Part shown: positions 1 through 40,992 of the stretch, piece after piece
How positions within the stretch are numbered: the stretch's first letter is position 1
Layout of the letters: every line of letters starts with the position of its first letter
Origin: Actinomycetes bacterium
GTDB lineage: Bacteria > Actinomycetota > Acidimicrobiia > Acidimicrobiales > Acidimicrobiaceae
Direction of reading: 5' to 3'
Length of the DNA: 40,992 nucleotides
Assembly: GCA_021822605.1 (NCBI GenBank)
Contig: JAKAQL010000015.1
Coordinates: forward strand, 1-40,992
Made by a program: the position numbers and the translations under genes
The notes under the pieces: generated by a model
The model's database searches: none
Told to the model about the DNA's origin: nothing
What the model saw: the letters and a program-made list of their open reading frames with translations, nothing else

Positions 1-141
1 ATCCTCTTGCTCCTCGTGCCGATCATCCCTGGACTCCGCAAGATTCCAGAGAAGATTCCGTTGTATCGCCTGATCTGGCGTAACTACTACCGTGACCCCG
101 ATTTCACCAACGCAGGAGAGGTACCCGCACAACGGGCCTAG
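1..141 (+). CDS. 3' end of a membrane protein gene paralogous to the cytochrome b partner at 1288-2295 (partial)
   Basis: The reading frame is open from the first base and ends at TAG 139-141. It encodes 46 residues: the end of a hydrophobic segment (ILLLLVPIIPG) and then a basic and acidic tail (RNYYRDPDFTNAGEVPAQ). The tail is the same as the C-terminus of the protein at 1288-2295. The DNA matches 2152-2286 with only two mismatches that I count, then diverges at the last codons. The gene is therefore the 3' end of a tandem paralogue, probably of the same cytochrome bc-type complex. Its 5' part lies outside the window. Confidence 0.85.
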   Translation: MLLLLVPIIPGLRKIPEKIPLYRLIWRNYYRDPDFTNAGEVPAQRA

Positions 142-146
142 TGAAT

Positions 147-194
147 CAACTGAGACAACGTGCGGCTTCCCTACGTTGTCTCAGTTGTCGTTTT
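147..194 (+). terminator. Rho-independent terminator after the truncated paralogue
   Basis: There is a perfect 15-bp inverted repeat, 147-161 against 173-187, with an 11-nt loop. It is followed by TCGTTTT. It starts 5 bases after the stop codon at 139-141 and so separates the upstream module from the cytochrome b gene at 386. Confidence 0.85.
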
Positions 195-385
195 GCTCTG
201 AACGGTATCTGCTGAGTCCAGATTGTAATCCTGGTGGGGCCCTTGCCTGTCCTTCTCTTTGTGTGACTAAAGACTCTAACGCTTGCCCAGTCTCGGGTGT
301 AGGCTCACACTAAGGGTGATGCCGCCGAGGATAGCTCTGTTGTTGGGAGTCTTATTTACGCGCATGCGTTAGAAAGGATACCGCG

Positions 386-1291
386 ATGAACGGTCATCCA
401 GTTGTCGGGGCGATTGTCAATCTGAACCATCCTGATTATTACATTCACTGGGGTTTCATTTTGATCTCGATGGCGAATTTTCTCGTTATCGTTATCTTGA
501 TAGTGTTGTTTGCACTTGCGATCAGCATCCCTTTCCTAAAAGGCAAACCGGTCAAGCGGAGGAAGTATCAATCGATCGCGTCTGCTGGTAGTGATGATGA
601 GTCTGAGGGTTGGACTGCTCATGGCCGGCGTCTTGGCCTCAAGTATCTGCCACCCGACAAGTTGTTACCAGACGGTCAGCCGTCGTATGTCGCTTCGTGG
701 GTCTATGTCTTTGGCGTGCTCACAATAGGAGCGTTAATCATGGCGATCCTGAGCGGTATGGTCCTCGCTATCGAAGGACCGACATGGTGGCACCTGAGTG
801 ATATCGGTCACTTCGTTAACTCGCTGCATCTGTGGTCGGTGGAGCTGTTTATGGGCTTTATGACCGTGCACCTGTGGGCAAAGTTCTGGATGGCAGCGTG
901 GCGTGGCAAGCGCTGGCTGACGTGGATGACCGGTATGCTCGCCTTCTTGGTCTCTATCGTCGAGGCCTTCACCGGATATCTCTCCCAGACCAACTTCGAT
1001 TCCCAGTGGATCGCCTTTGAGTCAAAGGATGCGTTTAATTCGGGCGGTATCGGTGCGTTCTTCAACGCCATGAACTTTGGCCAGGCATTGATGCTCCATA
1101 TCGTTTTGGTTCCGATCATCTTGGTGTTGATCGTAGGAATTCATGTCCTGATGGTTCGTATCCGTGGCGTCGTTCCTCCGATTGGTGCTGAGCCAGCCCA
1201 CCTTGGTGAGGACAGTGGTGATGCCGTGATCGCATCCGGAGCACAAGAGACAGGTATCCAAGAGACGAGCACGTTGGAGGTAGGACAATGA
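386..1291 (+). CDS. Cytochrome b (b6-type) subunit of a quinol-oxidising bc complex
   Basis: This 301-residue membrane protein resembles the haem-binding N-terminal half of cytochrome b. Two histidine pairs fit the bis-haem ligands: H148 and H162 with 13 residues between them, and H238 and H253 with 14, the b6f-like spacing. There is an extra N-terminal membrane segment at about 22-50, then a soluble linker and helices at about 103-130, 145-170, 180-200 and 235-260. In this family the protein carries electrons from quinol across the membrane. In an iron oxidiser it could also run in reverse to reduce quinone, but that is inference. AGAAAGGA before ATG 386 is the likely ribosome site. The stop overlaps the next start (ATGA at 1288), so the two genes are translationally coupled. 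Confidence 0.8.
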   Translation: MNGHPVVGAIVNLNHPDYYIHWGFILISMANFLVIVILIVLFALAISIPFLKGKPVKRRKYQSIASAGSDDESEGWTAHGRRLGLKYLPPDKLLPDGQPSYVASWVYVFGVLTIGALIMAILSGMVLAIEGPTWWHLSDIGHFVNSLHLWSVELFMGFMTVHLWAKFWMAAWRGKRWLTWMTGMLAFLVSIVEAFTGYLSQTNFDSQWIAFESKDAFNSGGIGAFFNAMNFGQALMLHIVLVPIILVLIVGIHVLMVRIRGVVPPIGAEPAHLGEDSGDAVIASGAQETGIQETSTLEVGQ

Positions 1292-2295
1292 GCCGGTGGA
1301 GTCAGAGCGAACGTAAGTATGGTCGACCATGGCACGGACCGCTACGCCATTATGACATCCTGAAGGAGGCGACCATAGCGTTCGTGATCGTGCTTGTACT
1401 TGTCTTTCTTCTCGCCATCACCTTTTCGTCACCTGATGTCCCCCCCGTAACCGTCCAGTCATGGGCAAAGGCTCAGCCGGTTGGCTTCGTCGACATCGCA
1501 CTGACTGAGCTCAACGGGACAAGCACGACTGCGACCTATGGACCGCCCTATAATACGGCGACAGGGTCGCTGCAGACCCTCGGCCCAGTCTCGGTCCAGA
1601 AGTTCTTCGGTGTCAAGTATCCGCTCAACACGGCCAAGGACTTTGTGCTCAACCCACTGTCGACCCTGCCGGACTTCCCTTCGTTAACGGTGGCCATCTC
1701 AACCTATGAGCATGCATCCAAGGCGACCGAGGACCACTGGATCAGCAACTATCAAGCACAGATGAACAAGCTTCCATTAGGCAGCTCAGCCGTCATCTCA
1801 GAGATGCCATCGGCAGGACCAGTTCCCGTGCTGATGACGCACCTCCTTGCCATGGCGCAGTCGGGTGCCCTTGATGCACAACTCCTCACCCAGTCGAGCT
1901 TTTACACCACGAACTACACGAATCCGTTGATGTTTATCGGGGATTCGGTGGTCGCTCAACCGAATAGCTACTGGAACAAGCTCGTCACGGTTGATCATCT
2001 GCAGGGAAACCAATGGGGCGTGATGAACGAGACTGGATCCTGGCCTGGACAGCCATGGATGTGGCTCTACACCATGTGGTATCAGATCTCACCGATGTCA
2101 ACCTCGGGCAATGGCGACGTGGAGGTCCTGGCGATCATGACGGTGTTGAGCATCCTCTTGCTCCTCGTGCCGATCATCCCCGGACTCCGCAAGATTCCAG
2201 AGAAGATTCCGTTGTATCGCCTGATCTGGCGTAACTACTACCGTGACCCCGATTTCACCAACGCAGGAGAGGTACCCGCACAGCGGCCCGTGTGA
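1288..2295 (+). CDS. Membrane partner protein of the cytochrome b above (subunit IV-like position)
   Basis: This 335-residue protein has one membrane segment near the N-terminus (about 30-47), then PDVPPVT, a long extracytoplasmic region of about 220 residues rich in S, T and P, and a second membrane segment at about 279-298. A basic tail ends in RDPDFTNAGEVPAQ. It starts within the stop codon of the cytochrome b gene. The layout suggests a replacement for, or extension of, the C-terminal cytochrome b domain (subunit IV). I see no haem-binding CxxCH motif. A near-identical copy of its last 46 codons lies at 1-141. The pairing with cytochrome b is firm from gene order; the exact function is not. 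Confidence 0.65.
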   Translation: MSRWSQSERKYGRPWHGPLRHYDILKEATIAFVIVLVLVFLLAITFSSPDVPPVTVQSWAKAQPVGFVDIALTELNGTSTTATYGPPYNTATGSLQTLGPVSVQKFFGVKYPLNTAKDFVLNPLSTLPDFPSLTVAISTYEHASKATEDHWISNYQAQMNKLPLGSSAVISEMPSAGPVPVLMTHLLAMAQSGALDAQLLTQSSFYTTNYTNPLMFIGDSVVAQPNSYWNKLVTVDHLQGNQWGVMNETGSWPGQPWMWLYTMWYQISPMSTSGNGDVEVLAIMTVLSILLLLVPIIPGLRKIPEKIPLYRLIWRNYYRDPDFTNAGEVPAQRPV

Positions 2296-2424
2296 CAACT
2301 TGGCTGAAGATGGCTTGGTCGCGGGGGATGCGTTGTTGGTCTCTCTGGACCGCTACGGATGGCGGCGAGAGTCAGCGACATGTTGATCGATCATCAGCCA
2401 TTAGAGTGGATCGAGTCTCCTAGA

Positions 2425-2497
2425 GGCCCCATCGTCTAGAGGCCTAGGACACCACCCTCTCAAGGTGGAGACACGGGTTCGAATCCCGTTGGGGCTG
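2425..2497 (+). tRNA. tRNA-Glu (anticodon CTC)
   Basis: A 73-nt cloverleaf can be drawn. The acceptor stem pairs 2425-2431 with 2490-2496, with one G-T pair. The anticodon arm CCACC/GGTGG has loop CTCTCAA, giving anticodon CTC. The T arm is ACGGG/CCCGT with loop TTCGAAT. CCA is not encoded. The 3' half from 2456 is duplicated exactly at 9495-9537. It is therefore the attachment site of the integrated element, and the functional gene is restored at the left junction. Confidence 0.95.
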
Positions 2498-2498
2498 C
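2456..2498 (+). repeat. Left attachment site core inside tRNA-Glu
   Basis: These 43 bp are identical to 9495-9537, offset 7039. They span the anticodon loop to one base past the discriminator. The bases on either side differ (C/A on the left, G/C on the right). Confidence 0.95.
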
Positions 2499-2504
2499 GA
2501 CTGG

Positions 2505-2537
2505 TGACCTGCGAAGATGCAGGTCATCGGCATTTTT
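2505..2537 (+). terminator. Terminator of tRNA-Glu, element-borne copy
   Basis: A perfect 8-bp stem, 2505-2512 against 2519-2526, has a 6-nt loop and is followed by TTTTT at 2533-2537. A closely similar hairpin follows the right att copy at 9542-9567. Because it lies inside the element relative to the att core, it probably arrived with the element. Confidence 0.75.
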
Positions 2538-2625
2538 ACCTAAAGTGCGTTAGCGTACATGTGTTCGCTCATGACGTGTTTTGACGCGGTTGTGCGATCT
2601 GTTATCGCACGTTCATCGCACGAAA

Positions 2626-3054
2626 TCAGAGCGCGTGACCCCGGGAGTCGAGCACGACGGTCGAACGGCTTGCGCTCATGGCAAGGAGGCGGGTTTTCTC
2701 GATTTGCGTAGGGTGGCCAACCCGACAGAAAGCCTTTTGGCGCTTCGCAGCGAGCACGACCCAACGCGTGCGGGGTTGTTTCGTGACGGTCACGCCGGGG
2801 AGCGGATCAGCCTTGCCTTCACGCACAGCCTTACGATGTGCCACGACGGCTTGAGGGTCACGGAGGGAGGGGTCGGCGGCTATGGCTGCTTGTGGGTCCG
2901 TGAGCGTGGGCCAGAGCGCCGACCCGCGGGTGCCAACGCTGATGACGACCTGCTCGCCGACTACCTTCCCGATCACAGACTTGCGGCCTTGGGTTTCACA
3001 AGCGGCACAGAGTGCTATGAGTTTCGCACTGTCAGCGGAAGTATTGGCAAACAT
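2626..3054 (-). CDS. Hypothetical protein at the left end of the element
   Basis: This 142-residue open frame starts at ATG 3054-3052 and runs toward the left att. I do not recognise a family. The protein is basic, especially in its C-terminal half (KQPRTRWVVLAAKRQK), and has a CAAC motif near residue 16. It is divergent from the HTH gene at 3191, with a 136-bp intergenic region between. A comparable open frame exists on the other strand (2581-3063). The minus-strand choice rests on divergence from the HTH gene and a more protein-like composition. No clear ribosome site precedes the start. Confidence 0.45.
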   Translation of the reverse strand: MFANTSADSAKLIALCAACETQGRKSVIGKVVGEQVVISVGTRGSALWPTLTDPQAAIAADPSLRDPQAVVAHRKAVREGKADPLPGVTVTKQPRTRWVVLAAKRQKAFCRVGHPTQIEKTRLLAMSASRSTVVLDSRGHAL

Positions 3055-3190
3055 ACGTACTAGTTTAGCGAGGCAATAGGCGGCAAACAGTGATATACTG
3101 GGGTCAGTTGAAGTTGTGCGGTCAGGCCGACACGAATGCCTTCATAGCCACCCTTCGGGTTGTGAGTGAGGCGTTTGGAGTCATGCCCGA

Positions 3191-3364
3191 ATGCTTTTGG
3201 ATTACGACCAAGCCGCAACCTACTTAAACACGTCCGCTCGCCACGTCAGGCAACTTTGGCAAGATCGCAAGCTCAGCGCGGTCAAGGTAGGGCGCCTAGT
3301 TCGCTTCGACACCCGTGACCTGGACAAATTCATAGATGCGAATCGTCACGAGGCGACCCGATGA
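3191..3364 (+). CDS. Excisionase-like small helix-turn-helix protein
   Basis: A 57-residue frame starts at ATG 3191 and ends at TGA 3362-3364, overlapping the next ATG by the ATGA arrangement. It begins MLLDYDQAATYLNTSARHV and continues RQLWQDRKLSAVKVGRLVRF, then DTRDLDKFIDA. That is the MerR-like HTH_17 / excisionase pattern: an AA-x-YL helix-turn-helix, then a wing (KVGRLVRF) and a final helix. Such proteins bind att DNA and favour excision, or act as replication-module regulators in actinobacterial plasmids. It is directly coupled to the rep-like gene, so either role is possible. Confidence 0.8.
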   Translation: MLLDYDQAATYLNTSARHVRQLWQDRKLSAVKVGRLVRFDTRDLDKFIDANRHEATR

Positions 3365-5259
3365 CGGCCTCGCGTGACGAGATCGAGGCAAACGTAGTTG
3401 GGTCTGCTCTACTGCTGGCCGAGAGCGATTCGCCCGCCTTGGGGGAGATGCTCGAAGCGGTGACGCCTCAGGATTTTGCGCTCGAAACTTGGCGCACCGC
3501 CTGGGCTTCGATCACCAAGAGGCACGAGCAAGGCCTAGCTGTCGATGCGGCGTCAATCGCGGGCGGCGATGATGATCTGGCTGTTCGCTTGGTGACCGCC
3601 GAGGCACAAGTTCCATCGATGAAGGCAGGACCGAAGTACGCTCGGGAGCTGGCCCAACTCTCGAAAGATAAGCGCTTGCGTACTGCGCTGCGAGAGGCCG
3701 ACAGGCTTATCGCGGCCGGGGACCGTGAGGGCGCGGCAGCCCTGCTCAGCCCATTTGTGACCAAAGCAAAGAAGGGCGTTCAGAGGTTCCGCACCGTCGA
3801 GATTGATGCATCGCCGCTCAGGAAACCGGACTGGTTGTTAAAAGGCTGGCTCATGAAGGGCTGCCTTCACATGATCGCAGGAAGACCTGGCTGTGGGAAG
3901 TCAACGGTCCTTGCTGCGCTCGTAGCGGGATTGTCACACGGACGAGGGCCTCTAGGGGACGCGATAGAACCCCGTCATATTCGGTGGCTGAGCGTCGAGG
4001 AGCATGAGGATATTGTCACTGCCCGCCTCTACGTGTCTGGCGCCGCGCCTGCCAACGCAAAAAACCTTTCGACGGACGTGGGACCGCTGAGCTTACCTCG
4101 GGACATGGCAACCCTCAAGGAGGAGATGGGCGGGCTTGACCTGCTTGTCATCGACGGATTGGGCTACTCCGTTGGAGGAAGGTCTGAATCTTACCAAGCA
4201 GTCGGCGAGCTCCTTGCTGGCCTCGCGTCCATCGCAGCTGAGACCGGCTGCGCGATCATTGGCATCGCCCACGCGCCTAAAGGCACTGGAAATAGTGACG
4301 CCCCCGTGATCGGGAGCACCGCCTGGACCTCCGTCAGCCGCGTTGTTTGGGTCGTCGGTGACGCACCCGCGACAGGGGAAGGTGAGAACCATGAGCGCAT
4401 CCTCGCGGTAGCTAAGACAAACTTTAAGAAGCCAGAAAGCCTCAGTTTTGTTCTCTCGGAAGACATCGAAACAGAGCTGGCGGTCGCCGTAAACTTTCGC
4501 AGCTCAAACGTGGCGGCATCTGACCTCATGGCCGCGCCAGAGGAACGGAGCGAGCGCGATGATCTCGCGGGCGCCATCCGGGTGATACTCGCCGACGGGC
4601 CAATCGCACGGGGTGACCTTACGAAGAGACTTAAGGCCGAAGGCTTCACTGCGGAGCGGCACGCCGTGAGTAGGGCGATCAAGGCAGTGGGAGCAGTGTC
4701 GAGACCTGGCGAGTTTGGCGGTCCCTTCGTGGTCGAGCTTGCCGACAGAGTGGAACACAGAGTGGTAACGGAGCTTAAAGGGGTTACCAATGTGCCAATG
4801 TGCCAATCTGTTGTGAGCAGGGAGTTTGCAGCCGAAAACGAGGCCGATTCGCCAGAGTGGCAGAGTGGTAGGGACGAAGCGCCACAATGGAAAGAGGACG
4901 ACGAAGACCCCTTCGCTGACGGCTCGGAAGACGACCACCCACCACTCACCGCCGATGAGATCCGCGAGAACGTGAGCGCGGCATTCCCTAACGCCACCGA
5001 GCTGCCACCGGTGCAGAAGCGACCACGACCGCAGTTGCCTACCTCCGCGGGGCCTGACGATGTGAGGCTTTGGGCAGAGATTCGTTTTTGGCTGGATTGG
5101 GAAACTGAGCCGGTGACAGTCACGAGGTTGATGAGCGAGTTCCGTGACAGAGGTGAAGCTAACGTCGGACGGGTGCTGCACCTCGCGGGGCTGCGATTCG
5201 AGGCAGGGAGAGCGGTGATCGATTGGGAGACGGAAAGAGAGGTAAGTGAACGTGCGTAA
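3361..5259 (+). CDS. RepA/DnaB-like AAA ATPase, probable replication protein of the element
   Basis: This 632-residue protein has a DnaB-N-like helical region (about 5-130), then a RecA-fold ATPase domain with Walker A GRPGCGKS at 174-181 and a Walker B-like LLVIDG at 261-266. After that come a winged-helix-like part (about 400-460), an acidic low-complexity linker (about 490-540) and a C-terminal domain. The ATPase resembles the AAA_25/RepA helicase family of plasmids, satellites and phages. Its likely job is to unwind or prime element DNA after excision. It starts at ATG 3361, overlapping the excisionase-like gene. Three 8-bp direct repeats lie within it at 4787-4810. Confidence 0.8.
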   Translation: MTASRDEIEANVVGSALLLAESDSPALGEMLEAVTPQDFALETWRTAWASITKRHEQGLAVDAASIAGGDDDLAVRLVTAEAQVPSMKAGPKYARELAQLSKDKRLRTALREADRLIAAGDREGAAALLSPFVTKAKKGVQRFRTVEIDASPLRKPDWLLKGWLMKGCLHMIAGRPGCGKSTVLAALVAGLSHGRGPLGDAIEPRHIRWLSVEEHEDIVTARLYVSGAAPANAKNLSTDVGPLSLPRDMATLKEEMGGLDLLVIDGLGYSVGGRSESYQAVGELLAGLASIAAETGCAIIGIAHAPKGTGNSDAPVIGSTAWTSVSRVVWVVGDAPATGEGENHERILAVAKTNFKKPESLSFVLSEDIETELAVAVNFRSSNVAASDLMAAPEERSERDDLAGAIRVILADGPIARGDLTKRLKAEGFTAERHAVSRAIKAVGAVSRPGEFGGPFVVELADRVEHRVVTELKGVTNVPMCQSVVSREFAAENEADSPEWQSGRDEAPQWKEDDEDPFADGSEDDHPPLTADEIRENVSAAFPNATELPPVQKRPRPQLPTSAGPDDVRLWAEIRFWLDWETEPVTVTRLMSEFRDRGEANVGRVLHLAGLRFEAGRAVIDWETEREVSERA

Positions 5260-5545
5260 GAAGAACATAACGATTGACGGCGACGCGATTTGGGACTTCG
5301 TGGCGGTGGTGCTTGAAGCTCGCAAGTGGCAGGAGGCAGGAGAGCCACCTCTCGGGTTAGCAGGTCACGTAATGATCACCATGGGGATGGAGGCATTCGA
5401 GAACTTCGCGATCTACGCGGTGCCGTTTTTTTGCGATTGGAAGGATCGAGAACTCGACTACCCGATCAATTCGATTCTGCTTGCCGCGCTGGACGAAGCC
5501 ACCGAGGTTGTGGCCGAGGCCAACGGAGGGCGCGAAAATGCTTGA
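5246..5545 (+). CDS. Small element protein of unknown function (99 aa)
   Basis: The frame starts at GTG 5246 behind AGAGG and overlaps the ATPase gene by 14 bases. It encodes a 99-residue mainly helical, acidic protein with a central hydrophobic stretch (residues about 31-60). No family is recognised. It is the first of six short genes that overlap or nearly overlap, so they are probably one transcript with the ATPase. Confidence 0.6.
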   Translation: MNVRKKNITIDGDAIWDFVAVVLEARKWQEAGEPPLGLAGHVMITMGMEAFENFAIYAVPFFCDWKDRELDYPINSILLAALDEATEVVAEANGGRENA

Positions 5546-5765
5546 GGGCGATTTTAACGCCGTGGAGGCCATGGCTGAGTTCGGTTGGTCCTGGGAGAGA
5601 TTCATCAAGGCGGCAACGGAACTTGAGGCGCAAGGCATGCTGAGACGCCTGGACCCCAACGGCATTTGTTGGGAAGTCCTCGACAAGGAGAGGATACCGC
5701 CCTCGCGAGACTTGCACCGGCTCAGAGGAGCGATCCATCGACCTCAGAATGGGGGCCAGAAATGA
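5538..5765 (+). CDS. Small element protein of unknown function (75 aa)
   Basis: The frame starts at ATG 5538, seven bases after GGAGGG (5525-5530), and overlaps the upstream gene by 8 bases. The 75-residue protein has the pattern of a small winged helix: a helix pair (FIKAATELEAQGMLRRLD) followed by a possible strand (GICWEVLDKERI). This suggests DNA binding, but I cannot name a family. It ends in the start codon of the next gene. Confidence 0.6.
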   Translation: MLEGDFNAVEAMAEFGWSWERFIKAATELEAQGMLRRLDPNGICWEVLDKERIPPSRDLHRLRGAIHRPQNGGQK

Positions 5766-6016
5766 CCGCGACGATCTACCAAACCTCGCTCGCTGCTCAT
5801 ACCGTCGCGCAAGAGGGGGCGCGGCTCAAGGGGCTCGGATCGGCTGATCGCTACGAGGCGATCAAGGCGCTGACGGGTGCAATGGGCGAGGACGAGCTAA
5901 GAGAACTGGCGCGCGTGGCTCTGACCGTAATCACATACGAGGTCGGCACAGAGGCGCTCGCGAACCTGGATCGGATAGGCAGGCACGGTGCAATTTTCGG
6001 AACAGGAGGAAGGTAA
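5762..6016 (+). CDS. Small element protein of unknown function (84 aa)
   Basis: The frame starts at ATG 5762 in an AATGA overlap with the preceding gene and ends at TAA 6014-6016, sharing one base with the next ATG. The 84-residue protein is alanine-rich and helical (for example DRYEAIKALTGAMGEDELRE). No family is recognised. The tight overlap supports co-translation with its neighbours. Confidence 0.6.
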   Translation: MTATIYQTSLAAHTVAQEGARLKGLGSADRYEAIKALTGAMGEDELRELARVALTVITYEVGTEALANLDRIGRHGAIFGTGGR

Positions 6017-6216
6017 TGGCAAGTGAAGTAGAGATTCTTGAGGCCGAGATAAAAGCCCATCAGGCGATGATCGCCGTCAAGGCGGCGAGGTTCGATAGAG
6101 ACGTGCCCTTCAACGAGTTTTGGGAGCTGGTTGGGAAGTTCGCAGAGGCCGTCGGGCACTGGGAGGCGTTGAAGGATGGTGCGAACGATGGAAGGCCGGA
6201 TTTTGAGCAATTCTGA
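6016..6216 (+). CDS. Small element protein of unknown function (66 aa)
   Basis: ATG 6016 lies five bases after AGGAGG (6005-6010), a strong ribosome site. The 66-residue product looks all-helical. The first 25 residues (SEVEILEAEIKAHQAMIAVK) fit a short coiled coil. No family is recognised. Confidence 0.6.
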   Translation: MASEVEILEAEIKAHQAMIAVKAARFDRDVPFNEFWELVGKFAEAVGHWEALKDGANDGRPDFEQF

Positions 6217-6520
6217 CTCCCGCGAAGACGAAGATATCATGACACACTCGGGCCGTGATAAGTGCGAGCCGGAGGACTTCATTTTGCTGATCGCCAACCC
6301 GTGGCTTGACGATGCGCTGGCGGCAATCCGCAAGGGCGACGGCTGGCTGGATGAGGCGCTCGCGGCCATCCATGCGAGTCAGGGATGGCTGGACGAAGTG
6401 CTCGGAGGGAAATTCGGGGTCACGTACAGTGGACAAATGGAAAAGAAAACCGAGGGCTCGGAGCGCGGGTTGAATACACCCATGGAGCATGCATCAGGAG
6501 GTTTACGTGAAGCGGAGTGA
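6176..6520 (+). CDS. Element protein with a 14-residue tandem repeat (114 aa)
   Basis: The frame starts at ATG 6176 behind GGGAGG (6161-6166), although ATG 6188 or 6239 are alternatives. It overlaps the previous gene by 41 bases. Residues 41-54, 55-68 and 69-78 repeat a WLD(D/E)(A/V)L(A/G) unit with a 14-residue period, which is 42 bases in the DNA. Each unit looks like one amphipathic helix led by a tryptophan. No family is recognised; a protein-binding or oligomerising role is conceivable. Confidence 0.55.
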   Translation: MVRTMEGRILSNSDSREDEDIMTHSGRDKCEPEDFILLIANPWLDDALAAIRKGDGWLDEALAAIHASQGWLDEVLGGKFGVTYSGQMEKKTEGSERGLNTPMEHASGGLREAE

Positions 6521-6683
6521 AGTCGAAAAATTAGCGGAGTCGGTCGGAGCTGTGCTCGGGGCAATCGAGAGCGGAGAACTTACGTCCACGCCCTCGATGC
6601 GCTATCGACTTGAGGGGGCCTTGGTCGCGTTGCACGCGGTGCTCGGCGACGCTGCGGACGCTCTCGAAATTCTTTCGCAGTAG
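6507..6683 (+). CDS. Small element protein of unknown function (58 aa)
   Basis: I place the start at GTG 6507 because AGGAGG (6496-6501) sits five bases upstream. An ATG 18 bases earlier has no such site. The 58-residue product is helical (SEVEKLAESVGAVLGAIESG). It is the last gene of the small-gene run, and the serine recombinase promoter begins 5 bases after its stop. Confidence 0.55.
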   Translation: MKRSEVEKLAESVGAVLGAIESGELTSTPSMRYRLEGALVALHAVLGDAADALEILSQ

Positions 6684-6687
6684 TGGC

Positions 6688-6715
6688 TTGAAAGCAAACG
6701 ACCGTTTGCTATAAT
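6688..6715 (+). promoter_or_regulatory. Promoter of the serine recombinase with a palindromic operator in the spacer
   Basis: TTGAAA (6688-6693) and TATAAT (6710-6715) are separated by 16 bp. The spacer is itself a palindrome, GCAAACG-AC-CGTTTGC (6694-6709). The ATG at 6722 is seven bases after the -10 box, about where transcription should begin, so the transcript is likely leaderless. Confidence 0.75.
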
Positions 6716-6721
6716 GTAAGT

Positions 6722-7381
6722 ATGGCACGCACCAAGAAATCCGTAGTCCAAGGGGTCGTCGCTTATCTTCGGGTCAGCACAGAGGAGCAAGCGGTATCCG
6801 GCCTCGGGCTCGCGGCACAAGAGGCGGCGATCAGATCCGAGTGCGAGAGGCGAGGGCTGCCGATCCTGGCTGTCCTCTCGGACGCGGGGATTAGCGCGAA
6901 GACTATCAATCGGCCCGCGCTTACCGAGGCGCTGGCGATGCTCGGACGTGGCGAGGCTAACGTTCTCATGGTCGCCAAGCTCGACCGCCTTACGCGTTCC
7001 GTCCATGACGCTACGGGGCTTTTACTCGAAGCTGAGCGCGGACATTGGGGGCTGGTTGCTCTCGATGCTCCGGTAGACACGACGACCCCACAGGGTGCGG
7101 CAATGGCGCAGGTTCTCGCAGTTTTCGCAGAGCTTGAGCGCAGGTTGATCGGTGAGAGGACAAAGGCAGCTCTGGCGGTCAAGAAAAGTCAAGGGGTCAA
7201 GCTCGGGCGGCCTCGCACCCTCGCAGAGGACGTGGTAGCGCGCATTCGTGGGGCCAAAGACGGAGGGGCTACGTGGTCGGCTATCGCGCGTGAATTGAAC
7301 GCGGAGGGGGTCCCTACAGCACAAGGCGGGGCCACCTGGTACCCGGCGACCGTGCGGTATGTCTACCTTGAGGCGGCGTGA
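6722..7381 (+). CDS. Serine recombinase (resolvase/invertase family)
   Basis: This 219-residue protein has the resolvase catalytic N-terminus AYLRVSTEEQ with the nucleophile at Ser19. It continues with SDAGISAKTINRPAL, VAKLDRLTRS and the FAELERRLIGERT motif that leads into the long helix. A basic GRPRTL hinge and a helix-turn-helix (about 180-219) follow. Its size fits small resolvases and invertases rather than large phage integrases. It could resolve dimers, invert DNA or serve as a second mobility enzyme. The spacer palindrome of its promoter may be its own binding site. Confidence 0.92.
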   Translation: MARTKKSVVQGVVAYLRVSTEEQAVSGLGLAAQEAAIRSECERRGLPILAVLSDAGISAKTINRPALTEALAMLGRGEANVLMVAKLDRLTRSVHDATGLLLEAERGHWGLVALDAPVDTTTPQGAAMAQVLAVFAELERRLIGERTKAALAVKKSQGVKLGRPRTLAEDVVARIRGAKDGGATWSAIARELNAEGVPTAQGGATWYPATVRYVYLEAA

Positions 7382-7468
7382 CTCGACGCTCTGGTATGGC
7401 CGGTGACGCTTTGTGGCGTGTTTGGGGGTATCTTTGAGGTATTGGACGCCTGAAGTAGGGGGGTTGGG

Positions 7469-8308
7469 ATGCTCGTAGCTGCAGCGAGTTCGGGAGGCAC
7501 TGGGAGCACGGTTAGCGGGCTTGTGTTCCTTTTGATTGTGTTGGCGATTATCGGTTGGCTCGGCAAGCGGGCTGTGGAAAAGCGGGAGGCCAAGGCGCAG
7601 GTGTGGGGTGAGTCACTCTCGTCGGTCGGCGCCGATCATTCGATTTGGGTTGGCTCCGCGATTGGCGGTCTCAGGGCTAGCGCAAACCCGTCGACGCTAT
7701 GCGCCTTTACCGATGAGGAGCTGATCTTCATTCCTGAGGAGTTCAGGTATAACTTGCGTTCACCTAGTCACAAACAGTTGGCCATTGGCGAGGCAACGGG
7801 TGCTGCGCCGACAATTGAGCCCATCCCGGAGTTGATGCGAATCAGGCGCGATGCGATTAGCTCAATTTCGTTACGGGACGACAGCCGCACCGAGACTCAT
7901 GTTCAACAGGTCATGACCTCTGCTAAGACGAAGAGTAAGAGTAGGGCTACCTTTGGTTGGCGTGTTTTTGAAGGGTTGCCGTTGGCTCCCTTACGCACGC
8001 GAAGAACTTCTAAGGGCACCATCGACCCGAAATACAAGACCGTGCAGAGTACTACGACTGACGTAAAGCTCATTCTGACGATCGAGTGGGTTGACGATGC
8101 AGGGATCTCCCGGCAGTCGGTGTTTGTCTTTGATGATCGCGATGCAGCTTCGAGGGCCCAACAAGAGCTGGAAGCGGCTCGCAAGCCGTTCGTAAAGCGC
8201 TCTCTGGCAGGCGAGAAGACGTGCCCGTTCTGCGCAGAGACAATCAAAGCTGAGGCTATTAAGTGCCGATTCTGTGGATCGGACCTAGTGGCTGAGGCTG
8301 GGAGCTGA
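7469..8308 (+). CDS. Membrane-anchored protein with C-terminal zinc ribbon
   Basis: This 279-residue protein has one N-terminal membrane segment (about 16-32), a soluble domain of about 200 residues and a zinc ribbon at the C-terminus (CPFCAETIKAEAIKCRFCGSD). The middle includes ILTIEWVDDAGISRQSVFVF and a final helix, a pattern compatible with a PH-like fold. No close family is recognised. It stands alone between the two recombinase genes, where elements often carry cargo. A role in exclusion or defence is only a guess. A G-rich run (AGGGGGGTTGGG) precedes ATG 7469. Confidence 0.65.
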   Translation: MLVAAASSGGTGSTVSGLVFLLIVLAIIGWLGKRAVEKREAKAQVWGESLSSVGADHSIWVGSAIGGLRASANPSTLCAFTDEELIFIPEEFRYNLRSPSHKQLAIGEATGAAPTIEPIPELMRIRRDAISSISLRDDSRTETHVQQVMTSAKTKSKSRATFGWRVFEGLPLAPLRTRRTSKGTIDPKYKTVQSTTTDVKLILTIEWVDDAGISRQSVFVFDDRDAASRAQQELEAARKPFVKRSLAGEKTCPFCAETIKAEAIKCRFCGSDLVAEAGS

Positions 8309-8325
8309 TTGGGTGAGTAGGTGTA

Positions 8326-9465
8326 GTGGCTAGGCGCACGTTCGGGTACGTTCGGAAGCTGCCGAGCGGGCGCTGGCAGGCCTCGTATCTGCATGACGGC
8401 AAGCGGTTCACGGGCGAGCGTACTTACACGGCCAAAGCCGATGCGGATGCGTGGCTCGCCAATGTACACACGGAGATACTCCGGGGCGAGTGGGTCAACC
8501 CTGACCGGGCCTCGACCCTGTTGCATGTCTACGCTACCCGCTGGCTCGACTCCCGCTCCGACCTCCGACCGACTACAAAGGCTAAGTACGCAGGTCTTAT
8601 GCGCTTGCATATCCTGCCGACGTTTGGTCACCTACGGCTCGGAGCTATCTCACCTGATCGGGTGCGGGGCTGGTACTACGGTTTCGACTCGCCCTCGCTC
8701 GCTGATGATGGGTACAGACTCTTACGGGCTATCTTTGCGACTGCGGTGAGCGATGGGTGGCTCGCGCGCTCACCTTGCAAGATCAAGGGCGCCGGGAGTG
8801 TCAAGGCGCCCGAACGGCCTACGGCGTCGATTCCTGAGGTGCTGGCCGCGGCTGAGGCGATGCCTGAGCGCTTGAGGCTTGCGGTACTACTCGCGGCCTT
8901 TGCTCAGCTCCGCAGAGGTGAGGTGCTGGGGCTCACACGAGGGGATATCGACCTTATGCGCGGCGTTGTGTACGTTCGTCGTGCTCTGGTGCAACCGAGC
9001 GGCGCAAGGGCCGAAATCGGGCCGCCAAAGACTGACGCAGGCATTCGTAGCCTCTCGGTTCCTGCGTTCGTTGTAGAGGCTCTGAGGGGGCACCTAGAGG
9101 CGTTCGTGGGGCCTCAGACCGAGGGGTGGTTATTCGGCGCTGGCGATAGGCCGGTCTCGCCTCGCACGCTGGATCGGGCTTGGAACAACGCAAGAGCCTC
9201 GATCAATCGGCCCGACCTTCACTTCCACGACCTACGTCATTCGGGGCTAACGTGGGCCGCGGCTACGGGGGCTTCGGTGGCCGATCTGATGCGTCGCGGA
9301 GGTCATGCTTCGACAGTCGCGGCACTCCGATATCAGCACTCGACGGAGGACCGAGATAGGGCGCTTTCGGAGGCTTTGGGGGGTCTTGCGTCGCCTGTTG
9401 CGGATTTGGATATCGCACGTAGATCGCACGACGAGGCGTTATTAGGCCTCAAAAATAGGGGTTGA
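8326..9465 (+). CDS. Tyrosine integrase
   Basis: This 379-residue phage-type integrase starts at GTG 8326. It has an N-terminal arm-binding domain (GYVRKLPSGRWQASYLHDGK), a SAM-like core-binding domain (about 62-155) and a catalytic domain. Catalytic residues can be assigned as R196 (LRRGEVLGL), K235 (PPKT), H301 and R304 (HDLRH), H327 (GGHAS) and Y336 (RYQHS). The domain is complete. The gene ends 29 bp before the right att repeat and points toward it, consistent with integration in the adjacent tRNA-Glu. Confidence 0.95.
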   Translation: MARRTFGYVRKLPSGRWQASYLHDGKRFTGERTYTAKADADAWLANVHTEILRGEWVNPDRASTLLHVYATRWLDSRSDLRPTTKAKYAGLMRLHILPTFGHLRLGAISPDRVRGWYYGFDSPSLADDGYRLLRAIFATAVSDGWLARSPCKIKGAGSVKAPERPTASIPEVLAAAEAMPERLRLAVLLAAFAQLRRGEVLGLTRGDIDLMRGVVYVRRALVQPSGARAEIGPPKTDAGIRSLSVPAFVVEALRGHLEAFVGPQTEGWLFGAGDRPVSPRTLDRAWNNARASINRPDLHFHDLRHSGLTWAAATGASVADLMRRGGHASTVAALRYQHSTEDRDRALSEALGGLASPVADLDIARRSHDEALLGLKNRG

Positions 9466-9494
9466 ACTGCACAGATAGAAAAAAGTGACTCTAA

Positions 9495-9537
9495 CCTCTC
9501 AAGGTGGAGACACGGGTTCGAATCCCGTTGGGGCTGC
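9495..9537 (+). repeat. Right attachment site, 3' fragment of tRNA-Glu
   Basis: These 43 bp are identical to 2456-2498. The 5' half of a tRNA is missing here, so this is a remnant and not a second gene. It would be the original chromosomal 3' end displaced by integration. Confidence 0.95.
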
Positions 9538-9541
9538 CAAT

Positions 9542-9567
9542 GATGACCTGCGGAGATGCAGGTCATC
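9542..9567 (+). terminator. Terminator-like hairpin, chromosomal copy
   Basis: A perfect 10-bp stem, 9542-9551 against 9558-9567, has a 6-nt loop. It is the counterpart of the hairpin at 2505-2526, with the same stem core and nearly the same loop, but no T run follows. It is probably the original tRNA-Glu terminator. Confidence 0.6.
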
Positions 9568-9823
9568 GTCGTGCTTACCGTGTCGTAAACTCTGTACCCC
9601 AATGAGGGTCACGAATGTTTATCGGCAGGGGATTAAGTGCGTTGGTTCGCTCCTGACCTTCTGGCACAGCTATCGTCACCATATCGACTGAGTTCTTCGG
9701 GGGCAAGTGTTCCCATGGATCCCGGAATGGTTCCATGAGACACAGTGCCTTGATTCCGAAGGTGGAGTGGTTGAACGAGCCCAGCCGTTACCTCTTTGGC
9801 CGTTCGATCGTTCGACACAGTGA

Positions 9824-11059
9824 TCACGCGTTCTCCTCGAGGGCTGGCCGTTTGTATGTCCCCCAGATGACGATCAACGCCGCAACGATAAAGGTGGCTC
9901 CCATGAGAACGAAGGCAGCTCGGAATCCTCCATCGGTCACCGTTACACCGATAATGGCGATCCAGAGCGCTCCTATCGTTTGCGAGACGGTGAAGAAAAC
10001 CCCAAAACCAGCGCGGGACATGCCTGATGGCAGATAGTCGGAAAAGACAGTCTGACGAAGTGACAGCTCCGAGTAGGAGAAGATGCCAATAGCGATGCCA
10101 ACGATGGCGAGACCCAGCAGCCCTCGACCAACGAGAACGAAGAAAAATAGGGCGAGCGCTCCCAGTGCGTAGTTCGCGATCAAGATGATCCGATGATTTT
10201 TCCGATCGGCGATCGACCCCATCAGGATTGGTCCAACGACAGCGCCAGCATACAACAAGGTCAAGATGACCGTCAATCCCAGTGCTGAGAGATGAAGAGA
10301 AGTATGAAGATAGCCAGGTGTATAGACACCGACGATGCCGATGCCTTGTCCGCCTGCGGCAATGGTTCCAGCTAGGAGCAGAGCAAAAACAGGCCGTTGT
10401 GTCATGAGGGTTCGTAGACGGCGCCAAAAACTAACGCTCTCTGGGTGTTGGTCCACCGCGACATCGGTTGGTGGGATGCGGTGCCAAGGTGAAGGGAGCC
10501 AAATGGCGACGACCGCGATGGTAGTGAGGAGGAGGATAGAGAGTAACCAGAAAGCCGCACGCCATCCATAGGCGACAATGATCGAAGGCATGATCAGTGG
10601 GGCCAGGAGCGTTCCGAGGTTTCCGGCTGTGACGTGCCAACTGAGCGTGGTCCCACGGTGTTCGGGGTGTCTGTTGGCGAGATAAGAACCTCCAACTGGG
10701 TGCTGCGGCCAACCAGCGCTGGCCTGCAGGAGCCGACCAGCCATGAAAACGTAGATTCCTGGGGCCAACGCTGCGATGACAGCGCCAATGGTGGACCCGA
10801 CATTCTGGAGAGTGAAGAGGACGCGTGCTGAAGTTCTTCGCACGACCAGCGATAGCGCCTGGAGTGCGCTGCCCACAATCGCGGCGATGGAGAGGAGTAT
10901 GCCGATCGTGGCATAATCGGTATGGAACGCTACGATGACATAGGGAATCGCGATCCCAAGTGACGCGATGTAGGCATGTTGTCCTGCGTGGGACCAACCT
11001 ACTACAACTAAATCCCGTATCCGGTGTTGGTCGCCTTGTCGTGGTACTGGGCTGGTCAA
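9824..11059 (-). CDS. Major facilitator superfamily transporter
   Basis: This 411-residue polytopic membrane protein has about 11-12 hydrophobic segments. The first is at about 16-40 and the second half begins near residue 210. MFS features include GRLLQASAG in the N-terminal half and a loop between segments 8 and 9 with GSIADRKNHR, a typical motif A. The substrate cannot be read from the sequence. An in-frame stop lies two codons before the TTG at 11059, so that TTG is the earliest possible start and no ATG or GTG is near. It lies 82 bp downstream of the PPOX gene on the same strand. Confidence 0.85.
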   Translation of the reverse strand: MTSPVPRQGDQHRIRDLVVVGWSHAGQHAYIASLGIAIPYVIVAFHTDYATIGILLSIAAIVGSALQALSLVVRRTSARVLFTLQNVGSTIGAVIAALAPGIYVFMAGRLLQASAGWPQHPVGGSYLANRHPEHRGTTLSWHVTAGNLGTLLAPLIMPSIIVAYGWRAAFWLLSILLLTTIAVVAIWLPSPWHRIPPTDVAVDQHPESVSFWRRLRTLMTQRPVFALLLAGTIAAGGQGIGIVGVYTPGYLHTSLHLSALGLTVILTLLYAGAVVGPILMGSIADRKNHRIILIANYALGALALFFFVLVGRGLLGLAIVGIAIGIFSYSELSLRQTVFSDYLPSGMSRAGFGVFFTVSQTIGALWIAIIGVTVTDGGFRAAFVLMGATFIVAALIVIWGTYKRPALEENA

Positions 11060-11141
11060 GGTTCAGTCTTTCGGGTTGTATCTCGATGCATTGCTTGCAT
11101 GGTATCGTGCTACAGGTGGGCCGAGCTGGGGTGAGGGCCTG

Positions 11142-11528
11142 TCAGTCGACTACCCGTATGCGCTTTGGTGTGATCTCAAGGATGACACGGTCTGACTCGA
11201 CGGTTCCGGCAAAGGCTTGCCCAGTGTATTTCCTCGCCAGCTCTTCGAGATGGTCGGCAGCGCGGCTGCCACGGGTCATTGAGGTGACGACACCGCGGAC
11301 CTCAACGTAGTGGTAGGGGTTAGTACGTTCCCAAATCAACACGTTCACCTGCGGGTTGTGCGAAACGTTACGGAATTTCGCGCGAGCAACTTCGGTGTTG
11401 ATAAGCAGATGCTCATGGTCACAGTCGATCCACATGATGGATGCCTGAGGTGTTCCGTCGGCGGTCAGGGTTGTGAGGCTGGCGAAATTTTTATCGTGGA
11501 CGAGGGCTTCGAGAGCAGGGTCAAGCAT
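11142..11528 (-). CDS. PPOX-class F420-dependent reductase-like protein
   Basis: This 128-residue split-barrel protein has the pattern LATLTTLTADGTPQ-like near residue 20, then W and DCDHEHLLINTEVARAKFRN and a C-terminal ITPKRIRVVD. This matches the F420 PPOX family, which binds F420 or flavin and is typical of Actinobacteria. Family members reduce varied small molecules; the substrate is unknown here. I prefer ATG 11528. A TTG at 11546 would add six residues and overlap the ribosome site of the divergent gene. The start is only 31 bases from the neighbour's start, so they probably share control. Confidence 0.85.
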   Translation of the reverse strand: MLDPALEALVHDKNFASLTTLTADGTPQASIMWIDCDHEHLLINTEVARAKFRNVSHNPQVNVLIWERTNPYHYVEVRGVVTSMTRGSRAADHLEELARKYTGQAFAGTVESDRVILEITPKRIRVVD

Positions 11529-11559
11529 ACCACTAGGATATCGCAAGGAGGTTGATGCC

Positions 11560-12393
11560 GTGGCTGTGGTATGGATTGACGGAAATCTTCATGAGGCTGA
11601 CGATGCTGGCATTCCAGTATCTGATCATGGGCTTGTTTGTGGCGACGGTGCTTTTGAGACACTGGTCGTCGTAGATGGTAAACCCTTCGCGGTCACACGG
11701 CACTTGCACCGCTTGGTGCGGACGGCTCGCGGGATGGGGCTTCCCGAGCCAGACATTGAGATTATCCGTAAGGGAATTGACGAATTGGTTGTGCGGAACG
11801 CGTTAGGTACTGCGAAGATTCGAATCACCTATACTGCCGGAAACGCTGGTCTTGGTTCGCATCGGCCACCCCAACTGAAACCGAGGACGGTGATGGCAAC
11901 AGAACCGATCGCACGCGAGGCGACAACGACCAGGCTCGCCCTCGCACCCTGGCCGCGCAACGAACGTGGTGTGCTAGCTGGTCTCAAGACCACCTCTTAT
12001 GCAGAGAACGTGATTGCGCTCGCTTGGGCTTCCGAGCGGGGTGCGAGTGAAGTGCTGTTTGCCAATACGCTTGGTAATCTCTGTGAGGGATCTGGGTCGA
12101 ACATCTTTATTGTTCATAATGGGGCTATCTTGACACCGCCGTTGAGCGCTGGTTGTTTGGCGGGGGTGACTCGTGACCTGGTGATTGAGGGGGTTGGTGC
12201 CCGCGAGGAGGACATACCATTAACGATGTTGACCGATCCGTTGGTCACAGAGATGTTCGTCACCTCAACACTACGCATGGTTCAGGGCGTGGCGATCCTC
12301 GATCAACGGCATTTCGACGACGCGCCTGGCCCGATTACTGCGAAGATTCAGAGGTACTTCGCAGATCTCATGGCTGAGCAGCTGGACCCATAG
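11560..12393 (+). CDS. Class IV aminotransferase (branched-chain / D-amino acid / ADC lyase type)
   Basis: This 277-residue protein is a fold-type IV PLP enzyme. The N-terminal VCGDGAFETL, the HLHRLVRTARGMGL segment, the likely PLP lysine in GLKTTSYAENVIA and GNLCEGSGSNIF are family hallmarks. Members act as branched-chain aminotransferase, D-alanine aminotransferase or aminodeoxychorismate lyase, and the sequence does not separate these securely. GTG 11560 follows AAGGAGG (11545-11551) by eight bases, which decides the start over upstream in-frame codons. An XdhC-like gene follows ten bases later. Confidence 0.85.
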   Translation: MAVVWIDGNLHEADDAGIPVSDHGLVCGDGAFETLVVVDGKPFAVTRHLHRLVRTARGMGLPEPDIEIIRKGIDELVVRNALGTAKIRITYTAGNAGLGSHRPPQLKPRTVMATEPIAREATTTRLALAPWPRNERGVLAGLKTTSYAENVIALAWASERGASEVLFANTLGNLCEGSGSNIFIVHNGAILTPPLSAGCLAGVTRDLVIEGVGAREEDIPLTMLTDPLVTEMFVTSTLRMVQGVAILDQRHFDDAPGPITAKIQRYFADLMAEQLDP

Positions 12394-12403
12394 AGCAGCT
12401 TTG

Positions 12404-13360
12404 ATGACCTTTGATGAACTGAGTGTGCTACTTCATCGAGACCTGGATTCGGAGGCGGCCGTGGTGCGACTCGCCGAACTTCGGGGATTCGGGGGAGGTG
12501 ATCGGGGAAGCGATCTCATGATTGTCGCCGGTACTCGTCAGTATGGCTCAGTGCTTTCTGCGGAACTCACGACGCAACTGCTTGCCGATACCTCTGGTCC
12601 CGAACCTCGGAGTATCACGACCGAGATCGGTGACGCCCAGGCAGTTGCGAACGGACTTGCGTGTGGTGGGTCAGTGCGGGTGATCGTTCACCCATGGAGC
12701 TGGCTCTCTGCCGTCGAACCACATCTACGGGCACGCAGAGGATTTGCGCTTGTCACTCTGCTCGACGCACGTGGTCGCCCGACCGAAGTGCGGGTCGTGG
12801 TACACAATGGATCCGGTGGTGATGGGGCTGAACAAGCGGCGGCTGAACTGCTCCGACATGGCCGCGTAGGGGTAACGCTCCAGACCTTGGGGGATGGCGT
12901 TGTACACATCCAGTGCTTTCTTCCTCGCTCTCGGTTGGTGGTGATCGGGACGGGAGTGCTCGCCGCAGCACTGAACGCCCAAGCCGGACTTCTCGGTATC
13001 GAGACGATAGAGTTCGATTCGGTCGATGCATTCCCCCAGGTTGGCTCGAGCGATGCTGTCGTTGTGCTCGATCACGATCATGATCGAGTTACCCCGATCT
13101 TGCACGATCTTTTGCTGGCTACCGAGGTACCCTATGTAGGGTCGCTAGGTTCCCGAGGAACGCAGGCGGAACGCCGTCGCCGTCTCCTCAATTGCGGATG
13201 TGGGGATCAGCTCGATCGGATTTACGGACCGGCTGGATTCGATATTGGAGCACGGAGCACCGAGGAGACCGCCATGGCAATCGTAGCTGAGATGTTGGGT
13301 GTCTTGCGGGGCCGTTTGGGCCAGAGTTTGAGAGATGGGACTGGTCCCATCAACGGTTAG
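12404..13360 (+). CDS. XdhC/CoxI-like protein, orphan
   Basis: This 318-residue protein has the XdhC/CoxI arrangement: an N-terminal part ending in LACGGSVRVIVHPW and a C-terminal Rossmann-like part with VVIGTGVLAAALNAQAG. That is followed by VEV-like YVGSLGSRGTQAERRRRL and the hallmark GPAGFDIGARSTEETAMAIVAEML. Family members insert the sulfurated molybdenum cofactor into xanthine- or CO-dehydrogenase-type hydroxylases. No molybdoenzyme gene is nearby. The usual GSVSGGC motif is replaced by GSVLSAEL, so the protein is divergent. I chose ATG 12404 over TTG 12401. Confidence 0.8.
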   Translation: MTFDELSVLLHRDLDSEAAVVRLAELRGFGGGDRGSDLMIVAGTRQYGSVLSAELTTQLLADTSGPEPRSITTEIGDAQAVANGLACGGSVRVIVHPWSWLSAVEPHLRARRGFALVTLLDARGRPTEVRVVVHNGSGGDGAEQAAAELLRHGRVGVTLQTLGDGVVHIQCFLPRSRLVVIGTGVLAAALNAQAGLLGIETIEFDSVDAFPQVGSSDAVVVLDHDHDRVTPILHDLLLATEVPYVGSLGSRGTQAERRRRLLNCGCGDQLDRIYGPAGFDIGARSTEETAMAIVAEMLGVLRGRLGQSLRDGTGPING

Positions 13361-13512
13361 CTGCGAGGGCGGCTATGCCTTGTCTCTTGTCCGTACCGCA
13401 GCGAGAAGGTTTGATGATAGGGGATTGCCGCCTTTCTGAGCATCCTTTTGATGGGTAGAGGATTCATTGGTCGCGGGCCGAGTTGTTGGGTGCGGCCGCC
13501 AGGTTGAGAGGC

Positions 13513-15078
13513 CTAATCTGTGAAGCGGAGAGCTTCGGGCAACCGCCAGACGGGGAGGCTATGTGTTTGAAAATATCTCCACCGCAGCTCTGCGACATCA
13601 GCGAGCTCGGGAACGTCGGCGGCGAACCTTCCAAGGGCTGCGACCTCGAGGCATTCTCCAAGGAGTTCGAGGGCCTCCTTCCAGTACCACGCCTCACCGG
13701 ATAGGCCCTCAAGCGCCTTCTCGGCGCCCATGAGCACCGAACGGTGCAGTGAGTCCGGTACCCACTTGGTGAGAAGTGCGCGGATGCCGATGACAGCGTC
13801 GGGATGTCGCAGGACCTCAGCGGCATCTAAGGCATGGATGTTTGCACTTCCCTCCCAGATAGGGAGGACGAGTGCCTCACGGTGCCAACGGGCGATCGCG
13901 TAATCCTCTAAAAAGCCAAGGCCTCCGAAGCACTCCATGGCGAGTTGTGTGATGATGGTGGAATGCTTTGCGGTGTGGGTTTTCGTCGCATGGCTGAGCA
14001 ATCTAAGCAAGAGATAGTCTGGGTCGTTGTGGTCGGTGAAAGCATAGCTTTGCTGGAAGGTCTCGGCTCCAAGGAGAGCGAGTGAAAGGACGCCGAGATG
14101 TGCAAGGCGTAACATGACGAGGTCGCGCGCGAAGAGCGGATGTTCGCGAAGTGGATGGCCGAAGGCACTCCTTCGCTCGCCCCGGAGCGTGGCCTCTATC
14201 GTTGCGATTCTCGCAACTCCCGCACTCGCCATCGCGTTGGCCGTGCGGGCAAGTGTGAGGCTCTGTAGGATACGGTAGATACCCTCATTCTCACCAGCCA
14301 GAAGCGTGGCGTGCGACTCGGCCAGCTCGATCTCTCCGGTCGGGATCGCCTTGGTGGCGAGTTTCGACTTAAGCCGCCGAAGTGTGAAGTTTAGTTCGCC
14401 ATCGTTGGTATATTTCTCAGTGAGATAGAGATGAAGTTGTCTCAGCGACGTCGCGCCAGCAGGGTAGGCGCTGGTGATCGCAAGATCGGTGAGACCTGCT
14501 CCACTTGCAAAATACTTGTCTCCACCTGAGAGTATCCAACCGCTGTCGGTCTGTCGAGCTTGCGTTCTGGTTGCAGCTAAGTCACTCCCAGCGTGCGTCT
14601 CTGTAAACCAGGTTCCTCCCCAACTGGGCCCCGTTGTCAGTCGCTCTAGATAGCGTTCGGGGTTGGGAAGCAGCAGATGTAGGGCGCTGGCGACCTGCGT
14701 GGAGAGTGTGAGCAAACAGTAGAAACCCGGATCTGCCACTAAGTAACCTTGCAGGAAATGGCCAAGAAAGCCAGCTCCCGTCCAGGGTGTTGAGACAAGG
14801 TGACGAAGTTGCTCATACGTGGTGGCATGCGAAGTCGTAAGACGGACCTGGTCGATGCGGTTACCATCAAGATCGTGGCTGATCAACGTCAGGGAGGGAG
14901 CACGATCGATTTCGTTGCCGACCGGAAGCACCTGGTCGCCAACGAAGGCGCCAAGTTTGGCAAGTTCTGTGGTGAAGGAGGCCGCCATGAGGTCCTGGGT
15001 GATTCTCACAAAGACTGGATCGACCAGGTAGTGATTGAGGCCGGTGGCGTAGCTGAGCGGGTCTATCGTTGGTTCCAT
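13513..15078 (-). CDS. AidB-like acyl-CoA dehydrogenase
   Basis: This 521-residue flavoprotein has the acyl-CoA dehydrogenase motifs WFTETHAGSDLAATRTQA and the substrate-side ECFGGLGFLEDYAIARWHRE. It ends the core with LPIWEGSANIHALDAAEVLR. That last motif and the length fit the AidB/DR2361-like branch rather than short fatty acyl-CoA dehydrogenases. The likely reaction is FAD-dependent oxidation of an acyl-CoA, although AidB itself has an alkylation-repair role. It lies 66 bp downstream of the gamma-glutamyltransferase gene on the same strand, a probable two-gene unit. Confidence 0.88.
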   Translation of the reverse strand: MEPTIDPLSYATGLNHYLVDPVFVRITQDLMAASFTTELAKLGAFVGDQVLPVGNEIDRAPSLTLISHDLDGNRIDQVRLTTSHATTYEQLRHLVSTPWTGAGFLGHFLQGYLVADPGFYCLLTLSTQVASALHLLLPNPERYLERLTTGPSWGGTWFTETHAGSDLAATRTQARQTDSGWILSGGDKYFASGAGLTDLAITSAYPAGATSLRQLHLYLTEKYTNDGELNFTLRRLKSKLATKAIPTGEIELAESHATLLAGENEGIYRILQSLTLARTANAMASAGVARIATIEATLRGERRSAFGHPLREHPLFARDLVMLRLAHLGVLSLALLGAETFQQSYAFTDHNDPDYLLLRLLSHATKTHTAKHSTIITQLAMECFGGLGFLEDYAIARWHREALVLPIWEGSANIHALDAAEVLRHPDAVIGIRALLTKWVPDSLHRSVLMGAEKALEGLSGEAWYWKEALELLGECLEVAALGRFAADVPELADVAELRWRYFQTHSLPVWRLPEALRFTD

Positions 15079-15144
15079 GTTCCCAACCGTATCCTCTTGG
15101 CGAGAGCTTTGCTTGACACGAGGGAATTGGCTTGATCGTGCTAC

Positions 15145-16722
15145 TTAGTAACCCGCGATTCCAGCGGCCTCCGACCGAGGGTCTGCGGCGATTATCCAAC
15201 TGTTTGATCGACGTAGCGTTACATGGGCCACTCCAGACTCAGGACTAAATGCGGGAGTCGGTGTGACCACGCCTATCCGTCCAATGAGCTCGTCAAATAT
15301 CGACGATGACAGATGTTCCTCGCAGGTGATGGCAGGCTCTTGAGTCCCGTCATAGGTGTCGAATCCCGACAGGTCCCCCACGGATGTCGAAGTGAAGGCA
15401 AAGCGTGGTTGGACGAGTGCGTCGCTCGGTTCACTCCGATCTCGCAGTGTGGCGGTAATGAGCTGGGCAAGGATACTCGGTTGCCGGTCCCCACCCATCG
15501 TGCCTGCTACGAGAGCGAGGTCACCATTAGCATCCTGGGCCATCATGGGCGAAAGGGTATGTCGAGGACGCGCCTTTGGCTTGAGTTCATTTGCGTCGCC
15601 AGCTATGAGGTTGAAGCCGACTGCTCCTCGGTCGTGGATGAAGATATTGGTGTCAGGCGTCGCGAGGCGAGAACCGAAGGCATGTCCGTTGGACTGGACG
15701 ATCACTACTGCTAGCCCATTCGCATCGATGGCGGTGATTGCGGTCGTGTCTGGACCGGCGGACACGGTGTGGGTGCGAACGACATTGGGACTGACCGTGC
15801 CAGCCAAAACGCTCGCGAGATCAACATTGTCGTGATGATAACCACGCATCCAACTTGTGGTACGAAAAGCTTCGATGAGTTCTATGTACCAGTTGGCATC
15901 ACCGGCAGTAGCGGTGGTACCACTGAGCTGGGCTAATGCGCCAAGAATAAGGAAGCCTGCACTTGGCGCCGGGTTAGTTGTGAGCACATGTCCAAAGATG
16001 TTAGCCTCTAGTGGCGTAGCGAACCTAGCGATAGGTCTGGCTAGGTCATCGGGTCGGAAGACGCCGTCACTCAGCTTCATCAGCTCTGCACCGAATTCAC
16101 CGGCATAAAATCCCTCGCGTCCGAGTTTCGATATTGCGAGAAGGGTCCGCGCAACACCTGGGCGCCGGACGAGGGGCGTGGTACCCGCCATCGTGCCGAG
16201 GAAGCCACCGAGTTCAGCTCCGGAAGCAAGGCCGCGGATCTGTTCAAAATTCCGTCGCAATCGACTGGACGCGGGGAATCCATCGGTAGCGTAGCTGACG
16301 GCGATCTCCAGAACTTGGTCGAGTCGAAGCTTGCCAAATTTGTGATGAAGTGCGAGCCATCCGTCGACAGCTCCGGGCACGGTAAGAGCTCCAAGACTCG
16401 AACGTGGAATTGTGCGATGGCCATCAGCTCGCAAGAACTCAGCCGAGGCGCCGGAGCCGGAGGTGCCAATCGCTTGAAGTGACTGCACCTGGGCCGGACC
16501 TCGTGACGACGGCGGCGAGTAGACCAACGCGACGAGATCGCCTCCCAGTCCACACTGGTCGGGGGCGGTTACGGAGAGGACTGCGTTAGCCCCGATGGCG
16601 GCGTCAACTGCCGAGCCGCCGTTGCGTAGTAGGTGGACGGCGGCCTGTGATGCTAACGGATCGATAGAGGACACCGCTGCGTTTGGGAAGAGCTCGCTGA
16701 AAGATGGTGAGAAGTAGGGCAC
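15145..16722 (-). CDS. Gamma-glutamyltransferase family protein
   Basis: This N-terminal nucleophile hydrolase-type protein has the GGT opening AVSSIDPLASQAAVHLLRNG GSAVDAAIG and GLGGDLVALVYSP. The autoprocessing site is DTTAITAID, where E. coli has TTHYSVVD, so the catalytic threonine is kept but the histidine is replaced by alanine. FGSRLATPDTNIF and PRHTLSPMM follow. It should be cut into two subunits. I place the start at GTG 16722, giving 525 residues. The open frame extends to ATG 16878 but the extra 52 residues are AT-rich and unlike the family. No clear signal peptide is visible, so a cytoplasmic role is possible. Confidence 0.85.
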   Translation of the reverse strand: MPYFSPSFSELFPNAAVSSIDPLASQAAVHLLRNGGSAVDAAIGANAVLSVTAPDQCGLGGDLVALVYSPPSSRGPAQVQSLQAIGTSGSGASAEFLRADGHRTIPRSSLGALTVPGAVDGWLALHHKFGKLRLDQVLEIAVSYATDGFPASSRLRRNFEQIRGLASGAELGGFLGTMAGTTPLVRRPGVARTLLAISKLGREGFYAGEFGAELMKLSDGVFRPDDLARPIARFATPLEANIFGHVLTTNPAPSAGFLILGALAQLSGTTATAGDANWYIELIEAFRTTSWMRGYHHDNVDLASVLAGTVSPNVVRTHTVSAGPDTTAITAIDANGLAVVIVQSNGHAFGSRLATPDTNIFIHDRGAVGFNLIAGDANELKPKARPRHTLSPMMAQDANGDLALVAGTMGGDRQPSILAQLITATLRDRSEPSDALVQPRFAFTSTSVGDLSGFDTYDGTQEPAITCEEHLSSSIFDELIGRIGVVTPTPAFSPESGVAHVTLRRSNSWIIAADPRSEAAGIAGY

Positions 16723-16986
16723 TGGCCCTAAGAATAGCCTTTGCCAGGGCCTGTTGCGTCGGTTGGCCGGGTAATCCGCATGGTACAAGGGATGGAGAAT
16801 GAGGATTACTGCTAGTTTCGTGGATTTTGCTGTTGAATCAGCGGAATTGATTCTTGATTTTAATCGATTCGCTTGCATGATCGGTGTGCATGCTCTAGCA
16901 TGGGATCGGGGTAGTTTTTCTACATTGTCCCACCGTGGTTTCTGTCGCCAGCGTTGTCTGTCGCCAAGAGTGATTGAGGAGTAAAT

Positions 16987-18042
16987 ATGGTTCAGTCAAT
17001 CGGCCTTCCTAAGGAGATCAAGGACGGAGAGCGAAGAGTAGCGCTTGATCCTTCTGCGGTGAAGTCTTGCGTTCAGGCCGGGTTTGCGGTGTGGGTAGAG
17101 ACGAATGCCGGCGTTGGTGCTGGTTTCACGAACGCCGATTACGAGGCGGTTGGGGCCAAGATCACCCCAAATGCCAAGGAAACATGGGCTGCGGATCTTG
17201 TTGTGAAGGTCAAGGAGCCGCAGGAGTCTGAGTGGGGGTTTTTCCGAAAGGACCTCACACTCTTCGCCTATCTCCATCTGGCTGCTGAACCAGCACTTGC
17301 CAAGGCTCTGGTGGATAGCGGTATCGATGCGTTCGCATACGAGACATTAGAGGAGAAGGGTGGCCTTCCCCTGCTTGCTCCCATGAGTGAGGTAGCCGGT
17401 CGCACGGCCGCTATCGTTGGTGCTCATTACCTTGCCAGTGGGTCTGGAGTTCTCCTTGGAGGATCGGCTGGAGTCCCACCGGCGCGCGTTGTCGTCATTG
17501 GCATGGGCGTAGCGGGAACCATGGCAGCTCGCGGTGCCCGGGGAATGGATGCTGAAGTCACCGGGGTGGATATCGATCTTCATCGGCTCTACATGGCACA
17601 GCAGGAGGGTACGGTAACTGCTACCCTCGCAAGTTCCGAACATGCGATCAGTGAGGCGGTTAGAGAGGCTGACCTCGTTGTAGGCGCTGCATTGGTGACC
17701 GGTGCGAAGGCACCAAAACTGGTATTGCGCGACCATATTGCAAGCATGAGGCCAGGTTCCGTAGTTGTGGATCTTGCGATCGACCAAGGTGGTTGTATCG
17801 AGACATCTCGGCCAACCTCGCATTCAGCGCCGATCTACGAGGAGTTGGGTGTCATCCACTATTGCGTGACGAACGTGCCCGGCCAGTACCCGAAGACGGC
17901 GTCAAGAGCACTGTCGGCGGCGGTGGCTCCAAAGCTTGTTCGGCTGGCGAGAGATCCTCAGGATCCAGCTTTGACTGGCTCGCTTAATGTTGCCAAGGGG
18001 GAGATCGTGCATCCAGTCGTGGCCAAGGCCCTCGGCCAGTAA
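16987..18042 (+). CDS. ald: Alanine dehydrogenase
   Basis: This 351-residue enzyme matches alanine dehydrogenase over its full length. It opens IGLPKEIKDGERRVAL, has VKVKEPQ and YLHLAA with the expected catalytic lysine (74-76) and His97. The nucleotide-binding motif is VVVIGMGVAGTMAA (GMGVAG 172-177). It ends with the NVPGQYPKTAS signature. The enzyme interconverts alanine and pyruvate plus ammonia with NAD. TTGAGGAG precedes ATG 16987. Its place beside two pyruvate- or glutamate-type aminotransferases suggests it recycles the amino acceptor. It probably forms a unit with the FAD oxidase and aminotransferase genes that follow. Confidence 0.95.
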   Translation: MVQSIGLPKEIKDGERRVALDPSAVKSCVQAGFAVWVETNAGVGAGFTNADYEAVGAKITPNAKETWAADLVVKVKEPQESEWGFFRKDLTLFAYLHLAAEPALAKALVDSGIDAFAYETLEEKGGLPLLAPMSEVAGRTAAIVGAHYLASGSGVLLGGSAGVPPARVVVIGMGVAGTMAARGARGMDAEVTGVDIDLHRLYMAQQEGTVTATLASSEHAISEAVREADLVVGAALVTGAKAPKLVLRDHIASMRPGSVVVDLAIDQGGCIETSRPTSHSAPIYEELGVIHYCVTNVPGQYPKTASRALSAAVAPKLVRLARDPQDPALTGSLNVAKGEIVHPVVAKALGQ

Positions 18043-18072
18043 CAGCGTTTTCTGGTGATTGTGCGATAGCCC

Positions 18073-19425
18073 GTGAGGACTTCTCCAAGCTTTTGGTTAC
18101 GGCAGCTGGGTTCTGACATTCCCAGGCGGGCTCCGCTACAATCACCGATACAGGTCGACGTGGCGATCGTTGGTGGGGGCCTGACAGGTTTGTGGACAGC
18201 ACGGTACCTCGCAGAATTGGATCCCACTCTTCGGATTGTCGTTTTGGAGCGCGACTATGTTGGGTTTGGTGCCTCGGGTCGCAACGGCGGTTGGGTGTCG
18301 AGTCTCTTCCCTGTCCCGGCATCGAAGGTGAAGCGGTTGTACGGTGCTGAACTCGCAGACGACCTATGGCGTGCACTCGAAGAGACGGTTGACGAGGTGG
18401 CTCAGCAGGTAGGTCAGCTCAGCATCCGGTGCGATTTCACGAAGGCAGGCACACTCCTCCTCGCCAGAGACCGGGTGCAGTGGCAACGTTTGCAGGAAGA
18501 AGCCCCAAGCGATACTGCCTTACTGGACGCGCGTGGCGCTAATCGTTACTTGGTGGCCGGACAGGTCATCGGTGCCGTACATCAGCCCCAGTGTGCCACG
18601 GTACAACCGGCAAAGTTAGTGCGGGGCCTTGCCGATCGACTCGAGGAGTTTGGCGTTCGCATCTACGAGGACACCGATGTTACCAGTATTGGCGATCATG
18701 GGTTGGTTGCGAATGGGCAGAAGGTGAAGGCGGATGCGATCGTCCTCGCAACCGAGTCGTACACCGCTCAGTTTTCCGATTGGCACCGACTGGTTCTACC
18801 CCTGTATTCGATGATGGTAGTTACAGCTCCATTGAGTGACTCGCAGTACGAAGCGATCGGGAGTCCTCGACTTGGTTTGAGTTTTGCAGATGAGCGGAAT
18901 CTGGTGATCTATGGACAGATCACCGCTGATAGGCGGATTGCCTTCGGTGGCCGAGGTGCCCCCTACGGTTATGGTTCAGCGATCACCCCAGCACCTGAGC
19001 GAGGGAAAGGTATGCGTCAGCGGCTTGAACAGACACTGTTGGAGCTGTTACCTGGGCTTGGTGGGATCGAGTTTACTGACTTTTGGGGAGGTACCCTCGG
19101 GGTGACGAGAGATTGGTTCCCGCGAATCGATGCCGATCAGACGTCTGGCCTTATCAAAGTCTATGGGTATGCCGGCGACGGCGTGGCGATGACAAATCTC
19201 ATGGGAAGGCTAGTTGCTCAAAAGCTGATCTCCCCTCAGGAGCTCCCGGCGGTGCATGCGATCTTTGAGCGAGCGCCGCGTCAGTGGGAACCGGAACCTC
19301 TGCGCTACCTAGGCATCAACGCGGGATTGGCCATGACTCAACTTGTCGATAGCTGCGAACAACGGGGTATCCCCACATGGTTTCTTGACACAGTGAGGCG
19401 TGCTTTGATCGGTCAAGTCGGATAA
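18073..19425 (+). CDS. DAO-type FAD amine/amino-acid oxidase (gamma-glutamylputrescine oxidase-like)
   Basis: This 450-residue flavoprotein starts with a dinucleotide-binding motif, VDVAIVGGGLTGLWTARYL, at about 27-45. GFGASGRNGGWVSSLFP follows, a pattern shared with PuuB-like oxidases. The C-terminal part has FTDFWGGTLGVTRDWFPR and GYAGDGVAMTNLMGRL. Family members oxidise secondary or primary amines such as gamma-glutamylputrescine. No glutamylpolyamine synthetase is present in the window, so the substrate may be a free amine. The start GTG 18073 lies 30 bp after ald. It is followed 33 bp later by the aminotransferase gene. Confidence 0.85.
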   Translation: MRTSPSFWLRQLGSDIPRRAPLQSPIQVDVAIVGGGLTGLWTARYLAELDPTLRIVVLERDYVGFGASGRNGGWVSSLFPVPASKVKRLYGAELADDLWRALEETVDEVAQQVGQLSIRCDFTKAGTLLLARDRVQWQRLQEEAPSDTALLDARGANRYLVAGQVIGAVHQPQCATVQPAKLVRGLADRLEEFGVRIYEDTDVTSIGDHGLVANGQKVKADAIVLATESYTAQFSDWHRLVLPLYSMMVVTAPLSDSQYEAIGSPRLGLSFADERNLVIYGQITADRRIAFGGRGAPYGYGSAITPAPERGKGMRQRLEQTLLELLPGLGGIEFTDFWGGTLGVTRDWFPRIDADQTSGLIKVYGYAGDGVAMTNLMGRLVAQKLISPQELPAVHAIFERAPRQWEPEPLRYLGINAGLAMTQLVDSCEQRGIPTWFLDTVRRALIGQVG

Positions 19426-19458
19426 GTTCATTAGGTATCGAAGGACAAAGGAGGAAAG

Positions 19459-20715
19459 ATGGCACATTTAGCACCAGTTTGGTCAAAACTCACCCCGTTG
19501 ACGGTCGTTCGTGGGGAGGGTGCGTACGTTTTTGATAGTGAAGGCGTTCGCTACCTCGATGCAACATCGGGTATTGCGGTGACATCGACAGGTCATAGCC
19601 ACCCTAGGGTTGCACAGGCTATCGCCGACCAGGCACAACTGTTTATCCACGCTCAAGTCAACATCTACACCCATCATCGGCTGCAGGAACTTGCGGACCG
19701 ACTGGAGAACGTCACTCCGGAGGGAATCGATACCTTCTTCTTCAGTAACTCTGGTGCCGAGGCTACGGAAGCTGCAGTGAAGTTGGCACGACAGTACACC
19801 AAGCGTACAAATGTTATCGTATTTCAAGGAAGTTTCCACGGGCGTACTGCTCAGGCGATGGCGATGACTACCTCCCGTACTGGTTACCGTGCTGGGTATC
19901 AGCCGCTTCCAGCTGGCGTTTTTGTCTCCCTGTTCCCTGGCTTCCCGCGCGTAGGCGGTGCCGATGGTACGAGTGTCACACAAGCGATCGACTATCTCGA
20001 TTACTTGTTGGCGGCTCAAACTGCGCCTGGTGAAACTGCAGCGATGGTTATCGAGCCAGTCTTAGGCGAGGGCGGGTATCTGCCAGCTCCTGCTGAGTTT
20101 CTTGAAGCTATTCGCGAACGCTGTACTCGGTATGGCATTTTGTTTGTAGCTGATGAGGTGCAAACTGGGTTTGGGCGGACAGGGCGTATGTTTGCTGTTG
20201 AGCATGCCGGAGTAACTCCAGATATTCTCGTCATGGCCAAAGGTATCGCATCGGGCTTCCCATTTTCGGGAATCGGATCCTCCTATGACATCATGAAGGA
20301 GTGGACCGTTGGAAGCCATGGCGGGACCTATGGTGCGAATCCCATAGGCGTCGCGGCAGCCATTGCAACCCTTGACGTCATAGAGGAGGAAGGTCTAGTG
20401 GCGAACGCCGCCCAGCGGGGAGCGCAGCTCAGTGAAGGGCTGCGGCAGATTGCTGAGTCTCGTAAAGAGATTGGGAAGATTCGCTCATTGGGCTTAATGG
20501 TCGGAGTAGAGATTGTTGACCCGGTGACCGGTGCCCCAGATCCAGGGCGCACCGCTGCCATTTTGAAAGAGCTGTTCACGACTCACCACATTATTGCCAT
20601 GAACGCAGGGACTTTTGGCAATATCATACGGTGGATGCCTCCATTAATCGTCTCCCAGGAGCAGATCGACACCATCCTAAGTGGTTTTCGAGCATCGGTG
20701 GAGGCAACTGCCTGA
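19459..20715 (+). CDS. gabT: 4-aminobutyrate-type aminotransferase
   Basis: This 418-residue class III aminotransferase has FHGRT (127-130), IEPVLGEGGY, the cofactor-binding ADEVQTGFGRTG with D232, and the PLP lysine K261 in MAKGIASGFPFSG. The residue pattern best fits 4-aminobutyrate or acetylornithine aminotransferase. The setting beside an aminobutyraldehyde-type dehydrogenase favours GABA as substrate. AAAGGAGGAAAG precedes ATG 19459. The gene ends 165 bp before a large bidirectional terminator. Confidence 0.85.
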   Translation: MAHLAPVWSKLTPLTVVRGEGAYVFDSEGVRYLDATSGIAVTSTGHSHPRVAQAIADQAQLFIHAQVNIYTHHRLQELADRLENVTPEGIDTFFFSNSGAEATEAAVKLARQYTKRTNVIVFQGSFHGRTAQAMAMTTSRTGYRAGYQPLPAGVFVSLFPGFPRVGGADGTSVTQAIDYLDYLLAAQTAPGETAAMVIEPVLGEGGYLPAPAEFLEAIRERCTRYGILFVADEVQTGFGRTGRMFAVEHAGVTPDILVMAKGIASGFPFSGIGSSYDIMKEWTVGSHGGTYGANPIGVAAAIATLDVIEEEGLVANAAQRGAQLSEGLRQIAESRKEIGKIRSLGLMVGVEIVDPVTGAPDPGRTAAILKELFTTHHIIAMNAGTFGNIIRWMPPLIVSQEQIDTILSGFRASVEATA

Positions 20716-20879
20716 AGGAGCTGTATGCCCACTGTGGTCCATTGAGGGCGGATGCGAGGTCAGCACTACGAAGGTTGACCAGGCGTTCCGAGACGAGGTC
20801 GGCTGGAGCTAGTCAATGCGAATGTTAACCCGTTGGGTCGGTCCGAGTTCAGTTGGTTGATGGATTTCAGGTCTTCCAC

Positions 20880-20913
20880 AACAAGGCCCTGGCGGTTTCG
20901 CCAGGGCCTTGTT
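20880..20913. terminator. Bidirectional terminator between convergent genes
   Basis: A perfect 15-bp stem, 20880-20894 against 20899-20913, is closed by the 4-base loop GTTT. It lies between the convergent aminotransferase (ends 20715) and aldehyde dehydrogenase (ends 20989) genes. No long T tract follows on either strand, so its efficiency is uncertain. Confidence 0.85.
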
Positions 20914-20988
20914 GCTATCAATTACCTAAGACCACTAGATGGTCGACCAGGGGTTACTCCTGTCCTGTCCAGCGAGTGTGTGAGTGGT

Positions 20989-22419
20989 TCAATCCTTGCC
21001 GGTGTAGCTCATCACGTGCTTGATGCGGGTGTAGTCCTCAAACCCATACATTGAGAGGTCCTTACCATAGCCGGAGTGTTTGAACCCGCCATGTGGCATC
21101 TCCCCAACAATTGGTATGTGTGTATTGATCCAAACGGCACCAAAGTCCAGATTACGCGAGACTCGCAGCGCGGTCCCATGATCACGGGTCCAGACGCTCG
21201 AGGCGAGGCCATACTCGACATCGTTCGCGAGTCGAACCGCCTCCTCCTCGGTGTCAAACGTCTGTACGGTAATAATTGGACCAAAGATCTCATTGCGGAT
21301 GATCTCGTCCTCTTGCCGGAGGTTGTCAACGACGGTCGCAGGAAAGAAATAGCCGTTACGGTCTAGCCGAACACCACCTGCGGTCACCTTAGCATGGCTG
21401 GGCAGTCGATCGACGAGTCCGAGAATCCTGTCATATTGGTTGATGTTGTTGAGTGGGCCAAAGTAGGCGTCCTCCTTGGGTGCTCCCGTTTTCGTATCGG
21501 CGGCCGCCTTGGACAGCGCCTCCACGAAGGCGTCATGCACTCCGCGTTGAACCAGCACTCGCGCTGCGGCGGTGCAGTCCTGCCCCGCATTGAAGAAGCC
21601 TGCTCCTGCTATGCCTTCGGCAGCTCGTGCAACATCTGCGTCGTCGAATACGATGACGGGAGCGTTGCCACCAAGTTCGAGGTGTACACGTTTGACGTCT
21701 GACGCAGCCGCCATGGCAACTTCTCTCCCAGCGCGAAGCGAACCGGTAATCGCAACCAACTGCGGTGTCTTGTGGCTCACCAGTAGCCGTCCGGTATCTC
21801 GATCACCGAGAACGACGTTGAAGACGCCGGATGGAAAGATCTCACCGATGAGACGGGCGAGAATAGTCGAGCTCGCGGGCGTCGTGTCTGAGGGCTTAAG
21901 AACCAGCGTGTTGCCGGCAGCCAACGCGGGACCGATCTTCCAGATGGCCATCATCATGGGATAGTTCCAGGGTGTCACTGCAGCGCACACCCCGATGGGC
22001 TCACGACGGATAAATGAGGTGTGGTTGGCCATGTACTCGCCAGCGCTCTTTCCCTCAAGGTTACGAGCCGCGGCAGCAAAAAAGCGGATCTGATCCGCCA
22101 TCGGAGGAATCTCTTCGCTCATAGTTAGCCCGACTGGTTTCCCGGTGTTAGTGGTCTCCGCTTCAACGAGTTCCTCCGCATGCTCTTCGATGGCGTCGGC
22201 CAATCGGATGAGCATGAGGCTCCGCTGTGAGGGTGTTGAGTCCCTCCAGCTTTCGAAGGCCTCCGCAGCACTCTGGAAGGCGAGGTCGATATCGGCCTCT
22301 CGCGAAGCGGGAGATGTTGCGTACACCTCTCCTGTGGACGGGTTCACGATCTTCATGGTCTCATCGGATTTCGCCTCGACGAAATTGCCTCCGATATAGT
22401 TTTGGAACTGTTCGCTCAT
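20989..22419 (-). CDS. Aldehyde dehydrogenase, probable 4-aminobutyraldehyde dehydrogenase
   Basis: This 476-residue NAD(P)-dependent aldehyde dehydrogenase has a complete catalytic set: PWNYPMMM (150-156), KPSDTTPASS, E248 in HLELGGNAPV and the nucleophile C282 in NAGQDCTAAARV. The overall pattern resembles aminobutyraldehyde or betaine aldehyde dehydrogenases (PatD/PuuC-like). It would oxidise 4-aminobutanal to GABA, feeding the aminotransferase across the terminator. AAGGAGGAG stands upstream of ATG 22419. It is divergent from the Lrp-type regulator. Confidence 0.87.
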   Translation of the reverse strand: MSEQFQNYIGGNFVEAKSDETMKIVNPSTGEVYATSPASREADIDLAFQSAAEAFESWRDSTPSQRSLMLIRLADAIEEHAEELVEAETTNTGKPVGLTMSEEIPPMADQIRFFAAAARNLEGKSAGEYMANHTSFIRREPIGVCAAVTPWNYPMMMAIWKIGPALAAGNTLVLKPSDTTPASSTILARLIGEIFPSGVFNVVLGDRDTGRLLVSHKTPQLVAITGSLRAGREVAMAAASDVKRVHLELGGNAPVIVFDDADVARAAEGIAGAGFFNAGQDCTAAARVLVQRGVHDAFVEALSKAAADTKTGAPKEDAYFGPLNNINQYDRILGLVDRLPSHAKVTAGGVRLDRNGYFFPATVVDNLRQEDEIIRNEIFGPIITVQTFDTEEEAVRLANDVEYGLASSVWTRDHGTALRVSRNLDFGAVWINTHIPIVGEMPHGGFKHSGYGKDLSMYGFEDYTRIKHVMSYTGKD

Positions 22420-22853
22420 GGACTACCTACTCCTCCTTGCTGAGCCATACCGATAGAGCTGGCTTTTGATCTGCAGGTCGATGGTGCAACACAATCCCTA
22501 CCGTCAACTGTGGAGCCACCTGAGCCTGCCCTCTTCCTACACTACACCATCTGAGGCTGCGTCGGAGGTGCTACGATGGAAATCGCGGAATTTTTATGGA
22601 ATTATTGCGTATTCGGTTGACATAGCATAGAAAATGGTCAAGAATAGTTGTGTGGCCGCGACGTGGTATAGCTCGTGCAACTTTATGAGTCTCAGCAGGG
22701 TTGCTGTTTAGCCTATGGTGAGCGAGCCTTGCGAGGTGTGACTGTCAGAGGAGGTGGACCTGTCGTTGGTTGTCGTCGAGTGTTAGGATGCTGGTCAAGT
22801 CGTTCCACCGTTGGAAGGTGGCTGCGGAGATGACAGGAGAGGGGGAGTGACGG
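22420..22853. promoter_or_regulatory. 434-bp divergent intergenic region, aldehyde dehydrogenase / Lrp regulator
   Basis: No gene is supported here. TTGACA at 22617-22622 is followed 17 bp later by AAGAAT, a possible + strand promoter in a locally AT-rich part. A small hairpin, CCACC/GGTGG, lies near 22805-22821, just before the regulator. The length suits control of both directions by the Lrp-type protein. Confidence 0.4.
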
Positions 22854-23405
22854 TTGGCAAGTCGTAGTGAAGCTGGAAGGACTGAGCGTACCTTCCCGCT
22901 GATACGTGGCCAGGGATTACCACCGATCCGAGAACAGGGGTCGAAAGCGCAACTGGCGATGACGCTTGATGTGACATCGAAGCGTCTGATCGAACTGTTG
23001 CAGGAGGATGGTCGCGCGTCCTATGCGGCACTCGCCAAGGTGGTGGGTCTATCCGAGGCGGCAGTCCGTCAGCGGGTCCAACGGCTCATTGACAACGGTG
23101 TCATGCAGATCGTGGCGGTAACCGACCCCACGAGAGTTGGTTTCATGCGACAGGCCATGGTCGGGCTGAAGGTGACTGGTGACTTGTCGTCCGTCGCCGC
23201 GCAGTGCGCCGCCCTGCCGGAGGTCGACTATGTAGTGATCGCCGCCGGCCGGTATGATCTGCTCCTTGAGGTGGTGTGCGAGAATGATGAACACCTCCTC
23301 GAACTGATGAGCGATCGCATTCGGACACTGGAGGGCGTTGTTTCGGCTGAGGTGAATGTATATCTCAAGCTGGAGAAACAGACCTACAGCTGGGGGACAC
23401 GTTAG
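22854..23405 (+). CDS. Lrp/AsnC-family transcription regulator
   Basis: This 183-residue protein has an N-terminal helix-turn-helix (TSKRLIELLQEDGRASYAAL through AVRQRVQRLIDNG, about residues 40-82) and a C-terminal RAM-type domain. The latter includes VAVTDPTRVGFMRQAMVGL and YDLLLEVVCENDEHLLELM. Members bind small molecules such as amino acids and control nearby catabolic genes. TTG 22854 lies eight bases after a G-rich site (22835-22846) and gives a 35-residue N-terminal extension. ATG 22959 would give a typical Lrp-size protein and is a serious alternative. Likely targets are the flanking dehydrogenase and aminotransferase genes. Confidence 0.88.
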   Translation: MASRSEAGRTERTFPLIRGQGLPPIREQGSKAQLAMTLDVTSKRLIELLQEDGRASYAALAKVVGLSEAAVRQRVQRLIDNGVMQIVAVTDPTRVGFMRQAMVGLKVTGDLSSVAAQCAALPEVDYVVIAAGRYDLLLEVVCENDEHLLELMSDRIRTLEGVVSAEVNVYLKLEKQTYSWGTR

Positions 23406-23565
23406 TGGCCAAGGATGATTGACGGTTGATAGCTGTGGTGCGTTCTGCTATCGTGGCACCGTAGAGGCCCAGAGACCGTTTTGGAAGATTTCGCACAAAG
23501 CGGAACATCGTTTGGTACCAGACAGATGTGGCACAACAAGTGCCCAGACAAGGAGACAAGAGGGA

Positions 23566-24927
23566 ATGAATACAGAAGAACTTTCAGAATCAGCAAAGAG
23601 ACATCTTTGGATGCACTTCACTCGAATGTCCTCGTATTCTGATCACGAAGTGCCGGTTATGGTGCGGGGTCAGGGGGCTTATGTCTACGACAGTAGGGGC
23701 AAGCGCTATCTCGACGGACTCGCTGGTCTTTTCGTGGTGCAGGTTGGGCATGGTCGTACGGAATTGGCTGAGGCGGCTGCAAAGCAGGCGAGTGAACTGG
23801 CCTATTTCCCGCTATGGAGTTATGCGCATCAGCCGGCAGTGGAACTCGCCGATCGGTTAGCTGCCATGGCTCCTGGGGATATCAACCGTGTGTTCTTTAC
23901 GACCGGCGGTTCCGAGGCGGTCGAGTCTGCATGGAAGTTGGCACGGCAGTATTTCAAGCTGATTGGCAAACCAGAGAAGACCAAGGTGATCTCTCGTAAT
24001 CTTTCGTACCACGGCACCACCTTTGGTGCTCTGTCGTTGACAGGTCTGCCGGACATCAAAACTCCATTTGAACCCCTAGTACCTGGGGCCATCAAGGTTC
24101 AAAACACGAATCACTATCGCTGCGTTGACTGCGCGATGCTTGATCAGTGTAACCTCGCTTGCGCTGAGGATATCGAACAGAGGATTGAGTTTGAGGGGCC
24201 AGAATCAGTGGCCGCTGTGTATCTTGAGCCAGTGCAGAACGCAGGAGGTTGCTTCACCCCGGCGCCGGGCTACTTCCAACGGGTCCGTGAGATCTGCGAC
24301 AAGTACGACGTTTTACTGGTCTCCGATGAAGTGATCACCGCCTTTGGTCGTCTCGGCTATTGGTTCGGAGCACAGAAGTATGGCTACCAGCCTGATATTA
24401 TCACCTGCGCCAAGGGGCTGACTTCAGGGTACTCTCCGATTGGGGCGATGTTGGCGTCCGATCGCCTGATGGAACCATTTCTCAAGGAGCAGAACAGTTT
24501 CCTGCACGGAATCACTTTCGCCGGGCACCCGGTCAGCGCTGCGGTGGCTCTCGCAAACCTGGATATCTTTGAGCGCGATCAGCTCTTAGAACATGTCCGT
24601 GCCAAGGAGGGCGAGTTCCGGGCAAAGCTCGACACACTCGCTGATCTTGACATTGTCGGAGAGATCCGGGGTACTGGTTTCTTTTACGGTATCGAGTTGG
24701 TAAAGGACAAGAGCACCCGAGAGACTTTCAATGATGATGAGTCGGAGCGACTTCTGCGGGGTATCTTGACGCCAAAACTTTTTGAACTTGGACTGATCTG
24801 CCGTGCGGACGATCGTGGAGATCCTGTGGTGCAGCTTTCTCCACCACTCGTTTGCGATACCGAGCAGTTCGACGAGATGGTGTCTATTCTCAGAGAAGCT
24901 TTTGAGGCTGCGCAAGCTGCACTTTAG
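23566..24927 (+). CDS. Class III aminotransferase, omega-amine:pyruvate / putrescine type
   Basis: This 453-residue PLP enzyme has FTTGGSEAVESAWKLARQY, SYHGTTFGALS (147-158), D254 in VSDEVITAFGRLG and the PLP lysine K283 in CAKGLTSGYSPIG. It resembles putrescine- or beta-alanine:pyruvate aminotransferases. Residues 186-199 hold four cysteines (C186, C189, C195, C199) in a loop between the substrate-binding segments, a possible metal site. ATG 23566 is chosen because AGGAGACAAGAGGGA precedes it; the open frame extends 49 codons further up. A terminator-like hairpin follows the stop by 15 bases. Confidence 0.87.
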   Translation: MNTEELSESAKRHLWMHFTRMSSYSDHEVPVMVRGQGAYVYDSRGKRYLDGLAGLFVVQVGHGRTELAEAAAKQASELAYFPLWSYAHQPAVELADRLAAMAPGDINRVFFTTGGSEAVESAWKLARQYFKLIGKPEKTKVISRNLSYHGTTFGALSLTGLPDIKTPFEPLVPGAIKVQNTNHYRCVDCAMLDQCNLACAEDIEQRIEFEGPESVAAVYLEPVQNAGGCFTPAPGYFQRVREICDKYDVLLVSDEVITAFGRLGYWFGAQKYGYQPDIITCAKGLTSGYSPIGAMLASDRLMEPFLKEQNSFLHGITFAGHPVSAAVALANLDIFERDQLLEHVRAKEGEFRAKLDTLADLDIVGEIRGTGFFYGIELVKDKSTRETFNDDESERLLRGILTPKLFELGLICRADDRGDPVVQLSPPLVCDTEQFDEMVSILREAFEAAQAAL

Positions 24928-24942
24928 TCGGAGGTGTCCTAC

Positions 24943-24970
24943 TCTGCCCACCGTGAAATAGGTGGGCAGA
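24943..24970 (+). terminator. Terminator-like hairpin after the aminotransferase gene
   Basis: A perfect 10-bp stem, 24943-24952 against 24961-24970, has an 8-nt loop. No T run follows. It is the last recognisable element before the relaxase leader. Confidence 0.65.
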
Positions 24971-25027
24971 TAGCAAGCGACAAGCTTGAGGTCGACGACG
25001 GTCGTCGCCAATGGCGGTCGGTATATT

Positions 25028-25071
25028 GGTGGAGTCCCCACCCTCAACGGTGAGAAGCCAAGGGGGTGGGG
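25028..25071 (+). promoter_or_regulatory. Leader with two mutually exclusive hairpins over the relaxase start
   Basis: GGTGG 25028-25032 can pair with CCACC 25038-25042. Alternatively CCCCACCC 25036-25043 can pair perfectly with GGGTGGGG 25064-25071, which contains the GTG start codon (25066) and the end of the AGGGGG ribosome site. The shared segment 25036-25043 makes the two structures compete. Confidence 0.4.
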
Positions 25072-27183
25072 TTGCGCCTTTTTAAGATTCGAGGATCTCT
25101 CGACTACTACATTCAACGAGAGCTAAGTGATGAAGTTGGTGGAGTACAACGGTATGACGTGAAATCTCAGTCAGATCACCAACCGTTCCGTTCGGTTGAA
25201 GTGGCGGACCTTAGCGGCGCAGCGACGAGCATCCGTCATCCTATCAAAGCGCTTGACTTTACCATTGCTGCTCCCAAGGCGGTCTCGATCCGGTGGGCAC
25301 TTGCGCCTGAGTCAGAGCGAATCCCTATCGAGAGGGCCCATCACGATGCCGTTCGCCGGACCTTCGAGTTGATGTTGGAGTTCGATGCAGCCAAAGTGAT
25401 CCGTGGGGACCTCAGTCCAGTTGAGCAAGTCGTCGCCTATGACGTTGGTCATCGACTTTCTCGTTCAGGGGATCCGCACCTTCATTCACATCTCGTAGTC
25501 CTCAACAATGTCGTTGTTGATGGGCGAAATGTGGCCTTGGAACACGCGCAATGGGCTCGTGGTCTCCCTGTCTGGGAGCTCTGCTATCGGACCGAATTGG
25601 CTCATGAGTTGCGTAAGCTTGGCATTGAGCTCACCGGTCGCGGTCTTGACTCGTGGCACGTAGTCGGTCAACCCGAGGAGCTTGGTGCGGTCTTCTCAAA
25701 ACGTCGATCCGAGGTGCTCCGTTTGGCTGGGGATCAGGGTTCTGGACGAATCCGGCAACTTGCAGTTCTTTGCTCCCGGAAGGAGAAGGTTCCACGCTCG
25801 CAGTCGGAGCTCCGTGCACGCTGGGAGTCAGAGGCACAGATGGTCAGCCAAGATGCGCCAATCCCATCGCTTGGCGTTGCTGGTCCGGGAACAGGTATCC
25901 GGGTGAACGATCCGCTCCTCAACGAACTGGCCAGGGCGATAGAAAATGGTGCAACGGACATCAAGACGGCGAGGGAGGTAGCTCTGAGTGCTTCCTTCGG
26001 AGCGATGCGGGCAAAGCAACTCATGAATGGAGAGGAGACCATGGTGGCCGGTAAGGGAATGAGGCTTGACGGATCGCTTTGTCTCGCGTACCGGTCACTC
26101 CCCGTTGCACAGCGGCTAGCGCTGATGGAGGCGCCCGCCGCGAATCTGCAGGAGGTGTACTCCTCACGCGAGGTGATTCCTATGGTAGAAGCGCTGGAAC
26201 AGTTTGGTCTACGAGCAGGCGATCGATTGGCGGTAGCGACCAGAACTCCGCAGGAGGCGGCGTTGATTACGGGTTTTGGCCAGTATCGTCAGTCGCCCCA
26301 TGGACCAACTCTCGTTGTCGACGCGAATGCGCTGGCCCCTTCTGAGCTCAGTGAGTTGGTCGCAAGCGGAAGGACAGTGGTGCGAACCCCCGGGAAATCT
26401 TGTCTTGAGTCTCCAGTGATGACGATGCTTGGGCTGCGAGGTGATGAGGGCAAGACGCTCATACTGGCGGAGAGCTCAGTGGCCTTATGGAAGGCATTTG
26501 TCGCTGATTGTGTCAGTTGGGTGCAGTCTGGATGTCAAGAGAGTGTTTCATTCTCTACCCCTTCACCAGGACTCAGCGCGAAACTACGCAGGGAAGTAGG
26601 GTTGCAGATACCCGAGGCGGTAGCTGGACATCTGGGTTCAAAGCCGTTGTTCCGAGGCGAGCCGGTCACCATGCCCGACGGCCGTAGCGGACGGATCGTG
26701 GAGTTGAAGGATATGCATCTCACGGTCCAGATGGATGCAACGACCGAGATAGTGCCAACAAGGCACCCCATACACCTTGAGGGCTTCTCCCTGGCGACTG
26801 GAGATCGGCGTACGGTGAGGTTTGGCGATCTCCCTTCTCGTGATGCAGGGAACATTGAGCGAATCTATCTCTGTCAGCCTGAACTGAGTGAACTGACGCA
26901 GCATCTCAATCTCACCATTGACCGCCAAGGCGTAAATTGGCTGCGCGAGCGACCCACGATTACGATCTCACGGGCGCGTAGAGCGGAGCTCGCCAAAACC
27001 AACGGTCGATTTCAGGGAGAGAAGCTCTATCAACTCCGTGCCATTACCAATACCTTGAGTAGGATCTATGATCGAGCGGAGGAACTTGGTCTCGATGATC
27101 GCCGCGGGCGGGATCGTATCATTGAGGAGCAGCTCGGATTATCTCGGGACAGAGATCCCCTTGGTCGTGGCCGCTCGCTCTAG
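25066..27183 (+). CDS. TrwC-type relaxase-domain protein, orphan
   Basis: This 705-residue protein has a MobF relaxase N-terminus: a YY pair at 14-15, LDFTIAAPKAVSIRWAL at 63-79 and the metal-binding triad H138, H140, H142 in GDPHLHSHLVVLNN. The catalytic domain covers about 1-270. The rest lacks a Walker A motif. LVVDANALAPSELSELVAS (around 420) recalls the Walker B part of TraA/TrwC helicases without the acidic pair, so the helicase half may be degenerate. No type IV secretion or coupling gene is nearby. GTG 25066 follows AGGGGG. It may be the relic of a plasmid or a domesticated nickase. Confidence 0.82.
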   Translation: MGLRLFKIRGSLDYYIQRELSDEVGGVQRYDVKSQSDHQPFRSVEVADLSGAATSIRHPIKALDFTIAAPKAVSIRWALAPESERIPIERAHHDAVRRTFELMLEFDAAKVIRGDLSPVEQVVAYDVGHRLSRSGDPHLHSHLVVLNNVVVDGRNVALEHAQWARGLPVWELCYRTELAHELRKLGIELTGRGLDSWHVVGQPEELGAVFSKRRSEVLRLAGDQGSGRIRQLAVLCSRKEKVPRSQSELRARWESEAQMVSQDAPIPSLGVAGPGTGIRVNDPLLNELARAIENGATDIKTAREVALSASFGAMRAKQLMNGEETMVAGKGMRLDGSLCLAYRSLPVAQRLALMEAPAANLQEVYSSREVIPMVEALEQFGLRAGDRLAVATRTPQEAALITGFGQYRQSPHGPTLVVDANALAPSELSELVASGRTVVRTPGKSCLESPVMTMLGLRGDEGKTLILAESSVALWKAFVADCVSWVQSGCQESVSFSTPSPGLSAKLRREVGLQIPEAVAGHLGSKPLFRGEPVTMPDGRSGRIVELKDMHLTVQMDATTEIVPTRHPIHLEGFSLATGDRRTVRFGDLPSRDAGNIERIYLCQPELSELTQHLNLTIDRQGVNWLRERPTITISRARRAELAKTNGRFQGEKLYQLRAITNTLSRIYDRAEELGLDDRRGRDRIIEEQLGLSRDRDPLGRGRSL

Positions 27184-27230
27184 TGACCACGGACAACCAT
27201 GCGGATAGGCAAGAAGCGGTGATGTGAGCA

Positions 27231-28577
27231 CTAAAGGGGGGAGTTCGCATGCTTGGCTTTGCGCAACTGTTCCTTTTTGGTGGAAAGGAGATCGAAGGCG
27301 CGAACAAGATGGGCTCTTGTCTGATTTGGTTCGATGACATTGTCAACATAGCCTCGTTCGGCCGCGATCCAGGGCGTCAGATACTCGTCTTCGTATTTCT
27401 GTTGATGGCGAAGCCGCTCTTCGCTCGGCGCTCGTCGGTAGATGATCTCCACGGCGCCCTGTGCTCCCATGACGGCGATTTCTGCTGATGGCCAAGCGAA
27501 CGTGAGATCGTTGCCGATGCCCTTGGAGTCCATGACGATGTACGCTCCTCCGTAGGCTTTACGGGTGATGAGGCAGATCCGGGGCACGTTGCAGGCTGCA
27601 TAAGAAAAGGCGAGTTCAGCACCATGTCGAATCATGCCACGCCACTCAACGTCCTTACCCGGTAAGAAACCGGGCGTGTCTACGAGAGTGAGAATTGGGA
27701 TGTTTAACGAGTCGCAGAAACGGACGAAACGAGCCCCCTTCTGGGCGGCTGAGATATCGAGCGTACCAGCCATAATTTTGGGCTGGTTTGCCACGATGCC
27801 GATGGTGCAGCCTTCCAGTCGGGCAAGTCCCGTGACGAGTTGGTTTGCCCAAGTTGACCGAAGCTCGTAAAAGGTGTTGCTATCAACTATGCCGGCGAGA
27901 AGATCTCGCACATCATAAGCCGCAGTTGGCTGTTCGGGGATGATCGCATCGAGATCGACGGCCGCGGGATCGGTAGAGTCTATCCTCGTTGGGAGTTCAT
28001 TTGTCGAGTCTGGAAGGTAGCTCAACAGTTTCAGGATGGACTCCTCGATATCGCGTCGGTCGCTGGCTACATCAAAGGCGACGCCTGAACGATTGAGCAG
28101 CACCGATGCGCCGCCGAGTTCTTGATTCGTCACCGCGACACCAGTAAATTCGGCGACTGACTGGGGCCCACTGAGGAAGGCGAATGAGTCAGGCGCAATG
28201 ATGACGTAGTCGGCAAGGCCTAGCAGTAACGCTGGACCAGACACCGCTGGGCCGGTGAGTCCGAGCAGAATCGGCACTTGCCCAGAACAGTGCGCAAGTG
28301 CGCGAGCAGCAATTCCCCAACCATGGAGCGCAGCGACGCCATCCTGGATTTTGGCACCCGATGTTGAGAGCTCACACACGAGTGGTATGCCAATGCTCGC
28401 GGCTGTGGAGGCAGCGTGGGCGATGCGCTCTCCGTCGCGTTCTGAGAGCGCGCCCCGTCGAGTGGTTGCTCGCGAGGAGATCCACATGACGCGTCGACCA
28501 TCGATGTTCCGAAACTCTGATCGCGTGGAACCGGTGGAGGACGCCTTTAATTCAAGATGTGGGCTTCTCCTAACCAT
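27231..28577 (-). CDS. Acyl-CoA carboxylase carboxyltransferase (beta) subunit, short form
   Basis: This 448-residue protein has the two crotonase-like halves of propionyl/acetyl-CoA carboxylase beta subunits. GAKIQDGVAALHGWG and LLGLTGPAVSGPALLLGLAD lie in the first, and LVDTPGFLPGKDVEWRGMIRHG, KAYGGAYIVMD and PSAEIAVMGAQGAVEIIYRR in the second. It is about 70 residues shorter than usual, lacking the normal N-terminal region, and its first half is clearly less conserved. No biotin carboxylase subunit is nearby. It overlaps the upstream flavoprotein gene by eight bases, implying co-translation. Confidence 0.88.
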   Translation of the reverse strand: MVRRSPHLELKASSTGSTRSEFRNIDGRRVMWISSRATTRRGALSERDGERIAHAASTAASIGIPLVCELSTSGAKIQDGVAALHGWGIAARALAHCSGQVPILLGLTGPAVSGPALLLGLADYVIIAPDSFAFLSGPQSVAEFTGVAVTNQELGGASVLLNRSGVAFDVASDRRDIEESILKLLSYLPDSTNELPTRIDSTDPAAVDLDAIIPEQPTAAYDVRDLLAGIVDSNTFYELRSTWANQLVTGLARLEGCTIGIVANQPKIMAGTLDISAAQKGARFVRFCDSLNIPILTLVDTPGFLPGKDVEWRGMIRHGAELAFSYAACNVPRICLITRKAYGGAYIVMDSKGIGNDLTFAWPSAEIAVMGAQGAVEIIYRRAPSEERLRHQQKYEDEYLTPWIAAERGYVDNVIEPNQTRAHLVRAFDLLSTKKEQLRKAKHANSPL

Positions 28578-29772
28578 CTACCCCTGGCTCCTTTGTTCCT
28601 CTTCGGACCGCTCGAATAATGCGTTCAGCTGCCTGGCGGCCTGACTCAATGGCGCTGTTGAGCGACGGGGTACCGACGTGGTCACCTGCGAGAAGAACCC
28701 GCTGGCCTACCTCAGCAACGGTTCGTGCGCCCCGTGGTAGCGCGGCTTCAACGACGCCAAACTCGATGAACTCAAGATCCTCCTGACTGCAGTTGAGCGC
28801 GAGCGCAAGCGCGGCGCGCAGCTCGGCAGGAGTTGCTGTCGGATCACAGGATGCGGTGATGAGATGCCGCTCGGGGTTGTGGTTGACGTAGCTGGGTGCG
28901 ATATCGCTCATAGGAGCAATAGTGTAAATGGGGCTTCCACGCGTTGGCAACTCAACGGCGGGGACACCAAAAAGGCGGCGGTTGCTCAGTGTATGGAGGA
29001 AGCCAACGGAACGCATCGCCGGGAGATGAAGGTCGAGTAGTGGACCCAGTGCCGGCGCGTCCACGGCAAGAACAATCCAGTCTGGGGTGACCGTTGTCCC
29101 GTCGTCGAAGATCAGTTGCCCACTAGCCACAGAGATCGCTTTGTGGTGGTAGTGGATATGATCGCGCAGCGGACCGGCGATGATCGCCGGAAGCTGGGCC
29201 ATCCCTTCAGTCGGCAGGCTCGCGTATCCGTTCAAAAAACGCCTGAGGATAAAAAACGCAAAACTTGCTGGTCCGCTCAGCTCGGAGTCGAGGGTAACTC
29301 CTCGAAAGAGTGGAGCAAAGACGGTCTCATTGAGTGGGAGTGGGAGCACCTCCCCAAGATCGGCAATCGTTGGATGTTGGGTGTTCAAGTAGTGAACCGC
29401 CGACCGCAAATTCGGTAATCGCATCAAGCCAGTGAGCGTGGCGAGGGTCTGTCGGTAGGTGCCGGGGACTCGGCGTGGATCGGAGAGTAGGAGTGGTTCC
29501 TCTTCGTGTTGGAGATAGACACCTGGATAGAGACGGTGGAGAGGTAACTCTGCGACTGACACGAGGCGACGGAGCTCGGGATAGTCTTCGAGAACGATCT
29601 GGAATCCCCGATCAAGTGTGAGACCGTCGATGTGATCGGTTGCCACTCGTCCGCCTGGTCGATCTGACGTTTCGTAGACCTCGAAGTCGATGTGGTTGAT
29701 CGCAAGATAGTGTGCGGCTGCCAAACCGGCCATGCCTGCGCCAACGATTGCGACCGTTGGAGATTCCGCCAC
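28570..29772 (-). CDS. FAD-dependent amine oxidase / phytoene desaturase-like oxidoreductase
   Basis: This 400-residue flavoprotein begins with the FAD-binding motif VAIVGAGMAGLAAAHYL, followed by YETSDRPGGRVATDHIDGLTLDRGFQIV. It ends with VLLAGDHVGTPSLNSAIESGRQAAERI, the second FAD motif. This pattern is shared by protoporphyrinogen oxidase-like and carotenoid desaturase-like enzymes, and members of the set often act on hydrophobic or polyene substrates. The substrate is not evident. Its stop overlaps the carboxyltransferase start. It is divergent from the flippase-like gene. Confidence 0.82.
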   Translation of the reverse strand: MAESPTVAIVGAGMAGLAAAHYLAINHIDFEVYETSDRPGGRVATDHIDGLTLDRGFQIVLEDYPELRRLVSVAELPLHRLYPGVYLQHEEEPLLLSDPRRVPGTYRQTLATLTGLMRLPNLRSAVHYLNTQHPTIADLGEVLPLPLNETVFAPLFRGVTLDSELSGPASFAFFILRRFLNGYASLPTEGMAQLPAIIAGPLRDHIHYHHKAISVASGQLIFDDGTTVTPDWIVLAVDAPALGPLLDLHLPAMRSVGFLHTLSNRRLFGVPAVELPTRGSPIYTIAPMSDIAPSYVNHNPERHLITASCDPTATPAELRAALALALNCSQEDLEFIEFGVVEAALPRGARTVAEVGQRVLLAGDHVGTPSLNSAIESGRQAAERIIRAVRRGTKEPGVDG

Positions 29773-30056
29773 TCGCCTCCCTCTCGTTATCGATGACTAT
29801 ACGAACCCAAGTCTGAAGCCTTTACCAGCACCAGTTGGCCCGGGCTATCCTTCACGCTAATGTCGGTAGCACCGGTACGCGTCCGGAGTTGCCGAGGAGT
29901 GTCGTGAGATAAACCTCACCTGGTTGAACGGGTGACGCCTGCGGTCTGGATAGTCGGCGGCGGCCTCTAGCCTGCTGAGAGTAGAGACCGATAATTATCT
30001 GTGACGTAGGTAGGTAAGACGACGAAGTGTTGCAAAAGGCCTGTAGTGCCTTGGCG

Positions 30057-31031
30057 ATGAAGACCGCGACCCGCCACTGGGTCCAGATAACCATAGGTGC
30101 CCTTGCACTTGCTGTGGCCGCCGCCGTCATCTACAGCGAACGTGGGCAACTGAGCGGTACCGCCGCGGCGTTGTCGACGGCGAATTTTGGGTTGATTGTG
30201 GTCGGTTTCGGTCTGGAGGTCATCTCAGATCTATCGTACGCGTTGATGACGTACTATCTCTTGCCGACCCGTCTTGGCCGCTTGACCCGGCGTTGGTTCT
30301 TTGGGGCTTCGCTGGCAGCCATTGCGATGAACGATTCAATACCATTAGGGGCAGGATTCTCCGTCGCTTATCTGTACCGCAAACTACGCGGGAGAGGTTG
30401 TAGTGCCGTGGAGGCGACGGCTGCGCTGCTTGCTGGAAATCTGCTCGCCATCGTCGCACTTTTGGTCCTCCTCGGTTTCGTACTTGTCGCGCACACGCAG
30501 GCAACGGCTGTTCTGAGTAACGTGGATATCGCCATCCTGTTTGGATTACTTCTTTTGGCGGTCGCTGCTATTGTTCGCATGGATCGACTGCTTGTTCTGG
30601 CGATCCATGTAGGTGCGCGCTTCCGTCATATCTTCCGTCTGAAGGGCCAGCCCAACGAGTCCAGTATTTTGACTGCGAAACAGCTCCGCTACTCGCCTCG
30701 CGCCATCGCCCAGTCCTCACTTGGTGCCCTTGGCAACTGGCTTTTTGACCTGGCTACTTTGATGCTGAGTCTGGTTGCTGTTCACGCGCACGTTGGTCTC
30801 GTTGGGGTGACAGCCGCTTATGTCCTTGGAGCGCTCGCCGCTAACCTCCCCATCACCCCAGGAGGGCTCGGAGTGGTGGAGGGATCGATTACCGTTGCGC
30901 TAGTGGCCTTTGGTGGAGCCCCCTCTTCGATGCTCGCTGCCGTCCTGCTCTATCGGGTAGTGAGCTATTGGTTGTGGATCCCAATCGGTTGGGGTAGCTA
31001 TTTCCTCTTAGGAGGCTTGCGTGAGAAGTAA
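30057..31031 (+). CDS. Lysylphosphatidylglycerol synthase TM-region / flippase-like membrane protein
   Basis: This membrane protein of about 324 residues has some eight hydrophobic segments. It carries the family hallmarks IAMNDSIPLGAGFSVAYLYRKL and PITPGGLGVVEGSITVALVAFG, which mark the UPF0104/DUF2029-like LPG_synthase_TM group. Members move or modify lipids or isoprenoid-linked molecules at the cytoplasmic membrane. I chose ATG 30057; TTG 30027 would add ten residues, and neither has a clear ribosome site. It overlaps the next gene by 11 bases. Confidence 0.8.
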   Translation: MKTATRHWVQITIGALALAVAAAVIYSERGQLSGTAAALSTANFGLIVVGFGLEVISDLSYALMTYYLLPTRLGRLTRRWFFGASLAAIAMNDSIPLGAGFSVAYLYRKLRGRGCSAVEATAALLAGNLLAIVALLVLLGFVLVAHTQATAVLSNVDIAILFGLLLLAVAAIVRMDRLLVLAIHVGARFRHIFRLKGQPNESSILTAKQLRYSPRAIAQSSLGALGNWLFDLATLMLSLVAVHAHVGLVGVTAAYVLGALAANLPITPGGLGVVEGSITVALVAFGGAPSSMLAAVLLYRVVSYWLWIPIGWGSYFLLGGLREK

Positions 31032-31398
31032 GTGGTGGCGACGTTGGTCGGTGGTGCTCTTGTTGAGCGCCGTTGTGCTTGCCTCCTGCGGCGGAGCTCG
31101 GTCGGTGTCGGGAACCTCTGCAGCCAACTGCGTTGATGCTCTACAGCGCGCTTTGACGGCCGCTCCGCGTGACGACAGTTTTCGAGGCCTTGCCCAGGTT
31201 GACGCCCGCGGGATGACTCACCTGGGTTTCGGTGCGATTGCGCCTGGCGAGTATTGCGTGGTCATGTTTCTGAACAAAAACCTAACGACGCGGAAGCGCT
31301 TTGTTCTCGATCTCTATGGCTATACCGAACGTCCTGTCTCGTTCGTTGGTCACATACGACACTATCGAAAGGCCGCCAGGCTGCTCGATCTGGCCTGA
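31021..31398 (+). CDS. Small lipoprotein of unknown function
   Basis: This 125-residue protein has a basic N-terminus (MRSKWWRRW), a hydrophobic run and a lipobox LASC with the cysteine at about residue 23, so it should be a lipid-anchored exported protein. The mature part has two further cysteines (in NCVDAL and EYCVVM) that could form a disulfide. The rest is not recognised. GTG 31021 overlaps the flippase-like gene, so the pair probably works at the same membrane. Confidence 0.7.
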   Translation: MRSKWWRRWSVVLLLSAVVLASCGGARSVSGTSAANCVDALQRALTAAPRDDSFRGLAQVDARGMTHLGFGAIAPGEYCVVMFLNKNLTTRKRFVLDLYGYTERPVSFVGHIRHYRKAARLLDLA

Positions 31399-31531
31399 GT
31401 GTCCTCGTAGTCGTGCACAAGATGTCGCTGGTAGCCTCTTTCAAGCGGAGTGCCCTGTGTTGTCAACGCTGCGACCGGTAAGCCGGGTTTGGGGTCTCTC
31501 GGATGGGTAGTCAACGGAGCAGGACTCGACT

Positions 31532-33859
31532 CTAGATCGAGAGTGCATTGCCACTCGTGATCACCCTAACCTTCACGAAGTCAAGTAGGACCACCCAGGC
31601 GAGTGTGCCAATGAAGACGAAAACGACAGCCTCGATACTCACCGCAGTCATCAGCACTCCGATGATCGCGAAGAGACTGATGACGAGCGTGTCGACGCCG
31701 GAGGCCAGCATGAGAAAGGTCCCAGGTTTCGAGGCCCACATGTGTCCCCGTTCTCTCAATAGGAGGACGTTGGCTAGGCCAGAGAAGACAAGCGCAACAA
31801 AGTCTAGGGTCTGCAGCTGTTTTGAGGGGAGCCCCGCCAAACTCCCGAAGGTATAGACGGCAAATGAAAAGAGGAGCCAGGCGAGTGCGATGATGCCGCT
31901 TGTCTTCATGAGCGTTCCAACACTCCAATGGTTGGGAGTCTTGGATGGGTGGACGTTGTCGCTGGCTAGCGACATCGTCACGAGGTCGTTTGCAAAGAGA
32001 AGGAGGAGGATCAGCAGAGGAGTCACCACGAATTTTCCCAAGACGAGAACACCGATGCTCAGAAAGAGGGCAACCTGGAAGGTCTTGACTATCTTGTTGA
32101 GCGTGTAGGTCAGCAGGCGTTGGTAGACCTCTCGACCCGTCTGAATGGCGTCGACAAGGCCGGTGAGGCCTGGGGTAGTGAGAACAAGACTGGCCGAGGC
32201 CTTGGCGACGTCAGTGGCACGTGAGACCGCGATCCCCACCTCTGCTTGTCGTAATGCAGGCGCATCGTTGACTCCATCACCGGTCATGCCGACGATCGCT
32301 TGGTTCGCCTGGTGTGTCGCGACAAGTTTGTATTTGTCCTCCGGGAAGACGCCCGCATAGACCGTGCATGCGATGTCGCTGTCATCGGCTGAACAGACCT
32401 TTCCAGAGAGACCAAGTTGGGTTGCGATTGACGCTGCCGTTTGCGGCGTATCTCCGGTAACCATTTTGACGGTGATCCCGAGGTCTTCGAGTTCCTTGAT
32501 GATTTCCACCGCGTCGTCGCGGAGCGGATCGGCGTAAGCGATGAGGCCCAGCATCCCGAGATCAGAATTGACGCCCCCGGCGACCCCGAGGACCCTTGCA
32601 CCGCTGCGAGTGAGATCAAGAAGCGTCTGCGATAGTTGAGGGGGCACTCGATCACTAGCGATGAGCGTTTGGAGCACCTGAGGGGCACCCTTGAGGGTAT
32701 GATGCTCTTTCCCTTCCGCGTCGAGATAGGTTGCCTCTGACCGTTTGGTCGAGGGGTCAAAAGGAGAGAAGGTTGCACGAGGCGGGAGTACGATCTTCTT
32801 CTGCTGCGTACTTGTCAGCGTGGCAAGATCCAGGGGATCCTGTGTGGATACATCGGAAGCCATCGCCGCAGCCAAAAGGACATCAGCTTCGCTGGCTCCT
32901 CCGAAGGTGACAATGGATTGGATACTCAGTTCATTCTTCGTCAGCGTACCGGTCTTATCACTCATGAGATCCGTCATTGAAGCGGCTTCCTCGATCGCTG
33001 CGAGGCGTGTGACAAGGACACCGCGACGCACAAGTTCCATCGCGGCCACGGCTGTCGCGAGCGTGAAGGTCGCTGGGAGCGCCACTGGAACCGATGCGAC
33101 CAAGAGGATGAGGGCAAATGGCGCTACGTGGGCCAGCGTAATGCCGCGCAAGAGCGCATCGACGATTACCAGGAGAACGAGCCCCACGTCAAAGGCGACC
33201 AACCATTTGACGATGCCGAGCACCAGTGTTTCGAGATGGCTGCTAGAGCCAGCAGTTCTGACAAGGTCTGCAGTTTTCCCGAAGTAGCTCTTTGCACCCG
33301 TTGCGCTCACCTCACCTGAGGCCTCTCCTCGTCGGATGATGGAGGCTGAGTAGACGGTATCTCCTTGGTGGTGTTCGACCGGGAGTGACTCGCCGGTGAG
33401 AGCTGACTGATCTACCAATAACTCGCCATCGACGATGTGGAGATCGGCTGGAGCTAGGTCGCCCACTCGCAGATAGATGAGATCCCCTGGCACAAGGTCG
33501 CGGGCAGGAAGCTCTTGCCAGGAGCCATCCCGGTACACTCTGGCAGTGACCTGCAGTTTCGATTGCAGCAGCTCAAGCGCTCGCTTGGCCCGGTTTTCCT
33601 GAGAAAACGACAGGGTTGAATTCAACACGAGCAGTAACGCAATGACAATCGCCTCGGCTGGCTTACCGAGCGCTAGCTCTAGGACGAAGGTGACCTCAAG
33701 CATCCAAGGGACAGGAGCCCAGAACTTCTTGAGGAAGAGAATGAAGAGATGCTCTTTCGGCGGTGCGATCTCATTGGGCCCGTACTGCCCCAACCTCTCG
33801 GACGCCTCAGCTGTGCTGAGCCCCTGAGTCTTAGAGTTCGGTACGAGGGGTTCAGGCAA
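31532..33859 (-). CDS. Plasma-membrane proton-efflux P-type ATPase (P3A)
   Basis: This 775-residue P-type ATPase has TGES at 155-158, PVALPATF near 258-265, the phosphorylated D301 in SDKTGTLTKN, MVTGD and GDGVNDAPALRQAEVGIAV. Membrane segments lie at about 55-85, 215-265 and in the C-terminal third. The sequence matches H+-pumping P3A enzymes, which extrude protons at the cost of ATP, a plausible pH-homeostasis tool in an acid habitat. It overlaps the stress-protein gene upstream by eight bases, so the pair is an operon. Confidence 0.93.
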   Translation of the reverse strand: MPEPLVPNSKTQGLSTAEASERLGQYGPNEIAPPKEHLFILFLKKFWAPVPWMLEVTFVLELALGKPAEAIVIALLLVLNSTLSFSQENRAKRALELLQSKLQVTARVYRDGSWQELPARDLVPGDLIYLRVGDLAPADLHIVDGELLVDQSALTGESLPVEHHQGDTVYSASIIRRGEASGEVSATGAKSYFGKTADLVRTAGSSSHLETLVLGIVKWLVAFDVGLVLLVIVDALLRGITLAHVAPFALILLVASVPVALPATFTLATAVAAMELVRRGVLVTRLAAIEEAASMTDLMSDKTGTLTKNELSIQSIVTFGGASEADVLLAAAMASDVSTQDPLDLATLTSTQQKKIVLPPRATFSPFDPSTKRSEATYLDAEGKEHHTLKGAPQVLQTLIASDRVPPQLSQTLLDLTRSGARVLGVAGGVNSDLGMLGLIAYADPLRDDAVEIIKELEDLGITVKMVTGDTPQTAASIATQLGLSGKVCSADDSDIACTVYAGVFPEDKYKLVATHQANQAIVGMTGDGVNDAPALRQAEVGIAVSRATDVAKASASLVLTTPGLTGLVDAIQTGREVYQRLLTYTLNKIVKTFQVALFLSIGVLVLGKFVVTPLLILLLLFANDLVTMSLASDNVHPSKTPNHWSVGTLMKTSGIIALAWLLFSFAVYTFGSLAGLPSKQLQTLDFVALVFSGLANVLLLRERGHMWASKPGTFLMLASGVDTLVISLFAIIGVLMTAVSIEAVVFVFIGTLAWVVLLDFVKVRVITSGNALSI

Positions 33860-34301
33860 CCGCTTTATGCCTCACAACCAGTACCGGGACCTCGGCATGG
33901 TGAATCAGTTGATCGCTAACGCTGCCGAGCAGCAGTGCAGAGAAGCCGCCCCTCCCGCGTGCGCCCACCACGACCAGGTCGGCGTCTTTTGCAAGCTCGA
34001 TCAGTGCGTAGGCAGGTTCACCTTCCAACAGATGCGTCTGAAACGGCACATCAGGATAATTCTCTCGCATAAACGCTGCACCGGTCTCGAGAATCGCCTC
34101 AGCAGTATGTGAAAGCGTCTTGAGAGTACCTGATGTCACGCCTAGGTCGTAACCTCCGACCTCCCATACGATTGCGATAGCAACGCTGGCGCCCCGCAAT
34201 CTTGCCTCTTGGGCGGCATAGTCCAGTGCACCTTGGGCGTACTCTGACCCATCGTAACCAACGAGCACGACACCAGTTCCATTGAAGCTCGACATCTCCA
34301 T
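33852..34301 (-). CDS. Universal stress protein (UspA family)
   Basis: This 149-residue protein has the UspA pattern: VVLVGYDGSEYAQGALDYAA at the start and the ATP-binding loop VVVGARGRGGFSALLLGSVS near residue 110. PVLVVRHKA ends it. It belongs to the nucleotide-binding branch. Stop-start overlap with the proton ATPase gene suggests it is made with the pump under acid or energy stress. A second in-frame ATG lies two codons after the assigned start. Confidence 0.9.
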   Translation of the reverse strand: MEMSSFNGTGVVLVGYDGSEYAQGALDYAAQEARLRGASVAIAIVWEVGGYDLGVTSGTLKTLSHTAEAILETGAAFMRENYPDVPFQTHLLEGEPAYALIELAKDADLVVVGARGRGGFSALLLGSVSDQLIHHAEVPVLVVRHKAVA

Positions 34302-34840
34302 CGCTCAATCTCCCATCTAACCTGACCTACCCTCAAGAATAGGGGTGACCAGTTCATCGCGCTAGGGGATAAGGTCCCTTCATACGGTGTCGAGTGTCAG
34401 AGATGGTGGACGGCCTGCAAGCAAGCTCGACACGACGAGCAGCTAGCGCTGCTTCGATGTTCGTCAGCTGGGCTCCTCCTGTGATTGTGGAGAGCGTTCG
34501 CGGCATTGGTACGAACGGGGTACGTCCGTTGCCCTCTTGCAAAATGGGCTCCAAGCAGATATGAAATCAGCTGAACGTTGGTAGCTATGATGCATCACCA
34601 ACGTAAACGAACGCACTCCGAACCTCAAAAATGATGATGATAGTCGACTCGAATCAATCAGCCCTGTTGACGAGTACCGTATTGGAAACCAAAGAGGAGC
34701 ACTTGACTTAGTAGAGGTAAGCCCGATCATAGGAATCTAGTTCGGTGACGGAAATCGGTGAAGTAAGCGAGACACTAAAAGAGAAGAGATTGATAGGCAT
34801 CTGCCTAATAATCCCTTCTCTATGCCATTGCTTGCGTACC
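34302..34840. other. 539-bp intergenic region without a supported gene
   Basis: I see no convincing coding frame. Minus-strand ORFs of 66-90 codons here are not protein-like. The only clear item is the minus-strand terminator at 34780-34821. The part near 34380-34700 may be the upstream region of the stress-protein/ATPase operon. Confidence 0.5.
34780..34821 (-). terminator. Terminator of the DUF1269 gene
   Basis: Read on the minus strand, AGAGAAG (34821-34815) pairs with CTTCTCT (34786-34780), with a nested AGGCA/TGCCT stem. A run of four T follows. It starts 20 bases after the stop at 34841. Confidence 0.75.
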
Positions 34841-35350
34841 TTAAGAGTCCTTATTCGCTTGCTCAAATGCCTGACGCAGATTCTCGACAGTCTCATCGGA
34901 GATTGTATTCCGAACCACCTTAGAGGGGTGGTAAGGTTCGAATGCACGAGCCATCTGATCGGCATCTCCTGATGCGCCAACCAGAAGGAGCGCTGAGGTC
35001 CCTGGGGCGAGCTCAGATTTTACCTCTGCAACGAGCTTTTCGTCGATTCCTGATCTTTTCCACAGTTCTCCGATGGCGGCGCCTGCTCCCATGCCACCGA
35101 GCCAACCGCCGAAGAACCACGCAGGCGGGAACCACCAGAATAACAAAATACCAGCAAGTCCTCCTAGGAATGCACCACCAGCAGCGGAGCCATGAGGTGT
35201 CGAAAGTGTCGTAATTCCTGACTTGTGTTTCTCGACCACGGCGACATTGTCAACCCAAGCGTAACGCAGCTCCTCGAGCGCGCGTACGGCACCCAATGCT
35301 CTTTGGGCATCATATGAATGGTCGAACTTTAACATAATTAAATCTGCCAT
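34841..35350 (-). CDS. DUF1269 family membrane protein
   Basis: This 169-residue protein begins MADLIMLKFDHSYDAQRALGAV and has the DUF1269 domain, with a glycine-rich membrane segment pair (GGAFLGGLAGILLFWWFPPA and GGWLGGMGAGAAIGE) at about 57-93. The C-terminal part (GTSALLLVGASGDADQMARAFEP) resembles a ferredoxin-fold subdomain. The biochemical role of this family is not established. It is separated from the ATPase operon by a terminator and stands alone. Confidence 0.85.
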   Translation of the reverse strand: MADLIMLKFDHSYDAQRALGAVRALEELRYAWVDNVAVVEKHKSGITTLSTPHGSAAGGAFLGGLAGILLFWWFPPAWFFGGWLGGMGAGAAIGELWKRSGIDEKLVAEVKSELAPGTSALLLVGASGDADQMARAFEPYHPSKVVRNTISDETVENLRQAFEQANKDS

Positions 35351-36255
35351 GTTCGTTCCTTCCCTTCCTTGATATGTCTTGTGTTTCTTACCCTAATGTG
35401 AAGTCACCTTTTCACGACTCCTATCCTACTCTATCTGTTTCGGTGGTCGGGGCAGCACTTAATGAAAGCTTATGATCCTCGAGATGAGCCGTGTGGTCTG
35501 CGGTACTGGCGGCTACGGATGTCCCAGCCTGTCTGGAGAACGCAGCTCATGGACGCAGTCTAAGAAAGTTATTCTCGTTGGTGTCGGTGGTCGAAGGACG
35601 GTAAATAGTGCTGACTAGAGGAGAGATTCATGATTCTGGTGGCTCGTACGTTTGAGAGGTGGGGTTCATCCTGACCGAGTTTCCAAGTTCGAGGCTCAAC
35701 TGTTTGAGCATCGTTATCTCCCAAGGTCGCTGGCATAGGGTGACCGTTTTCTTCCTGGATCGGTAGCTGCTGCAGACAACGAATGAGCGTATGGGGGTGG
35801 ATGAGGTACGCTACGTGCACATAGATACCCTTGACAGGTCTCCTATGTCGCCAATTTTGCATGATGGCGGCCAGTTCTATGCGTTTGCGAAGGGGGTAAC
35901 GTGCTGGTCACCGGGGATTGCCCAGACTTCCTGCTGACGCGCGATGGGCATTCTAGCCTCCGTTGGTGCAGGCGGCTTCGTAGGACCTGGACCTTAGGGA
36001 ATCGGGCATTTAGCCCCTGTGTGCGGACGAGCTACTTGCCTAGTGTTGGCTCATGGGAACGGCGCGAGTGGATTGGGTCTGTCTTAGGGTTACGCGTGGT
36101 GATAGTTGGGCTGAGAGTAAGAGGTTTCGCAATGGTCAGTTGGGCGTGAGGTTACAAGGGTGGTCGGGTTGCAATTCGGCAAGGTGAGGAGGTCATGGGG
36201 TGTTTTTGATTCTGTTTAGCTCGGAACAAATGGAAGGGTTCAGGAGGGTTGAAGA
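35351..36255. other. 905-bp region without a supported gene
   Basis: Short open frames here (for example a 97-codon minus-strand frame at 35569-35862 and an 82-codon frame at 35901-36149) have unusual compositions and no neighbours or ribosome sites to support them. The last 60 bases contain the AGGAGGG ribosome site for the transporter gene. The region may hold the promoter of the arginine deiminase operon or decayed DNA. Confidence 0.5.
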
Positions 36256-37680
36256 ATGACGAAGTTAGTTGAGAAGCCCATTGGTTCAACGGCGGGTGAC
36301 TCAAAGAGTCACCCCCGAGGTATGGGTTTGACCTCCAGTACCGGGGTGGTTGTTGGTTCGATCGTCGGTGCTGGTGTGTTCACGATGCCAGCGGTGATGG
36401 CGGGGGCAGGGACGAGTTCGATCGTGGTTTTGGCTGCCATTGCCGTGGGTGCGATGGTTTTGGCTATGCTCTTTGGCCAGCTCACCCGGAAGGTACCGAG
36501 TTCCGACGGCGGTCTCTACGCGTATTCGCGCTTCGCCTTTGGTGATTTTGCAGGCTATATTATCGGCTGGGCATACTGGATTCAGGCTTGGGCTGGCAAT
36601 GCCGCCATTATCGCATCCTGGGTGCTCTATGTCGAGGCGCTCTTTGGTATCTCTCATCCAACGCGATGGGATAACATCTTGATCGCGTTGCTGGGGCTTT
36701 GGATCCCTGCGGCCATCAATATCGCTGGTATTCGCTCTATGGCTTGGGTGCAGAATGTAACCGTCGTGTTGCGCTTCATTCCATTACTCTTCGTCGGAGT
36801 CATCGGCTGGTTCTTCGTCCATGGTGGTTACTTCGGACGGTTCAACGCTTCCGGTGGGAGTCTGTATTCAGCGATCGGAATCGCGAGTGGCGTCGCCCTC
36901 TTCTCGTTCATCGGTATTGAGACGGCAGCGATCACAGCTCGTAGAGTCCGCAACCCGGAGAAAAATGTGGGAAGGGCATCGATACTCGGGACAGCGGCAA
37001 GTGCGATTGTCTACCTATTGGTGAGTGCGGTGGTAATGGGGCTCGTTCCCCATGCCGAACTCGTGAAGGATGGAGCACCCTTCGTTACCGCCTTCCAAAC
37101 GATGTTTGGGCACAGTGCCTGGGTTGGCAAGGCCGTCGCGGCTACCGCAGTGATCTCCGGTTTTGGTGCGTTGGTTACCTGGACGCTTGTCACTGCGGAG
37201 GTCTCGTACGCAATGGCCAAGGATGATCTGTTCTTTCCTATCTTCAAGAAGGTCGACGCGCAGCATACGGCACGCATCGGTGTGTTATTTGCTGCGTTTC
37301 TCCCGAGCATCCTTCTGGTTTGGCGGTATCTCAACTCGTCTGGACTGACCGTGTTTGTCTACCTTGTGAACTTGAGCGTCGTGTTGGTGGCCATTCCGTA
37401 CCTGTTCTCGGCCTCGGCTCAGCTGTACTTTCTCATTCACAGTCGGCGCCCGCTCCAGAAAATGCAGTTATGGAGGGATGCGACGCTAGGTATCGTAGGT
37501 TTCCTATTCTCGATGTGGGTTACCTTCGCGTCGGGTTACTCGGCTGTCTATCAGGCGATGGTGTTGATCCTTGTGGGGGTGCCTCTCTTTGCGTTGCTGA
37601 AGAACGTTGGCAAGCGTAATCAGGGCATCGACGAACCGTTAGAGAATGCTGTTGTTGGCGAGAGCGGAGAGAAGGAGTGA
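36256..37680 (+). CDS. Amino acid/arginine-ornithine antiporter-like APC transporter
   Basis: This 474-residue membrane protein has about 12-13 hydrophobic segments and the APC signature [10 protein letters not shown] at about 30-39. [20 protein letters not shown] lies near residue 220. It resembles basic amino acid/polyamine antiporters (arcD or lysine/arginine permease type). It is the first gene of an arginine deiminase cluster and ends five bases before arcA, so the most likely job is exchange of arginine for ornithine across the inner membrane. AGGAGGG precedes ATG 36256. Confidence 0.82.
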
Positions 37681-37685
37681 GGGAC

Positions 37686-38927
37686 ATGAAGACAGAAAAA
37701 GGGTTTCGTCCCTACGTCGGTTCAGAGGTTGGTTCGCTACACAGCGTGATTCTGCATCGTCCCGGTCTGGAGCTGGCTCGATTGAGTCCGGAAAATATCA
37801 CCGATCTGCTCTTCGACGATGTGATCTGGCTGAAGAGGGCGAAGGAGGAGCATGATGCCTTTGCGGAGGCGTTCCGTGATCGGGGGATCAACGTTCTGTA
37901 CTTTCACGATCTCCTCGCGGGAGCCCTGGAGGTCGAAGAGGGACGGCAATTCATTCTGGACCGTATCTGTACGGAGGATCGTTTCGGGTCAATTCTGATC
38001 GATGTCGTCCGTGACTTTCTGGAGGAGCTCAATTCTGAGGAGCTAGCCACCGCCGTCATCGGTGGTATTCTCAAGGGTGATCTTGGCCGGGTGAGAAAGC
38101 ATAGTATCGTTCTGAATGCACTCAACAACGATGATTTTGTGCTTCCTCCGCTGCCGAACCATCTGTTCCAACGTGATAACTCCGCTTGGATCTACGGTGG
38201 GGTTTCGGTGCACCCTATGGCAAAGGAAGCGCGACGCAGGGAGACGATTAACACTCGAGCCGTCTATACCTATCATCCTCTGTTTGCCGGGAGCAAGTTC
38301 GTCACCTACATCGGTGATGACGATCGTGATCACCAGCCCGCCTCGTTGGAGGGTGGCGATATCCACGTCATCGGGAATGGGACGGTGCTTGTGGGTATGG
38401 GCGAGCGGACGACTCCGATGGCAGTCGAACAGCTGGCGGCTCGGTTGTTGGAGACCGCGCAGGCTCAGAACGTGGTTGCCGTGCAGATTCCGAAGTCACA
38501 CGCGACAATGCATCTTGACACGTTGATGACCATGGTTGATAGGGACTGTTTTGTTGTGTACCCGTATCTCGACAGTCACCTCAAAAGCTGGACGATTTCG
38601 ATGGGTGATGGAGGAGTCCCAAGCATTCGGGAGAATCGCGACCTCTGGGCGACGCTGGCGGACCTGTTGGAGGTCGATCGACTCCGCATCCTTAGGAGTG
38701 ATGAGGATATTCGCGCGGCGGAGCGTGAGCAGTGGGACGATGGGAATAATTACCTTGCGGTTGCGCCGGGCATCGTGATGGGCTATGAGCGCAACGTCAC
38801 TACGAATACCATGTTGCGCAGGAGCGGAATTGAAGTGATTACGATTGCAGGCAGTGAGCTCGGAAGAGGTCGCGGCGGACCTCGCTGTATGGCTTGTCCG
38901 GTTGAACGTGACGCGGTAGAGAGTTGA
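37686..38927 (+). CDS. arcA: Arginine deiminase
   Basis: This 413-residue enzyme has the guanidino-modifying fold signatures: [15 protein letters not shown] at the start and [39 protein letters not shown] and the catalytic cysteine C401 in [17 protein letters not shown] near the end. It converts arginine to citrulline and ammonia. ATG 37686 is chosen because AAGGAG (37671-37676) lies nine bases upstream; the GTG nine bases earlier would leave no space for the ribosome site. It is followed by arcB after 12 bp. Confidence 0.95.
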
Positions 38928-38939
38928 GGGAGTGCGAAG

Positions 38940-39938
38940 ATGAATTTGACTGGTCGTAGTTTGATCAAGGTCGATGATTTGAAGGCCAATGAGTTTTTCT
39001 ATCTCGTGCAGTTGGCGACGACCCTGAAGCATGCGAAGCACAATGGTGTTGAGGTCCCGGAGCTCATCGGCAAAAAAATCGCTCTCATCTTTGAAAAGCC
39101 CTCCACAAGGACGCGATCGGCTTTCCAGGTGGCCGCTCTCGACCAGGGAGCGCATCCGGTCTATATCGGTCCGGGTGAGAGCCATCTCGGGGTCGAGGAG
39201 TCGCCTGCGGACACAGCCAAGGTACTCAGCCGGATGTACGATGGCATCGAGTTTCGAGGGTTTACCCAGGAGAGTATTGAGATGCTAGATCAGGCGGCCG
39301 ACGTTCCAGTGTGGAATGGCTTAACCGACATGTGGCATCCGACACAGATGCTGGCAGACGTACTGACCATGACCGAGAACACCTCAAAGGAGTTTGATCG
39401 GGTGGTGCTGACCTATGTTGGTGATGGGCGCAACAACACCGCACGTTCGCTACTGGTGACGGGAGCCTTGTTAGGGTTCGAGGTCAGGATCATAAGCCCC
39501 AAGGAGCTGACGCTAGATAGTACGTCGGTGCTGTTAGCCAAGCAACTGGCTGAGGATTCTGGTGCCAGACTGGTGATGACTGAAAACGTTGAGTGGGGAC
39601 TGCACGGGACGGACTTTCTCTACACCGATGTCTGGCTGTCTATGGGTGAGCCAGAGGAGGCATGGAAGGAACGGATTGACCTTCTTCGCGACTATCAAGT
39701 CAATAGTGCGATGATGACGGCGACCCATAACCCGGAGGTGAAGTTTATGCATTGTCTGCCGGCGATCCATGATCAGCATTCGCAGACGGGAGCGCGTCTG
39801 TCGAAACTGATGGGAACAGACGGCGTGGAGGTGACGAACGAGGTCTTTTTGTCGAAGGCTTCGATCGTCTTCGATCAGGCCGAGAATCGACTCCACACCA
39901 TTAAGGCGCTGATGCTAGCTTCTTTGCGTGGTCATTGA
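38940..39938 (+). CDS. arcB: Ornithine carbamoyltransferase (catabolic)
   Basis: This 332-residue enzyme has the carbamoyl-phosphate site FEKPSTRTRSAF with STRTR at 55-59, HPTQ at 133-136 and the ornithine-side HCLPA at 271-275. It belongs to the ornithine branch and in this operon should phosphorolyse citrulline to ornithine and carbamoyl phosphate. The stop TGA is part of TGATG, shared with the carbamate kinase start. It follows arcA directly with GAGGGAG upstream. Confidence 0.95.
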   Translation: MNLTGRSLIKVDDLKANEFFYLVQLATTLKHAKHNGVEVPELIGKKIALIFEKPSTRTRSAFQVAALDQGAHPVYIGPGESHLGVEESPADTAKVLSRMYDGIEFRGFTQESIEMLDQAADVPVWNGLTDMWHPTQMLADVLTMTENTSKEFDRVVLTYVGDGRNNTARSLLVTGALLGFEVRIISPKELTLDSTSVLLAKQLAEDSGARLVMTENVEWGLHGTDFLYTDVWLSMGEPEEAWKERIDLLRDYQVNSAMMTATHNPEVKFMHCLPAIHDQHSQTGARLSKLMGTDGVEVTNEVFLSKASIVFDQAENRLHTIKALMLASLRGH

Positions 39939-40873
39939 TGCGCTTAGTGGTGGCGCTTGGGGGCAACGCCTTGTTGCGCCGTGGTGAACGGCCCGATGCG
40001 ACGATTCAGTCGTACCACGTCGAGGAGGCGGCCATCTCTCTTGGACGGTTGCGTTCCGGTAACCAGCTTGTGGTCACCCATGGTAATGGTCCACAGGTGG
40101 GGTTGCTTGCACTCGAGAGTCAGGAGGACGCGTCGCTCAGTTCGCCGTACCCACTCGACGTCCTTGGTGCACAGACCCAGGGCATGATCGGTTACTGGAT
40201 CAGCAATGATCTCGATAGCGCTCCTGTAAACTCCTCTGCCTGTACCCTCATCACCAGGGTGGTGGTCGATCCCCATGATGCAGCCTTCGGCAACCCGACC
40301 AAGTTTGTGGGTAAGACGTATGACGCTAGGGAGGCCGCTGACCTGGCTTCGCAGTTCGGATGGATCGTCAAACAGGACGGAGGTGCTTGGAGAAGGGTGG
40401 TCGCCTCTCCACAACCGCTTCGCATTGTCGAGTTGCCGGTGATTGAGGGGTTGCTGGCGATGGGCCTGACTGTGATCTGTGCTGGTGGCGGCGGGGTCCC
40501 TGTCATGGAGGTGCCCCAGGGAGGCTATGTTGGCGTTGAGGCGGTCATCGATAAGGATCTCACCAGTGCAAAGTTGGCGATCTCGCTCGATGCGGATGCG
40601 TTAATGATCCTTACTGACGTCGATGCAATCTACCGTGATTTTGGAGCTGATCGTGCCTCAGCCTATCGAACGCTGTCGCTCGCTCAACTCGGGGAGATGG
40701 ATTTTGCCGCCGGGTCGATGGGGCCAAAGGTCCGCGCCGCAGAGGAGTTCGTGCGACACACCGGCCGTAGGGCGGTCATCGGTTCGCTTAGCGATGCTGA
40801 TGCGCTTCTCTCTGGCGAGAAGGGAACCATGATCGTCCCCGATGAGGAAGGGTCCCTTGGAGCCCCCCACTAG
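39938..40873 (+). CDS. arcC: Carbamate kinase
   Basis: This 311-residue kinase begins RLVVALGGNALLRRGE and has VVTHGNGPQVGLLALE, VICAGGGGVPVM, VIDKDLTSAKLA and a C-terminal SMGPKVRAAEEFV. These are carbamate kinase hallmarks. It transfers phosphate from carbamoyl phosphate to ADP, giving ATP, ammonia and carbon dioxide, and completes the deiminase pathway. ATG 39938 overlaps the arcB stop by one base. Confidence 0.95.
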   Translation: MRLVVALGGNALLRRGERPDATIQSYHVEEAAISLGRLRSGNQLVVTHGNGPQVGLLALESQEDASLSSPYPLDVLGAQTQGMIGYWISNDLDSAPVNSSACTLITRVVVDPHDAAFGNPTKFVGKTYDAREAADLASQFGWIVKQDGGAWRRVVASPQPLRIVELPVIEGLLAMGLTVICAGGGGVPVMEVPQGGYVGVEAVIDKDLTSAKLAISLDADALMILTDVDAIYRDFGADRASAYRTLSLAQLGEMDFAAGSMGPKVRAAEEFVRHTGRRAVIGSLSDADALLSGEKGTMIVPDEEGSLGAPH

Positions 40874-40887
40874 GGACACAAGTCCCT
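40872..40887 (+). terminator. Short hairpin overlapping the arcC stop
   Basis: AGGGAC (40872-40877) pairs with GTCCCT (40882-40887) over a 4-nt loop, followed by CTCCTTCT. Without a T run it may be a weak terminator or processing site. Confidence 0.35.
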
Positions 40888-40905
40888 CTCCTTCTATGCC
40901 CTAGG

Positions 40906-40958
40906 CCACTGGGCTCTTCCTCGTTTAAAAACCTAGAACGAAGGGTAGAGCCCGGTGG
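40906..40958 (+). promoter_or_regulatory. Long hairpin before the next gene
   Basis: Bases 40906-40917 pair with 40947-40958 (12 pairs, one G-T) around an inner part that can extend the stem. It lies 25 bases before the start at 40983 and has no T run, so it is either a terminator-like or an mRNA-processing element. Confidence 0.4.
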
Positions 40959-40982
40959 GGCTGGGGATTGAAAGGAGTTCTC

Positions 40983-40992
40983 ATGAAAACAC
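40983..40992 (+). CDS. First codons of an unidentified gene (partial)
   Basis: ATG 40983 follows AAGGAG (40972-40977) by five bases and continues MKT to the window edge. The position suggests the next gene of the deiminase operon, but the product cannot be read. Confidence 0.5.

Follow-up and report, generated by a model that had tools for sequence, protein, structure and literature searches.

A compact integrative element of 7,039 bp occupies a tRNA-Glu(CTC) gene in the genome examined here (designated G000) and is flanked by identical 43-bp cores. It is interpreted, with moderate confidence, as a minimal phage-satellite-like integrative element resembling the PICI and PICMI families. This interpretation starts from the anatomy of the element, its precise insertion, its relatives in other genomes, purifying selection on genes that it shares, and its mosaicism with a second element (C88) of the same genome. 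All positions refer to the window, i.e. the whole stretch of 40,992 nucleotides that was analysed.

Insertion site and integration functions

The tRNA-Glu(CTC) gene (2425-2498, plus strand; ARAGORN, and Rfam RF00005 at 62.3 bits) is complete, and its 3' part serves as attL. The left core (2456-2498, plus strand) is the 3' end of the tRNA gene and is repeated exactly as the right core (9495-9537, plus strand) at a core-to-core distance of 7,039 bp, in agreement with the perfect 43-bp repeat described in the initial annotation. A weaker 93-nt match (2448-2540 and 9487-9579, 88 %) surrounds the repeat, since on both sides the tRNA sequence is succeeded by a terminator-like hairpin, namely an element-borne one at 2501-2530 (plus strand; a predicted 13-pair stem followed by CATTTTTACC), which replaces the native tRNA terminator, and the native counterpart located beyond attR. 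The element-borne hairpin would terminate the tRNA transcript while the element is integrated; terminator-like sites show no excess in the region (6, against 5.6 in shuffled sequence). The tRNA-Glu site was empty in all five congeners examined (G148, G203, G210, G215 and G219, the last with a left flank of only ~110 bp owing to a contig end shortly upstream; a sixth congener, G228, lies outside this count). In these five the tRNA gene continues directly into sequence matching the right flank of the element, which identifies a real insertion and not a chance repeat. An integrase, direct att repeats, an intact tRNA gene and an empty site elsewhere, the general marks of an integrative element in a tRNA gene, are thus all present. 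PICI attachment sites are described as never used by prophages, and this site was either empty, as in those congeners, or held a related element, as in G206.

The right end carries a 379-aa tyrosine integrase with a GTG start (8326-9465, plus strand; PF00589, E 7.2e-15; phrog_1, E 5.1e-60) that contains RRGE, HDLR and GH motifs. Near the left end lies a 57-aa excisionase-type helix-turn-helix (HTH) protein (3191-3364, plus strand; HTH_17, E 1.3e-9; phrog_66, E 9e-7), which scored 46.1 bits against TIGR01764 (cut-off 28.8); a match to a MADS defence HTH fell under its cut-off and was discarded. The complete integrase and the excisionase-like protein proposed from the initial annotation are therefore both upheld. 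Motif searching yielded two candidate integrase arm-type sites, one on the left at 2603-2622 (TATCGCACGNNNATCGCACG) and one on the right at 9411-9430 within the integrase gene (both plus strand). These are the only matches in the window at up to two mismatches, and none occurred in 100 shuffles. The left motif has a one-mismatch copy in G206 and the right one a three-mismatch counterpart at the 3' end of the G200 integrase gene, but none was found within three mismatches in G039 despite an integrase 72 % identical to that of the tRNA-Glu element. A single three-mismatch match in locus L043 looks like chance, and the 8-mer ATCGCACG lacks significance when taken by itself (6 copies against 2.5 expected, with 5 of 100 shuffles reaching 6).

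Replication gene, other ORFs and missing functions

The element holds 12 ORFs. Besides the integrase and the HTH protein they encode an ATPase, a serine recombinase, a membrane/zinc-ribbon protein and the product of a divergent ORF, and the remaining six are small. The ATPase is a 632-aa replication protein (Rep; 3361-5259, plus strand) with a DnaB-like N-terminal region, for which the match was just below cut-off, and a RepA-like AAA_25 domain with Walker motifs (E 5.8e-26; phrog_19, E 5.6e-16). The RepA-like ATPase of the initial annotation is confirmed; the match to the RepA chain 1g8y is weak (E 0.007). No primase domain was recognised in the element, and only weak two-copy repeats were detected in the search for iterons. 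PADLOC matches among 10 scanned ORFs reflected ATPase Walker motifs only, and assignment to a known defence island was rejected.

A 142-aa ORF with CxxC and CxxGH motifs (2626-3054, minus strand) is conserved in sister elements (35 % identity to the G039 ORF, E 1e-21). It matched no known family and sits where a regulator would be, and it is possibly one. Among 42 family genomes it was present in G000 and G200, and across the order in 4 of 397 genomes, one of these matches being weak, which indicates that the element is rare. The six small ORFs, all on the plus strand, follow the Rep gene. The first (5246-5545, 99 aa, GTG start) has no family in Pfam or PHROGs, and the second (5538-5765, 75 aa) resembles the C-terminal portion of the primase encoded by the tRNA-Ala element on C88 (one comparison, 36 % over 69 aa at E 8e-10), a match to Imm70 being below cut-off. 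The third (5762-6016, 84 aa) is shared with the tRNA-Ala element (83 % over 83 aa) and the fourth (6016-6216, 66 aa) with that element and its G219 counterpart (64 % over 64 and 53 aa, respectively). The fifth (6176-6520, 114 aa) has three WLD repeats and lies in the position of terS, with which it has only the first codons in common, and the sixth (6489-6683, 64 aa) shows a weak similarity, 36 % across 39 aa with E 2e-4, to a stretch of a 148-aa ORF in the G200 element.

A promoter-like site (6688-6715, plus strand; 11 of 12 consensus bases, with TG) directly precedes the gene of a 219-aa serine recombinase of the resolvase/invertase type (6722-7381, plus strand; PF00239, E 7.2e-37) that is 40 % identical to its counterpart in the G200 element; three such promoter-like sites were found against 1.7 expected. 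This recombinase and the divergent ORF are additions to the genes listed initially. The 279-aa protein (7469-8308, plus strand) has a predicted N-terminal membrane helix and a C-terminal zinc ribbon, seen in PHROG zinc-ribbon matches and in weak Pfam matches below cut-off, and is probably cargo. Structure prediction gave poor models for both the 279-aa and the 142-aa protein (mean pLDDT 43.3 and 42.5).

Pfam and PHROGs recognised none of the 12 ORFs as a virion, terminase, relaxase or FtsK/TraB gene, and phage structural or lytic genes, which PICIs lack, gave 0 matches. The description of a self-contained element, with integrase, HTH protein and Rep between exact cores and nothing recognisable for virions or transfer, thus stands, and an intact prophage was rejected as no ORF is structural. 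Neither a known packaging site nor a terS or capsid gene was found in the element. In profile searches of G000 (120 contigs, 95 % complete) the terminase large subunit (phrog_2) had 0 matches and no helper was seen; the portal (PF04860) was found in 0 of 7 genomes, G000 included. Viral contigs gave nothing for the ATPase, the 84-aa ORF or the 279-aa protein, one match for the integrase (29 %) and one for the TerS-like protein of C88 (33 %), with no close relative. Among phages the ATPase matched 5 records at no more than 27 %, the 279-aa protein matched 5 records in its zinc-ribbon part only, and the divergent ORF matched none. A genome-contig scan gave one weak match.

Relatives and a co-resident element with a TerS-like protein

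Related elements were found in G039 (7.2 kb, in tRNA-Gly) and G200 (5.3 kb, in tRNA-Ile), each with its own att repeats, between which the layout of divergent ORF, HTH protein, Rep and integrase is kept. G206 carries a left-end relative at tRNA-Glu (80 % over ~200 bp, with the arm-like motif), where its contig ends. Locus L016 of G181 has a 44-bp tRNA-Val repeat with copies 13 kb apart, but it was rejected as a sister, since much of the interval, judged by eye, resembles a transporter operon. The absence of relatives, together with that of a circular form, had been named initially as a sign of a dead remnant; by that measure, given the relatives in G039, G200 and G206, the element is not simply a lone dead remnant.

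The tRNA-Ala element on C88 (6.2 kb, 50-bp repeat) encodes an integrase, an HTH protein, a 146-aa TerS-like protein and a primase of the TOPRIM/DUF3987 type. A single block (494 aligned columns, 80 % identical) is common to it and the tRNA-Glu element; this block includes the 84- and 66-aa ORFs (83 % and 64 % identical) and ends at the terS start, first codons included, where the tRNA-Glu element has another ORF. The tRNA-Glu element is mosaic with this TerS-bearing neighbour, and purifying selection acts on the shared 84-aa and 66-aa genes (pN/pS 0.28 and 0.36). Within the block a 69-bp run (5954-6022, plus strand) is identical in both elements, a length reached in 0 of 20,000 permutations, and may represent a recent exchange tract or a cis-acting site, as a packaging site only a candidate. 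C88 and its relatives (G219:C70 and G207:C79) resemble the tRNA-Glu element in having an integrase, a replication protein and the small-gene block, but their integrase is a different one, and they carry the TOPRIM/DUF3987 primase and TerS-like protein in place of the AAA_25 ATPase and the 114-aa ORF.

The 146-aa protein of C88 is probably, though not certainly, a phage terminase small subunit (TerS) as judged from sequence comparison. Its best matches are gene 1 of Arthrobacter phages, and a homologue directly precedes the terminase large subunit and portal genes in 3 of the 4 phage records whose surroundings were read. Among 42 family genomes, 3 encode a homologue, and in each case an integrase gene and a primase gene lie nearby. 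The protein matched 361 phage records, 295 of them from Mycobacterium phages, where the matches listed are mostly hypothetical or DNA-binding proteins far from gene 1. The homologue gp66 of Gordonia phage Wooper has no terminase within 3 kb and outscores the terminase-linked gp1 of Jace for 2 of 3 satellite proteins, while scoring below Bolt007 and mu1/6. In PHROGs this family bears the label 'RNase E'.

Comparison with known systems and proposed life cycle

Phage satellites are among the closest known systems. Phage-inducible chromosomal minimalist islands (PICMIs) of Vibrionaceae are likewise very small, with an integrase, a small HTH/excisionase-type regulator, a replication gene and att repeats, and they are described as spreading without terS, sid or ppi, which the tRNA-Glu element also lacks (PMC10803314). 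PICMIs carry AlpA and a primase, whereas the tRNA-Glu element has an HTH_17 protein that is not AlpA and a RepA/DnaB-like Rep; membership, for which int, alpA and prim are mandatory, was rejected as no AlpA match or primase domain was found. PICMIs were shown to be mobilised by a virulent phage (PMC10803314), a route that is putative for the tRNA-Glu element, and its host group appears to differ. With PICIs and SaPIs it has in common an integrase, an excisionase, a replication module, a divergent gene at the control region and the lack of structural and lytic genes (PMC6092414). It differs in having no terS of its own, a terS-like gene being present on the co-resident C88, and no homologue of a known regulator; some PICIs are described as using a cos site in place of TerS (PMC6092414). 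PICI membership was not assigned; the element, at 7,039 bp (7.0 kb), is smaller than the 12-15 kb given for that family (PMC6092414). Mycobacterium candidate PICIs and the Streptomyces satellites MulchRoom and MiniFlayer are likewise actinobacterial phage satellites or candidates for such, but they carry capsid genes, and those of Streptomyces also terminase and portal genes, none of which occurs here (PMC10654092, PMC10690885).

Actinomycete integrative and conjugative elements (AICEs) of the pSAM2 type resemble the tRNA-Glu element in their integration into tRNA genes, int and xis genes and autonomous Rep (PMC3218068). An integrative mobilizable element or a remnant of an AICE, having lost TraB and being moved in trans by a conjugative element, is an alternative, albeit an unlikely one. 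The integrase-xis-rep set in a tRNA gene equals an AICE core minus tra, and Frankia elements lacking tra or rep, described in an AICE survey as remnants or mobilizable elements (PMC3218068), provide a precedent. In G219 (C2) and G200 (C8) a second FtsK-like match lies no more than 4 kb from an integrase match, which suggests that AICE-like elements may exist in the family. Against this, no relaxase or FtsK is among the 12 ORFs (no ORF attains the PF01580 cut-off of 24 bits, Rep scoring 11.5, and AICE assignment was rejected for want of a translocator and for the different Rep), G000 has one FtsK only, and the gene block is shared with a TerS-bearing element. The Rep, moreover, is of another family, AAA_25/DnaB; neither RepAM (PF12307) nor Prim-Pol (PF09250) was among its matches at E up to 1, a comparison covering these two AICE Rep domains, as RepSA is given without a Pfam model in PMC3218068.

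A self-contained, plasmid-like element that excises, replicates and spreads by natural transformation or generalized transduction is rated a little lower. It would account for own integration and replication genes with nothing else recognisable, and a Streptococcus satellite is reported to move by natural competence (PMC13376191), but a block in common with an element that bears TerS suggests that phages are involved, and plasmids gave no match to the ATPase or the element DNA. Least probable of the three is a decayed, immobile remnant, in line with the missing transfer genes, the unseen helper and decayed relatives (integrase fragments interrupted by stops in G203 C23 and G201 C17), since the genes for integrase, HTH protein, Rep and serine recombinase have uninterrupted reading frames that retain key motifs, the shared genes are under purifying selection and the att cores are still identical.

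As a phage-satellite-like element, it may hitchhike in phage particles, because its gene block is shared with an element bearing a phage packaging-type gene. This lends indirect support to the initial suggestion of a satellite or hitchhiker, while the helper that it supposed was not seen in G000, where no terminase large subunit or portal was matched. With the small HTH protein acting as its excisionase, the integrase would recombine the 43-bp cores, and excision would yield a 7.0-kb circle and leave tRNA-Glu whole. Replication of the circle would fall to the RepA/DnaB-like ATPase, probably together with the primase and polymerase of the host, and the small serine recombinase may resolve multimers or have an accessory role. 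Upon induction, an infecting helper phage would package the circle or a concatemer and inject it into a new cell, where the integrase would reinsert it. It is further conceivable, though improbable, that the tRNA-Glu element is a satellite of a satellite, which lost or never had TerS and is packaged only via that of its neighbour at the shared 69-bp site. The C88 TerS would then redirect the helper phage terminase to the site common to both elements, giving a three-tier chain in which a smaller hitchhiker exploits both a phage and its TerS-bearing satellite.

No reports of compact satellites in this lineage were found in the literature, searched under a taxon name that was in part assumed, and the present findings suggest that they exist there. 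Many tRNA-borne islands have no known vehicle, and the strain studied here pairs a very small island with a TerS-bearing relative. The same strain would allow a direct test of whether an island that lacks packaging genes is carried in phage particles, and whether the packaging gene of one hitchhiker can serve another.

Insertion in tRNA-Glu(CTC)

The window element occupies a tRNA-Glu(CTC) gene (2425-2498), the last 43 bp of which (2456-2498) are repeated exactly at 9495-9537, a distance of 7,039 bp. The perfect repeat described in the initial annotation is thus present, and in 5/5 congeners examined the right-flank sequence of the window, including the gene starting near 9834, directly follows the tRNA; the window element is therefore a clean insertion. 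This empty-site count leaves out a sixth congener, G228, and includes G219, where a contig end leaves little left flank. The native terminator hairpin of the tRNA was found beyond attR, and an element-borne version lies at 2501-2530. The window has two copies of TATCGCACGNNNATCGCACG (2603-2622 and 9411-9430; 0 in 100 shuffles), which are candidate integrase arm sites. A one-mismatch copy lies at the left end of the relative in genome G206, and one differing at three positions stands where the integrase gene of the relative in G200 ends; no copy was found in the relative in G039, and an 8-base half taken alone was not significant. Upstream of the element, the window start (1-313) repeats the end (2100-2300) of a cytochrome-type operon (1288-2295) with 95 % identity over ~150 bp, and the congener G203 shows this tandem layout too.

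Gene content and the co-resident tRNA-Ala element

All 12 ORFs considered were scanned with Pfam and PHROGs, and none of them gave a credible match to a virion, terminase, relaxase or translocator family, in agreement with the earlier view of an element lacking recognisable virion or transfer genes. A divergent ORF of 142 aa (2626-3054) is on the minus strand, and the plus strand carries, in order, the excisionase-type HTH protein (57 aa), the ATPase (632 aa), ORFs of 99, 75, 84, 66, 114 and 64 aa, a serine recombinase (219 aa), a membrane/zinc-ribbon protein (279 aa) and a tyrosine integrase (379 aa). Overlaps of 1 to 41 bp between neighbouring ORFs, from the HTH through the 64-aa ORF, suggest a single operon. 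The ATPase matches AAA_25 (Pfam, E 5.8e-26), its N-terminal region is DnaB-like with a score just under the Pfam cut-off, and its sole PDB match is RepA (1g8y, E 0.007), so that its description as RepA-like holds. A promoter-like site with 11/12 consensus bases precedes the serine recombinase; the scan gives three such sites against 1.7 expected.

A second small element of the same genome, the C88 element (contig C88; L066 7235-13517), lies in tRNA-Ala(TGC) between copies of a 50-bp repeat (98 %) 6.2 kb apart, and encodes an integrase, an HTH protein, an 876-aa TOPRIM/DUF3987 primase and the 146-aa protein P0017. Window positions 5712-6210 align with it at 80 % identity across 494 columns; the alignment begins within the last part of the 75-aa ORF and breaks off ~30 bases inside terS. 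The 75-aa ORF is itself similar to the C-terminal region of the C88 primase (36 % over 69 aa). The two elements thus differ by exchanges flanking the shared block, with the replication gene swapped on one side and terS on the other. Identity to the C88 counterparts is 83 % for the 84-aa protein and 64 % for the 66-aa protein, and with pN/pS of 0.28 and 0.36, respectively, both are taken to be genuine genes under constraint; among 42 family genomes the 84-aa ORF was recovered in G000 (the genome of the window) alone, in two places. The block includes a run of 69 bp (5954-6022) without any difference from C88, a length reached by 0/20,000 permutations. This run could mark a tract exchanged recently or a site that acts in cis; fold prediction for it gave nothing notable. 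The 114-aa ORF (6176-6520), in place of terS, contains a WLD(E/D)xL motif in three near-repeats.

P0017 matches phrog_645 (E 1.3e-27), a family labelled RNase E, and 361 records among phage genomes. In the best 25 of these 361, the top scores fall on gene 1 of Arthrobacter phages, which in several cases carries the annotation terminase small subunit. Most of the matches listed in a spread of 40 of the 361 are weaker; they come from Mycobacterium phages, lie well away from gene 1 and bear the names hypothetical or DNA-binding protein. Of the four phages whose surroundings were read, TerL and portal genes directly follow in Bolt007, mu1/6 and Jace, but not in Wooper. Pairwise scores of Bolt007 and mu1/6 exceed that of Wooper gp66 for 3/3 satellite proteins, whereas Jace falls below it for 2/3. 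P0017 is therefore graded a probable, not certain, TerS. Its homologues occur in 3/42 family genomes (G000, G219 and G207); G219 has a 6.9-kb sister of the C88 element, likewise in tRNA-Ala (C70, L069). On contig C79 of G207 (L082 4286-10495) the order is integrase, DUF3987 primase, RusA-like gene, TerS-like gene and then a minor-tail-like ORF. By eye, the neighbours of this row seem chromosomal; neither a tRNA nor a clear att repeat could be found there.

Proposed life cycle

Judged from its anatomy, the window element would be excised by the integrase and HTH protein, replicated by the ATPase, resolved by the serine recombinase and packaged by a helper, and it most likely works like a minimal satellite. 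As the PICMI precedent shows, packaging is possible for an element that has integration and replication genes but no terS, sid or ppi (PMC10803314), and some PICIs depend on a cos site (PMC6092414). No helper was found in the draft genome G000. TerL (phrog_2) was sought in seven genomes, a set outside which G207 falls, with none in G000; the two matches obtained, both weak (E 7e-4), come from G203 and G219 and lie on other contigs; the portal family PF04860 was found in 0/7 genomes and in 4/14 control genomes.

The element may alternatively use a conjugative route. Second matches of FtsK-like type lie within 4 kb of integrase matches on contig C2 of G219 (~16.4-19.9 kb) and C8 of G200 (~21.7-25.0 kb), loci that are possibly AICE-like elements, but G000 has only a single FtsK. 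Under the published criteria, the window element itself is not counted as a PICI, PICMI or AICE, on account of its size, of having no AlpA or primase match and of having no translocator, respectively. In the literature, a capsid gene was the criterion that defined Mycobacterium candidate PICIs (PMC10654092), and satellites of Streptomyces encode capsid and packaging functions (PMC10690885); a survey of actinobacterial prophages regards elements <15 kb as possible satellites and notes a lag in validation (PMC10023795). For the host lineage, judged to be actinobacterial from the phage matches, a literature search on compact satellites found no report.

Relatives in other genomes

The initial annotation had proposed a search for relatives sharing the ATPase and a six-gene block. 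The Rep (ATPase) profile matched 14/42 family genomes, most of its length being covered only in G000 and G200. At the family level, the G200 element has a 58-bp repeat from tRNA-Ile (98 %), with copies 5.3 kb apart, and resembles the window element in integrase (34 %), serine recombinase (40 %), Rep (29 %) and HTH (57 %), with a distant divergent ORF. At the order level, G039 has a 56-bp repeat from tRNA-Gly, with copies 7.2 kb apart, and matches the integrase (72 % over 368 aa), HTH (55 %) and divergent ORF (35 %); its Rep (L015 8514-10465) contains TOPRIM and AAA_25 and is split over two frames, through decay or assembly error. The G206 relative is represented by its left end only, at a contig end, with 80 % identity and in tRNA-Glu as in the window. 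Integrase pieces that have decayed are present in G203 (C23) and G201 (C17), and the divergent-ORF profile has matches in 2/42 family genomes and 4/397 order genomes, one of these four being weak. Taken together, the elements in G039, G200 and G206 and the few profile matches indicate that the element belongs to a lineage that is real, though rare.
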